Origin: Erysipelotrichales bacterium
Lineage (GTDB): Bacteria > Bacillota_I > Bacilli_A > Erysipelotrichales > Erysipelotrichaceae
Length of the DNA stretch: 46,825 nucleotides
Direction of reading: 5' to 3'
Assembly (NCBI GenBank): GCA_017532345.1
Contig: JAFXJJ010000011.1
Coordinates: 1 to 46,825, forward strand
Position numbers and translations under genes: made by a program
Notes under the pieces: model-generated
Told to the model about the DNA's origin: nothing
Database searches by the model: none
What the model saw: only the letters and a program-made list of their open reading frames with translations
Shown here: one piece after another, positions 1-46,825 of the stretch
How the letters are laid out: each line of letters begins with the position of its first letter
Position numbering within the stretch: position 1 is the stretch's first letter

Positions 1-157
1 AGCTGCAGTAGCTGCTGGTGCTGATGGATTAATTATTGAAGTACACAATGATCCTGAACATGCATGGAGTGATGGTCCGCAAACATTAACCTTCAAACAC
101 TACCGTGAAGTAGTTGAGAAAGCTCATAAGATTGCGGAAGTTATAGGAAGAGAATAG
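1..157 (+). CDS. aroF: 3-deoxy-7-phosphoheptulonate (DAHP) synthase, C-terminal fragment
   Basis: Only the last 51 codons are in the window, read from base 2 and ending in TAG at 155-157. The translated tail includes [15 protein letters not shown] and SDGPQTLTF, which match the C-terminal end of the AroF/AroH-type DAHP synthase family (class I, single domain), the enzyme that condenses phosphoenolpyruvate with erythrose 4-phosphate at the entry of the shikimate pathway. The stop codon is one base before the ATG of aroA, so the genes are in one operon and probably translationally coupled. The start, any regulatory domain and any fused chorismate mutase cannot be judged because the gene is cut by the window edge. 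Confidence 0.85.
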
Positions 158-158
158 T

Positions 159-1427
159 ATGAAGGCAACAGTTTATCCAGGTAAATGTAGTGGTAAAGTT
201 GTGATTCCACCTTCTAAAAGTATGGCTCATCGAGCTATTATTTGTGCTTCGTTAGCAGATGGTATCAGTACAATATCAAATGAAGCATTCAGTGATGATA
301 TTATTGCTACAATTGGAGCTATGAAGGCATTAGGTGCAACAATTGAAGAAAACGGCGATACATTAACAATCACTGGTATTAATTCTAGTATTAGTAATGT
401 TTCCAATGAAGTCGATGCTCATGAATCAGGTTCTACCCTTCGCTTCATTATCCCAATTTTTTCATTATCTAATCAAAGAATCACTTTTAAAGGAAGAAAT
501 CGTTTACTATATCGTCCACAAGGCATTTATAAAACAATGTTTGAAGATCAAGGCTTATTCTTCTCTCAGGACACTTCAGAGCTTGTGATAGAAGGTGCAT
601 TGAAGCCACAAACATATACTATTGATGGTAGTATATCCTCACAATTTATTAGCGGATTATTATTTACACTACCATTATTGGATGGTGATAGTACCATTAA
701 AATACTACCACCATTTGAAAGTGAATCTTATGTGAATCTGACAATAGAATTATTGTCACTATTCGGTATCGTAATTAATCGTATTGATGAACTTACTTAT
801 GTAGTTAAAGGTAATCAAAAGTATAAAGCTAATAGCTACCGTGTGGAAGGAGATTATTCTCAGTTAGCATTCCATGCTGTATTAGCTGCTTTAAATAATG
901 ATTTAGAATTAGATGGTATCTCACATAACTCATTACAAGGCGATAAGGCTATTATAGATATCTTGAAAGAATGTGGAGTAAATATTGAAGAAACACCTAC
1001 AGGATATGTGATTCATAAATCTAATATCGATAGTACTACTGTTGATTTAGCTGATTGCCCTGATTTAGGACCAATTCTCTGTGTATTAGGCTGTTTCGCA
1101 GATGAATTCCATATCACTAACTGCAACCGTCTACGTATTAAAGAAAGTGATCGTATTGCAGCAATGGAGAACGCTCTACGACCAGTTGGTAGTAATATCG
1201 CTAGTGATACTAATAATATTACTATCATGAAGAATGCACCATACCACGGTAATGTAACGGTCGATGGGGCAAAGGATCATCGTATCGTAATGAGTATGAG
1301 TGTTATGGCTACTTTATTAGATACTCCATTAACAATAACTAATGCTGAGGCTATTAATAAATCTTATCCTAATTTCTTTGAGGATATCCAAAAGCTTGGA
1401 ATTGAGGTGCATTTAAGCGATGATTAA
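159..1427 (+). CDS. aroA: 3-phosphoshikimate 1-carboxyvinyltransferase (EPSP synthase)
   Basis: 422 residues, full length for the family. It transfers the enolpyruvyl group of PEP to shikimate 3-phosphate in the cytoplasm. Visible motifs are PPSKSMAHRA at residues 17-26 (the catalytic Lys and Ser-x-x-x-Arg region), HESGSTLRF near 88-96 (family signature, usually NSGTTxR), SQFISGLLF near 160, and RIKESDRIAAM near 330, followed by DHRIVMS close to the C-terminus. The start lies one base after the preceding stop. The 3' end overlaps tyrA by 8 bases, so DAHP synthase, AroA and TyrA form one aromatic amino acid operon. The ESGST variant, in place of NAGT, is seen in divergent (class II-like) AroA proteins; sensitivity to glyphosate cannot be judged. 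Confidence 0.95.
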   Translation: MKATVYPGKCSGKVVIPPSKSMAHRAIICASLADGISTISNEAFSDDIIATIGAMKALGATIEENGDTLTITGINSSISNVSNEVDAHESGSTLRFIIPIFSLSNQRITFKGRNRLLYRPQGIYKTMFEDQGLFFSQDTSELVIEGALKPQTYTIDGSISSQFISGLLFTLPLLDGDSTIKILPPFESESYVNLTIELLSLFGIVINRIDELTYVVKGNQKYKANSYRVEGDYSQLAFHAVLAALNNDLELDGISHNSLQGDKAIIDILKECGVNIEETPTGYVIHKSNIDSTTVDLADCPDLGPILCVLGCFADEFHITNCNRLRIKESDRIAAMENALRPVGSNIASDTNNITIMKNAPYHGNVTVDGAKDHRIVMSMSVMATLLDTPLTITNAEAINKSYPNFFEDIQKLGIEVHLSDD

Positions 1428-2268
1428 TAATACAACTAAATTTCTAGTAGTTGGCCTAGGACTACTGGGTGGTAGCTACGCAAAGGCGTTGAAACAAAAA
1501 GAATACTATGTAAGTGCACTTGATATTAATCCTAAAAGTATCGAATATGCTTTAAACAACAACATAATCGATAAAGGATCAACTGATGATGTTAGTTTGA
1601 TAAGTGAAGCTGACGTCGTGATTATTGGTCTATATCCTACAACAATGGTTGAATGGATGAGAGAACATCAACAATATTTCAAACCAGGTACTATGATAAC
1701 TGATGTTAGTGGCGTGAAATGTCATATTATTGATGAAATTCAAAATTTCTTAAGAGATGATGTAGAATTCATCGCAGCCCATCCAATGGCAGGTAAAGAG
1801 GTTAAGGGTGTCGAATACGCTGATGGTAACATGTTCTTACCAGCTAACTTCATCATTACCCCTACAGAAAAGAATACTGAAAAAGGCATTGAATTCATCT
1901 ATGATCTTGCGAACATCTTGCGTTTTAAACGCATCACTAAGTTAACACCTGAAAAGCATGATGAAATGATTGCGTTCTTATCTCAATTGCCACACGTCAT
2001 TGCTGTGTGCCTAATGACATGTAAAGAAAGTGAACATTTAATTGCTTATACAGGTGACTCATTCCGTGATTTAACGCGTATCGCAAAGATTAATGAAGAT
2101 CTATGGAGTGAATTATTCACTATCAATAAAGATGTCTTGCTCAGTCAAATGGATTTATTTATGGATGAATTTGTAGCATTCCGTAATAAACTAGCTAACG
2201 ATGATATTGAAGGTATGAAAGACACTTTCAGGTTATCTACAAAGCGTCGTAAAGAATTTGATAAGTAA
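1420..2268 (+). CDS. tyrA: Prephenate dehydrogenase
   Basis: 282 residues. It converts prephenate to 4-hydroxyphenylpyruvate using NAD(P), the tyrosine branch after chorismate. The N-terminus has a Rossmann motif VVGLGLLGGSYAKAL (residues 10-24) with an acidic residue at the end of the second strand (ALDIN). The catalytic region shows AAHPMAGKEVKGVEYAD near 121-137, typical of TyrA, and SQLPHVIA near 190 in the helical dimerisation domain. There is no C-terminal ACT domain, so direct tyrosine feedback through ACT is not expected. The start overlaps the end of aroA by 8 bases. An intrinsic terminator follows the stop, so this is the last gene of the operon. Confidence 0.94.
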   Translation: MINNTTKFLVVGLGLLGGSYAKALKQKEYYVSALDINPKSIEYALNNNIIDKGSTDDVSLISEADVVIIGLYPTTMVEWMREHQQYFKPGTMITDVSGVKCHIIDEIQNFLRDDVEFIAAHPMAGKEVKGVEYADGNMFLPANFIITPTEKNTEKGIEFIYDLANILRFKRITKLTPEKHDEMIAFLSQLPHVIAVCLMTCKESEHLIAYTGDSFRDLTRIAKINEDLWSELFTINKDVLLSQMDLFMDEFVAFRNKLANDDIEGMKDTFRLSTKRRKEFDK

Positions 2269-2272
2269 AACA

Positions 2273-2301
2273 AAAATCCAAGTTGTAGCTTGGATTTTTT
2301 T
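2273..2301 (+). terminator. Intrinsic terminator of the aro/tyr operon
   Basis: Seven-base stem ATCCAAG / CTTGGAT with a 6-base loop (2283-2288) followed by a run of T, starting 7 bases after the tyrA stop. Confidence 0.9.
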
Positions 2302-2319
2302 ATGCTTCTAAACTTAATA

Positions 2320-2349
2320 AAATGCCCAAAATAATCTCTTGGGCATTTA
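2320..2349 (-). terminator. Intrinsic terminator of the comFB-like gene
   Basis: Perfect 9-base stem AATGCCCAA (2321-2329) / TTGGGCATT (2339-2347). On the minus strand it is followed by a T-rich stretch and lies directly after the stop of the gene at 2355-2639. It sits back to back with the tyrA terminator. Confidence 0.85.
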
Positions 2350-2354
2350 CTATA

Positions 2355-2639
2355 TTACTTACCTTCTTCTGGATTTAATTTATGTCTTGGATGTGCACGT
2401 ACTACCTTAATTGCTTTATAGATTTCAACATCTACATCCATCTTTTGTTGTCTACGATATACTTCAATACGCTTGTATAGTTCTCCTTCCTCAGTGTTTA
2501 CATAGCGTGGAGGTAAATGATTACAAGCTAGTGCTAATATATCAATATAACACTTAACACAGTTACATCCGCCTTCTTTTTCGATAATTTCATCTAGTCT
2601 TTCTCTCACAAAGATTTCAGTCATATTGTAGAATTGCAT
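2355..2639 (-). CDS. ComFB-like late competence development protein
   Basis: 94 residues. The pattern is that of the ComFB family: an N-terminal Val-x-x-x-x-Asp-Glu-Ile helix (VRERLDEIIEK), then CNCVKCYIDILALACN with three close cysteines, then LPPRYVNTEEGELY. ComFB is encoded in the Bacillus comF operon but has no proven role in DNA uptake; cyanobacterial homologues bind cyclic di-nucleotides. The cysteines (Cys-x-Cys-x-x-Cys near residues 25-30) could bind a metal. The gene stands alone with its own terminator. SD AGGAGG lies 6-11 bases upstream of the ATG. No comFA or comFC is visible nearby, so a role in competence is not supported by context. Confidence 0.8.
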   Translation of the reverse strand: MQFYNMTEIFVRERLDEIIEKEGGCNCVKCYIDILALACNHLPPRYVNTEEGELYKRIEVYRRQQKMDVDVEIYKAIKVVRAHPRHKLNPEEGK

Positions 2640-2780
2640 AGTCTATCCTCCTTATTTCTATCATAATATACTGCCTTACACTAAACTATCATAACTATTA
2701 TTGCTTGATGATACCATTTAGTACTTTATCTATAATAATTATACTATTTAATTCTAAATAAGTAAATTACTAAACCTTAA

Positions 2781-2804
2781 TAAAAAAAGTGCCTAAGCAC
2801 TTTT
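2781..2804 (-). terminator. Intrinsic terminator overlapping the stop of the 2803-3624 gene
   Basis: Stem AAAAGTGC (2785-2792) / GCACTTTT (2797-2804), loop CTAA, with a run of T on the minus strand. The distal arm overlaps the stop codon of the gene. Confidence 0.8.
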
Positions 2805-3615
2805 AAGCATAATATCTTTTTAAGAAGATTCCATAATCTTCATTAGTCGCATATACCGCATTCGTAATCTTCTTTAAAACAGTATCTAATGCGCCACCTT
2901 CCACATGGGCAGCTGCATTATGCATTTTATCGAAGCGCTCAGCCTTCATTGCATATGCCACAAACATGAACAATTTTTGATGTTCACATACTTCACTAGC
3001 AAAGTCATAAATAGCACGTGGTCTACTTTCCAAAGTCTTCGCAAGTTCCATTAAGAAATAGCGCCACTCCTTCATACTTAACTCTAAGTCACCTTGCCCT
3101 TGATTATAAGCATAAGAAGCACGATAGAAATGTTCTTTAAAGGCATTCTTTTCTTCTAATTCAGGATCAAATACTTCACCAGTATAAATATCAATATTAA
3201 ATGTCTTTTCATAATATCTACGTACTAATGGTGAAACATCCTTTTCTAGACAAGCGATTAAACCACTAAATGCTTCTTTATCATAGCGAATAAAGAACCA
3301 ATATCCACCAAGAAAAGCATCTAATACTTCTGCTTCATCATCAATCTCTGTGATTCCTTGGATATCCTTAAAGTATTCTGAGCAAGCTTCAGAGAACCAC
3401 TTTATCCCATGTCTTGCTGCATAAATCTTAATATATATTTGATTTCTCCCATTTTCTACTTCATCAAAACTTTTTGAATTTCTAATGACTTCATCAATAC
3501 ATGCTAAGTATAACTTAGTTGCAAGTTCTTTATTTAGAACTTCTGCTCCCAAAGCATTCATTAATTGTTGAGTTTTACTAATAGGTTCTTCTTTTTTCTT
3601 GAAAAAGGAAAACAT
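2803..3615 (-). CDS. Hypothetical protein, all-helical, unrecognised
   Basis: About 270 residues, with no signal peptide and no clear membrane segment; composition suggests a helical, acidic cytosolic protein. I do not recognise a family. The open frame extends upstream to a GTG at 3624 and an ATG at 3621, but the SD AGGGGAG touches those codons. The ATG at 3615 sits about 10 bases from the SD and is preferred; the protein then starts MFSFFKKKEE. The lysine-rich start after MFSFF resembles small Firmicute proteins with an N-terminal tag of unknown role. It lies 55 bases downstream of the PHP-domain gene on the same strand, so it may be the last gene of that operon. Confidence 0.7.
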   Translation of the reverse strand: MFSFFKKKEEPISKTQQLMNALGAEVLNKELATKLYLACIDEVIRNSKSFDEVENGRNQIYIKIYAARHGIKWFSEACSEYFKDIQGITEIDDEAEVLDAFLGGYWFFIRYDKEAFSGLIACLEKDVSPLVRRYYEKTFNIDIYTGEVFDPELEEKNAFKEHFYRASYAYNQGQGDLELSMKEWRYFLMELAKTLESRPRAIYDFASEVCEHQKLFMFVAYAMKAERFDKMHNAAAHVEGGALDTVLKKITNAVYATNEDYGIFLKRYYA

Positions 3616-3679
3616 TATCATCACTCCCCTCTAAAACCACTACATTGTATCAGTTTTTCGTAAACTTGTAAACTAATGC

Positions 3680-4771
3680 TTAAAACGTGTAATTATAGTA
3701 GTTAATTGATTCTTTTGAGTATATCTTCTCCATACCTAATGCTTCATAGATAGACTTTTCTTCATTACTAATTGCTACTACATGTTCAACATGATAATAT
3801 TCATGCATATACGCAAAGAATTCTTTGATATCACTTAATATATCATGTAGCTCAAGCATTACACTGCCCTTTTGTGTATGAGGCTTGAAAGAAATAGTAT
3901 CTACTAGCTTTCCATTATTCTTAGAATACACTTCAAAGCTATTAAAATCATCTGTAATATACACATTATCACTACATTCAATACTAGTAGTTTGCTTATC
4001 ACACATTCGTAGCATACAATCCATATGATTCCCTAAATCACTATATTTATGCGCATCTGATGATGGAACTAATGAAGCATCATATAGCTTAGCTAATTTA
4101 ATTAACTGTGTATCCATTCCTAAATGATTCACCCCATAGCGGTAGTATAAACCACTATTCATATCTAATGAGACATTGTAGATGCTAGCTTCATTCACAA
4201 GTGCATCATAATAATCATATAAATCAATCGTCGGATTTATACCACTAAGCTTAAGTGCATCTGGATGTCCAATAATACTAAATAACTCACTTTTAATTGC
4301 AGCTATTTCTAATTCAAAATATCGCTTATATAATTCATCAATATTAACGTTAGAATAGTCTTGATTATCTAAGTCATAACCAAAACCATCTATAAAATGT
4401 ACTGAACCAATCACAAAGTCAAATGGATATAATTCTAATACATGCTTTATCTCTTGTTCCTTATTTTCAAAGTAACATACCTCAATCCCAAATTTAATTG
4501 GTATTCCAAAGTCTTGATTCTTAACTAGCTTTATAAATTCTATGTAGTCATAAATTGAACTTTTAAACTTACGAGCAATCCACTTACCTTCTAGTGTAGT
4601 ATCACTCATAATTTCTTCATACACTGACTTAAACTCAACAAATCGATGAGAATGGTCAAGTATATGTAACTCATCTAGCTGTAATGCTTTGGCACGTTCA
4701 ATATATGGTAATAGATTATCTAATGTATATGGTAATTCAAAATGTACATGATGATCAATACGCTCCATCAT
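3680..4771 (-). CDS. PHP-domain phosphatase (histidinol-phosphatase-like) with C-terminal extension
   Basis: 363 residues. The PHP metal-binding fold is visible: DHHVHFE at residues 6-12 (HxH motif), LDHSHRF near 38-44, FGIEVCYFE near 98-106, VIGSVHF near 121, IIGHPDALKL near 165 and SSDAHKYSDLG near 237. These supply the histidines, aspartates and glutamate of the trinuclear site in HisK/HisJ-type phosphoesterases. After about residue 275 comes an extension of about 85 residues, not part of the usual PHP domain. There are no other his genes nearby, so histidinol phosphate is only one possible substrate. The SD AGGAGG is 4 bases from the first ATG and 7 from the second (4768), so translation may begin at Met2. 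Confidence 0.8.
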   Translation of the reverse strand: MMERIDHHVHFELPYTLDNLLPYIERAKALQLDELHILDHSHRFVEFKSVYEEIMSDTTLEGKWIARKFKSSIYDYIEFIKLVKNQDFGIPIKFGIEVCYFENKEQEIKHVLELYPFDFVIGSVHFIDGFGYDLDNQDYSNVNIDELYKRYFELEIAAIKSELFSIIGHPDALKLSGINPTIDLYDYYDALVNEASIYNVSLDMNSGLYYRYGVNHLGMDTQLIKLAKLYDASLVPSSDAHKYSDLGNHMDCMLRMCDKQTTSIECSDNVYITDDFNSFEVYSKNNGKLVDTISFKPHTQKGSVMLELHDILSDIKEFFAYMHEYYHVEHVVAISNEEKSIYEALGMEKIYSKESINYYNYTF

Positions 4772-4785
4772 TTTACCTCCTGTTA

Positions 4786-5535
4786 CTAACCTTTTATAAA
4801 TACTAAGGTTGTTTTATTGCCTTTATTTATTGCCTCACTAAATGTATAGCCTAATTCATTAAATGACTTAATTCCTTCGATTGTAGTGACATTATTACTA
4901 GCCATATAGCGTACCATAGCACCTCTAGCCATCTTGACGAATACGCCCTTCTCAACTAGCTTACCATTCACCATTTCTCCAAATACTACATCAATAAATG
5001 AAACATCAGGTGTAAGATATGCTTCAATTATCTTTGAATATTCTTTAGATGCTAGATTAACGATACATGTCGTATCCTTGGTAAGTTCTTGGTAGATTGC
5101 ATCCTTCCAATAATCATATAAACTTGTGTAAGTGTCATAATGAATCTTAGCCTGCATTTCTAAACGGTAAGGTATTATCCCATCCATTGGTCTTAATAAG
5201 CCATAAAGCCCTGAAATAATACGTAGATGCTTATTTACATACGCAAACTGATTTTCATCAAACACTTGTGGTGCCATATACTTATACGCTATACCATCAT
5301 ACGCCAATAAAGCAGCTACTAATTTACTATCAATATTACCACTCTGGTATCGATTATAATTAAGCATAGCTAGCTTATCATTACACTTTAAAACATCCTG
5401 TAAATTACTATAACTAAGACACTTCATATATTCAAATAAAGGCTTAGCCTTCTCTAACAAGATAGGTGTTTTTAGATTATCTAAGAAATCATTCTCAGTA
5501 CTCATTTCCTTGGCAGGTGAAATAATAATCTTCAT
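4786..5535 (-). CDS. yaaA: Peroxide stress protein YaaA (DUF328)
   Basis: 249 residues, the usual length. The N-terminus MKIIISPAKEM and the segments LLAYDGIAYKYM, HLRIISGLYGLLRPMDGI and NLASKEYSK are hallmark stretches of YaaA. In Escherichia coli the protein lowers free intracellular iron and limits DNA damage under hydrogen peroxide; it binds DNA through a helix-hairpin-helix region. The ATG overlaps the stop of the upstream methyltransferase gene by one base (TAATG), and the PHP gene follows 14 bases downstream. The three genes are therefore co-transcribed and translationally coupled. Confidence 0.95.
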   Translation of the reverse strand: MKIIISPAKEMSTENDFLDNLKTPILLEKAKPLFEYMKCLSYSNLQDVLKCNDKLAMLNYNRYQSGNIDSKLVAALLAYDGIAYKYMAPQVFDENQFAYVNKHLRIISGLYGLLRPMDGIIPYRLEMQAKIHYDTYTSLYDYWKDAIYQELTKDTTCIVNLASKEYSKIIEAYLTPDVSFIDVVFGEMVNGKLVEKGVFVKMARGAMVRYMASNNVTTIEGIKSFNELGYTFSEAINKGNKTTLVFIKG

Positions 5536-6311
5536 TACTTTGTATTCCTTACAATATCAACTGTATGAGCTGTAGCACCCATTAAATCAGCTCTCTCACA
5601 TGTTGCCAAGTGGTACTTCATAAACATCTCAAAAGTATCTTCATCCATATCACGTAATGTAGGTCTAATATAATTAGCTGCCCCATCAGCCGCAATGATT
5701 TGAATTCTTTCAACACCACTACATTTATTTATTTCTTCGATGTCCTCTAAACGTACATAATCATATAGTTCATCCTCAGGCATATCTACATGGAAATCAT
5801 CGGTAAGCATACCTCGTTCCAAGCACTCCTTAATGTGATTCTCTTTAAAGGCATACGTAACTACACAAAACTCATTCATACAATAAGCTACTAAAATAAT
5901 GCCATTAGGCTTAGTAACTCTACTAGCTTCCTTTAGTGCTTGCACCTTCTGATCTTTACCATGTAGATGATACATAGGTCCAAATACTAGTGTCAAATCA
6001 AAGGTATCATCCTTAAATCTTGATAAGTCTAAAGCATTACCTTGATAAGCCTTTACACTACTCTTTTTAGCCTTTAATACTCCTAGATTACTCTTTACTA
6101 ACTCTACCGCGGTAACATCATACCCCTCATTAGCTAATGCCACACTATATCTTCCTGTTCCTGCACCAACATCTAATATCTTAGGGTTATCCATACCTTC
6201 TAAATATTTATGTATATAATGCATAGATGTGATAAACTCCACTTGTCCATGACGTCTTGTAAGACGCTTTTCCTCATTAAATTTATTATAATACGCTTCT
6301 AAATTCTGCAT
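5535..6311 (-). CDS. Class I SAM-dependent methyltransferase
   Basis: 258 residues. Motif I ILDVGAGTGRYSVALA (about residues 45-60) binds S-adenosylmethionine. VTAVELVKSNL follows as the acidic second strand, GNALDLS as motif II, LTLVFGPMYHLHG as motif III/IV, and EASRVTKPNGIILVAYC as the post-motif loop typical of Methyltransf_11/25 proteins. The substrate is unknown. It is the first gene of a minus-strand operon with yaaA, the PHP gene and possibly the 2803 gene; the stop overlaps the yaaA start. A divergent MazG-like gene starts 140 bases away. Confidence 0.9.
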   Translation of the reverse strand: MQNLEAYYNKFNEEKRLTRRHGQVEFITSMHYIHKYLEGMDNPKILDVGAGTGRYSVALANEGYDVTAVELVKSNLGVLKAKKSSVKAYQGNALDLSRFKDDTFDLTLVFGPMYHLHGKDQKVQALKEASRVTKPNGIILVAYCMNEFCVVTYAFKENHIKECLERGMLTDDFHVDMPEDELYDYVRLEDIEEINKCSGVERIQIIAADGAANYIRPTLRDMDEDTFEMFMKYHLATCERADLMGATAHTVDIVRNTK

Positions 6312-6451
6312 ACTAACAACTCCTTAATCTACGCATGATTATACCATATTTTCTTAAATATACATATAAAACAGTTGCATCAACAATAGATTTATAGATA
6401 TGATATAAGTATTGAAGGATTATTGTTAATAATCATAAAGGAGAATGAATT

Positions 6452-6811
6452 ATGAATGATTTAAAAATATCCGAAATGCTTGAAATGCATAAAGAATTAT
6501 TTGAACTACATAAAGATGAATGGTCACCAATGGAAGCTAAGTATGGTAGAAACTTTATATTATTTATGATTGAAGAAGTTGGTGAATGTATTTCGATCAT
6601 CAAGAAAAAAGGCGATGATGCGATTATGAATGATGAAACAGTACGTAAAGCCTTTGTAGAGGAGATGGGTGATGTTTTAATGTATTTCAACGAAACATTA
6701 CTACGCTATGGTATAAGTGCTGATGAACTATCTTCTGCATATATTACTAAGCATGAATGTAATATGAAACGTAATTATAATGCTGAATATAAAGAAAAAT
6801 ATACAAAATAA
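6452..6811 (+). CDS. MazG-like nucleotide pyrophosphohydrolase
   Basis: 119 residues. The MazG/dUTPase-2 type all-alpha fold is indicated by FMIEEVGECISIIKK near residue 38 (Glu-x-x-Glu, metal ligands) and FVEEMGDVLMYFNE near 69 (Glu-x-x-Asp). Such proteins hydrolyse (d)NTPs to the monophosphate and pyrophosphate and clean up the nucleotide pool. SD AAAGGAG is 8 bases before the ATG. The position is divergent to the methyltransferase and 43 bases before a small helical protein on the same strand. Confidence 0.85.
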   Translation: MNDLKISEMLEMHKELFELHKDEWSPMEAKYGRNFILFMIEEVGECISIIKKKGDDAIMNDETVRKAFVEEMGDVLMYFNETLLRYGISADELSSAYITKHECNMKRNYNAEYKEKYTK

Positions 6812-6854
6812 TGCTAGTTTATAGTAAAATAAATATAGAAATGAGGTATTAAAT

Positions 6855-7085
6855 ATGGATATTAAAGAAATTATTAAAGATGCTGTTGAAAAGTTAATGA
6901 AGGATGAAGCACTTAGAAAACAATTTATGGATGATCCTGTAAAGGCGTTAGAAAAGATTTTAAATGTTGATTTACCAGATGATTTAATTAATCCGGTAAT
7001 TGATGGTATTAAGGCTAAATTAACTGCTGAAACAGTTGCCGATGTAGCTGAGGATGCTGCGAAATTCTTAAAGAAATTATTCTAA
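6855..7085 (+). CDS. Small helical protein, unknown function
   Basis: 76 residues, alternating charged and hydrophobic, rich in Lys and Asp. The pattern LMKDEALRKQFMDDPVKAL then ILNVDLPDDLINPVIDGI recalls the leader-like or Nif11/nitrile-hydratase-type small helical domains (EALRxxFxxDP-x-x-AL), and close relatives are common as stand-alone hypothetical proteins in gut Firmicutes. No modifying enzyme or transporter is adjacent, and the C-terminus has no double-glycine core region, so a peptide-precursor role is not supported. SD GAGG is 8 bases before the ATG. A strong terminator follows, so the gene is probably expressed on its own or with the MazG-like gene. Confidence 0.7.
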   Translation: MDIKEIIKDAVEKLMKDEALRKQFMDDPVKALEKILNVDLPDDLINPVIDGIKAKLTAETVADVAEDAAKFLKKLF

Positions 7086-7115
7086 TCGATATAATAAAGA
7101 ATAATAACGTTAAAT

Positions 7116-7153
7116 AAGCAGATGCTAATGACTAGGTAGTATCTGCTTTTTTA
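7116..7153 (+). terminator. Intrinsic terminator after the 76-residue gene
   Basis: AGCAGAT (7117-7123) pairs with ATCTGCT (7141-7147), followed by a run of T. Confidence 0.8.
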
Positions 7154-7280
7154 TTGTGAGTAATTTCCAACAATTGATGTACATAAATTTTACATTCTTT
7201 TTACTTAATTAATAAGAAAGTTAATCATTAAGTATGATATCATAACTTCGTATAACTAGTATTATTAGGAGGGTTCAAAA

Positions 7281-8921
7281 ATGACGCTTGAGCATGTTTT
7301 ATCACTATTTGGAGGACTTGCTTTATTCTTATATGGTATGCATATGATGAGTGAAGGATTAGAAGAAACTGCTGGTAACCGTATGAAGTCAATCCTTGAA
7401 AAGCTTACTAACAATCGCTTTTTAGGAATTGCTACAGGTGCTTTGATTACAGCTATTATTCAAAGTTCATCAGCAACTACAGTAATGGTAGTTGGGTTTG
7501 TTAACTCAAAGTTAATGACTTTACAACAAGCCATTTGGATTATCATGGGTGCCAATATTGGTACTACTATTACAGGTCAATTAGTAGCACTTAAGGTAGG
7601 AGAGCTAGCACCAATTATGGCTATTATAGGTGTAACTATGGTCACTTTCTTCAAATCAAAGAAAGTTAACAACATTGGTGAAATTCTAGCAGGTTTGGGT
7701 ATTCTATTTATTGGTATGGGGATGATGTCCGATGCTATGTATCCACTACGTGATTCTGAAATATTCATTCAATTAATCACAACTATTTCAAATCCATTCC
7801 TAGCTGTTTTATTTGGAGCTTTGTTCACTGCTTTAATTCAAAGCTCATCAGCTTCAGTAGGTATTCTACAAGCCTTAGCTAATGGTGGTTTAATTCCATT
7901 AAGTTCATCAATTTATATTATTTTCGGTCAAAACATTGGTACATGTATTACAGCATTCCTAGCATCTTTAGGAGCTAGTCGTAATGCGAAGCGTACTACT
8001 GTAGTCCATTTATCATTTAATATTATTGGTACTGCATTATTTATGATTTTCATTCAATTCGTTCCTTTTGTTGATTGGATGACAGCATTTACTAGTAATC
8101 CTGCTGCCCAAATCGCAAATACACATACTTTATTTAATATCACTACAACTTTATTACTATTACCACTTGGTACTTATCTAGCAAAATTCACAGAAATCGT
8201 TCTTCCAATTCATGAAGACGAATTCGATAACGATGAAGAAGTGCCACTTAAGTTTATTGATGTCAACAACATTGGTAGTGTTCCTATCGCTATTTCAAGT
8301 TTACGTAAAGAAGCAGTTATTATGCTTGATTTAGCTCACCAAAACATTCGTGAAGCAATCACAGCTCTTCATGGACAAGATCATGATTATACAGCAATAA
8401 AAAAACGTGAAAAGCGTCTTAACTTCATCAATTTTGAAATGACTAAATATATGTCTAAAGTTTCTGTACTTAATATGAGTAAATTAGAAAGTGATATTTG
8501 TAACACTTATTATAGAAGCTTTACTGATATTGAACGTATTGGTGATCATGCCATAAACTTAGTGGATTATGGTGAAGAAGAACTTTATAAATTAAATAAG
8601 TATCCTGTAATTGAAGAGGAATTAACTCAACTACAAAATATTATCGAGGAAAGTATCACACTACTTTCAAACAGTCATCCCCATGAAATTGAAGATGTGT
8701 ATCTAACTATCTCAATGAATGAAGATCGCATTGATGAACTGACTGAACGCTTCAAAGCTAATCAAATGCAACGTTTAAAAGCTGGTGAAGTAGATGCTTT
8801 AGACTGTGTAGTATATACAGAAATACTAATTGATATTGAACGTGTATCCGACCATTTAATAAATCTTGCAGAGGATTTAAAGAATCAACATATATCTTTT
8901 ACTGAAATACATCCATATTAA
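7281..8921 (+). CDS. Na+/phosphate cotransporter family protein with PhoU-like C-terminal domain
   Basis: 546 residues. The N-terminal half (to about residue 320) has about nine hydrophobic segments. It carries the two inverted-repeat QSSSA signatures of the Na/Pi-cotransporter family: IIQSSSATTVMVVGF near 54 and LIQSSSASVGILQAL near 186, each followed by a GANIGTT/GQNIGTC motif. The C-terminal region (about 340-546) is helical, with paired ERIGDHAINL and ERVSDHLINL motifs, typical of PhoU domains (E-x-x-x-D metal ligands). The family moves inorganic phosphate in symport with sodium across the cytoplasmic membrane; the PhoU-like tail probably gates it. SD TAGGAGG is 8 bases upstream of the ATG. 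It is monocistronic, bounded by terminators at 7116 and 8937. With the phn-type ABC importer at 10752-14977, the window holds two phosphorus acquisition routes. Confidence 0.93.
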   Translation: MTLEHVLSLFGGLALFLYGMHMMSEGLEETAGNRMKSILEKLTNNRFLGIATGALITAIIQSSSATTVMVVGFVNSKLMTLQQAIWIIMGANIGTTITGQLVALKVGELAPIMAIIGVTMVTFFKSKKVNNIGEILAGLGILFIGMGMMSDAMYPLRDSEIFIQLITTISNPFLAVLFGALFTALIQSSSASVGILQALANGGLIPLSSSIYIIFGQNIGTCITAFLASLGASRNAKRTTVVHLSFNIIGTALFMIFIQFVPFVDWMTAFTSNPAAQIANTHTLFNITTTLLLLPLGTYLAKFTEIVLPIHEDEFDNDEEVPLKFIDVNNIGSVPIAISSLRKEAVIMLDLAHQNIREAITALHGQDHDYTAIKKREKRLNFINFEMTKYMSKVSVLNMSKLESDICNTYYRSFTDIERIGDHAINLVDYGEEELYKLNKYPVIEEELTQLQNIIEESITLLSNSHPHEIEDVYLTISMNEDRIDELTERFKANQMQRLKAGEVDALDCVVYTEILIDIERVSDHLINLAEDLKNQHISFTEIHPY

Positions 8922-8936
8922 GATAACTTAAAAGAA

Positions 8937-8976
8937 GCAGATGTAATGACATAAGTCAAAAAACATCTGTTTTTTA
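8937..8976 (+). terminator. Intrinsic terminator of the Na/Pi cotransporter gene
   Basis: CAGATGT (8938-8944) / ACATCTG (8963-8969) plus an inner TGAC / GTCA stem (8947-8958), followed by a T run. Confidence 0.85.
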
Positions 8977-9184
8977 TATATCTCACTTTTACTCTCTTTT
9001 GCTTATCATTATGAAAGTATATATATTATTCATTATTAGGAAATCTTTATAATATGTTTTTCTCACTAGTATTCAACTAGCAGTTAAAAAAACACAACTA
9101 TAAATCAATTGAAAGTTGTATTCCTCTGAATTACTATATAAGTGTAAAAGATATGCGCACATCTTCTATTAATGGAGGAAGCTT

Positions 9185-10186
9185 ATGAATATTGGAAATA
9201 AAATTAAAACACTTAGAAATAAAAAAGCATTGTCACAAGGAGAATTAGCTGAAATACTACATGTTAGTGCACAAGCAGTGAGTAAATGGGAAAGTGATAC
9301 TTCTTTCCCTGATATTATTCAATTACCTGCTATCGCGTCTTATTTTGGAATTACGATTGATGAATTATTTGAATATCCATTAGACTTAGAATACCAAAGA
9401 ATTGAAACCATGGTTGATAACGGATTAATGGTAACTAACGAAAGATTTAATCATAGCGAAGAATTCCTATTAAGTGAAATTAATAAGAATCCAGATAACT
9501 ACCAAGCAGTTTCTACACTGGCTGATCTGTACCATTTCTATGCATGTAAATTAAATGAAAAAGCAGTTCATTATGCTTCAAATGCATTAGCTTTAAAGCC
9601 TGATAACAAAAATGATTTATGTACTTTAAATAATGCATCTAATGGATATGTTGCTGATTGGAATATTGGAAGTCACTTTAAACTAATTGAAAAGCTTTCT
9701 AATCTTGTAACTGATAATCCGAAAAATGAACGTACTAAATCATTCTTAGTTGATAATTTAATTGCTGATCACCGCTATGAAGAAGCTGAAAAGATACTTG
9801 CTGAATCTAACCTTGAATTAAAGCCTTTCTATGAAGTATGGATCAAAGAGAACAAGATGGGATTCATGAACACTTTAGAAGAATATAAAATGTTAGTAAG
9901 CAACTATCACGATAATTGGAAAATACTATGTGCAGTTGCTGATCGCTATGCATTCAATCAAGAATATGAGAATGCGATTGAAATGTATGAAAGGTCATTT
10001 GAGATTGCTCCTAAGCCTAGATATACTGATATACTTGCATGCATTGCATATTTATATCGTATCTTAGGTAACAAACAAAAAGCTATAGAATCATATCAAA
10101 GAGAATTGCAATTATTAAAAGAAGAATGGAGCATCACTAAGGGTGAATTAGTTGATGAGATAAAGAGGAATATTGAGGAATTATAG
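9185..10186 (+). CDS. XRE-family HTH regulator with TPR-like C-terminal region
   Basis: 333 residues. Residues 1-65 are a Cro/C1-type helix-turn-helix: IGNKIKTLRNKKALSQGELAEIL, then HVSAQAVSKWE as recognition helix, then FPDIIQLPAIASYFGITIDELF. From about residue 75 to the end there are helical hairpins of TPR style (for example NYQAVSTLADLYHFYACKL and YENAIEMYERSFEIAPKP). HTH-TPR proteins of this kind often respond to peptides or protein partners (RRNPP-like architecture), but no short signalling-peptide gene was found next to it. SD GGAGG is 7 bases before the ATG. A terminator follows at once; the target is unknown. Confidence 0.85.
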   Translation: MNIGNKIKTLRNKKALSQGELAEILHVSAQAVSKWESDTSFPDIIQLPAIASYFGITIDELFEYPLDLEYQRIETMVDNGLMVTNERFNHSEEFLLSEINKNPDNYQAVSTLADLYHFYACKLNEKAVHYASNALALKPDNKNDLCTLNNASNGYVADWNIGSHFKLIEKLSNLVTDNPKNERTKSFLVDNLIADHRYEEAEKILAESNLELKPFYEVWIKENKMGFMNTLEEYKMLVSNYHDNWKILCAVADRYAFNQEYENAIEMYERSFEIAPKPRYTDILACIAYLYRILGNKQKAIESYQRELQLLKEEWSITKGELVDEIKRNIEEL

Positions 10187-10194
10187 GGATTAAA

Positions 10195-10226
10195 AAAATA
10201 ATACACTTGATGGTGTATTATTTTTA
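10195..10226 (+). terminator. Intrinsic terminator of the HTH-TPR gene
   Basis: Perfect 10-base stem AATAATACAC (10197-10206) / GTGTATTATT (10213-10222), loop TTGATG, followed by T-rich sequence. Confidence 0.85.
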
Positions 10227-10241
10227 GTTATTTATATATTT

Positions 10242-10447
10242 TCAATAAAACAATAAGCTATTATTCAATAAATTAATAAGTAAAGTTATTGGACCTGTTA
10301 TTTCTTTATTATTCTTTTCCCAATTTTCAATAGTTTTGACTGAGACATTGAATAACCCTGCTGCTTCTTTCTGTGTTAATCCATATTTTTTCTAAAGCTC
10401 TTAATATCATCACCCATTATATATTCACTAACAGCAAATTTCCGCAT
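10242..10447 (-). pseudogene. Frameshifted small HTH (XRE/antitoxin-like) gene
   Basis: Reading the minus strand, an ATG at 10447 with SD GGAG 9 bases upstream opens MRKFAVSEYIMGDDIKSFR. The frame is then lost at a run of six A (10391-10396 area) and hits a stop. Adding one A restores a clean HTH: KKYGLTQKEAAGLFNVSV, then KTIENWEKNN, then ITGPITLLINLLNNS up to TGA at 10242. That C-terminal form (Gly-Pro-x-x-x-Leu-Leu-x-Leu-Leu) is typical of MqsA/HigA-type antitoxins and related XRE regulators. No toxin gene lies beside it. It could be a true pseudogene, a slip-strand phase-variable gene, or a sequencing error in the homopolymer; the rest of the frame has no other lesion, which favours a recent change. 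Confidence 0.75.
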
Positions 10448-10472
10448 ATATATCATCTCCATCATCATTACA

Positions 10473-10520
10473 CCCTATTTTTTAGGGTTAATCAATGCAT
10501 ATATTCCCTATAATTTAGGG
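10473..10520. promoter_or_regulatory. Twin operator palindromes CCCTA-N5-TAGGG
   Basis: Two copies of the same 15-bp palindrome, 10473-10487 and 10506-10520. They are 33 bp centre to centre (about three helical turns) and lie 26-73 bp upstream of the HTH start at 10447. Spacing and identity suggest dimer binding sites for the adjacent HTH protein (autoregulation); this is an inference from position. Confidence 0.65.
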
Positions 10521-10582
10521 TTTTATTGTCTATCGACGTATTTTCTATTCAGCATCTTATATTTACTAGTGTCATAACAACA

Positions 10583-10614
10583 AGAAAAAAGAGCTATCTC
10601 TCGATAACTCTTTA
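10583..10614 (-). terminator. Intrinsic terminator downstream of tRNA-Arg(CCT)
   Basis: On the minus strand AAAGAGTTATC pairs with GATAGCTCTTT (one mismatch) around a short loop and is followed by a T-rich run. It lies just after the tRNA 3' end at 10622. Confidence 0.8.
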
Positions 10615-10621
10615 TTGCACA

Positions 10622-10698
10622 TGGCGCGGTTAACCGGAATCGAACCGATGACCTATTGCTTAGGAGGCAATCGCTCTATCCTACTGAGCTATAACCGC
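10622..10698 (-). tRNA. tRNA-Arg (anticodon CCT)
   Basis: The minus strand folds as a 77-base cloverleaf: acceptor GCGGTTA / TAACCGC, D-arm GCTC/GAGC, anticodon stem ATTGC / GCAAT enclosing loop CTCCTAA (anticodon CCT, reading AGG), T-arm with loop TTCGATT, discriminator G and an encoded CCA at 10622-10624. Confidence 0.95.
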
Positions 10699-10751
10699 AT
10701 ATAAAAACAGTGCATTACTATTATACTAGAAATAATATTTTTTTCAACATC

Positions 10752-11345
10752 TTAATTGCCCTTCATTTTTTCTTTTAGAAAAGTAACGATTTCCCGCTTA
10801 TTTCCAAGCATATTAACATCATGTCCGAAAATCGCAACATCAAATTCAATATTAGAATATGACTTTATTTCTGCACCTATGATACTCTTTTCATAGTATT
10901 CAACACCATTTTTCATTCTTGAATAGAGTGCATCTCCAACAAATAATACACCCTCACAAAGTACTCCTAAGCAGCCCTTTGCATGTAGTGATGGTAGACT
11001 TATAACACTTACAGATAAGCCTCCTAAATCAATCTCTGCATTATCTACCACATGACATTCTCTATTGATATATCTACTAGTATTCTTACTACAATAGATT
11101 TCGCAGTCATCTATCAGTGTTAGATTAGCGATATGATCTGGATGGAAATGAGTAGGTACTACAATTAAGTTTAATGGATAATGATGCTCCCTTAAAAAGT
11201 CTAAAGCTTCCTTTAAATGTTCTTCCTCATTAGCTACATCTACTAATAATGTATGTGTATCACCCACAATAATACCAATCTTAGGACATATCCGCTCCCT
11301 TTCATGATCTACATAATATATTCTATCCGTTACCTTAATAATCAT
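10752..11345 (-). CDS. Metallo-beta-lactamase-fold hydrolase
   Basis: 197 residues. The core zinc motif HFHPDH is at 66-71; HAKG near 119 gives the third histidine, FVGDALY near 134 the bridging aspartate and FGHD near 173 the last histidine. The motif order is that of glyoxalase-II-like MBL proteins; the substrate is not evident. SD AGGAGG is 8 bases before the ATG. It follows the second phnE by 53 bases, with a hairpin between, so it is probably part of, or read-through from, the phosphonate-type importer operon. In C-P lyase operons PhnP is also an MBL-fold phosphodiesterase, but no C-P lyase genes are present here, so this link is only suggestive. Confidence 0.85.
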   Translation of the reverse strand: MIIKVTDRIYYVDHERERICPKIGIIVGDTHTLLVDVANEEEHLKEALDFLREHHYPLNLIVVPTHFHPDHIANLTLIDDCEIYCSKNTSRYINRECHVVDNAEIDLGGLSVSVISLPSLHAKGCLGVLCEGVLFVGDALYSRMKNGVEYYEKSIIGAEIKSYSNIEFDVAIFGHDVNMLGNKREIVTFLKEKMKGN

Positions 11346-11364
11346 TTATAAGCCTCCTAATATA

Positions 11365-11388
11365 AAGGCAATGGTTTCCCATTGCCTT
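11365..11388 (-). terminator. Hairpin between phnE2 and the MBL-fold gene
   Basis: Perfect 10-base stem AAGGCAATGG (11365-11374) / CCATTGCCTT (11379-11388), loop of 4. The following minus-strand sequence is only modestly T-rich, so this is a weak terminator or an mRNA-stabilising hairpin. Confidence 0.6.
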
Positions 11389-11398
11389 ACATTCATTA

Positions 11399-12202
11399 TT
11401 ATCCACGTGCTAATTTAGTACGAATCTTTGTTGAGATAAATTCAATAATTAATACTAATACAATTAATCCAAATAAGAATGAACCAACCATACTCCATCT
11501 TCTTGAACTAATACATTGTACTAATGAAGCACCGATACCACCAGCACCTACAATACCAAGTGTAGTAGCATCCTTTAAGTTAATATCAAAACGATAAATT
11601 GTAGTAGAGATAAAACTTGCTGTCAATTGAGGAAGAATACCACATCTAATCTTCTCAAATGTATTACATCCTGCTGCATCTAAAGATTCTAAGATACTAG
11701 TATCTAAATCTTCAATTGCCGTAATATACATCTTAGAAATCATCCCAATCGAACAAATACTTTGTGTAACAACACCACAGAATGCACCAGGTCCAGTCAC
11801 ACGAATCCATACTAATGCCCATACTAATGAAGGAATAGTACGAATTAATAAGATTAATCCACGCATTACGAATGCTACAGGTTTAGGTACTACATTCTCA
11901 CTGGCTAAGAAGCTTACTGGAACAGCTAAAATAGCACCAAAGATTGTACCTAGAATCGCAATCGCAATTGTTTGGAATAATAGATAAGGAACACCATCAG
12001 TAGATAATGAGAATAATAGATTAGTATCTGGATGGAATAAACCATACACCATACCAAATGCTACTTCACTACCTTTAGCCGCTAATCCCTTATATTGAAC
12101 GCCTTCAGCAGACCATACAATTAAACTAATAATAACTGCAGTTACAATGAAATAAAGCCAAGCCTTACGAGGACGTTTTTCATACATTTCAACTATTGTC
12201 AT
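11399..12202 (-). CDS. phnE: Phosphonate-type ABC transporter permease
   Basis: 267 residues, about six membrane segments. The binding-protein-dependent permease loop is seen as ESLDAAGCNTFEKIRCGILPQL (the EAA motif, split here as ESLDAAGC and GILPQL) near residue 170. The conserved PhnE tail NLKDATTLGIVGAGGIGA is near 210. It would form the membrane channel with the other PhnE and the PhnC ATPase. SD TTAGGAGG precedes the ATG, and the upstream permease ends 10 bases away. Substrate could be phosphonate, phosphite or another phosphorus compound; sequence alone does not decide. Confidence 0.9.
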   Translation of the reverse strand: MTIVEMYEKRPRKAWLYFIVTAVIISLIVWSAEGVQYKGLAAKGSEVAFGMVYGLFHPDTNLLFSLSTDGVPYLLFQTIAIAILGTIFGAILAVPVSFLASENVVPKPVAFVMRGLILLIRTIPSLVWALVWIRVTGPGAFCGVVTQSICSIGMISKMYITAIEDLDTSILESLDAAGCNTFEKIRCGILPQLTASFISTTIYRFDINLKDATTLGIVGAGGIGASLVQCISSRRWSMVGSFLFGLIVLVLIIEFISTKIRTKLARG

Positions 12203-12212
12203 AAGAATCCTC

Positions 12213-13061
12213 CTAACTTAATTTCTTTCTTAAATAACTACTGAATGTTTCAATTGTAAATACAGCTACAAATAATGTAAGTAATACCATACCTAATTGA
12301 TTGTAATCACGCCATCCAATACATTCATTAATTAAAATACCAAGACCACCAGCACCTACATAACCTAAAATAGAAGCAGCACGAATATTCATTTCAAAGC
12401 AATATAAACAATGAGATAAATATGTTGGTAGAATTTGCGGAATACAAGCACTCCAGAATGCTTCAAACTTATTAGCACCAAGTGATTCCATCGCTTCAAA
12501 TGGTCCCATATCAATTGTTTCAATACTTTCAAATAACATCTTACTAACTACACCAAATGTAAACACAATGATTGCCACTGTACCAGCAAATGTACCAAGA
12601 CCAAAGATTAATGAGCATACATTAGCTACAATTAATGTAGGGAATGTTCTAATAACACTTAAGAAAAAGCGAATAGATAATAATATTGGCTTATTCTTAT
12701 TAACGTTAGATGATGCTAGAATAGCGAATGGTAACGCTAAGATACATCCAATAACTGAACCTAATAATGACATCTTAACAGTATCAAATAAAGGACCAGT
12801 TACTTTATTAAAAAATGACCATTTAGGTTGAAAGATTTTTCCTAAAATAGCTTCTAATTGATAGAATCTTTGAATAACAATCTTAATATCAAAGCCTGTC
12901 AATTGAATTGATGCAAATACCACTACTAATAAACATATAATAATTAAAGGTAATCTAGATCTTGGTCGATCTATTTCATGACCATTAGCTAATACAATAT
13001 GTTGTGGTTTGAAAATACGATCAAATAAAGCTACTTTATTAATATTTTCCGTATTATTCAT
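12213..13061 (-). CDS. phnE: Phosphonate-type ABC transporter permease
   Basis: 282 residues with the start chosen at Met4 of the longer frame: the SD GGAGG lies directly against the first ATG (13070) but 10 bases from the ATG at 13061. A cytoplasmic N-terminal stretch of about 40 residues is followed by about six membrane segments. The EAA-type loop MESLGANKFEAFWSACIPQI (about residue 190) and NIRAASILGYVGAGGLG near 230 are PhnE hallmarks. Two tandem, non-identical permeases suggest a heterodimeric channel. The gene lies between phnC (5 bases in the longer form) and the second phnE (10 bases). Confidence 0.9.
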   Translation of the reverse strand: MNNTENINKVALFDRIFKPQHIVLANGHEIDRPRSRLPLIIICLLVVVFASIQLTGFDIKIVIQRFYQLEAILGKIFQPKWSFFNKVTGPLFDTVKMSLLGSVIGCILALPFAILASSNVNKNKPILLSIRFFLSVIRTFPTLIVANVCSLIFGLGTFAGTVAIIVFTFGVVSKMLFESIETIDMGPFEAMESLGANKFEAFWSACIPQILPTYLSHCLYCFEMNIRAASILGYVGAGGLGILINECIGWRDYNQLGMVLLTLFVAVFTIETFSSYLRKKLS

Positions 13062-13075
13062 AACTTGCATTCCTC

Positions 13076-13837
13076 CTATTCTTTAGCTGCTTGAGGAATA
13101 CTCTTACCATTATATACTTCATCAAGAATTTCTTGTGTTACTTCACTAGCAGGACCATCATAAACAATTTCACCTGCACGAATACCTACTACACGATCAG
13201 CATACTCTAAAGCTAAGTCTACATGGTGAATATTTATTAAAATAGAAATATTCATTTCTTTATTGATTCTTTTAAAGTCTCCCATTACTAATCTAGCTGT
13301 AATAGGGTCCAATGCTGCTACTGGTTCATCCGCAAGAATAATGCTAGGATTTTGGTTTAATGTTCTTGCTAATGCAACACGTTGTTGTTGACCACCAGAT
13401 AATTGGTCACATCTTGTATAAGCTTTATCTAAGATACCAACCTTATCAATAGCTTCTAATGCAGCAATCTTTTGTTCTTTAGAGAAAATACCTAATAATG
13501 TTTTATACCAAGGCATATCTGGTACCATACTTGTTAATACATTGTTGATTACTGTAGAACGAGTAACTAAGTTGAAAGATTGGAAAATCATTCCTATTTT
13601 TCTTCTGAAACGGCGTAATTCTTTTCCCTTCAAAGTCATTACATCAGTACCATCAACTGTTAATGTACCTTCAGAAATATCATGCATACGATTGATTGTA
13701 CGAATTAGTGTTGATTTACCAGCACCTGATAAACCGATAATAGCAACGAATTCACCTTGTTCAATCTTTAAATCAACATTCTTTAACCCTACAACACCAT
13801 TAGGATAAATCTTAGTGACATTCTTAAATTCTATCAT
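13076..13837 (-). CDS. phnC: Phosphonate-type ABC transporter ATP-binding protein
   Basis: 253 residues. Walker [10 protein letters not shown] (about 35-43), Q-loop IFQSFNL, signature [14 protein letters not shown] (about 147), Walker [14 protein letters not shown] and switch histidine INIHHVD are all present, so the ATPase should be active. The overall form ([29 protein letters not shown]) is that of PhnC. It energises uptake through the two adjacent PhnE permeases. SD AAGGAG precedes the ATG. A hairpin with T run separates it from phnD, so its mRNA level is probably below that of the binding protein. Confidence 0.93.
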
Positions 13838-13852
13838 TTGAAACTCCTTCCT

Positions 13853-13887
13853 AAAAAATAGGACGTCTGTAACAGATCGTCCTATTT
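13853..13887 (-). terminator. Intra-operon terminator/attenuator between phnD and phnC
   Basis: On the minus strand AAATAGGACG pairs with CGTCCTATTT, with a further inner TCTG/CAGA stem, followed by a T run. It lies right after the phnD stop. Partial termination would give an excess of binding protein over membrane components, as is common in ABC operons. Confidence 0.85.
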
Positions 13888-13906
13888 AATTAATATGTAT
13901 AATTAA

Positions 13907-14977
13907 TTAGTTTTGAACAACTTCTAATGCAGCACGAGCACCATCGTAGTCAGCATCTGTTGCTTTTGCATAACCTGTATGAGAGTAAACTTCGAAAATA
14001 GCTTTTCCTTCGTCACTTTCAATTACTTTAATTAATGCATTTTGTAATGCAGTAATGAATTCTTCATTGTAGATTTCAGGATTTGCTTTTGTAACAGCAA
14101 CTGTATCGTTATAGATACCATCAGTTACACCAATAACATTTAATTCTTCCCAAATGCTTGCTTCTCTACCTAAACCAGCTTTACCTGTAGCATCAGCAGA
14201 ATCTGTTGGAATAGCCCATGAATCTTCATAGTCATTACGTCCATCAGCATAACATACGATGATATCAACTGATTCAGCAGCAGCTTGAGCAAATGCAGTA
14301 CCATAACCATCTAATGTAACAACGTTAGATAAATCAGAGATTTTCTTATTGTAGTTTTCTAATAACCAAAGAGTTGGATAGATATAACCAGCAGATGAAG
14401 AAGTTTTTAATACTGCCCAGTTTGCTTTATCTAATTCTTCCCAAGTTAATTTTTCACCATTGTTTACTTTTTCAGCTAATTGTTTACCATAAGCAGATGG
14501 TGCAGCATAGATTAATGAACGGTAATATGTAACTTGTGGTCCATCTTTCTTAGTTGCATTTTCAACACCATTCCAGTCAGAAGGATTTTCGCTATCGTTT
14601 GATAAACCGTTACGAGTTGCAGTTAAGATTACGTCTACTTCATCGCTATATAAAGCGTAAGTACCACCAGGTAACCAACCTACATCAATTGTACCAGCAG
14701 CCATTGCTTCACCAGTAGCATCATAAGATGTACCAACTGTGATGTCAACTTCACCAACTTCATAACCTTCTTCAGCTAATGCAGCAATTAATAATTCTGG
14801 TAAGTTAGCTGTTCCAGTGATGATAACATCAGCGTCCTTAGAAGGAACGAATTCTAATGTTAACTTTTCAAGAGTTTTGTCGTTTCCTGCAGTTTCGCCA
14901 CCATTGTCATTAGATGAACATCCACCTAAAGTACAAATCATAGCTAACGCTAAAAGACTTGCTAATAATTTTTTCAT
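13907..14977 (-). CDS. phnD: Phosphate/phosphonate-type ABC transporter substrate-binding lipoprotein
   Basis: 356 residues. A lipoprotein signal peptide MKKLLASLLALAMICTLGGC ends at Cys20, so the protein would be anchored outside the membrane. The mature part matches the PhnD/periplasmic-binding-like II fold: VPSKDADVI near residue 46, TSYDATGEAMAAGTIDVGWLP near 85-105 (given in parts: TSYDATGEAMAAG, TIDVGWLPGG) and LKTSSSAGYIYP near 195. It captures the substrate for the PhnC/PhnE transporter. SD AGGAG lies upstream of the ATG. The 5' leader holds two palindromes (14995-15006 and 15013-15036). First gene of a five-gene minus-strand operon. Confidence 0.9.
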   Translation of the reverse strand: MKKLLASLLALAMICTLGGCSSNDNGGETAGNDKTLEKLTLEFVPSKDADVIITGTANLPELLIAALAEEGYEVGEVDITVGTSYDATGEAMAAGTIDVGWLPGGTYALYSDEVDVILTATRNGLSNDSENPSDWNGVENATKKDGPQVTYYRSLIYAAPSAYGKQLAEKVNNGEKLTWEELDKANWAVLKTSSSAGYIYPTLWLLENYNKKISDLSNVVTLDGYGTAFAQAAAESVDIIVCYADGRNDYEDSWAIPTDSADATGKAGLGREASIWEELNVIGVTDGIYNDTVAVTKANPEIYNEEFITALQNALIKVIESDEGKAIFEVYSHTGYAKATDADYDGARAALEVVQN

Positions 14978-14994
14978 GTTTCCTTTTTCTCCTC

Positions 14995-15036
14995 GTCTAT
15001 ATAGACATTCTAAGTAATTATCCCTACATAATTACT
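14995..15036. promoter_or_regulatory. Palindromes in the phnD leader
   Basis: GTCTATATAGAC (14995-15006) is a perfect 12-bp palindrome next to the phnD SD. AGTAATTAT (15013-15021) / ATAATTACT (15028-15036) is a perfect 9-bp inverted repeat just upstream. A -10-like TATACT on the minus strand lies at about 15041-15046. They may be operators or leader hairpins; no known box is recognised. Confidence 0.4.
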
Positions 15037-15242
15037 CTAAAAGTATAGCACTCGAACCATTATTTTAAAAGAGAAAATACTCAATTTCTTTCATTATTTT
15101 ATATATTTTTAAAATGAACAAGTTCAAGCTACATATAGTATATTTTCTATATATATCCTTATTTATATTATTATTAAAAATAAAAAACTCCAAATAAATA
15201 CACGTAAAGTATATTTTTTGCTTGAAAAATCATAAAAACACG

Positions 15243-15248
15243 TATAAT
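15243..15248 (+). promoter_or_regulatory. Promoter -10 element of typA
   Basis: TATAAT 29 bases before the typA start. An upstream TTGAAA-like hexamer lies about 15 bases away, so the -35 is weak. The surrounding 15060-15240 stretch is very AT-rich, with no gene seen. Confidence 0.5.
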
Positions 15249-15276
15249 ATAATTGAGTTAAAAGGTGGTATAGATT

Positions 15277-17118
15277 ATGAGCACACAAAAAATTATTAAC
15301 ATTGCCGTAATTGCCCACGTTGATGCTGGTAAATCAACATTAGTTGATGCCTTCTTAGATCAAAGTGGTGTATTCGGGGCAAGAGATGAAAAAAGTGAAC
15401 GTGTAATGGATAGTAATGATTTAGAAAGAGAACGTGGTATTACGATTTATTCTAAGAACTGTTCGGTTTTCTATCATGACTATAAAATAAATATTGTTGA
15501 TACTCCAGGACATGCCGACTTCTCTAGTGAAGTTGAACGTGTTATCCGTACAGTAGATACTGTTATCTTATTAGTAGATAGTAGTGAAGGGCCAATGCCT
15601 CAAACTCGTTTCGTACTACAAAAGAGCTTAGAATTGGGATTAAGGCCTATCCTATTAATTAATAAGATCGATAAGAACGATGCAAGACCTCAAGAAGTAG
15701 TAGATGAAGTATATGAATTATTCTTAGATTTAAATGCTAACGATGAACAATTAGACTTCCCTATTCTATATGGTATTGCGAAACAAGGTATCGTTCAATA
15801 TGACTTAGATACTCCTAGTGACAATATTGAACCTTTATTCCAAACTATTGTTAAGCATGTTGAACCATATAACCCTGGACATATGGAAGAACCTCTACAA
15901 CTTCAAATCAGTGCACTAGCATATGATGAATATATTGGACGTATTGGTATTGGCAGAATCTATCGTGGTCGTTTAAAAGCAAATCAATTTGTAGCTGTAG
16001 CTTCAAATGACGGTGAAAACGTACAAAAGAAAAACTTAGGTCAAATCTTTAATTACCAAGGCTTAAAGCGTACTGCTATTGACGAAGCTGCTGCTGGTGA
16101 TATCGTATTGGTAAGTGGTATTCCTAACATTTCAATTGGTGATACAATCTGTGATAGTAATGTTATTAATCCATTACCTCCTATCACTATTGAAGAACCT
16201 ACACTATCAATGAACTTCTGTGTTAATACTTCACCATTTGCTGGCCAAACTGGTAAGTATGTAACTTCACGTAACTTACGTGAACGTTTAGAAAAAGAAT
16301 TAGAAGTAAACGTTGGTTTAAAGGTAGAAGAAAGTACTACTGGTGATGTATTTAAGGTAAGTGGACGTGGTGAATTACATTTATCTATCTTACTTGAAAA
16401 TATGCGTCGTGAAGGCTATGAAGTAGCTGTATCTCGTCCAGAGGTAATTATGAAACGTATTGATGGTCAATTATATGAGCCAATGGAAGAAGTAATTATT
16501 TCTGCACCAACAGAATACGTAGGTACATGTATTTCTAAGTTAAATGGTCGTAAGGGTATTATGAAAAATATGGATGAAGAAAATGGTTATACTAAGATTG
16601 AATATGATGTTCCTACTCGTGGATTAATCGGCTTCCGTTCAGAATTTATTACTGATACTCACGGTGAAGGTACAATGGTACGTCACTTCACTGAATATGA
16701 ACCATATAAAGGTGAAATCCCTCTAAGAGAAAATGGTGTATTAACTTCAATGGCTAGTGGTACTGCTATGACATACTCATTATTCTACTTACAAGATCGT
16801 GGTACACTATTCATTACACCACAAACTAAAGTATATGAAGGTATGATTATCGGTATGAATAACCGTGGTGAAGATATGGATGTTAACCCTACTGAAAATA
16901 AGAAGATGACTGCTATCCGTAGTACAGGTAGAGATGAAGCTATGACTCTTACTCCTGCTAAGGTTTTATCTTTAGAAGAAGCATTAGAATTCATTAGTGA
17001 TGATGAATTGGTAGAACTAACACCAACAGATATTCGTCTACGTAAGAAATATCTTACAAAGTTAGAACGTGTACAAGCTAATCGTGCATTACGTAAAGCA
17101 CAAGAAGAAAATAACTAA
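15277..17118 (+). CDS. typA: Translational GTPase TypA/BipA
   Basis: 613 residues, full length. The GTPase domain has G1 AHVDAGKST (about 13-21), switch I RERGITI, G3 [14 protein letters not shown] and G4 NKIDK. The domain II/III and TypA-specific C-terminal parts follow ([47 protein letters not shown]). It binds the 70S ribosome in a GTP-dependent way and helps ribosome assembly and growth under stress or cold. SD AGGTGG is about 8 bases upstream. A bidirectional terminator follows, shared with the convergent flavoprotein gene. Confidence 0.97.
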
Positions 17119-17123
17119 TATAG

Positions 17124-17153
17124 AAAAAAGCTATCAATATGATAGCTTTTTTT
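17124..17153 (+). terminator. Bidirectional terminator between typA and the flavoprotein gene
   Basis: AAAAAAGCTATC (17124-17135) pairs with GATAGCTTTTTT (17141-17152), loop AATAT; A and T runs on both sides serve both convergent genes. Confidence 0.9.
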
Positions 17154-17163
17154 ATAATTACTT

Positions 17164-18846
17164 CTATCTACGTGCAGCATTTCTTCCTGCAAGTCTTCCA
17201 AATGTTACTGAACGACCAGCAGCTGCTCCTGCTAATAAGTTAGGATATGAAGTTGCGAAATAACTACCTGAACAGTCACCTGCAGCATATAGTCCTTCAA
17301 TTGGTAAGTTATTTTCATCTAACACATTAAGATTTGTATCAATCTTAACACCATCCATTGTACAAATGAAGTATCCACCAGCTTGACGAACACCATAGTA
17401 TGGTGCTGTATCTAAATGAGTTAAACGATGAGCTTCTTTACCAAAGTCTTCATCAACACCTTTGTCTGCTAATTCATTGTAACGAGCAACAGTAGCTTTG
17501 AAATTATCTACAGGTAATCCTAGTTTTTCTGCTAATTCCTCGATTGTATCAGCCTTTACAATATATCCATCTGCCTCTAATTGTGGATTCATAATATCAG
17601 TAATTAAGAACATTGGCATAACTGATTCTGTACCATTAGCATGTGGAGTAAGTCTTGAACATCCATGTGTTTCAAATGCTCCGATATATTTTGTATAATT
17701 ACTATCCCATACCATTGCATAGGTTTGATATGGTTGATTTAATAATGTATGAAGAATATAGTCATATGGAGCTGATTCATTAGTGAAACGCTTACCATTT
17801 AAATTAACCTTTAAGAATGGTTGAGAACCCATCCAGAATAATTCTCCTCCATTTTCATTACCAACTTGATCTGGTTTAATACAACCACGTTCAAATAACA
17901 TTGATGAATGAATATCATCAAATGCTGCACCAGCCCACATACAAGCTTTAATACCATCTCCATTCATACCTGGATATGATTTATTGATAGTAGTAAACTT
18001 AATTGTTTCTGGTTGTAATGCCTTAAGCATTTCTTCATTACGTGAATAACCACCTGTACACATAATTACACCCTTATTAGCTACATATTTAACGTATTCA
18101 CCATTTTCATTAGTAGCAATAATACCTGTTACTTTATTACCATCTTTTGTTAGCTTAATCATTTGTGTTTTAAAATGATATTCTACACCAATTGATTTAC
18201 CATAATCGTTAACAAACTTCATACTAAATTGTGATGAATATTCATTTGTTCCCCATTGAATTGAGTGTCCAACATCAGCAAGTGGATAATTACTTGGAAC
18301 AGTGTGATCATCAACTTCATGCAAGAATTTAATGCCATTCTTATCTAAAATATCTGTATACCAGTCAACTGCTTCACCTGAATTATCTGCCCATAAATGG
18401 TATAATTCCATACTTCCATAGCCATTAGATTGTTGTTGAAGCATTTGAATAACTTTAAATTTGTCAGGATTGTCATTATTGGCGATTTGTTGTTTAGAAC
18501 CGATTGCAGCAATAGTATCACGAATACCACTTGATGCACCTTCTGGATATTGATCAATACAAATTGTCTTAGCTCCATTTTCAGCTGCAGAGCATGCAGC
18601 AAATGTACCTGCACATCCACATCCAACTACTAATACGTCACAATCAATTGCTTTAGTAATCTCACTATCTGCAATTTCCGGTGCTGTTCCTAACCAAGCA
18701 TTTTTCGATGGTTCGCAAACACATGGTTCTACAGTAGGACATTCTTGCTCTGCTGAACATCCACCTAATAAACTAGTTGCAGCAATGCCAAGCGCACTAA
18801 CTGCTGTACCTTTAAGAAAATCTCTTCTAGTAATATTCTTTTTCAT
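17164..18846 (-). CDS. Secreted FAD-binding flavoprotein (fumarate reductase/flavocytochrome-like)
   Basis: 560 residues. The N-terminus has a twin-arginine motif TRRDFLKG (residues 6-13), a hydrophobic stretch and a lipobox LLGGC (Cys30), which predicts a Tat-exported lipoprotein. The FAD_binding_2 fold is seen as DVLVVGCGCAGTFAACSAAE (about residue 68), GVIMCTGGYSRNEEML in the middle and IEGLYAAGDCSGS then NLLAGAAAGRSVTFG at the C-terminus. RLTHLDTAPYYGV resembles the catalytic/substrate arginine region of fumarate and urocanate reductases. No CxxCH heme site and no FMN-binding domain is present, so electrons must come from a partner. The substrate (fumarate, urocanate, other enoate) is unknown. 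A LysR gene is divergent 112 bases upstream and probably controls it. Confidence 0.85.
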   Translation of the reverse strand: MKKNITRRDFLKGTAVSALGIAATSLLGGCSAEQECPTVEPCVCEPSKNAWLGTAPEIADSEITKAIDCDVLVVGCGCAGTFAACSAAENGAKTICIDQYPEGASSGIRDTIAAIGSKQQIANNDNPDKFKVIQMLQQQSNGYGSMELYHLWADNSGEAVDWYTDILDKNGIKFLHEVDDHTVPSNYPLADVGHSIQWGTNEYSSQFSMKFVNDYGKSIGVEYHFKTQMIKLTKDGNKVTGIIATNENGEYVKYVANKGVIMCTGGYSRNEEMLKALQPETIKFTTINKSYPGMNGDGIKACMWAGAAFDDIHSSMLFERGCIKPDQVGNENGGELFWMGSQPFLKVNLNGKRFTNESAPYDYILHTLLNQPYQTYAMVWDSNYTKYIGAFETHGCSRLTPHANGTESVMPMFLITDIMNPQLEADGYIVKADTIEELAEKLGLPVDNFKATVARYNELADKGVDEDFGKEAHRLTHLDTAPYYGVRQAGGYFICTMDGVKIDTNLNVLDENNLPIEGLYAAGDCSGSYFATSYPNLLAGAAAGRSVTFGRLAGRNAARR

Positions 18847-18927
18847 ATATAATCTCCTTTATATTTCCTGTGAAAAATATATCATATTTACTTTTTCGTA
18901 AAAAGAATATATAATTTGCTCGAAAAC

Positions 18928-18942
18928 GCAAGTAAAACTTGC
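18928..18942. promoter_or_regulatory. Candidate LysR binding site in the divergent intergenic region
   Basis: GCAAG-TAAAA-CTTGC, a 5-5-5 inverted repeat 17 bases before the LysR start. Position and symmetry fit an autoregulatory site, but it lacks the exact T-N11-A form. Confidence 0.4.
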
Positions 18943-18958
18943 ACTAGGAGAAACATCT

Positions 18959-19855
18959 ATGGAAATTAATCAGCTTCGCTATTTCTTGAAAGTTTATGAA
19001 CTATTGAATTATTCAAAAGCAGCAGATGAATTATTGATAAGTCGTCAAGCACTGCGCCAATCTATTCAAAGCTTAGAAAAAGAGTTAGGAACAGCTTTAT
19101 TTATCAACAGCAAGAATCATTTATTTCCAACATCAATAAGTAATACATTATACGAAAAAGCATCTAAAGTCGTATCAAGTTATAATCAAATGGAATGCGA
19201 AATAAGGAATCACCAACCCAATCATAATAAATTACGCTTAGGCTTATGTTCATCGCTATTTCCTTTCTTTACACCTGAATTAGAAGCCTTTATTGAACAG
19301 TTCGAAATAGAATATCCTCATATCCTTATGGATATAGAAGTCTGTGATATGGACTTATTATTTGAGAGGCTAGATAATAACGAATGTGATGCCATCATAA
19401 CACTATATCAACCTAATCCAAATGATTCTTATCGCATATCAACAATCCGTTCGTATCAATTAGGTGTGACTGTTAGCTCACTTCATCCCAAAGCAAAATG
19501 TAGAAAAATCAGCCTTAAAGACTTAGATGGCTATAAAGCTACATGTATGGGGAATATCGAGAAAACAATGTATCCACTTTATAAGAAGCTAAAGGATGAA
19601 AATATAAACTTAACCTTTGAAAAGGTCGAGAATCCTATCGATGCCTTTTATCTAATGGAAAAGAACGAATATTGCATGTTTAATAGTAAATGGAGTGGAA
19701 CTAAGAATTTCAATAAAAATAATGTGGATTGTAAGATTGAAGACTTCAATTATGTATGGGATCTGGATGTTATTAGTTTATATCCAATATATGAATTTCA
19801 AGTATTAGCTGACTATTTAATGGGACAATATCGAAATAAACATGAAATAATCTAA
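18959..19855 (+). CDS. LysR-family transcriptional regulator
   Basis: 298 residues. The N-terminal winged HTH reads MEINQLRYFLKVYELLNYSK (start), then AADELLISRQALRQSIQSLE and LGTALF, as in LysR proteins. The C-terminal effector domain (from about residue 90, LRLGLCSSLFPFF) has the periplasmic-binding-like fold. It is divergent to the Tat flavoprotein gene, and LysR regulators usually control the divergent neighbour in response to a small molecule related to its pathway. The effector is not known. An SD-like AGGAG lies 9 bases upstream. Confidence 0.92.
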   Translation: MEINQLRYFLKVYELLNYSKAADELLISRQALRQSIQSLEKELGTALFINSKNHLFPTSISNTLYEKASKVVSSYNQMECEIRNHQPNHNKLRLGLCSSLFPFFTPELEAFIEQFEIEYPHILMDIEVCDMDLLFERLDNNECDAIITLYQPNPNDSYRISTIRSYQLGVTVSSLHPKAKCRKISLKDLDGYKATCMGNIEKTMYPLYKKLKDENINLTFEKVENPIDAFYLMEKNEYCMFNSKWSGTKNFNKNNVDCKIEDFNYVWDLDVISLYPIYEFQVLADYLMGQYRNKHEII

Positions 19856-19861
19856 ATTACT

Positions 19862-19918
19862 ATTAACTTAGCTGGGCTAATGTAGTTTTTATGGTATATC
19901 TAGCAGAATAATTGCTAG
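19862..19918. promoter_or_regulatory. Hairpin/terminator after lysR and a TCTAGCA inverted repeat
   Basis: TTAGC-TGG-GCTAA (about 19868-19880) followed by TGTAGTTTTT looks like the lysR terminator. Downstream, TCTAGCA (19899-19905) / TGCTAGA (19913-19919) is a perfect 7-bp inverted repeat with a 7-base spacer, upstream of the HTH-zinc-ribbon gene and a candidate operator for it. Confidence 0.45.
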
Positions 19919-19990
19919 AACTTATCGCAACAGCGAGTTGCTTTTATAATTGATTACTTCGCTTTATAATAATATTGAGGTGAAAACTTT

Positions 19991-20755
19991 ATGGAAACAA
20001 AAAATATAATTTACGAACTACGAACAAAGAATGGGTTATCACAAGATGAACTTGCGGAAAAAGTATATGTTACTCGCCAGGCTGTATCACGTTGGGAAAA
20101 TGGAGAAACTACGCCAAACATCGAAACGTTAAAGTTACTTTCAAAATTATTTGATGTATCAATTAATACACTTCTTGGCTCCCCTAGACAACTTATTTGT
20201 CAATGCTGCGGTATGCCATTAGAAGATTCTAATATCAGCAAGGAAATCGATGGTTTCTTTAATGAGGAATACTGTAAATGGTGCTATGCAGATGGAGAAT
20301 ATATGTACCATGACATGGATGAATTAATCGATGTCTGTGTTGCCAATATGGCAAATGAAACATTTACATCCGATCAGGCTCGCGTGTATTTAAAAGAAAT
20401 GCTTCCTAAGCTCGACTATTGGAAGACCTATCAAAACCTCGATGGTGCAGAAAAGTTTGAAGAATTCAAACATAAATTGATTGATGAAATTAACAGTCTC
20501 AACATCGAAGGAATGCCAAAAGTTGAGAAGCTTAATGCCCTTGTGGGCGGATATATCAATCTTGAATATCGTCTTCCTAATGGTAAAAGCATAAAATTCC
20601 TTGATGACAATGCAACATATCTTGGTAATCAATTAGAATGTGAATTCGGTGGTGATAGATGCTTTGGTATTGCTGCCAATATGGACTTCATTCTTGTCTG
20701 TACTTACGAAACAAACGGTGAGAATCCTGAGCTTGTTGTTTATAAAAAGAGATAA
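19991..20755 (+). CDS. XRE-family HTH regulator fused to a zinc-ribbon domain
   Basis: 254 residues. HTH at residues 1-62 (LRTKNGLSQDELAEKVYVTR, then QAVSRWENGETTPNIETLKL). A treble-clef-like zinc ribbon follows: CQCCGMPLED (about 71-80) and EEYCKWCYADGEY (about 96-108), matching the putative zinc ribbon family often joined to HTH domains. The last 70 residues form a beta-rich region of unknown role (ECEFGGDRCFGIAANMDFI). SD TTGAGGTG precedes the ATG. The next gene, 61 bases on, encodes a GyrI-like ligand-binding protein, a common partner in xenobiotic-sensing regulators. Codon use is a little richer in G+C than the surroundings, so recent transfer is possible. Confidence 0.85.
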   Translation: METKNIIYELRTKNGLSQDELAEKVYVTRQAVSRWENGETTPNIETLKLLSKLFDVSINTLLGSPRQLICQCCGMPLEDSNISKEIDGFFNEEYCKWCYADGEYMYHDMDELIDVCVANMANETFTSDQARVYLKEMLPKLDYWKTYQNLDGAEKFEEFKHKLIDEINSLNIEGMPKVEKLNALVGGYINLEYRLPNGKSIKFLDDNATYLGNQLECEFGGDRCFGIAANMDFILVCTYETNGENPELVVYKKR

Positions 20756-20816
20756 TTAAATATTAAGTTATATATATTTAAATAAAAATGAAATTAAGGA
20801 TTTGTGGAGGTATCAT

Positions 20817-21281
20817 ATGAAAATCGAAAAGCGAATTAAGACTTCATTCTCAGTAATTGGTAAAGAAGGCTCCACCTTAGATGGACAAGGCTTTATTCAA
20901 AAACTATGGGAAGATGCAAATTCTCATTTCAACGAAGTACAATCATTAGCCAAGAAAGATGAAAATGGCAATTTGGTTGGTATTTGGGGTGCGATGTCTG
21001 ACTGCACTCGTTCCTTCAAGCCTTGGGAAGAAAACTTCAGCAAGGGATTATACCTTGCTGGTATTGAATGTACTAATGATGCACAGGCCCCTGAAGGATG
21101 GACCAAGTGGACAATTCCAGGCTATGAGTATCTTTGTGTAGAGGTTGAAGGTGAAAGTACTTTTTCAGATGTGCTTAACTATATGAATGTAAATGACATC
21201 ACTCTGGTAGGTGCTGTCCATGACTTTACTTGTCCATCGAATGGAAAGAATTATATGTTTTTCCCAACAAGAACAATTTGA
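20817..21281 (+). CDS. GyrI-like/AraC-effector-type ligand-binding protein
   Basis: 154 residues. The start is the ATG at 20817, 6 bases after the SD TGGAGG; a TTG further upstream would place the SD inside the gene and is rejected. The fold is suggested by the pattern IGKEGSTLDGQGFIQKLWED, NLVGIWGAMSD, YLAGIECTND, GWTKWTIPGYEYLCVEVEG and the tail AVHDFTCPSNGKNYMFFP, matching GyrI-like small-molecule binding domains (the Cass2/Rob-effector type, which bind aromatic cationic drugs). It stands alone without an HTH but directly follows an HTH-zinc-ribbon protein, so the two may act as a two-piece sensor. Confidence 0.8.
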   Translation: MKIEKRIKTSFSVIGKEGSTLDGQGFIQKLWEDANSHFNEVQSLAKKDENGNLVGIWGAMSDCTRSFKPWEENFSKGLYLAGIECTNDAQAPEGWTKWTIPGYEYLCVEVEGESTFSDVLNYMNVNDITLVGAVHDFTCPSNGKNYMFFPTRTI

Positions 21282-21288
21282 TGATATA

Positions 21289-21327
21289 AAAAACTGTGGT
21301 GTAAATATAATTACATCACAGTTTTAT
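21289..21327 (+). terminator. Bidirectional terminator
   Basis: AAAAACTGTGGTGTAA pairs with TTACATCACAGTTTT (one bulge or mismatch) around ATATAA. It lies between the convergent GyrI-like and lipoprotein genes and overlaps the stop of the latter. Confidence 0.8.
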
Positions 21328-22115
21328 TCTACATAATAATCTACTTCTATTTCTTCACTATATTGATATTCACTATACTTTTGTCTAGTTAAGAATATCT
21401 CTTGGGTAGTACTTTGACCTTCCCTTTGAATTTGTAGCTTCACTTTAGTTCCTGCCTCACCGCATAGCCAAGATGATGGTTCGTCATAGTTACTATTCAT
21501 TTCAGATACTGGTGTATCATTTATTGTATATATCTTATCACCTGCTACCATATCCATGACATAGGCAACACTGCCCTCATAAACTGTAGTAACTAATAAA
21601 TACTGCATATCTTCAGCAATACTATATTCGATACCTATTTGCGCTTCAGTAAACTTCTCGTTTAGCGCTGCTTCCTCAGTATTATGGTAAACATAGATAT
21701 ATACAATTTCATTGTCTTCAATCACAAATTCATAATAATATTTCTCATCAATAGATACTTTATAAATATCCTTATATATATGATTAGTCAGTGAAGTTTC
21801 TAATATCTTTACGTATTCACTAGCACCATCAATAATCGTATTATCATTAAACCTAGTATCTACCTCTAATAAATAATATAAATGACTATTTACATCATCA
21901 GCTCTCCCTAGTGCTACTTCAGCATAATTAGAATCGTAGAAAATCTTCGCATTCTCATTTAATAATGTATTCAATAAATCAATATCTTTATTATTAATTG
22001 CAGTTACAAAGTTAGTAACATATTCATCATATGTTTCATATTCTACTTTTTTCTTTTGCACACTACAGCCACATAAAAATAGGCATAATAATAGCAGTAA
22101 TATCTTTCTCTTCAT
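21324..22115 (-). CDS. Lipoprotein with PDZ-like C-terminal domain
   Basis: 263 residues. A short lipoprotein signal peptide MKRKILLLLLCLFLCGC ends at Cys17. Residues about 25-150 look like an NTF2/SnoaL-type alpha-beta domain (YVTNFVTAINNKDIDLLNTL). The C-terminal part has a PDZ-like core: YLLVTTVYEGSVAYVMDMVA, then GDKIYTINDTPVSEM, then GTKVKLQIQREGQ. No protease domain is present, so it may be an adaptor at the cell surface. It is 39 bases downstream of the Spo0A-like gene on the same strand, so they may be co-transcribed. Confidence 0.75.
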   Translation of the reverse strand: MKRKILLLLLCLFLCGCSVQKKKVEYETYDEYVTNFVTAINNKDIDLLNTLLNENAKIFYDSNYAEVALGRADDVNSHLYYLLEVDTRFNDNTIIDGASEYVKILETSLTNHIYKDIYKVSIDEKYYYEFVIEDNEIVYIYVYHNTEEAALNEKFTEAQIGIEYSIAEDMQYLLVTTVYEGSVAYVMDMVAGDKIYTINDTPVSEMNSNYDEPSSWLCGEAGTKVKLQIQREGQSTTQEIFLTRQKYSEYQYSEEIEVDYYVE

Positions 22116-22154
22116 ATTCTCACTTCCTCTATTATTATACCATCTTCTATTTCA

Positions 22155-22889
22155 TTAACAATCTAATTTCAATCTGTTCGCAACCATCGCGATAAATTCA
22201 GAGTTTGTTGGTTTCGCTTTATTAGCATCGATTGTATAGCCAAAATAATCATCGAATACATCTACATTGCCACGATTATACGCTGTTTCTATCGCATGTC
22301 TAATCGAACGTTCTACTCTTGATGTTGTTGTATTGTAGTAGTTTGCGACATTCGGATACAGCATCTTTGTGATTTTCTCTAAATTTGCTGAATCATCAAT
22401 ACTAACAACTATCGCTGTTCTTAAATAAGAGTAACCTCTTAAATTAGCTGGTACGCCTAAATCTTTTAAAGCATCAGCAGCCATTCGTTCTAGCTTAATC
22501 CATTTCTTAGATTCTTCATACTCTTCATCATATAAATCATCTAGCCTTCGTAATAAGCAATCAAATCTTAATGGTTGGAATAATAAATAGTCAATCTTAT
22601 ATTTCATAACACTATTTACTACCCCTTGGCAATGGCAACTAGCCACCAAGATACTCTTCACATCTTTAAGTGTGTTATCTCTTACTAATTGGATCATATC
22701 AATTCCATCATAACCTGGTCGTGATGCAGATGCGATTACGATATCCACGCGGTTCATCTTCGCATATTCAATAGCTTCTGCCTCAGTTTCAATATATGGT
22801 AATAAGTAGTAATCTCTACTATTTCTTAATTCTTTCTCTAATTCATCGTATGTATATTTGTCATCAAAAAACAAAATTCCTTTTCTCAT
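22155..22889 (-). CDS. spo0A: Spo0A-type response regulator with degenerate receiver
   Basis: 244 residues from the ATG at 22889; the upstream ATG at 22907 contains the SD GGAGG within its first codons and is rejected. The C-terminal Spo0A DNA-binding domain is nearly canonical: LRGYSYLRTAIV, TTTSRVERSIRHAIE (recognition helix) and AKPTNSEFIAMVANRL. The N-terminal receiver keeps the acidic pair Asp9-Asp10. In the phosphorylation motif, however, VDIVIASASRPGYDG has Ser54 where Bacillus Spo0A has Asp56, the Thr position is Ala83, and the Lys of the KPF motif is Gln105 (LLFQPL). It is therefore unlikely to be activated by phosphotransfer in the known way. In Bacillus Spo0A is the master switch of sporulation. 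A second Spo0A-like gene is divergent at 23066. Confidence 0.88.
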   Translation of the reverse strand: MRKGILFFDDKYTYDELEKELRNSRDYYLLPYIETEAEAIEYAKMNRVDIVIASASRPGYDGIDMIQLVRDNTLKDVKSILVASCHCQGVVNSVMKYKIDYLLFQPLRFDCLLRRLDDLYDEEYEESKKWIKLERMAADALKDLGVPANLRGYSYLRTAIVVSIDDSANLEKITKMLYPNVANYYNTTTSRVERSIRHAIETAYNRGNVDVFDDYFGYTIDANKAKPTNSEFIAMVANRLKLDC

Positions 22890-22992
22890 TCTTTCCCGTT
22901 CCTCCATTTACGACTTCACTAGTATACATCTACAACAGTGTTTTTAACTTTTTTGAGTGGTATTTAACTTGTGATGTCGTGTATTTTAAATC

Positions 22993-23001
22993 TCCGACAA
23001 A
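22993..23001 (-). promoter_or_regulatory. Candidate 0A box between the two Spo0A-type genes
   Basis: The minus strand reads TTTGTCGGA, one mismatch to the Spo0A box core TTTGTCGAA, within the 176-bp divergent intergenic region. It could allow cross- or autoregulation; one near-match is weak evidence alone. Confidence 0.35.
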
Positions 23002-23065
23002 TGATATAGTTAAGATTTACAGAAAATGGCATTATTACTATAATATTGGCAGGAGGAGTAGTAAA

Positions 23066-23800
23066 ATGGGCATTATTAATAATTTATATATAATATTAAA
23101 TGGTTACAAATATAAGGAAAATTTCATCAAACTTGTTACAAAGATACACCTTTTTCACATTATCATCATTGATTACGATACTTTAATTGATTCTATTGAA
23201 GAACTATCAAATAATGATTTAGTATTATTTTTCATCGAAAATGAGGAACAACTTGAGGAATTCATCGACTTTTTAGATATATCTTTAACTTTTCCATCCA
23301 TTTTCCTCTATGCTCCAAGCTTCAACTTGTATACAAGTAAAGAGAAGCATATCCACCATCTTCCTGAGTGTTCTTCTCCAGTTGAAATCCTTCATCATAT
23401 GGAGCCAAGCATTCGTCAATTCAAGAAACCATCGCGATTAAAGATAACGGTAGATCAATATATGGAAGAAGTCTTAGAACATATTGGAGCTGCTAGACAC
23501 CTATCTGGATATAAATATTTGAAATTTATCTTAAACTACGCCTTAAAGCACTTCTATCTTGAGAAAGACTTATTCCAAGCTGCCTGTAATGCATGTGTAG
23601 GTCACTTTGAGGTAAGTGAAAGCAGCTTAGAAAAAGCCTTGCGTGATTTAATTGATTATGCCTATACTAATAATTATTATTCATCATACTTATTCTTACT
23701 ACACTACAATATGCTGTATCATAAATCAACTAATACTAAATATATAGAAGCAGCCATGGATTATACTATTAATCATTTTAAAGATGCGGTAACTGAGTAA
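23066..23800 (+). CDS. Divergent Spo0A paralogue with non-receiver N-terminal domain
   Basis: 244 residues from the ATG at 23066, which has a strong SD AGGAGGAG; a longer frame from 22796 runs through the neighbouring spo0A gene and is rejected. The C-terminal half aligns with Spo0A_C: VDQYMEEVLEHIGAARHLSG, YKYLKFILNYALKHFY, then VSESSLEKALRDLIDYAYTN at the place of the recognition helix, although this helix has lost the Arg-Val-Glu-Arg-x-x-Arg-His pattern. The N-terminal half has receiver-like length (IIIIDYDTLIDSIEEL, IFLYAPS) but none of the phosphorylation residues. It resembles a decayed or repurposed Spo0A partner, possibly modulating the canonical DNA-binding protein encoded next door. 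Confidence 0.8.
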   Translation: MGIINNLYIILNGYKYKENFIKLVTKIHLFHIIIIDYDTLIDSIEELSNNDLVLFFIENEEQLEEFIDFLDISLTFPSIFLYAPSFNLYTSKEKHIHHLPECSSPVEILHHMEPSIRQFKKPSRLKITVDQYMEEVLEHIGAARHLSGYKYLKFILNYALKHFYLEKDLFQAACNACVGHFEVSESSLEKALRDLIDYAYTNNYYSSYLFLLHYNMLYHKSTNTKYIEAAMDYTINHFKDAVTE

Positions 23801-23803
23801 AAT

Positions 23804-23829
23804 AAAAATGCTGATACCAGCATTTCTGA
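23804..23829. terminator. Bidirectional terminator between the Spo0A paralogue and tRNA-Arg
   Basis: AAATGCTG (23806-23813) / CAGCATTT (23818-23825), loop ATAC. It ends both the plus-strand gene and the minus-strand tRNA, where it is followed by a T run. Confidence 0.8.
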
Positions 23830-23835
23830 CTTTAT

Positions 23836-23912
23836 TGGCGCGCCAAACAGGACTTGAACCCGCAACCTTTTGAACCGGAATCAAATGCTCTATCCAGTTG
23901 AGCTATTGGCGC
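23836..23912 (-). tRNA. tRNA-Arg (anticodon CCG)
   Basis: A 77-base cloverleaf on the minus strand: acceptor GCGCCAA / TTGGCGC, D-arm GCTC/GAGC, anticodon stem TTTGA / TCAAA around TTCCGGT (anticodon CCG, reading CGG), T-loop TTCAAGT, discriminator G and encoded CCA at 23836-23838. Confidence 0.95.
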
Positions 23913-24048
23913 ATTTCACAATTTATCTTATGCTAATACACATTCAAAGTCAAGGATTGAAAGAAAAAGTTGTCTTTTCTAAAAGGTTTTGCTATAATAG
24001 TAACGCAATGTATAAAATTGACTAAAAGACGTAAAGGAGATTATACTA

Positions 24049-24273
24049 ATGTTAGATATTATATTAATGATTGTGGCCGTTATTTTAATTCTACTTTCAT
24101 TGTTACAAGGCGGAAAAACAGAAGGTGCTTCAGGTGCATTAACAGGTGCTGCTGGTATTAACCTATTCCAAAACTCAAAGGAAAGAGGAAGTGAAAAATT
24201 CATTTCTCGCTTAACTATGGTTACTGGAATTTCATTCTTCGTACTTGTCTTGATTCGTGTATTATTCTTTTAA
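24049..24273 (+). CDS. secG: Protein translocase subunit SecG
   Basis: 74 residues, with two membrane helices (residues 3-20 and about 54-73) separated by the SecG loop QGGKTEGASGALTGAAG and INLFQNSKERG. SecG is the small third subunit of the SecYEG channel. SD AAAGGAG is upstream. Position directly before rnr is the conserved Firmicute order secG-rnr-smpB-ssrA. Confidence 0.93.
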   Translation: MLDIILMIVAVILILLSLLQGGKTEGASGALTGAAGINLFQNSKERGSEKFISRLTMVTGISFFVLVLIRVLFF

Positions 24274-24297
24274 AAGGCCAACGGCCTTTTTCTTTTT
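24272..24297 (+). terminator. Intrinsic terminator after secG
   Basis: AAAAGGCC (24272-24279) / GGCCTTTT (24283-24290), loop AAC, then T-rich. Just 18 bases before the rnr start, so it may be a partial attenuator. Confidence 0.85.
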
Positions 24298-24314
24298 TAT
24301 AAGGAGGATTTTCA

Positions 24315-26564
24315 ATGAAACAACAAATTTTGGAATTACTTAGTGAAATAGGTAATACCGGTATATTTATTAATGATATACAAGAAAAATTAGAAATTCC
24401 TGATGATAAGCTAACTGAATTAATTGATACTATTAATTCATTACTTAAAGACTATGAAATAGTAATGAATAAGAAGCAAAAGTATTTCTTATCTAAGTAT
24501 TTCAATATCCATAAAGGTATCTTACGTATTAATAAGAAGGGCTTTGGTTTTGTAGATACTAATGATTTAGAAAATGATATTTATATTAGTAAGTACAATT
24601 TAAATTCAGCTATGGATGGTGATGAAGTACTAGTAAAGTTTGATGAAGCTAAGAGTGAAGGTAATATTCTTAGAATTATTAAACATGGTATGAAAGAACT
24701 GATTGGTACTGTTAGAAGAAATAGTAGATTTCATTATTATGTTGAACCAGATAGTGAGAAAATTAATGAACGTTTAACAGTGACTAATTTAGATGAATTT
24801 AATGTAGTTGATGGACATAAGGTACGTATAGCGATTACTAAATATGAGCCATTAACTGGAGAAATCGAACAAATTATTGGTCATGAGAAAGAACCTGGGG
24901 TTGATGTATTAAGTAAACTATATGAATTCAATATCTTCCCTGAGTTCAATGATGCTGTTGAAAGACAACTAGATACGATTCCTGAGGAAGTTAGTGAAGA
25001 GGAATTAGTAAATCGTGAAGATTGGCGCAATGAATGGACATGTACGATAGATGGTGATGATTCGAAGGACTTCGATGATGCTATCAGTATTAAGCGTCTT
25101 GATACAGGCTATGAACTAGCTGTACATATTGCCGATGTATCATATTATGTTGAAGAGAATACTGCAATTGATATGGAAGCATATAGTAGAGGTACTAGTG
25201 TGTATGTAGTGGACCGTGTTATCCCAATGCTACCATTCCAGTTATCTAATGGTATTTGTTCTTTAAATCCTAATGTTGATCGATTAACACTATCATGTAT
25301 TATGGAATTCTCATTTAGTGGTAACTTGTTAGATTATCGTATTGTAGAATCAGTAATTAATTCTAATGAGAGAATGACATATAGTAATGTTAATAAGATA
25401 TTAGATGAAGATGAAGTATTATTGAAAGAATATGAACAATGTGCTGATAAGTTCTTTATCATGTACGAATTAGCTAATAAGATTCGTTATGATCGTGAAG
25501 AACGTGGTGCTATCGATTTTGATACTACTGAATCTAAATTTAAGGTTGATGAAAATGGTAAGGTATTAGACATCAGTAAACGTGAGCGCGGTGAAGCAGA
25601 ACGTATTATTGAAGACTTCATGATTGCAGCTAATGAATGTATCGCAACACATATGAAAAACTTAGATTTACCTTGCCTTTACCGTATTCATGAGCAGCCT
25701 GAGCCTAAGCGTGTACGTGAATTCATGGCTATTTCTCGTACGTTAGGCTATCCATTTAAAGGAAATGCCAACAACGTCTATATCAAGGAATACCAACGTT
25801 TATTAGCTAATGCGAAAGGAACAGATGAATACTCTATCTTGTCTACCTTTATGCTACGCTCCATGAGCAAAGCTAGATACGATGTAAACTGTGTAGGACA
25901 TTTTGGTTTAGGTAGTGAATTCTACACTCACTTTACTTCACCAATACGTCGTTATCCAGATTTAATAGTTCATCGTTCAATTAGAAAATATATCTTTAAT
26001 CATAAGCTAGACCCTGAGGTGTTAGCGAATGACTTAATTAAATTAGAAGATATCGCTATGCAGACAAGTAGCCAAGAACGTAATGCGATTGATGCTGAAC
26101 GTGCTGTTGAAGATATGAAGATGGCTGAATTCTTTGAAGATAAAATTGGTAATGAATACGAAGGTATTATCACGTCTGTCACAAATTTTGGTATGTTTGT
26201 AGAGTTACCAAATACCGTAGAAGGATTAGTACATATCTCTAATTTATGGGATGATTATTATTACTTTGATAAGGAACATCTATCTCTTATTGGTGAACTA
26301 AAGCACCGTACATATCGATTAGGTGATCATGTACGTGTGAAAGTACAAAATGCTTCTAAACGAACATCAACGATTGATTTCGTTGTTATTAATAAAAAGA
26401 AGAAAGAACAAAAGAAAAAGACTTTTGATAAGCCTACAAAAAAAACTAGACAAGAAACATTTGATAACCCAAAAGAAAAGAAGGAAAAGTTCTATGCTAG
26501 ATATGAGAAGAAATCAAGAACTAATAAAACTCAATTTAAAACTAAGCGTAAGAAACATTCTTAG
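24315..26564 (+). CDS. rnr: Ribonuclease R
   Basis: 749 residues. Order: N-terminal winged-helix-like region, two cold-shock domains (LRINKKGFGFVDTND near 72), and the RNB catalytic core with TIDGDDSKDFDDAISI near 247 (the aspartates that bind magnesium) and YAHFTSPIRRYPDLIVHR-like YTHFTSPIRRYPDLIVHR near 540. An S1 domain (YEGIITSVTNFGMFVELP, near 616) and a Lys-rich tail follow. It degrades structured RNA 3' to 5' and is the nuclease that works with SmpB-tmRNA to remove defective mRNA. SD AAGGAGG precedes the ATG. The last 71 bases overlap the next gene in another frame. Confidence 0.97.
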   Translation: MKQQILELLSEIGNTGIFINDIQEKLEIPDDKLTELIDTINSLLKDYEIVMNKKQKYFLSKYFNIHKGILRINKKGFGFVDTNDLENDIYISKYNLNSAMDGDEVLVKFDEAKSEGNILRIIKHGMKELIGTVRRNSRFHYYVEPDSEKINERLTVTNLDEFNVVDGHKVRIAITKYEPLTGEIEQIIGHEKEPGVDVLSKLYEFNIFPEFNDAVERQLDTIPEEVSEEELVNREDWRNEWTCTIDGDDSKDFDDAISIKRLDTGYELAVHIADVSYYVEENTAIDMEAYSRGTSVYVVDRVIPMLPFQLSNGICSLNPNVDRLTLSCIMEFSFSGNLLDYRIVESVINSNERMTYSNVNKILDEDEVLLKEYEQCADKFFIMYELANKIRYDREERGAIDFDTTESKFKVDENGKVLDISKRERGEAERIIEDFMIAANECIATHMKNLDLPCLYRIHEQPEPKRVREFMAISRTLGYPFKGNANNVYIKEYQRLLANAKGTDEYSILSTFMLRSMSKARYDVNCVGHFGLGSEFYTHFTSPIRRYPDLIVHRSIRKYIFNHKLDPEVLANDLIKLEDIAMQTSSQERNAIDAERAVEDMKMAEFFEDKIGNEYEGIITSVTNFGMFVELPNTVEGLVHISNLWDDYYYFDKEHLSLIGELKHRTYRLGDHVRVKVQNASKRTSTIDFVVINKKKKEQKKKTFDKPTKKTRQETFDNPKEKKEKFYARYEKKSRTNKTQFKTKRKKHS

Positions 26565-27705
26565 TGCTTGCCTTTGCTTATGCTTAATTGGTTGTTCACA
26601 TAACACTACTACCGAAACACCTGTAGTTACAACAACTACAACCACTACGCCTGTAGTAGAAGAGCCTACTAAAGAGGTTATTCCTGATACAGTACTAAGC
26701 TTTGTGGCAGTTGGTGATAACTTGATTCATGGTGCTGTATATTATGATGCGATGAATAGTGATGGTACATATGATTTTAAACCAATGTATCAATATATGA
26801 AGCCTTACATTGAAAATGCTGACGTCTCATTCATCAATCAAGAAACCATCATTGGTGGTAAAGCAATCGGACTTAGTCATTATCCCCTATTTAATTCCCC
26901 TGAGGAGCTAATTGAAGGGATTTCTGATACTGGCTTTGATTTAGTTAATCTAGCTAGTAATCATACGTTAGACAAAGGAGAACAAGCTGTATTAAACGCC
27001 TTATCCTTCTTTGATGAATATCCAAATCTAGTTACTGCTGGTGCTAATCGCTCTTTTGAAGAACAAGCAACGCTTCGTACCATTACTAGAGATGATCTAA
27101 CAATTGGGTTCATGGCATATACTGCCTTCACTAATGGTTTGTATCCACCTAGTGGTAAAGAATACTTAGTTAATACAATTAAACGTGATTCACTAATTGA
27201 GGAAGTTAGTAAGGCTAGAGAAAACTGTGATATCTTAATTGTATCAATGCACTTTGGTACAGAAAATTCACATGAAGTTAACACTTATCAAAAAGACTAT
27301 GCTTCACTTCTAAATAGTCTAGGTGTAGATGTTGTGATTGGTACTCACCCTCATGTCATTCAACCAATGGACCTACTAGAAAGTGATAGTGGTCATCAAA
27401 CTTTAGTCATGTATAGCCTAGGTAACTTCTTGAGTGCTCAAATTGAAGTTGACCAAATCCTTGAAGGTATGGGTATGTGGACAATGCGCTATAACCATGA
27501 AACTAAAGAACTATCCTTTGAGGATATCGCATTTATGCCATTAGTTGATCACTATGACCATGGCTATCGAAACTTTAGAGTATATCCATTAAAAGACTAT
27601 ACTGAAGAATTAGCTAGCTTACATACATTAGAATTTACATTAGAAGAATTAATTCATAAAACTAAGGAAATTATGGGAGATAAATTTGAAATCATCTTAG
27701 AATAA
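26494..27705 (+). CDS. CapA-family lipoprotein (poly-gamma-glutamate synthesis protein-like)
   Basis: 403 residues if started at the ATG at 26494 (SD AAGGAAAAG about 6-14 bases upstream); a frame open further upstream runs inside rnr and has no SD. The N-terminus has a short hydrophobic run and lipobox LIGC (Cys34), then a Thr/Val-rich linker (ETPVVTTTTTTTPVVEE). The metallophosphatase-like PGA_cap domain shows SFVAVGDNLIHG (about residue 68), FINQETIIGG near 112, NLASNHTLDKGE near 147, VSMHFGTEN near 250 and VVIGTHPHVIQPMDLLE near 285. The role of CapA-type proteins in surface polymer handling is not settled. The gene is inserted between rnr and smpB and overlaps rnr by 71 bases. Confidence 0.85.
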   Translation: MLDMRRNQELIKLNLKLSVRNILSACLCLCLIGCSHNTTTETPVVTTTTTTTPVVEEPTKEVIPDTVLSFVAVGDNLIHGAVYYDAMNSDGTYDFKPMYQYMKPYIENADVSFINQETIIGGKAIGLSHYPLFNSPEELIEGISDTGFDLVNLASNHTLDKGEQAVLNALSFFDEYPNLVTAGANRSFEEQATLRTITRDDLTIGFMAYTAFTNGLYPPSGKEYLVNTIKRDSLIEEVSKARENCDILIVSMHFGTENSHEVNTYQKDYASLLNSLGVDVVIGTHPHVIQPMDLLESDSGHQTLVMYSLGNFLSAQIEVDQILEGMGMWTMRYNHETKELSFEDIAFMPLVDHYDHGYRNFRVYPLKDYTEELASLHTLEFTLEELIHKTKEIMGDKFEIILE

Positions 27706-27765
27706 CGTGCAATTATAATGTAAATACGTTATAATTAATGACACAGTGAAATGAAAAGGAGAAAT

Positions 27766-28221
27766 ATGGAGACTAGAAAAATTGTTGCGCAAAACAGAAA
27801 AGCTGCACATGACTACTTTTTAGAAGAACGTTTTGAGTGTGGTATTGTACTTACTGGTACAGAGATTAAATCTGTTAGAAAAGGTAAAGTACAATTAAAG
27901 GAATCCTTTATTAGTTTCATTAGTAATGAAGCTTATATTAAAGGAATGTCAATTGCTGCGTACGAATTTGGTAATCGTTTTAATCACGATGAAACAAGAG
28001 AAAGAAAGCTATTGCTTCATAAAAGTGAAATCCTTAAACTACAAAATAAGGTCAAGCTTAAAGGATATACGATTGTACCTACGCAGATGTATCTTACTAA
28101 GGGCATTGCGAAATTAGAGATTGCACTTGCGAAAGGTAAAGACTTACACGATAAACGTCAAACAGAAAAAGAACGTGATGCTAAGCGTGAGATTCAAAAA
28201 GCAATGAAGAATAATTATTAA
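27766..28221 (+). CDS. smpB: SsrA-binding protein SmpB
   Basis: 151 residues. The start is the ATG at 27766, preceded by SD AAGGAGA; an ATG at 27751 would lie upstream of the SD. Hallmarks are NRKAAHDYFLEERFECGIVL, TGTEIKSVRKGKVQLKESF, RKLLLHKSEI and the basic C-terminal tail KGKDLHDKRQTEKERDAKRE. SmpB binds the tRNA-like domain of tmRNA and delivers it to stalled ribosomes. The tmRNA gene itself is at 30163, on the same strand, with one minus-strand gene between. Confidence 0.97.
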   Translation: METRKIVAQNRKAAHDYFLEERFECGIVLTGTEIKSVRKGKVQLKESFISFISNEAYIKGMSIAAYEFGNRFNHDETRERKLLLHKSEILKLQNKVKLKGYTIVPTQMYLTKGIAKLEIALAKGKDLHDKRQTEKERDAKREIQKAMKNNY

Positions 28222-28248
28222 AAAAGGTATGTCAAGACATACCTTTTT
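28219..28248 (+). terminator. Bidirectional terminator after smpB
   Basis: Perfect 13-base stem AAAAAGGTATGTC (28221-28233) / GACATACCTTTTT, loop AA, with A and T runs. It also serves the convergent membrane-protein gene. Confidence 0.9.
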
Positions 28249-28250
28249 AA

Positions 28251-30050
28251 CTATTTATGAAGTATTGAATGTACTGTAATATGACGTCTAATAATATCTA
28301 GTAAACGATAATATCGAGGTTCAAATAAATGTAATGTTACTTGCTTATTACCTTTATACCATGAAGGTAATGGAAGATTAAATGAACTGAACTTCTTAAA
28401 CCATGTATCACTTACGCCAAGCATATAAGCATAAGGTAAAACATAATAGAAGTATGTTGGGTTATCATCTATTAATACCTTCAATTCTTCTTCTGTCGCA
28501 TTTTCAATAAAATCTTTAAGTCCTAGGATTTCACCATACCAAGCTTTTCCTAAAGCTGTTCGCTTATCCATAAATAGCATTACTAATACGACAATCTGTG
28601 TACATACAAGTGTTGCGTAACAAACACCAAAGGTATTAATCGTAATGGAGAATAGATAGTTATAGCCATAAGAGAAAATAAATGATACTAATACACATAC
28701 AATTAAAGATCCAATGTATTGCCACTTAATTAAACTATTCTTATGGGTAACTACTGTATACCAAATTAGTTCAACTAATAGTGCTACTAAAGCAACCACG
28801 AATCCTGCCATCATTGATAATTCTAAATGATAGTATTTATAATACATAGCATATGTTGTTCCAATAAAGATTGGTAATACTGCAAAGATAAACGCAAGTA
28901 CTTGCATGATTAATGAAGATTTAGTAAATATACGATTATCTTTATTCTTAGAATAAATCGTTTCAATTTCCTTAATCGCATTAGTAACATATGGATAGAA
29001 GTATTTATCTAGTTCATTCGCAAAAACTTCCTCACGTTCATAGAATAAAGCATTAAATAGCTTACGCTCATATTTCCAACGTTCTTTCCCCATATCCATT
29101 AATTTCACGAAATATAGGTTATCTACATCAGATACTTCTTCTATCCTTAAATAGCCCAAATTAGCCCATTCAATGACTAAACATGCGATATCCTTGTAAG
29201 ATATACGTCCATCACAAACATAGCCCACAGAGGCTGCATTTAAGCCATCAGGAGGCAAGCAAGTCTTAGCTTTAAGAATTAGTCCATCTTTCCCAAATAA
29301 AATGAATGAGATAATCGATGCGATTACTGTTACGATAGATACTGCAACAATAAGAATACTAACATTCATTTGTTGTTTGAATGTAAAGTAATCATACGCT
29401 AAGTCTAATGTCATATTTAAGTTACGATACACTTCTGTTGATGTATTAACATAACCTTCAATTGATGTACCAACAATTTGATAATTAAAATCAAGATTAG
29501 TATCATTAACTAATTGATTATCATAATAAAACTTCAATGCTTCAATATCAAATATCTCAGGCATATTAATTGTAAATGAAATGCAATCTACTTTAGCAGG
29601 TACACGTGGTAAAAGAGTATAACTAAACTTTTGAATATTACCTACTCCTAAGTCTTCTAACTGCATAGAATATGATATCGTGATAATATTCTTACCATTA
29701 ATTACAGAACCTTCTTCTGCAATCATTACATAACTAGCATTATCTTCATTTACTAAAGTAAATGGATATCCTTCCACATTAAGATTAGAAACCTTCCATT
29801 GATAATGCTTCATGATATCTTGGCCTGCTAGATTCCATTCATAATCATAATTATTCGATAATTCCCAAGTGAAGTTCTCACAATTAGAAAAATCAGCATT
29901 AATCTTTTGTACTACATCTATCTTGCCATCTTCATATACTGTTACATTTGTTGTTAATGTATTTACTTCATATGTTCCCGCAGCATGTACAGCTGGTGTT
30001 ATCAAAAATAACGTTAATAGGCAGGTAAATACAAAGAATAATTTCTTCAT
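28251..30050 (-). CDS. DUF2207-like membrane protein
   Basis: 599 residues from the ATG at 30050 (SD AAGGAG 9 bases upstream); the ATG at 30056 is only 3 bases from the SD, and the longer open frame up to 30173 runs into the tmRNA promoter. Features: signal peptide MKKLFFVFTCLLTLFLI then PAVHAAG; an extracellular domain with YEVNTLTTNVTVYEDGKIDV, typical of DUF2207 proteins; a membrane helix near 250; a cytoplasmic region (GLNAASVGYVCDGRISYKDI, VIEWANLGYLRIEE); then several membrane helices near 395-510 and a C-terminal cytoplasmic tail. The function of the family is unknown. Confidence 0.85.
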   Translation of the reverse strand: MKKLFFVFTCLLTLFLITPAVHAAGTYEVNTLTTNVTVYEDGKIDVVQKINADFSNCENFTWELSNNYDYEWNLAGQDIMKHYQWKVSNLNVEGYPFTLVNEDNASYVMIAEEGSVINGKNIITISYSMQLEDLGVGNIQKFSYTLLPRVPAKVDCISFTINMPEIFDIEALKFYYDNQLVNDTNLDFNYQIVGTSIEGYVNTSTEVYRNLNMTLDLAYDYFTFKQQMNVSILIVAVSIVTVIASIISFILFGKDGLILKAKTCLPPDGLNAASVGYVCDGRISYKDIACLVIEWANLGYLRIEEVSDVDNLYFVKLMDMGKERWKYERKLFNALFYEREEVFANELDKYFYPYVTNAIKEIETIYSKNKDNRIFTKSSLIMQVLAFIFAVLPIFIGTTYAMYYKYYHLELSMMAGFVVALVALLVELIWYTVVTHKNSLIKWQYIGSLIVCVLVSFIFSYGYNYLFSITINTFGVCYATLVCTQIVVLVMLFMDKRTALGKAWYGEILGLKDFIENATEEELKVLIDDNPTYFYYVLPYAYMLGVSDTWFKKFSSFNLPLPSWYKGNKQVTLHLFEPRYYRLLDIIRRHITVHSILHK

Positions 30051-30116
30051 TACCATCAACTCCTTAATTCCTATTTTATTTATTATACCATAATTATAAA
30101 AATTAATATAACCTAT

Positions 30117-30145
30117 TTGACTAATAATAATTCTTGGAGTATACT
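30117..30145 (+). promoter_or_regulatory. Promoter of the tmRNA gene
   Basis: TTGACT (30117-30122), 17-base spacer, TATACT (30140-30145): a good sigma-A promoter, 17 bases before the mature 5' end. Confidence 0.8.
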
Positions 30146-30162
30146 TTATAAGCAACAAATAT

Positions 30163-30513
30163 GGGGGTGTCATGGTTTCGACAGGTTTATGTTTGGTGCT
30201 GACTGCAGTCGAGTGATGACGTTATCATCAAATTAAAATTAACTGGAAACAGATTATCTTTTGCTGCTTAATTAGACGACATAGTCTTGCAGCTGTCTAG
30301 GCAGATTCGCCACTAGATTTGTTCTAGGCATCGACCATAGTGGATAAGACGTAGCTATTGCTGATGTAGTTATGTCCGACAATCTTAGTCAGCAACTTCA
30401 CACTAGCTTGGTCTTTCAGCAAAAGTGTGTCGTATCTAAGTAAAGACTAAACTGTAGACGTTGGTACGTGGGGCTATTCTTGGACGGGGGTTCGACTCCC
30501 CCCACCTCCACCA
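30163..30513 (+). ncRNA. ssrA: Transfer-messenger RNA (tmRNA)
   Basis: The 5' end GGGGGTG (30163-30169) pairs with CACCTCC (30503-30509) to form the acceptor stem. It is followed by discriminator A and encoded CCA (30511-30513), with T-arm loop TTCGACT at 30491-30497. The mRNA-like segment ends with codons TTT GCT GCT TAA (30260-30271), so the proteolysis tag ends Phe-Ala-Ala; the frame read backward gives ...GNRLSFAA, but the resume codon is not certain. Pseudoknot-rich sequence follows to 30460. tmRNA with SmpB rescues stalled ribosomes and tags the nascent protein for degradation. Its 3' end is the attachment site of the island that follows. Confidence 0.95.
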
Positions 30514-30517
30514 TAAA
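30500..30517 (+). repeat. Island attL core (tmRNA 3' end)
   Basis: The 18 bases CCCCACCTCCACCATAAA recur exactly at 43254-43271 and flank a recombinase-bearing segment; the core is the 3' end of the tmRNA gene, a known target of tyrosine recombinases. Confidence 0.85.
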
Positions 30518-30615
30518 TTTATATGCAATTAAATGCGGTTAATTACTACCTTTTAAAGCTCGTAATTACCGTATTTTTTTATGTTTTACCTTTAAAATTT
30601 AAAAATTATAGGTAC
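30510..30615 (+). repeat. Left-arm repeat of the island (copy 1)
   Basis: 106 bases from ACCATAAATT to GGTAC, nearly identical (about 100 of 106 by eye) to 44281-44386. It includes the terminator hairpin and the DNA upstream of the recombinase. Confidence 0.9.
30534..30580 (+). terminator. Element-borne terminator just after tmRNA
   Basis: TGCGGTTAATTAC (30534-30546) pairs with GTAATTACCGTA (30562-30573, one bulge) and is followed by seven T. It lies inside the island but 20 bases after the tmRNA CCA, so it would terminate tmRNA transcription in the integrated state. Confidence 0.8.
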
Positions 30616-30640
30616 TATTTAGGTACCCAAAAAGGTACCC
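30611..30640. promoter_or_regulatory. GGTACC-type repeats, candidate recombinase arm sites (left end)
   Basis: GGTACT at 30611 and GGTACCC at 30622-30628 and 30634-30640. The same words recur near the other attachment copies (43158-43177, 44381-44398), as expected for arm-type sites. Confidence 0.5.
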
Positions 30641-30671
30641 TTATTATATAATATTTATAGAGGTGATAAGC

Positions 30672-31979
30672 ATGGCTAAACGAATGAAAGTAGCAAATGA
30701 ACCTAATATTTATTCCGTCGAATCTGAAAAGAAAGGAAAACAATATCAAGTCCAGTATTCTTATACCGATACAGAGGGAAAACAGCGTAAAGGTTATACC
30801 GAGTTAGTTCCTACATTAAAAGAAGCTAGACGTGATAGAGCTAAGGCTGCTGAATATTCCGCGTTACGTACCAAATATCATGGCAAGACTATCAAGGAAA
30901 TAAATAGGTTAATAAATCCTGATAGCGTTATATATAAATCTGAAGGTATTAGTCTTAAAGAAATGGCACAAGAGTACCTTCAGTACGTGAAAAAGCACAA
31001 AGCTAATAGTACTTACGTTAGTTTAGAATCGCTATTTAGAAATTACATCTTTAATATTGAAAAATGCCCATTCGTTAATAAAGATATATTTAAAATCAAA
31101 CCTTCCCATTTACAATCATGGCATGATACCATTTATGATTTAGGGTTTAGTTATAATGCTACAAACAAGATATATACTTGCATGAATAAAATATATACTT
31201 ATGCAATTAGTATAAAACGAGATAAGTATGTTAATCTTCCCAACTTACCTACACAAATTGTCAACGAATATCCTCACAGTCAAAGAGAACGTGATATTAG
31301 AAACTATTTAAAAGGTGAAAGAGATGCATATTGGACGTATGAACAATATACAAGCGTTATGGAAACTATTTTAAACAATGATAAGTATACTGCCGATGAA
31401 ATCACTTACTATTCAGCACTACTTTCAGTATGCTTCTGTACTGGAATTCGCTTTGGAGAATTAGCAGCGTTAACATGGAAAGATGTTGATTGGAAATCCC
31501 AAAAAATAACAATCAATAAATCACTAAATCGAAAAATTCCTAAAGAATTAAAAACTAAAGCAAAACCATATGAAATAAAAACTACTAAAAAAGGTGAATC
31601 TAAGGAAGTTCCATTATTATTTGGTTCGTACACCTTACTACAAGATTTATATAAATTAGTAAAAGAAACTGCCAATTTCAATCAAACAGACTTTATGTTT
31701 GGCAAGTTTAACCATCCATTATCACAATCTACTTTCGACCGTCTAATAATGGATTGGGCAAGTCAAGCCAATGTCAAACGCATAACCCCTCATGGATTAA
31801 GACATAGTGCAGTATCGTATTGGTATACAAAAGGAATTGAAATTGAAGTTGCTATCGCTTGGTGCGGTCACAAAGATAGCGACATGATAAGGGAAGTTTA
31901 TCAACACGTTCAAATCAACAAAATGACGGATGAGTATATTGCAAAATTTTCCGAAGATAAGGAAGAGCGAAAAGAATAG
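30672..31979 (+). CDS. int: Tyrosine recombinase/integrase of the tmRNA island
   Basis: 435 residues from the ATG at 30672 (SD AGAGGTGAT); a GTG at 30663 overlaps the SD. The N-terminal arm-binding domain is suggested by YQVQYSYTDTEGKQRKGY and a SAM-like core-binding domain follows (about 95-200). The catalytic residues are in place: Arg260 in CTGIRFGELAAL, His374 and Arg377 in HGLRHSAVSYWY, His400 in WCGHKDS and Tyr410 in REVYQHV. It should catalyse integration and excision at the tmRNA 3' end. It is located right inside attL and transcribed into the island, as usual. Confidence 0.95.
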   Translation: MAKRMKVANEPNIYSVESEKKGKQYQVQYSYTDTEGKQRKGYTELVPTLKEARRDRAKAAEYSALRTKYHGKTIKEINRLINPDSVIYKSEGISLKEMAQEYLQYVKKHKANSTYVSLESLFRNYIFNIEKCPFVNKDIFKIKPSHLQSWHDTIYDLGFSYNATNKIYTCMNKIYTYAISIKRDKYVNLPNLPTQIVNEYPHSQRERDIRNYLKGERDAYWTYEQYTSVMETILNNDKYTADEITYYSALLSVCFCTGIRFGELAALTWKDVDWKSQKITINKSLNRKIPKELKTKAKPYEIKTTKKGESKEVPLLFGSYTLLQDLYKLVKETANFNQTDFMFGKFNHPLSQSTFDRLIMDWASQANVKRITPHGLRHSAVSYWYTKGIEIEVAIAWCGHKDSDMIREVYQHVQINKMTDEYIAKFSEDKEERKE

Positions 31980-31991
31980 CTCTCCTTTTTT
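31961..31991 (+). terminator. Intrinsic terminator of the integrase gene
   Basis: GGAAGAGC pairs with GCTCTCC (one bulge), overlapping the integrase stop codon, then a run of T. Confidence 0.65.
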
Positions 31992-32506
31992 CATACTTTA
32001 TTAGTTCCTTCTTTACGCTATAATCTAAAAAACAATATTTCTTTCCAAGTAAATTAAGATAATTCTCGTTATTTCTCAATATTTCTTATTCAAATCTCCA
32101 TTTCATTTTTCTTTGTTTCATGCCGATAATCTTAGAATCCTCTCATTTTTGCGAGTTTCATGAATTCTAGATAAATTATAAAAGACTAAACACCAGACAA
32201 ATATAATCTTATTATCACACGTATCTATTCCCACTCTTATCTAGTTCTGGTAGATTTCATAGACTAATGCATTGACAAATTATTGGAAAAATAAAAGAGT
32301 TAGCCTTTTCAGACCAACTCAAGTCATATTAACAATATACGTCGTATTAGGAAAAAGGAACAGTAATAATATAACGCATCTCATTCAACAATCCAATAAG
32401 TACCTTTAACAAAGTTATAGTCAATGAAAAAGTGAATGATACTGGAAAATCCCTAGATAGCAAATATATGATATGATATACTGTATACTATAGGGAGTGA
32501 TAACTT
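31992..32506. other. Intergenic, no gene seen
   Basis: About 515 bases, AT-rich, with stops in all frames at short intervals and no strong hairpin. The last 40 bases hold an AT-rich promoter-like stretch and an SD (AGGGAGTG) for the next lipoprotein. It may be the scar of lost element genes. Confidence 0.5.
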
Positions 32507-33412
32507 ATGAGACAATTAAAATATTTGTTACTTGCCTCTGTACTTGTGACATGTGCATGTTCATCTAATACTTCAAATATGGAAACTCCTATTGAGGATT
32601 CTGATACAGTTATTGATGAGACACCTGAACCAGTAGTGGATGAATGTGCTGATATATACATGAATAAAGATGGTACTGTAACGGTGGAATATGAACTCGA
32701 TGAAAATGAAGAATATTCTATTTGGGTAATTCCTGCTGATGAAGCTGGTAATTTTAACTTAGGAAAAAGCATTCATGCCTTTAACGATGATAAGGTTATT
32801 ATTTCTTTATTTGAAAATAATGATTATAAAATTCAGATTCGAAAATTATATTTGCGTGCATCTGACGGGTCTACAATTGACGATATAGAAAAAAGCTGTA
32901 TTGTAACTAGAAATGTAGACACTATTGATACTAACTCCTATTTTTTATTATCAACTGCTTCAATTAATTGGGAGAATTCGGATGCTGCTATTGTTAAAGC
33001 AAAAGAATTAGTCGCAAATGCCAAAGATGATTATGACAAAGTATTTGCTATTTGGTCATATATAAAAAATAACTATATATATGACGAAGACAAGGCTAAT
33101 GGGATTTATACCGAAGGAAAAAAGTCATTACAAACTATTGACTATACATATAATACCCAATCGGGAGTCTGCATGGATTTAACCATCTTACAAGCTGCTA
33201 TGTTACGAAGTGTTGGTATTCCTTGTAAATTAGTTAATGGATTTTTAAACAATGAAGATGGAACTGTTGCTGGAGCTCACGCTTGGAATGAAGTGCTAAT
33301 CGATGATGAATGGAAGATTATTGATGTAACAAACGACTTAGTTTCATTAGGGGCTTCAAATTCAGAAATGTTTAGAAATGAAAAATACTATAAGAAACAA
33401 GGTGAACAATAA
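32507..33412 (+). CDS. Lipoprotein with transglutaminase-like domain
   Basis: 301 residues. Signal peptide MRQLKYLLLASVLVTCAC ends at Cys16 or Cys18, followed by a Thr/Glu/Pro-rich linker. A beta-rich domain lies at about 45-130, then a transglutaminase-like protease fold at about 165-290: KVFAIWSYIKNNYIYDE, the catalytic Cys in TQSGVCMDLTILQAAMLRSV, the His in AGAHAWNEVLID and the Asp in KIIDVTND. All three catalytic positions are present. Such surface proteins cleave or cross-link peptides or proteins; the substrate is unknown. It is cargo of the island, with no partner gene on the same strand. Confidence 0.88.
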   Translation: MRQLKYLLLASVLVTCACSSNTSNMETPIEDSDTVIDETPEPVVDECADIYMNKDGTVTVEYELDENEEYSIWVIPADEAGNFNLGKSIHAFNDDKVIISLFENNDYKIQIRKLYLRASDGSTIDDIEKSCIVTRNVDTIDTNSYFLLSTASINWENSDAAIVKAKELVANAKDDYDKVFAIWSYIKNNYIYDEDKANGIYTEGKKSLQTIDYTYNTQSGVCMDLTILQAAMLRSVGIPCKLVNGFLNNEDGTVAGAHAWNEVLIDDEWKIIDVTNDLVSLGASNSEMFRNEKYYKKQGEQ

Positions 33413-33876
33413 AAGATAATTAAACCTAAACTCATATTCAATTATTGCATTATGCTGATACAAAAACAAAGATGTGAAGTGAAATATCTACGCGGATCCG
33501 CTAGACTGGCATTCACTTCACATCTTTTAGAATTTAAATAATTCAATATAATAGAAATCGAGATATCATTTAAACAATTATGTATGTTTCCTTGCCGAAA
33601 TTGTTATTTATGTTAAATAATGATTGTGTATTACCAAAACTGTATCGAGGTGATAAGTTTGCAAGGTAAAACTTATCGCTCGGTGCCTATACTTGAGAAA
33701 TATACGAGAAAAGATAACTTGATTTTCTCCTATGGTATGGCACGGATTCTTTCTTCGTGCTAAATGCACTGTAACAAAACTCGTACATCATTAACAATGT
33801 ACGTAACATACGAGCCTACTCGTGTGTTAAATGGCTAATACACCATTAATATAACAGTATATTTTTAGATTTCAAT
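33413..33876. other. Gene-free segment with stem-loops, possible structured RNA
   Basis: It begins with a long inverted repeat (33468-33527). From 33646 to 33803 four stem-loops come in a row: GATAAGTTT / AAACTTATC (33652-33677, with CGAG/CTCG outside), GAGAAAA / TTTTCTC (33706-33729), GCACG / CGTGC (33740-33760) and CGTACAT / ATGTACG (33782-33803). This density is higher than in the other spacers here. No known RNA family is recognised. Confidence 0.45.
33468..33527 (+). terminator. Long inverted repeat after the transglutaminase-like gene
   Basis: Arms of 16 bases: AAAGATGTGAAGTGAA (33468-33483) and TTCACTTCACATCTTT (33512-33527). The 28-base loop contains the palindrome GCGGATCCGC. It is probably a terminator, but the long loop is unusual. 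Confidence 0.6.
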
Positions 33877-34026
33877 AGTTAATTAAGAAGTTTTCATAAA
33901 CTCGGTTGTTATCAAGGCTATGTAACACATGGCTATGACATTAATGAATTTATTCTTGCTTTAGAAGAAAATGCTGGCTTCTTACCTATTGACGCAATAC
34001 GTGACCATACAAGCGAAAATAAATAA
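33877..34026 (+). pseudogene. C-terminal gene fragment (GYVT-x-GY-x-I-x-EF type), copy 1
   Basis: A short frame without a start reads LRSFHKLGCYQGYVTHGYDI, NEFILALEENAGFLPIDAIR and DHTSENK, ending TAA at 34024-34026. It shares GYVT-x-GY-x-I-x-EF with a second fragment at 38969-39058. Both lie directly before the terminator of a related minus-strand lipoprotein, so they are likely remnants of one ancestral gene carried in a duplicated block. The parent family is not recognised. Confidence 0.55.
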
Positions 34027-34035
34027 ATACAACAC

Positions 34036-34072
34036 AAAAAAAATCGGTTCAATTAAGAACCGATATTTTTTT
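34036..34072. terminator. Terminator of the 34071-35558 lipoprotein gene
   Basis: AAATCGGTTC pairs with GAACCGATATTT around AATTAA, with A and T runs on both sides. Confidence 0.85.
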
Positions 34073-35558
34073 ACTCTCTAATAATAGCACCTGGAATAGC
34101 AAATGCTTCTTCCATAACTAAATCAATACCACCAACAATTTCATTATAACCCTCAGTTTGAGTAGTTGCATGGAATGCCCAATATTCATTAGTTACCATA
34201 TTTACAATAGTCATTTGTGAACCAGATTCAGCATAAGCTTTTCTACTCATAATTACTTCTAGCATTCTTGTCGAAGCATCGTAGTAATAATAATACAATG
34301 TCTGATTAGCATCAATATATACAGTTACTGTTGTTATTTTTGTATTATAGTTGACTGTATAGTTATATACATAAGGGTTATTTCCATTGTCATAACGAAT
34401 TTCGGTATATGTTAATACCCCATTAGAATAAGTAACATTAGATACATCTTTATAGTTAGTAGATTCAACTGTATGTGGTACTTTATCTAAATCGAATGCG
34501 AATTCTTTAGGGCTATTATATGTAACGGTTGCATAATGTTCTTTTGTTTTGCCATCTGCCATATTACCATAAGAAATTTGTCCTTTCCATTTTGTAGTTG
34601 GAGTAAAGAATTTTTCATCGCTTTGATTAACTACATCTCGCCATACAATCGGTAATTCATATTGATATCCAGCATTATTTAACTGAGCAGCACCATGATT
34701 TTCAGGAACCTCATATTTGACGGCTGTATCCGTTAATCCTTCTCTTGACCCTTCATTTCTCTCATATTCAGAACCAGAAGTGTCCTCTTGATTTGCTTGA
34801 TTATCTTTTTCTTTTTGTTCTCTGTCTTTTGTACCTTGAGCGTAACCATCTTGATATCCATTTTTAAAACCTTCTAAATAGTCATCATTTCCATATTGCT
34901 CACTAGGGTCATACTCTTTACCATTATACCCTTCTTCATAACCTTCTTTATATCCATTATTGTAGCCATCATTATAGTCTACTGAACCATCTGGCTTTTT
35001 ATTTGGATACGTATCATCTTGAACTTGGTTTTCATCTTTGATTAATGTAGGAAGAGTTAATTGTGCAATATTTCCATCACTATCTTCCGCTAGCAATGTA
35101 TATGATTTAGCATTTACATCATATAGATATTGAATAGCAATGTTGCCGTCTTCTACATCTAACGCTGCTAAAGGTTCTTTTTGTAAAATGCTATTTAGTG
35201 CCTCATAATCTGTATCAAAATATTTATCAACATATAAAACACCTTTAACTAAATCAACTCGCGTTGCATCGATTACTTTGTAATACGGAGCGTTGTTAAC
35301 AATAGGTTTATCATGTTTATTGTATGTGAAATTATTTAATTCATCCGTTGCAATCTCGCCGTTTCCTTTACTATCCGTATAGTCATTAATATCACTGATA
35401 TTATTAGTTAAAGTAACAGTCGTGGTTGTAGTTGTTGTCGCAGTCGTAGTTACAACACTACTGCCATCATTTCTGTTAACTTCTTGATTAGGGCCACCAT
35501 TACTATCATTACACCCAGATAAAAGTACAATAATCATCAAAAGTAATATCTTTCTCAT
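34071..35558 (-). CDS. Thr-rich linker lipoprotein, island family member A
   Basis: 495 residues. Lipoprotein signal MRKILLLMIIVLLSGC (Cys16), then GGPNQEVNRND and a Thr/Val-rich linker (VVTTTATTTTTTTVT). Domain 1 (about 70-165) includes YFDTDYEALNSILQKEPLAA and YTLLAEDSDGNIAQL. A region of GY-rich repeats follows (about 185-225: NDGYNNGYKEGYEEGYNG, LEGFKNGYQDGYAQG), then domain 2 (about 290-495) with VTYSNGVLTYTEIRYDN and YYYDASTRMLEVIM followed by TIVNMVTNEYWAF. Domains 1 and 2 and the signal are shared with the lipoprotein at 39105, and the TRM/VN-YY part also with 35611. SD AGGAGG precedes the ATG. No known family is recognised; it is likely a surface protein carried by the island. Confidence 0.8.
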   Translation of the reverse strand: MRKILLLMIIVLLSGCNDSNGGPNQEVNRNDGSSVVTTTATTTTTTTVTLTNNISDINDYTDSKGNGEIATDELNNFTYNKHDKPIVNNAPYYKVIDATRVDLVKGVLYVDKYFDTDYEALNSILQKEPLAALDVEDGNIAIQYLYDVNAKSYTLLAEDSDGNIAQLTLPTLIKDENQVQDDTYPNKKPDGSVDYNDGYNNGYKEGYEEGYNGKEYDPSEQYGNDDYLEGFKNGYQDGYAQGTKDREQKEKDNQANQEDTSGSEYERNEGSREGLTDTAVKYEVPENHGAAQLNNAGYQYELPIVWRDVVNQSDEKFFTPTTKWKGQISYGNMADGKTKEHYATVTYNSPKEFAFDLDKVPHTVESTNYKDVSNVTYSNGVLTYTEIRYDNGNNPYVYNYTVNYNTKITTVTVYIDANQTLYYYYYDASTRMLEVIMSRKAYAESGSQMTIVNMVTNEYWAFHATTQTEGYNEIVGGIDLVMEEAFAIPGAIIRE

Positions 35559-35610
35559 AATACTTTCCTCCTTTTATATTCCAGAAATGTATATATCCAT
35601 GCCAAATAAG

Positions 35611-37056
35611 CTAATTCAATTTTGTTGCGATTACATAATCTAGGATTTCAGCACCCATCATATAGTCAGAATCTGTTTTATCTCTTTCAATAAAACCTAT
35701 TAAACCACCTTTATTTACTGGATAATACTCCCCACGGGCATAATTAATAACTGTATAACTCGAATCAACTAATGGAGCTGAAACTGCCATACGTGTTTTT
35801 CCATCATAGTAAGTATAATAGCATGTATCTTCTCCCTTGCTTCCATTCGCAAAGATAATATTATACTTTGTTAATGAAAGTGATTTAACATTTTTAGTAT
35901 CAATAATTACCATATGTTGATAATTTGTACTTTCAGCACCAACTAATGATGAAGAATTTGTTCCATTTACTGTATACGTTAAAATATATCCATTTTCATA
36001 ACTACTCATACTATAAGAACCATATTGACGGTCTCTATTTACTAATGTTTCAATCTTTTGGATATCAGCACTTGTTAATGTGACATTTTGTTTTTTATTC
36101 CAAATATCATTTGTAGATTCACTTAAATATAAACCTGAAACATCATCAATAGTGCCACTATAATTAGAATTAAATAAATTCGTATCTTGCTTCTTGTAAG
36201 TCACTTCAAATCCTTGTGTATAGTTCGTAGGTAAATCTCTTGAGAAATTAATGCCAGGAATACTCATATCATCTGGATGTTTTATATAGAACGATAATGT
36301 AGTATCTGTTTCATTTGTAATTCTTCCTGCTAATTCATCAAGAACAGATTTACTAATAATATTTGATGGAATTGAAGCAGTGTTATTTGTTGTTCCTTCT
36401 ACAACTAATGGTTTATCAAGCTCTGTTTCTTCGGATGAAGTTGCATCATGTGGTGTATCATTTGAAGTGGATGATGACTCTGTGCTAGAAGCAATGTTCT
36501 TTGTATGAACAACTTCAATTGGTAAAGTGAAAGCATATGTATCGTCTAAAAGTACATAACAATCAAATGTTTGTTCTTTAAGTGCATACTCACTGGCATC
36601 ATCATAATTTTTATCAGTGAAAATAACCTTTTTGTAATTTAACTGGTTAGTATCTCGAATTGTATAATACATTACCCATAAACTACCTAATAATTCATTC
36701 TTCATTGTAGTATCGTCTTTCGAATTATCAATTTCAACTATTGTATCAATTCCTGATAAATCATAAGATAAAGCATCATATTCTGTTTTTAAAATGGTAA
36801 TTTTTTTAGCTTCTTCTTTCTCTGCTTTATTTTCTTGTTCACTTTCAGACGTGTCTGATTCTTTATCTTCAACTTGCGAACTACTCTCCTCTTTTGAAAC
36901 TATATCATTTTTAAGTGTTTCATCTTGAGTTGTAGTAGTATCAGTGTTTTCAATTTGTGGATTATCTATTTCTTGATTATCTACACTACTATTATCTTTC
37001 GTTACACACGAAGTAAGTAGTATGCAACTAAGTAAAATCAGAATTATCTTTCTCAT
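35611..37056 (-). CDS. Lipoprotein, island family member B
   Basis: 481 residues from the ATG at 37056 (SD GAGAGG); a longer frame starts at 37083 without an SD. Signal MRKIILILLSCILLTSC (Cys17), then a long Ser/Thr/Glu/Asp-rich linker (about 20-90), an N-terminal domain around 95-195, a second Ser/Thr-rich linker (ASSTESSSTSNDTPHD), and a C-terminal domain of about 260 residues. This ends with CYYTYYDGKTRMAVSAPLVD and TVINYARGEYYPV, matching the end of members A and C. It lies 52 bases upstream of member A on the same strand, so A and B are probably one operon, transcribed against the replication gene at 37223. Confidence 0.78.
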   Translation of the reverse strand: MRKIILILLSCILLTSCVTKDNSSVDNQEIDNPQIENTDTTTTQDETLKNDIVSKEESSSQVEDKESDTSESEQENKAEKEEAKKITILKTEYDALSYDLSGIDTIVEIDNSKDDTTMKNELLGSLWVMYYTIRDTNQLNYKKVIFTDKNYDDASEYALKEQTFDCYVLLDDTYAFTLPIEVVHTKNIASSTESSSTSNDTPHDATSSEETELDKPLVVEGTTNNTASIPSNIISKSVLDELAGRITNETDTTLSFYIKHPDDMSIPGINFSRDLPTNYTQGFEVTYKKQDTNLFNSNYSGTIDDVSGLYLSESTNDIWNKKQNVTLTSADIQKIETLVNRDRQYGSYSMSSYENGYILTYTVNGTNSSSLVGAESTNYQHMVIIDTKNVKSLSLTKYNIIFANGSKGEDTCYYTYYDGKTRMAVSAPLVDSSYTVINYARGEYYPVNKGGLIGFIERDKTDSDYMMGAEILDYVIATKLN

Positions 37057-37222
37057 ATAAGTACCTCTCTCATAACAAGGCAATTATATCAAACACGTTT
37101 TATGAAAACAATCCTAAAAAAATCATCTAATTATTTTTAAATATACGTTAAATTTATACTATTTGTTATGTTGAAGATAACTAAAAGGTTATATTTAAGA
37201 TTTGTAACCTAAAGAGGTAAAC

Positions 37223-38455
37223 ATGGTTATTGATACATTAACAACAAAATACTCACATTCATTATATATTGGAACAAAGACAGATAACACTATGCAAAAC
37301 ACATATTGCAGCAAGATTGCACATCATTTAATATCAAAAGCTGCCTATGATAAAGTTGATTGCTATTATACACCTAATACATTTTGCAATTTTCATGGCG
37401 AATCTCGTAGATTAAAATCGCTATACTCATTAAATGCATTATACGTGGATTTAGATAATCATAGACGAGGAAGTGTTTTTGACAAGGATAAAGCTACCTC
37501 TGTTTATTGCTTATTAGAGGATGAACTCATTGGGTCAAAAATACCGAAACCTCATGAAGTTGTATATACAGGCAGAGGCATGCAAATGGTATGGTATATC
37601 GAATCATTGCCAGCAAATCAAAATACGATTGTCTATTGGAAAAAGCTAGCACTGTATCTTGCTTCAACAATTAAATCCTATTTAGAAACTTCCAATATTG
37701 CATTAGATGTGGATGTTCCTGTCTCAATTAACCCAGTCGCTTATTTACGTGCTGTAGGTACATATAATACGAAAGCTAAGAAATACACTAGTTACATCAT
37801 GAAAAATGTAGACATGAGCAAATATTCTCTTAACGATATTTATAATAATTATTATGAACCAAAAGCTAAAGCCAAACAAATCAGACGTAAATATTTTACA
37901 ACTGTTACTGATGAATTTGTGCAACAGCTTAATAATGCTAGATATGAAGATATGAAAACACTTATTAGACTACGTGCAGTAAACGATTTGAATATAGGCC
38001 ATCGACAAAATACATTATGCAATATTGTCTGTATCTTAGCAAACAAAGGTATGAGCGAAGGAGATATTCTTCAAGAACTAATATCATGTAATATTCTATT
38101 TGAAGTGCCTTTGCCTATGCGTGAAGTGGAAAGTACCCTACGTGCTGGTCTAAATTATGCAAAGCGTATCACTATTGGACTATCCAATACTAATATGATT
38201 CGTTTTCTTGATATTAGCGAAGAAGAACAAACTTGTTTACGAACTATTATTAGTAAACAAGAAAAAACACGTCGCAAACTAGAAAAGCAACAAGAAAAAC
38301 GAAACAGAATTCACAATAAAGTACTAAAAGCTAAAGAACGTATTAAAACTATGGTCCTTCAAATGAAAGACTTCACTAGAACTTATATTGCTAAAAAGCT
38401 AGGCATATCATTGCGTAAAGTATATTATATCCTAAAAGAAGCAACAACAAATTGA
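37223..38455 (+). CDS. Primase-polymerase-like (AEP) replication protein of the island
   Basis: 410 residues. The archaeo-eukaryotic primase-like core is suggested by LNALYVDLDNHRRG (Asp76 and Asp78 as metal ligands), HEVVYTGRGMQMVWYIES (about 118-135, the position of the SGxGxH-type nucleotide motif, here with Gln in place of His) and VAYLRAVGTYNTKA (about 175-188). A helical PriCT-like region follows (NIGHRQNTLCNIVCILANKG, about 255-275). The C-terminus is basic with an HTH: FTRTYIAKKLGISLRKVYYI. Proteins of this layout serve as replication initiator-primase in plasmids, satellites and integrative elements. No helicase is encoded beside it, so host helicase use is inferred. SD AGAGG precedes the ATG. 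Confidence 0.75.
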   Translation: MVIDTLTTKYSHSLYIGTKTDNTMQNTYCSKIAHHLISKAAYDKVDCYYTPNTFCNFHGESRRLKSLYSLNALYVDLDNHRRGSVFDKDKATSVYCLLEDELIGSKIPKPHEVVYTGRGMQMVWYIESLPANQNTIVYWKKLALYLASTIKSYLETSNIALDVDVPVSINPVAYLRAVGTYNTKAKKYTSYIMKNVDMSKYSLNDIYNNYYEPKAKAKQIRRKYFTTVTDEFVQQLNNARYEDMKTLIRLRAVNDLNIGHRQNTLCNIVCILANKGMSEGDILQELISCNILFEVPLPMREVESTLRAGLNYAKRITIGLSNTNMIRFLDISEEEQTCLRTIISKQEKTRRKLEKQQEKRNRIHNKVLKAKERIKTMVLQMKDFTRTYIAKKLGISLRKVYYILKEATTN

Positions 38456-38461
38456 TAATAA

Positions 38462-38518
38462 TTGGCAGTTGCCAACAAAATGAATATTAAACAAAACCAA
38501 TAGTAGTTGGTCTTTTTG
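38462..38518 (+). terminator. Palindrome and terminator after the replication gene
   Basis: TTGGCA-GT-TGCCAA (38462-38475) lies just after the stop, followed by ACCAA (38496-38500) / TTGGT (38507-38511) and a T run. Confidence 0.65.
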
Positions 38519-38877
38519 TCGTTACAAATACACATAAATTACCATCATTATCTCTATCACCCTTTCAGGAAATAACCAAACTGAGATATTATCAACTATT
38601 AACCCTCTGCCATATATAACATATAGTGCAAATTAATGAAGCTATAGAAAGTATAATAACTTTATATTGGTACTACGATAGAATAACCTTCAAAATACCT
38701 GGTATATAGAGCCTTGCGATTGTGTATATCTAAGATACTGATACAATCGTCATAACAATCGCAAAATAATAAAATACCCCTCGCATTTGATTTTATAAAT
38801 AATTACGTTTCAACAGCCGATTAAAGTAATACTTTAATTAAAGCTATAAAAAAATAGACTTTATGATAAGTCTGTTT
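38519..38877. other. Gene-free segment with inverted repeats of TTGCGATTGT
   Basis: About 360 bases with no gene. TTGCGATTGT (38714-38723) is matched by its complement ACAATCGCAA (38755-38764), and a third partial copy ACAATCG lies at 38743-38749. Behind a replication-type gene, repeats of this kind could be part of an origin, but there are too few copies to be sure. The end of the segment (38855-38877) is the terminator of the truncated DUF4258-like copy. Confidence 0.4.
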
Positions 38878-38966
38878 TCAGTTTCTAAGTTCTCTCCCAT
38901 TTGCATGAAAATAAACTGGACTAGGCACATATGCTGTTGTTACCACCTTGTAATGTACTCCACATT
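38878..38966 (-). pseudogene. Truncated duplicate of the DUF4258-like gene
   Basis: The minus strand reads ECGVHYKVVTTAYVPSPVYF then HANGRELRN and a stop at 38878. This is the C-terminal end of the intact gene at 40550 (GGVHYKVVTAYVPSPVYFHA). The terminator behind it is duplicated too. Similarity stops abruptly at about 38967, where a plus-strand gene fragment begins, marking a recombination junction. Confidence 0.85.
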
Positions 38967-38968
38967 CA

Positions 38969-39058
38969 GTAGCTAAAGGATATGTTACTGGGTATAATAT
39001 CGAAGAATTTGTTAATGCGTATTTAGCAAAAGGATATCTAGATAGAAATTCACGATAA
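38969..39058 (+). pseudogene. C-terminal gene fragment (GYVT-x-GY-x-I-x-EF type), copy 2
   Basis: A short frame reads VAKGYVTGYNIEEFVNAYL then AKGYLDRNSR and TAA at 39056-39058. It is related to the fragment at 33877-34026 and has no start of its own; it abuts the truncated DUF4258-like copy. Confidence 0.5.
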
Positions 39059-39075
39059 TTTTTCGTAATAAATAA

Positions 39076-39104
39076 TAAAAAAAGAACTCAGACGAGTTCT
39101 TTTT
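39076..39104. terminator. Terminator of the 39105-40424 lipoprotein gene
   Basis: AAAAAAGAACTC pairs with GAGTTCTTTTTT around AGAC, directly after the stop on the minus strand. Confidence 0.85.
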
Positions 39105-40424
39105 TTACTCCATAATGATGAATGAAGATGTTTCATCATAACCATATTTGTTTTCAATGATATTATTTGGCATCCATGTCATTGAGTTACCGCCATCACT
39201 ACTGCAATCATCCGTGAACTTATAATATGTTTGGGTAGCATGATTGATAATTGTACCCTCGGCACTTACTATTCCATTGGTAGCTGAGAAACAACGCGTC
39301 ATTCGTGTTACTCCGTCATAATTACAATAAGTTACATCATATAATTTATTATCTTTGTAACCATAATGATAAGCTTCCATTATTTTAGTATTATAATCAT
39401 ATATAAAATCAGAATAATTGTCTTCATTATAAGTTTCTCGATATTTTAGAATTCCGTTTTCATAAGTAACATTTGTTTTCATTTCTGAAGCAATATCTTC
39501 TTTTGGTAATGCATCAATATTATAGCTAAAATCTTTTGGTTTATTTATATATACTGTTCCAATTTTACCTTTAGTCATTAACCCATAAGCATGTTGATGT
39601 TTTGTATTAAAGAATTTTTCATCACTAATTTCTACTTCTTTTTCATATACAGTTACTGGTTTAATTGGTAATCCTGTTACAGATTTAAAATTCTTTGTAT
39701 AAATATCTGAGGTATATTTAATAGAACCTTCTTCTACTGTAGTAGGTAATTTTGAGTCTGAAGAATTATTTGAGTTGCTATTATTGTTATCAGAATTATC
39801 ATTATTTCCAGAATTGTCAGAATTATCTGTGTTATCCGTATTATCAGAACCTGGTTTTTGTGTATTTGAAGATGATTTGTCAATATTCTCCTTTACCTGA
39901 ATTGGAATTAACCATTCGGTTTGATTATTATCACTATCCGCTGCAAGTATACCATAATTATCTAATTCTTCAATATAAATATACATAATTTCAACTTCGC
40001 CATCCTGAGGGTCTATAGCAATAAATGAATTTGTACTAATAATGTAATTAATATATTCTTCTTCTGAGGTAAAACGTTTTGGAATATAAAACATTTTATC
40101 TATACGATTATAATTATTATAATGAAGTAATCTAATTTCAGGACCTTCTCCTACTTCACAAATTTTTTCTGTATCCAGATTACCACATGTATAACTATCG
40201 GGCCCTAAAATTTCATTGCCATTTTCATCTTTAATTAAAGTGCTTGTTGATGCAGTAGTTGATGTAATAACGGTAGTATTAACAACAGCAGTTGTAGCCG
40301 TACTTGTAGTCGTAGTTACAACACTACTATCATCATTTCTATTAACTTCTTGATTAGGCCCACCATTACTAGCATTGCACCCAAATAGCAAAGCAAAAAT
40401 CAATATAACTAATATTTTTCTCAT
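39105..40424 (-). CDS. Thr-rich linker lipoprotein, island family member C
   Basis: 439 residues from the ATG at 40424 (SD GGAGAG); the longer frame upstream lacks an SD. Signal MRKILVILIFALLFGC (Cys16) and GGPNQEVNRNDDSSVVTTTT are nearly the same as in member A, followed by a Thr/Val/Ala linker. Domain 1 (about 75-185) has FIAIDPQDGEVEIMYIYIEE and GILAADSDNNQTEW. An Asn/Ser/Asp-rich linker follows (NTDNTDNSDNSGNNDNSDN). Domain 2 carries VTYENGILKYRETYNED, CNYDGVTRMTRCFS and TIINHATQTYYKF. It is clearly a paralogue of member A, with linker regions that differ in type (Asn/Ser here, GY-rich in A). Confidence 0.8.
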   Translation of the reverse strand: MRKILVILIFALLFGCNASNGGPNQEVNRNDDSSVVTTTTSTATTAVVNTTVITSTTASTSTLIKDENGNEILGPDSYTCGNLDTEKICEVGEGPEIRLLHYNNYNRIDKMFYIPKRFTSEEEYINYIISTNSFIAIDPQDGEVEIMYIYIEELDNYGILAADSDNNQTEWLIPIQVKENIDKSSSNTQKPGSDNTDNTDNSDNSGNNDNSDNNNSNSNNSSDSKLPTTVEEGSIKYTSDIYTKNFKSVTGLPIKPVTVYEKEVEISDEKFFNTKHQHAYGLMTKGKIGTVYINKPKDFSYNIDALPKEDIASEMKTNVTYENGILKYRETYNEDNYSDFIYDYNTKIMEAYHYGYKDNKLYDVTYCNYDGVTRMTRCFSATNGIVSAEGTIINHATQTYYKFTDDCSSDGGNSMTWMPNNIIENKYGYDETSSFIIME

Positions 40425-40522
40425 GATTAATCTCTCCATTTTTATGTTTCCAACAGAGATTATATCATATACTGCATTTTTTTCAATTCCCACAAATTAA
40501 AGCAATTCTTTAATTAGCATCA

Positions 40523-40549
40523 AAAAAAGCAGACTTTAAAAGCCTGTTT
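40523..40549 (-). terminator. Terminator of the DUF4258-like gene
   Basis: On the minus strand AACAGGCTT pairs imperfectly with AGTCTGCTT and is followed by a T run. A duplicate lies at about 38855-38877. Confidence 0.6.
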
Positions 40550-40969
40550 TTAGTTCTTAAGTAGTTTGCCATTCGCATGAAAATAGACTGGACTAGGCAC
40601 ATATGCTGTTACCACCTTGTAATGTACTCCACCTTCAGATGTTATGTGTTCTGCTAAGATGATATGTATTGGTTGTTTACTTCCATCAATTTTAACCTTA
40701 CCACATAATACGACTAACTCATCTGCATTGTCATTATATGTACCTTTTCCATGACATTGCACTATGGAAGTACTATACTTTCTCAGTGTATGTTCAACAT
40801 ATTCCTTGGTAATCCCTCTAGCTTGCATTTGACTTAAAGCATGTTCTGAGTATTCTATCAGTCCATAGTTTGCAAAAGCTTTGATTTTATTAATTTTACT
40901 AGACCAATGTTTCTTTTCATAATAAGGATTGCGGCAATGGTTATCTTCACAATTATTAATATTTAACAT
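40550..40969 (-). CDS. DUF4258-like small protein
   Basis: 139 residues from the ATG at 40969 (SD TGAGGAGA); an upstream GTG would place the SD inside the gene. The central part IEYSEHALSQMQARGITKEY, VEHTL, then ELVVLCGKVKIDG and HIILAEHI follow the DUF4258 pattern (SxHAxxRMxxRGI, then beta strands). That fold is related to RelE/BrnT-like toxins and also occurs in proteins of unknown role. The N-terminal Cys/His segment (CEDNHCRNPYYEKKHW) is unusual and may bind metal. No antitoxin-like gene is beside it, so a toxin role is not shown. A truncated copy lies at 38878. Confidence 0.7.
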   Translation of the reverse strand: MLNINNCEDNHCRNPYYEKKHWSSKINKIKAFANYGLIEYSEHALSQMQARGITKEYVEHTLRKYSTSIVQCHGKGTYNDNADELVVLCGKVKIDGSKQPIHIILAEHITSEGGVHYKVVTAYVPSPVYFHANGKLLKN

Positions 40970-41182
40970 ATTTCTCCTCACCTTTCTTAAATATCGTATA
41001 TAAGATTACACTGTCAATATAACAGATGAATGTTAAATTTCCACATATAGTCCTTATATATCAAATACCCGATTATAGAGGAGATAACTTTTTTATTGGA
41101 TAATTACAATACTTTTTACTGTTGTCACTAAAATTATAAATAAAACTTTCTGTTTTTTAGATTTTTATGTTATATTAAAAAA

Positions 41183-41208
41183 GAAGATGCCTATAAAAGC
41201 ACATCTTC
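41183..41208 (-). terminator. Terminator of the small hydrophobic ORF
   Basis: GAAGATG (41183-41189) / CATCTTC (41202-41208), followed on the minus strand by a long T run. It lies 7 bases after the stop of the 60-residue frame, which supports that frame. Confidence 0.75.
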
Positions 41209-41215
41209 CAATTCG

Positions 41216-41398
41216 TTATTTATGCCTTTTACTCGTATAACATATTAAACTAGCTAATAATCCTGTAATGGATAAAACGCTAGGACATGCTGTTGTATAA
41301 GCATCAAGAAAACATAATGCCAATAACAGAACATCTATATCTATCGTAGAAAAATACAATTGAATCGTAATAAATGGGTTTGAATCCTTTTTTACCAT
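41216..41398 (-). CDS. Small hydrophobic protein, unknown
   Basis: 60 residues with one or two hydrophobic stretches (DIDVLLLALCFLDAY, LSITGLLASLICY) and a basic C-terminus KRHK. SD GGAG lies 10 bases before the ATG and a good terminator follows at once. These are the only grounds for calling it; no family is recognised. It could be a small membrane protein of the island or a chance frame. Confidence 0.45.
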   Translation of the reverse strand: MVKKDSNPFITIQLYFSTIDIDVLLLALCFLDAYTTACPSVLSITGLLASLICYTSKRHK

Positions 41399-41496
41399 TT
41401 ATATAAACTCCATCAATATAGAAGTTCAAGTTCTAATATTGATTAACCATGTATAACGAGCACACGGCTATAAAAAGTTTATAATATTTTTACAAA

Positions 41497-41522
41497 AGAG
41501 TCTAATTTATTAGACTTTTTTT
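41497..41522 (+). terminator. Orphan terminator
   Basis: AGTCTA / TAGACT with a T run; no plus-strand gene precedes it, so the upstream gene may have been lost. Confidence 0.6.
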
Positions 41523-41564
41523 GATAAAATTATATAGTAAGCATATTTTTTATGAATTTCATTC

Positions 41565-41582
41565 AAAATGTTCGAACATTTT
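41565..41582. promoter_or_regulatory. Perfect 18-bp palindrome upstream of a lipoprotein gene
   Basis: AAAATGTTCGAACATTTT, 92 bases before the ATG at 41674; it could be an operator. Confidence 0.4.
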
Positions 41583-41673
41583 GGGGGGATTGTAATCATT
41601 ATCTTTTTGTGTTATTCTTAATGGTGTAATGAAAAGCGCTTGTTTGTTACTGATGTAAAAAGGAGAAAAAATA

Positions 41674-42045
41674 ATGAAAAAGTTTATAAAATTATTAACG
41701 TGTGCATTTGTTGCTCTGTTGTCTCTTTCTGGATGTAGTGCAAGTTCTAATCTTGAATTCGAAACATCATTAAAAAATCTTCATTACGAAAACTATGAAA
41801 ACCAAAATCCTGAATTCACATTACTAGATGATACTGATAAGGTTATAACTGTAAAAGGCGATAAACACAGCTGTGGAGATAGAACTATTGAAGATATTAC
41901 TGCTTTAAAATTATATGTCAATTTTGATAATCTAAATGTAGGTAACAGTCAAGAATTTCCAATTTATATAAAATACAATGATTCAGTTTGCAATTTTGAA
42001 ATTAATCCTGAAACTGTTTCGTTTGATGTCAAATTGAAAGAATAA
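41674..42045 (+). CDS. Small lipoprotein, unknown
   Basis: 123 residues. Signal MKKFIKLLTCAFVALLSLSGC ends at Cys21 (lipobox LSGC). The mature part is a single beta-rich domain of about 95 residues with two cysteines (KHSCGDRTI and DSVCNFEIN) that could form a disulfide. No family is recognised. SD AAAGGAG precedes the ATG and a terminator follows. Confidence 0.75.
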   Translation: MKKFIKLLTCAFVALLSLSGCSASSNLEFETSLKNLHYENYENQNPEFTLLDDTDKVITVKGDKHSCGDRTIEDITALKLYVNFDNLNVGNSQEFPIYIKYNDSVCNFEINPETVSFDVKLKE

Positions 42046-42051
42046 CTATTA

Positions 42052-42083
42052 AAATAAGACGTAATTATTTATGTCTTATTTTT
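42052..42083 (+). terminator. Terminator of the small lipoprotein gene
   Basis: AATAAGAC (42053-42060) / GTCTTATT (42073-42080), then a T run. Confidence 0.8.
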
Positions 42084-42196
42084 TGATTATTCGCAACTAA
42101 CATACTATTTGCTATAATTACAATGTAAATGATTAAGCGATTGTTAAGATTTTTTATTATGTATTCTAGATACATTAGAAAGTGATGGTATTACTT

Positions 42197-42600
42197 ATGC
42201 CTAGAAAGAAGAATATTACTAAGTCCGAAGCTAAAAGTGTTATTCTTGAGAACTTTTCTCAAAAAGATTTTTTGAACTTACTAAATCAATATGCTAAACA
42301 ATATAAAGATGTTAGCAAAGAAGTAACACAATATGAAATGGCTTCACTCGAAAAAGTCTTAACACAGCATAACATTAACGAATATTGTCTGCATTGTGGT
42401 TCTCATATTATTGTTAAAAATGGTAAGTAAAAAAAACGGGTTACAGCGGTTTAAATGTACTGACTGTAATCGAAATTTCAATCGTTTAACTAATACGTTT
42501 TTAGAAAAACTCGATTTGGTTTTGATTATTGGATTGAATTAATTTATATGATGCTAGATAAAAATTTTATTTGAAGAAAAAATCGAACAACAGAAAGTTA
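42197..42600 (+). pseudogene. Decayed transposase, zinc-ribbon N-terminal part (IS1595/ISXO2-like)
   Basis: From the ATG at 42197 the frame reads MPRKKNITKSEAKSVIL..., with ISxxDFLNLLNQY-like helices, then CLHCGSHIIVKNGK, the first half of a zinc ribbon, and stops at 42430 in a run of eight A. One base of shift restores NGLQRFKCTDCNRNFNRL, the second half of the ribbon. A further shift gives FDYWIELIYMMLDKN, the expected next helix of IS1595-type transposases. No catalytic domain follows and no terminal inverted repeats are found. It is a dead insertion sequence remnant. Confidence 0.75.
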
Positions 42601-42681
42601 TCCTTTGTATGTACGATATAATGCAGATTTTTTGTACTTAATTTTGTGAGTTATAAAAACAGTAGTATAAAATGAATATAA

Positions 42682-42748
42682 AAAAGAGAGATGAAATGTA
42701 TACTTTTGATATTTTACATCAAAAATAAGGTACATTCATCTCTCTTTA
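42682..42748 (-). terminator. Long-arm hairpin downstream of the excisionase-like gene
   Basis: AAAGAGAGATGAAATGTA (about 42683-42700) pairs with TACATTCATCTCTCTTT (42731-42747), one bulge. On the minus strand a T run follows, so it ends transcription from 42804-43061. Confidence 0.7.
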
Positions 42749-42803
42749 AATCGGGTATTTCTCCTTATATATTAAGATAAAGTCAGAAGAAAAGCCTAAC
42801 CGA

Positions 42804-43061
42804 TTAGCTAGGCATACGTCCAGAATTCATAACTGCAATAACATCATCTGCATACACATATCGAGCATGCTTCCAAAAGTCTGGGTAATTCTCACAAACT
42901 TTGCGTTTAATCCCCAAAGCTTTGTTACGACCTACACGGTACACTCTCATAATATCTGCAGTATTCCATAAAACTGGTTCATATTTGTTTTCTCCAGTAG
43001 CATTAGTTCTATATAAATTATTGTTCATAAAATTCGTATATCCTTTCGCCATGTCGGCCAT
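42804..43061 (-). CDS. Small HTH protein, excisionase-like
   Basis: 85 residues. The C-terminal 60 residues fit a MerR/excisionase-like winged helix: PVLWNTADIMRVYRVGRNKA, LGIKRKVCEN and YVYADDVIAVMNSG. The arrangement (promoter at the right end of the island, reading inward, opposite the integrase) is that of xis-type or control genes of integrative elements. The role in excision is inferred from size, fold and position. SD GGTGG is about 7 bases upstream. The terminator at 42682 follows. Confidence 0.65.
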   Translation of the reverse strand: MADMAKGYTNFMNNNLYRTNATGENKYEPVLWNTADIMRVYRVGRNKALGIKRKVCENYPDFWKHARYVYADDVIAVMNSGRMPS

Positions 43062-43157
43062 TAAAACCCACCTTATCTTTCTTTAGGCGAAATTATCCAA
43101 TACTACTATTAATATTATAATAAATTACTTACTATAATTCAATTCATCAATAAATTG

Positions 43158-43177
43158 GGGTACCTTTTACGGTACCC
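43158..43177. promoter_or_regulatory. GGTACC inverted repeat, candidate recombinase arm site (right end)
   Basis: GGGTACC (43158-43164) / GGTACCC (43171-43177) with a 6-base spacer. The same words flank the left end of the island. Confidence 0.5.
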
Positions 43178-43253
43178 TTTCATATTTTTTTGATTTAAAA
43201 ATAATATTTTATCTGTATTTAATATTACTTTTATACATTCCAACTTCTACCTA

Positions 43254-43271
43254 CCCCACCTCCACCATAAA
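43254..43271 (+). repeat. Island attR core
   Basis: Exact 18-base repeat of 30500-30517 (CCCCACCTCCACCATAAA). With attL it bounds an island of about 12.75 kb. Confidence 0.85.
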
Positions 43272-43276
43272 GATTT

Positions 43277-43306
43277 GATACGAACCCCACAAAGGTTCGT
43301 TTTAAA
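43277..43306 (+). terminator. Probable original tmRNA terminator, displaced
   Basis: ACGAACC pairs with GGTTCGT (loop of 7), followed by TTTAAATT. It starts about 12 bases after the CCA of the attR copy, the usual distance for a tmRNA terminator, and no gene lies upstream in the present arrangement. Confidence 0.7.
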
Positions 43307-43376
43307 TTACATAAATATTACAATAAAATAAATTTAAAAATTGTCGTATTATGGTATAATAAATTAGGTGATTAAT

Positions 43377-44120
43377 ATGCAAACAATTTTTTTAACCAGT
43401 TGTTTAGATACGTATGATAAAGATATTAATGGTAACAGAATTGCCAAACATTTTGGAAATAAAAATAATATTTTAGATAATTTAAAAAAATATATTAAAA
43501 AGTTTGATAATTTTTTGTTTGTTGCTAGTGATGAATATAACACAGAATATACCGATCTATATGCAAATGCAATATTTGAATCATTTGATATGACTTTACC
43601 ATTTAAAAAATATGAAATATTAGATATAAGAACAGAAGATAAAATTGATGATTTAATTAATAAAGCTGATTTTATTTTTCTTTGTGGTGGTCATTTGCCA
43701 ACACAAAATAAATTTTTTAATAAAATCAACTTAAAAGAAAAATTATATAATACAAATGCAATAATATGTGGCGGTAGCGCTGGAAGTATGAACTGTGCAA
43801 TTGATGTTTATTGTCCTCCTGAAATAGAAGGTGAAAGTTTAGATGAAAGTTTTAATCGTTATCTAAGTGGATTAGGTATAACAAATATAAACATATTGCC
43901 TCATTTTAGTGAATTTAGGAATTATATATTGGATGGAAAAAAATATATTGAAGAAATAATAATTCCAGATAGTTTTAAAAATAAAATTTATGCCATAAAT
44001 GATAGTACATACTTTATAATAGATAATGGCATTACTACATTATATGGAGAAGCTTACATTATAAAAGATGGAAAAATTATAAAGATTAATGAAGATAGTA
44101 AAAAAATATGCATAGAATAA
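43377..44120 (+). CDS. Peptidase E-like (S51 family) protein
   Basis: 247 residues from the ATG at 43377 (SD AGGTGAT); a GTG nine bases upstream lies within the SD. The S51 fold is shown by ADFIFLCGGHLPTQN (about 97-111) and the nucleophile elbow ICGGSAGSMNC with Ser134, followed by GLGITNINILPHFSEF with the catalytic His region. Family members cleave N-terminal Asp dipeptides or act in cyanophycin breakdown. Base composition is markedly more AT-rich than the chromosome or the island. It lies between attR and a second left-arm repeat, so it was probably acquired. A -10-like TATAAT is at 43355-43360. Confidence 0.85.
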   Translation: MQTIFLTSCLDTYDKDINGNRIAKHFGNKNNILDNLKKYIKKFDNFLFVASDEYNTEYTDLYANAIFESFDMTLPFKKYEILDIRTEDKIDDLINKADFIFLCGGHLPTQNKFFNKINLKEKLYNTNAIICGGSAGSMNCAIDVYCPPEIEGESLDESFNRYLSGLGITNINILPHFSEFRNYILDGKKYIEEIIIPDSFKNKIYAINDSTYFIIDNGITTLYGEAYIIKDGKIIKINEDSKKICIE

Positions 44121-44280
44121 TAAAATATTAGTATTTTAAAAAAGTTAATTGAAAGTTATAAAAAAGTTAAGTAATTTGCAAATTTTTATTAGAAACGTGT
44201 TTACTAAATTTAAAAAGTACAGTAAAATTTAGTTATACAATGAACAAGGTTTTGGGGTTCGGAAACTGAATCCTTTCGGC
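44121..44280. other. Spacer with a tRNA-3'-end-like remnant
   Basis: AT-rich and without a gene. Its end, 44254-44283, reads GGGGTTCGGAAACTGAATCC then TTTCGGCACCA. GGGTTC and GAATCC can pair, and an ACCA follows seven bases later, as at the 3' end of a tRNA or tmRNA, but the loop (GGAAACT) is not a T-loop. It stands exactly where the tmRNA 3' end stands at copy 1 of the left-arm repeat. Confidence 0.5.
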
Positions 44281-44386
44281 ACCATAAATTTATATGCAAT
44301 TAAATGCGGTTAATTACTACCTTTAAAAGCTAGTAATTTCCGTGTTTTTTTATGTTTTACCTTTAAAATTTAAAAATTAGGGGTAC
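44281..44386 (+). repeat. Left-arm repeat (copy 2)
   Basis: About 94 percent identical by eye (6 differences in 106) to 30510-30615. It includes a weakened version of the terminator hairpin and ends in GGTACC words (44381-44387, 44392-44398). No recombinase gene follows. Confidence 0.9.
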
Positions 44387-44402
44387 CTTTTGGGTACCTT
44401 TT

Positions 44403-44412
44403 ACCTCCACCA
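44403..44412 (+). repeat. Third copy of the att core (short)
   Basis: ACCTCCACCA equals the last ten bases of the tmRNA gene; it lies 5 bases after the last GGTACC word of copy 2. Confidence 0.5.
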
Positions 44413-44516
44413 TCATCCTCCTAACTGCAGCAATTAAATTTAAGATTGATGTTTTAATACTTTTCGAAATAATATGTTAAAATGATTATAGATAATTAAG
44501 AAAAGAGGTTTATATT

Positions 44517-45077
44517 ATGAGAAAGAATTTAGGAGCTAAACCGTACGTTTACCCAATGCCAGTATTTGTTATCGCAACATATGATGAAAATGGAGTACCA
44601 AATGCAATGAATGCAGCATGGGGTTGTGTAGCAGATTATAAGAAGATTGCGATAATAATGGATGCAAGTCATAAAACATACAAAAATATTGTTAAGAATC
44701 AGGCATTTACTGTTAGTATGTGCAATATGAAAAACATGGTATATGCAGATTATGTAGGAATAGTATCAGGAAACGATACAGCTAATAAATTAGAAAAAAC
44801 TCCATGGAGATTAGTTAAAAGTGAATTTGTTAATGCACCTATCATTGAGGAGCTTCCACTTTGCTTAGAATGTGAGTTTGAAAGCTTTGATGAGGATAAA
44901 GAACTTTTAATTGGCGAAATTGTGAATGTTAGCTGTGATGAAGCTATTCTAAATGAAAAAGGTATTATTGATCCTTCTTTACTAAAGCCTATTACATATG
45001 ACCCTGTAAATCATGCTTATTATGTATTAGGAGAAAAAGTAGGTAATGCTTTTAGTGATGGAAAGAAGATTAAATAA
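44517..45077 (+). CDS. Flavin reductase-like domain protein
   Basis: 186 residues. The flavin reductase-like (FMN-binding split barrel) pattern is visible: YPMPVFVIATYDENGVPNAM (residues 12-31), MNAAWGCV, DASHKTYKNIVKNQAFTVSM (about 62-81), YVGIVSGNDTANKLE and LECEFESFDEDKELLIGEIV. Such small proteins bind FMN and reduce flavin or other acceptors with NAD(P)H. SD AAAGAGG precedes the ATG. It is the first clear chromosomal gene after the island remnants. A strong terminator follows. Confidence 0.9.
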   Translation: MRKNLGAKPYVYPMPVFVIATYDENGVPNAMNAAWGCVADYKKIAIIMDASHKTYKNIVKNQAFTVSMCNMKNMVYADYVGIVSGNDTANKLEKTPWRLVKSEFVNAPIIEELPLCLECEFESFDEDKELLIGEIVNVSCDEAILNEKGIIDPSLLKPITYDPVNHAYYVLGEKVGNAFSDGKKIK

Positions 45078-45131
45078 ATTTGTATTGACTACAAATCTAC
45101 AATAACATATATATCAAACTAATCAGAATAT

Positions 45132-45161
45132 AAAAACTAGGATTCCTTAATCCTAGTTTTT
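45132..45161. terminator. Bidirectional terminator
   Basis: Perfect 13-base stem AAAAACTAGGATT (45132-45144) / AATCCTAGTTTTT (45149-45161), loop CCTT, between convergent genes. Confidence 0.9.
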
Positions 45162-45993
45162 AATTTACACAATCCTCTACAATAGTATTTCGTATACCTA
45201 TTAGAATTTCTTGTTGTTGTACTTTTATATCACGCCAATGAATACTTGTGCTAGTTAGCCAATCGCTAACATTAGTAATCCTTTGATGTGAATCAGAAGC
45301 TAACTGTTGATTATCCCAATACTTTTCATCATCCATCCATTCTTCATGAAATGCAATAGATATATCATCACTCGCTAATTTATTGTATGCTTCTAATGAA
45401 TTAATTAATTCGTTAGTAGCTGCCTCAATGCTTCTTGCATGTTCTTTCATTGTTGTTTCTTTTCGATTATACTTGTGTCCCAATGAATTGTAGCGTACAT
45501 CGCCAAAAGTATATACCTCATCAGCTGCAGTTATCATATTTTTCAAGGTTACTATCTTCTTAGAAATATCATTTATTAAAATGGGTAGTTCATGTAACCT
45601 TTTGATATTGAATACTGTTTGTTCACTAATATCATTTGAATCAAAAAGCTTTACTATCGAATCATATAATTCATTAATCTTTACAGAGTTTGACTCTACC
45701 TTATTTTTAGTAGAATCAACTTCAAACTTTAATAAAGTAATCTTTGATGTGATATCATTAAATTCATCTTGAGCTTCTTGTAGTTGTGTTGCTCTTTTCC
45801 CCATAACACTTAACAACATACTCTTTATGGAATTAGATTCCAATCTTTCTAAATTATCCTCTGCTTCAGATAATGCTAGTTCTAGTTTTCTTAATTCTGC
45901 TTCCTTAATTTTCAAATCATTAATTAACTTATCTTTTTCTATTGATAATCGTAAATAATCTTGAATCATTATTTTTTGATTGCTAGTACCCAT
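45160..45993 (-). CDS. Coiled-coil protein, unknown
   Basis: 277 residues from the ATG at 45993 (SD GGAGGAG); an upstream ATG at 46026 lies within the end of the cyclase gene and has no SD. Residues about 15-60 and 75-110 form long heptad-type coiled coils (LINDLKIKEAELRKLELALS, ITLLKFEVDSTKNKVES). The C-terminal half is helical and ends WLTSTSIHWRDIKVQQQEIL. No signal peptide or membrane helix. It is 19 bases downstream of the cyclase gene, so co-transcribed; no function is recognised. Confidence 0.75.
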   Translation of the reverse strand: MGTSNQKIMIQDYLRLSIEKDKLINDLKIKEAELRKLELALSEAEDNLERLESNSIKSMLLSVMGKRATQLQEAQDEFNDITSKITLLKFEVDSTKNKVESNSVKINELYDSIVKLFDSNDISEQTVFNIKRLHELPILINDISKKIVTLKNMITAADEVYTFGDVRYNSLGHKYNRKETTMKEHARSIEAATNELINSLEAYNKLASDDISIAFHEEWMDDEKYWDNQQLASDSHQRITNVSDWLTSTSIHWRDIKVQQQEILIGIRNTIVEDCVN

Positions 45994-46012
45994 GACACTC
46001 CTCCGTTTTATA

Positions 46013-46609
46013 TTATTCAATATCAATCAAAACTGCTCTACATGGTGCCCCATCAGAGCCTGCTAGAGATAATGGTGCTGCATTTAGTAAGTATACACCT
46101 TCATTTACTTCATCTAAACATATTCCTTCTAGTAATACTACTTCTGCACCTAGTAGCTCCTTGTGCACTGCCATTGGTGCATCCTCTGGTCCAACCGATT
46201 GTGATTCATTACCGATTAATAGAATTCCTTCTTCCACAAATACTTTCGCTGCCTCTAGGGTAACAACTGCATCACCTTTAATTAAAATACGCTCCATCGC
46301 TTCACTATTAGCTTTTCTAGCTACTTTAACCATCATTCTCGCATCACTACTTGTCACATCACCTTGATGCTCATATACATATGCTAGTCCTATTACTTTA
46401 TTTAAATCAATACTTTCAATAGTCTTACCATCTTTATAAAAATGAAATGGTGCATCAATATGTGTTCCATTATGCGCACACATTGAAAATGACGTTAGAT
46501 TATATGATGAACCATCTTCCATTCTTAATACTTCTATTTTCTGTGGTACATCATCCCCTGGATATACCTTACAACTAAATATTTCTTGTGAAATATCATA
46601 AATTTTCAT
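46013..46609 (-). CDS. Cyclase-family metal hydrolase (kynurenine formamidase-like)
   Basis: 198 residues. The signature CAHNGTHIDAPFHFYKDGK (about 44-62; HxGTHxDxPxHF) supplies the metal ligands of the cyclase/KynB family. Other typical stretches are IYDISQEIF at the N-terminus and GNESQSVG (about residue 131). Members hydrolyse N-formylkynurenine, isatin or other cyclic amides; with no kynurenine genes nearby the substrate is open. SD GGAG is upstream of the ATG. It is the first gene of a two-gene minus-strand operon. Confidence 0.9.
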   Translation of the reverse strand: MKIYDISQEIFSCKVYPGDDVPQKIEVLRMEDGSSYNLTSFSMCAHNGTHIDAPFHFYKDGKTIESIDLNKVIGLAYVYEHQGDVTSSDARMMVKVARKANSEAMERILIKGDAVVTLEAAKVFVEEGILLIGNESQSVGPEDAPMAVHKELLGAEVVLLEGICLDEVNEGVYLLNAAPLSLAGSDGAPCRAVLIDIE

Positions 46610-46730
46610 AATTATATCTCCACCTGTATATTCTCATGATAACATATCCATTCTCCACCTTCAATTATCAATAGATTATTTAAATTTAGAGATATTATGA
46701 TATACTAAAACTAATAAAGAGGTGATAGTA

Positions 46731-46825
46731 ATGTTTGATGAAATTAATGATTTAAGAAAACATTGTGATAGAGCTTGGAAAATGACTACATTTGGTTGCT
46801 TACTACTAACAATTGTTTTAGGAAT
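46731..46825 (+). CDS. Membrane protein, N-terminal fragment
   Basis: 31 codons to the window edge. The start ATG at 46731 follows SD AGAGGTGAT. The fragment reads MFDEINDLRKHCDRAWKMTT and continues into a hydrophobic run (FGCLLLTIVLG), so it is a short cytoplasmic segment and the first membrane helix. Too little is present to identify it. Confidence 0.6.
   Translation, partial: MFDEINDLRKHCDRAWKMTTFGCLLLTIVLG

Follow-up and report, generated by a model that had tools for sequence, protein, structure and literature searches.

A head-to-head pair of Spo0A-like genes

The window, meaning the whole 46,825-nucleotide stretch of DNA that was analysed, lies on contig C67 of an Erysipelotrichaceae MAG (2.1 Mb, 124 contigs, 89% complete). 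Two of its genes, designated P1 and P2, are transcribed away from each other and encode proteins related to Spo0A (Table 1). A GGAGG sequence lies 11 nt 5' of the second ATG of the P1 frame (22889) and no similar site precedes the first, so P1 probably starts at 22889 and is more likely to be 244 aa long. The P2 frame opens at 22796, the stretch before 23066 is non-coding by codon usage, and the ATG at 23066 has AGGAGG 9 nt upstream. For both genes the codon-usage score exceeds that of all other five frames. The original prediction called P2 a decayed partner of P1. Taken to mean a pseudogene, this description was not supported, because P2 has its own promoter-like site, ribosome-binding site and coding signal; it is a divergent gene, degenerate in sequence only. 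A TscT toxin match of the 334-aa frame that begins at 22796 was rejected, as part of it falls in the non-coding extension and its score is below the cut-off.

Table 1. Positions of P1, P2 and associated features in the window, and of the loci used for comparison (L numbers, with positions within each locus)
Feature	Position	Strand	Description
P1	22155..22889	-	Spo0A paralogue, pseudo-receiver and near-canonical Spo0A DNA-binding domain
P1 open reading frame	22155-22907	-	250 aa from first ATG
P1 Spo0A_C DNA-binding domain	22158..22480	-	helix TTTSRVERSIRHAIETAY
P2	23066..23800	+	divergent Spo0A-like protein: receiver-like N-domain and Spo0A_C-like domain with degenerate recognition helix
P2 ribosome-binding site	23051..23056	+	AGGAGG
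P2 promoter-like site	23016..23044	+	TTTACA-17-TATAAT, 11/12 matches; consensus match only
Shared intergenic region of P1/P2	22890..23065		about 160-176 bp
TGTCG core	22975..22979	+	partly like the Spo0A (0A) box (TGTCGTG); post hoc, suggestive only
TGTCGGA	22993..22999	-	one mismatch to 0A box TGTCGAA; expectation for such sites, 0.36 per 176 bp
PDZ-domain lipoprotein gene	21324-22115	-	39 bp downstream of P1
tRNA-Arg (ccg)	23836-23912	-	directly past P2
lepA-X-spo0A2-hemW loci	L034-L049, L051, L052, L112-L122, L126, L132		spore-forming Erysipelotrichaceae
X gene of the lepA region	L034:3628-4551	+	homologues also found
X gene of the lepA region	L087:4965-5864	-	homologues also found
Thomasclavelia cocleata Spo0A	L129:5518-6354
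Pseudo-receiver loci of family f19	L204:4925-5695, L205:4186-4965, L206:1090-1878, L207:525-1286
Tail-to-tail Spo0A pair of an f2 genome	L203:4478-6137
Clostridia head-to-head pairs	L138:752-2202, L141:4575-6402, L146:4411-6321
Receiver-less Spo0A_C proteins	L208:5682-6083, L209, L210:5393-6356, L211-L216, L139, L147		bacterial contigs, some as tandem pairs

The neighbours of P1 and P2 are chromosomal housekeeping genes. The gene for the PDZ-domain lipoprotein is on the same strand as P1, and the two are possibly co-transcribed as one operon. The tRNA-Arg gene, which stands between P2 and secG-rnr, is a possible integration site, and no element was seen there. A phage origin of the pair was considered and rejected, as the genes around it are chromosomal. 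The proteins also do not belong to the phage-type class of truncated Spo0A, as both have an N-terminal domain.

The region between the genes contains two TGTCG cores where 0.07 would be expected per 176 bp, for a core that was picked post hoc. Because of that choice, the cores only suggest feedback from Spo0A. The 0A-like sites between P1 and P2 are weak, and exact 0A boxes over the whole window occur at chance number (3 versus 3.3 expected).

P1 keeps the Spo0A DNA-binding domain and lacks the phospho-acceptor

The C-terminal domain of P1 matched Spo0A_C at about 132-134 bits (131.8 bits with E 1.1e-38; Pfam cut-off 25 bits). When P1 was compared with solved Spo0A DNA-binding domains, the residues aligned to B. 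subtilis R211, E213 and R214, which we take to be the base-contact residues of Spo0A, were found to be retained, and D258, presumably a positive-control residue, is replaced by N. The match of the N-terminal domain to Response_reg was weak and under the Pfam cut-off (E 2.8e-5), and the whole protein scored 174.9 bits against TIGR02875 (spore_0_A), which does not reach the equivalog cut-off of 200. Alignment to intact Spo0As of the family showed that the acidic pair is kept (D10/D11 are D/D) and that D56 is S, T84 is V (or A if the gap is moved by one residue) and K106 is Q. This bears out the original prediction of a near-perfect DNA-binding domain without an acceptor, and, judging from the alignment, phosphorylation of P1 at the position of the Spo0A aspartate is not possible. 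Since neither the acceptor nor the equivalog score of Spo0A was found, P1 and P2 are classed here as pseudo-receiver paralogues of Spo0A and not as Spo0A itself.

The structural model of P1 (mean pLDDT 86.6) has a complete receiver fold followed by Spo0A_C. The receiver consists of five strands and five helices, so that the (beta-alpha)5 fold is kept, and the model domains match the solved structures 1fc3/1lq1 and the receivers of VicR and Spo0A (5wq0). Its conserved DNA-binding domain suggests that P1 most likely binds 0A boxes. However, an unphosphorylated Spo0A receiver normally inhibits its DNA-binding domain, and P1 could therefore be largely inactive.

A complete receiver fold with its acidic pair is more than a constitutive protein would need, D56S is not phosphomimetic, and the putative positive-control residue is Asn in P1. 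These features make it rather unlikely that P1 works on its own as a constitutively active Spo0A, whose receiver no longer inhibits and which would activate or repress 0A-box genes at any time when it is made, with P2 as a separate regulator that has its own targets. The near-canonical DNA-binding domain would be in keeping with such a protein, as would the receiver-less Spo0A_C proteins found in many genomes of the family, and gut phages carry receiver-less Spo0A proteins that are thought to bypass host signals (PMC10294663).

P2 is a highly divergent relative

P2 matched Spo0A_C at 35.3-37.9 bits (37.9 bits with E 2.6e-9; Pfam cut-off 25). Its recognition helix is not conserved, reading VSESSLEKALRDLIDYAY as against TTASRVERAIRHAIEVAW, with S at the position of R211. 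No receiver family matched the N-terminal domain in family-profile searches, and the acceptor and other receiver residues cannot be placed by dependable alignment, which agrees with the earlier description of P2 as a protein of Spo0A_C shape with a degenerate recognition helix and no recognisable receiver residues. The P2 model (mean pLDDT 79.9) has an alpha/beta N-terminal domain, with pLDDT of about 57-79 and receiver matches weaker than those of P1, and a confident Spo0A_C domain. P2 sits on a branch of length 8 in the tree, with a best identity of 22% over the tree columns, so any kinship past the Spo0A_C fold is tentative. The idea that P2 is a relocated copy of the lepA-linked spo0A2 described below was set aside, as it is not demonstrable with so long a branch.

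Spo0A and sporulation genes elsewhere in the host genome

A search of the host genome for a third spo0A found one on contig C98 (147 bits). It encodes a Spo0A that keeps D56 and K106; S/A stands in place of the acidic pair and G/C in place of T84. The principal Spo0A of a sister species has S/I for the acidic pair and M/C at T84, and the two proteins group together (100/95 support) inside the principal group of the family. None of the three Spo0A-type proteins found in the host has a complete receiver active site; P1 and the C98 Spo0A hold complementary halves of one. A fourth Spo0A is possible in the missing 11% of the assembly. Near a lysS-like gene, the sister species also encodes another Spo0A, whose receiver is almost complete (D-A, D, T, K). 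The existence of the C98 protein, even with its acidic pair and Thr84 lost, argues against the proposal that P1 is a replacement for the master regulator.

The host genome carries spoIIAA-spoIIAB-sigF, spoIIGA-sigE-sigG, a sigK-like gene and a SpoIIP-like gene, identified by gene order and sequence reading and, for the sigma factors, also by TIGR02885 matches. Upstream of the spoIIA operon lie TGTCGAA and TGTCGCA, as would be expected of a Spo0A target. SpoIVA was not found in the 89% complete host assembly and is present in the sister species. The search for SpoIIE_N was uninformative, as none of the four genomes searched matched and two of them have SpoIVA. The original prediction had also raised reuse of Spo0A in a non-sporulating lineage. 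This fits poorly with the presence of sigE, sigF, sigG and a sigK-like gene and with the finding that carriers of second paralogues mostly have SpoIVA, though SpoIVA was not found in the host MAG.

Conservation of the pair in relatives, which was also proposed as a check, was not observed. In the one genome of the same genus, that of the sister species, the exact pair did not turn up, so its conservation by descent was rejected; a search of the genome contigs with P1 alone found no relative, and no orthologue was found for either P1 or P2. The dN/dS evidence given below therefore comes from paralogues in relatives and not from P1 and P2. A further spo0A exists and the exact pair was not found in the sister species, both of which count in part against the original prediction, while its central point, that no Asp occupies the acceptor position of P1, stood.

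Some of these results could be explained if P1 and P2 were functionless remnants of a spo0A duplication, left under relaxed selection in one lineage that is losing sporulation. SpoIVA was not found in the host assembly, the acidic pair and Thr84 have eroded in the principal Spo0A on C98 as well, the pair was not found in the sister species, and P2 is extremely divergent. However, both reading frames are intact and carry a coding signal, the DNA-binding helix of P1 is preserved, sigF, sigE, sigG and a sigK-like gene are present, and the sister species has SpoIVA despite the same erosion of its principal Spo0A. Together with the purifying selection on comparable paralogues described in the next section, this suggests that the two genes are improbable as relics.

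Second Spo0A paralogues in the Erysipelotrichaceae

Spo0A_C was found in 52 of 196 genomes of the family, and a principal Spo0A (>140 bits) in 36 genomes of the Erysipelotrichaceae sample, 32 of which gave a strong SpoIVA match. Among these 36, a second match lay in a frame of >200 aa, counted as a receiver-bearing paralogue, in 27, only a shorter second match was present in 6 and there was none in 3. The second paralogue usually lies at lepA-X-gene-hemW, with synteny in most cases. The X gene, which encodes roughly 300 aa, belongs to no Pfam family and most often stands ahead of the second spo0A; at times it occurs without spo0A2.

A complete active site was found in none of the 23 tabulated Erysipelotrichaceae second paralogues, and the recognition helix TTSSRVEKxIRxAI is kept in most of them. 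Where dS could be estimated, dN/dS was 0.09-0.24 for the second paralogue versus 0.01-0.07 for the principal Spo0A. The second paralogues evolve faster and yet are clearly constrained, by purifying selection. A profile built from the second copies aligns with Spo0A over its full length, Spo0A receivers included. Principal and second-paralogue groups are split in the tree (98/97 support), and P1 branches outside both without firm support, so any transfer of function from the lepA-linked paralogues to P1 is by analogy only.

These data also bear on whether, in P1 and the lepA-linked paralogues, a ligand or a partner protein takes the place of phosphate as the signal that the pseudo-receiver reads, and in this way sets DNA binding. 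Several pseudo-receivers are known to bind small molecules (PMC12632262), and purifying selection acts on the N-terminal domains of the second paralogues in relatives (dN/dS 0.09-0.35). However, no ligand site was identified, and in most pairs the N-terminal domains diverge faster than the C-terminal ones, unlike what a conserved pocket would show. Sensing of this kind is considered unlikely.

Some further variants were seen. Loci L065-L070 (genera g8, g25 and g36) come from genomes with no SpoIVA and have one Spo0A-like protein each with acidic pair, D56 and K106. In these proteins T84 is replaced by L or S and the DNA-binding domain is divergent; they are possible cases of Spo0A reuse outside sporulation. 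In Thomasclavelia cocleata and in the principal copy of an f2 genome the acidic pair is T/E or E/E, and the Thomasclavelia cocleata Spo0A has K106 replaced by A.

Spo0A-like proteins in other lineages and viruses

Similar arrangements occur outside the Erysipelotrichaceae. In three genera of family f19, a second Spo0A with Lys at the acceptor position is flanked by a lemA-type gene and tpiA. One of these genomes has a further Spo0A copy in which D56 is Asn and K106 is Leu. The f2 genome has its two Spo0A genes tail to tail, and its principal copy combines the E/E acidic pair with Q at K106. The Clostridia MAGs L138, L141 and L146 carry a Spo0A gene head to head with a degenerate Spo0A-like gene, an arrangement that resembles P1/P2. 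In a phylum-wide sample of 295 genomes, more than one Spo0A_C match was found in 10 of the 43 genomes that had any, which suggests that the habit is patchy outside the Erysipelotrichaceae.

Receiver-less Spo0A_C proteins were seen on a number of bacterial contigs (Table 1), and one of their genes, at L208, adjoins tmRNA, smpB and rnr. The viral collection gave 58 loci (L217-L274) with Spo0A_C relatives, mostly with the DNA-binding domain only; a few match part of the receiver.

Interpretation

The reading that we prefer, with a probability of about 0.5, is that P1 and P2 are working, phosphorylation-independent Spo0A paralogues that modulate the Spo0A regulon as competitors or mixed-dimer partners, and that they exemplify a wider habit of spore-forming Erysipelotrichaceae, in which a fast-evolving pseudo-receiver Spo0A is kept beside the principal one. 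It draws together the residue losses, the preserved DNA-binding domain of P1, the receiver fold seen in the P1 model and more weakly in that of P2, the real reading frames of both genes, and the recurrence and selection of such paralogues in relatives. Control without a phosphorelay, whether by protein level, partner binding or ligand, was anticipated by the original prediction and would still be the best class of explanation, given that the acceptor of P1 is gone, the site in P2 is unrecognisable and phosphate-dead paralogues are under selection in relatives.

In the proposed mechanism, P1 would occupy 0A boxes, to which its preserved DNA-binding domain points, and its effect would be set by its amount and not by a kinase, since with phosphorylation at D56 impossible the level of P1 must matter. 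The eroded helix of P2, in which the key Arg is lost, points to protein contacts, and P2 would act mainly by forming mixed dimers, its partner being P1 or the principal Spo0A encoded on C98. Together, P1 and P2 could raise, lower or redirect the expression of Spo0A targets, and they may share this function with the lepA-linked paralogues. A bolder proposal is that entry into sporulation in the host lineage has moved off phosphorylation, the ratio and mixed dimers of the three Spo0As making the decision, and that in most sporulating Erysipelotrichaceae a pseudo-receiver Spo0A serves as a dedicated second control over the master regulator. This extension seems doubtful.

Spo0A is usually regarded as one phosphorylation-gated switch, and finding it in a genome is taken as part of the evidence for a spore former (PMC8340488, PMC11536998). 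If the preferred reading is right, a conserved phosphate-blind second Spo0A would be an unrecognised layer of sporulation control in a family of gut spore formers and a natural system in which to study how pseudo-receivers work, and counts of Spo0A homologues would be no measure of sporulation ability. It would also offer a testable handle on the sporulation decision of Erysipelotrichaceae in the gut.

Comparison with known systems

A phosphate-blind extra Spo0A, kept by most spore-forming relatives, appears to be previously undescribed. A full-text search for "Spo0A paralog" found no paper and the titles and abstracts searched described no second, phosphate-dead Spo0A; subscription papers were outside the coverage of both searches, so this absence is weak evidence. 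A 2025 review of pseudo-receivers makes no mention of Spo0A (PMC12632262), and in a survey of aspartate-less receivers Spo0A appears only in the form of cited constitutive mutants (PMC4395418), so that neither source, where searched for Spo0A, describes a Spo0A-type member.

Compared with Spo0A itself (TIGR02875; 1lq1, 1fc3), P1 has the same order of receiver and then Spo0A_C, P2 has a receiver-like domain ahead of its Spo0A_C domain, and the DNA-binding domain of P1 is about 50% identical with its base-contact residues kept. They differ in that P1 lacks the acceptor Asp, Thr84 and Lys106 and falls below the TIGR02875 cut-off, and P2 lacks recognisable receiver residues and R211. The truncated Spo0A proteins of gut phages, which have already been published (PMC10294663), resemble P1 in that a Spo0A DNA-binding domain is freed from phosphorylation control, but the phage forms have no receiver, whereas P1 and P2 carry a receiver-like domain and are surrounded by housekeeping genes of the chromosome.

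Two pairs of regulators offer parallels. In Clostridioides difficile, CmrR and CmrT formed heterodimers in pull-downs (PMC12548384), and as with P1 and P2 a pseudo-receiver regulator is encoded beside a related regulator; unlike P1 and P2, they are OmpR-type proteins of the same operon, and the receiver of CmrR is intact. BldM and WhiI are atypical regulators that form a functional heterodimer gating sporulation in Streptomyces (PMC4125116). They belong to another DNA-binding family and another phylum, and the heterodimer that has been shown for them is only proposed for P1 and P2. As paired atypical response regulators in sporulation, however, BldM and WhiI may serve, by analogy, as the working model for P1 and P2.
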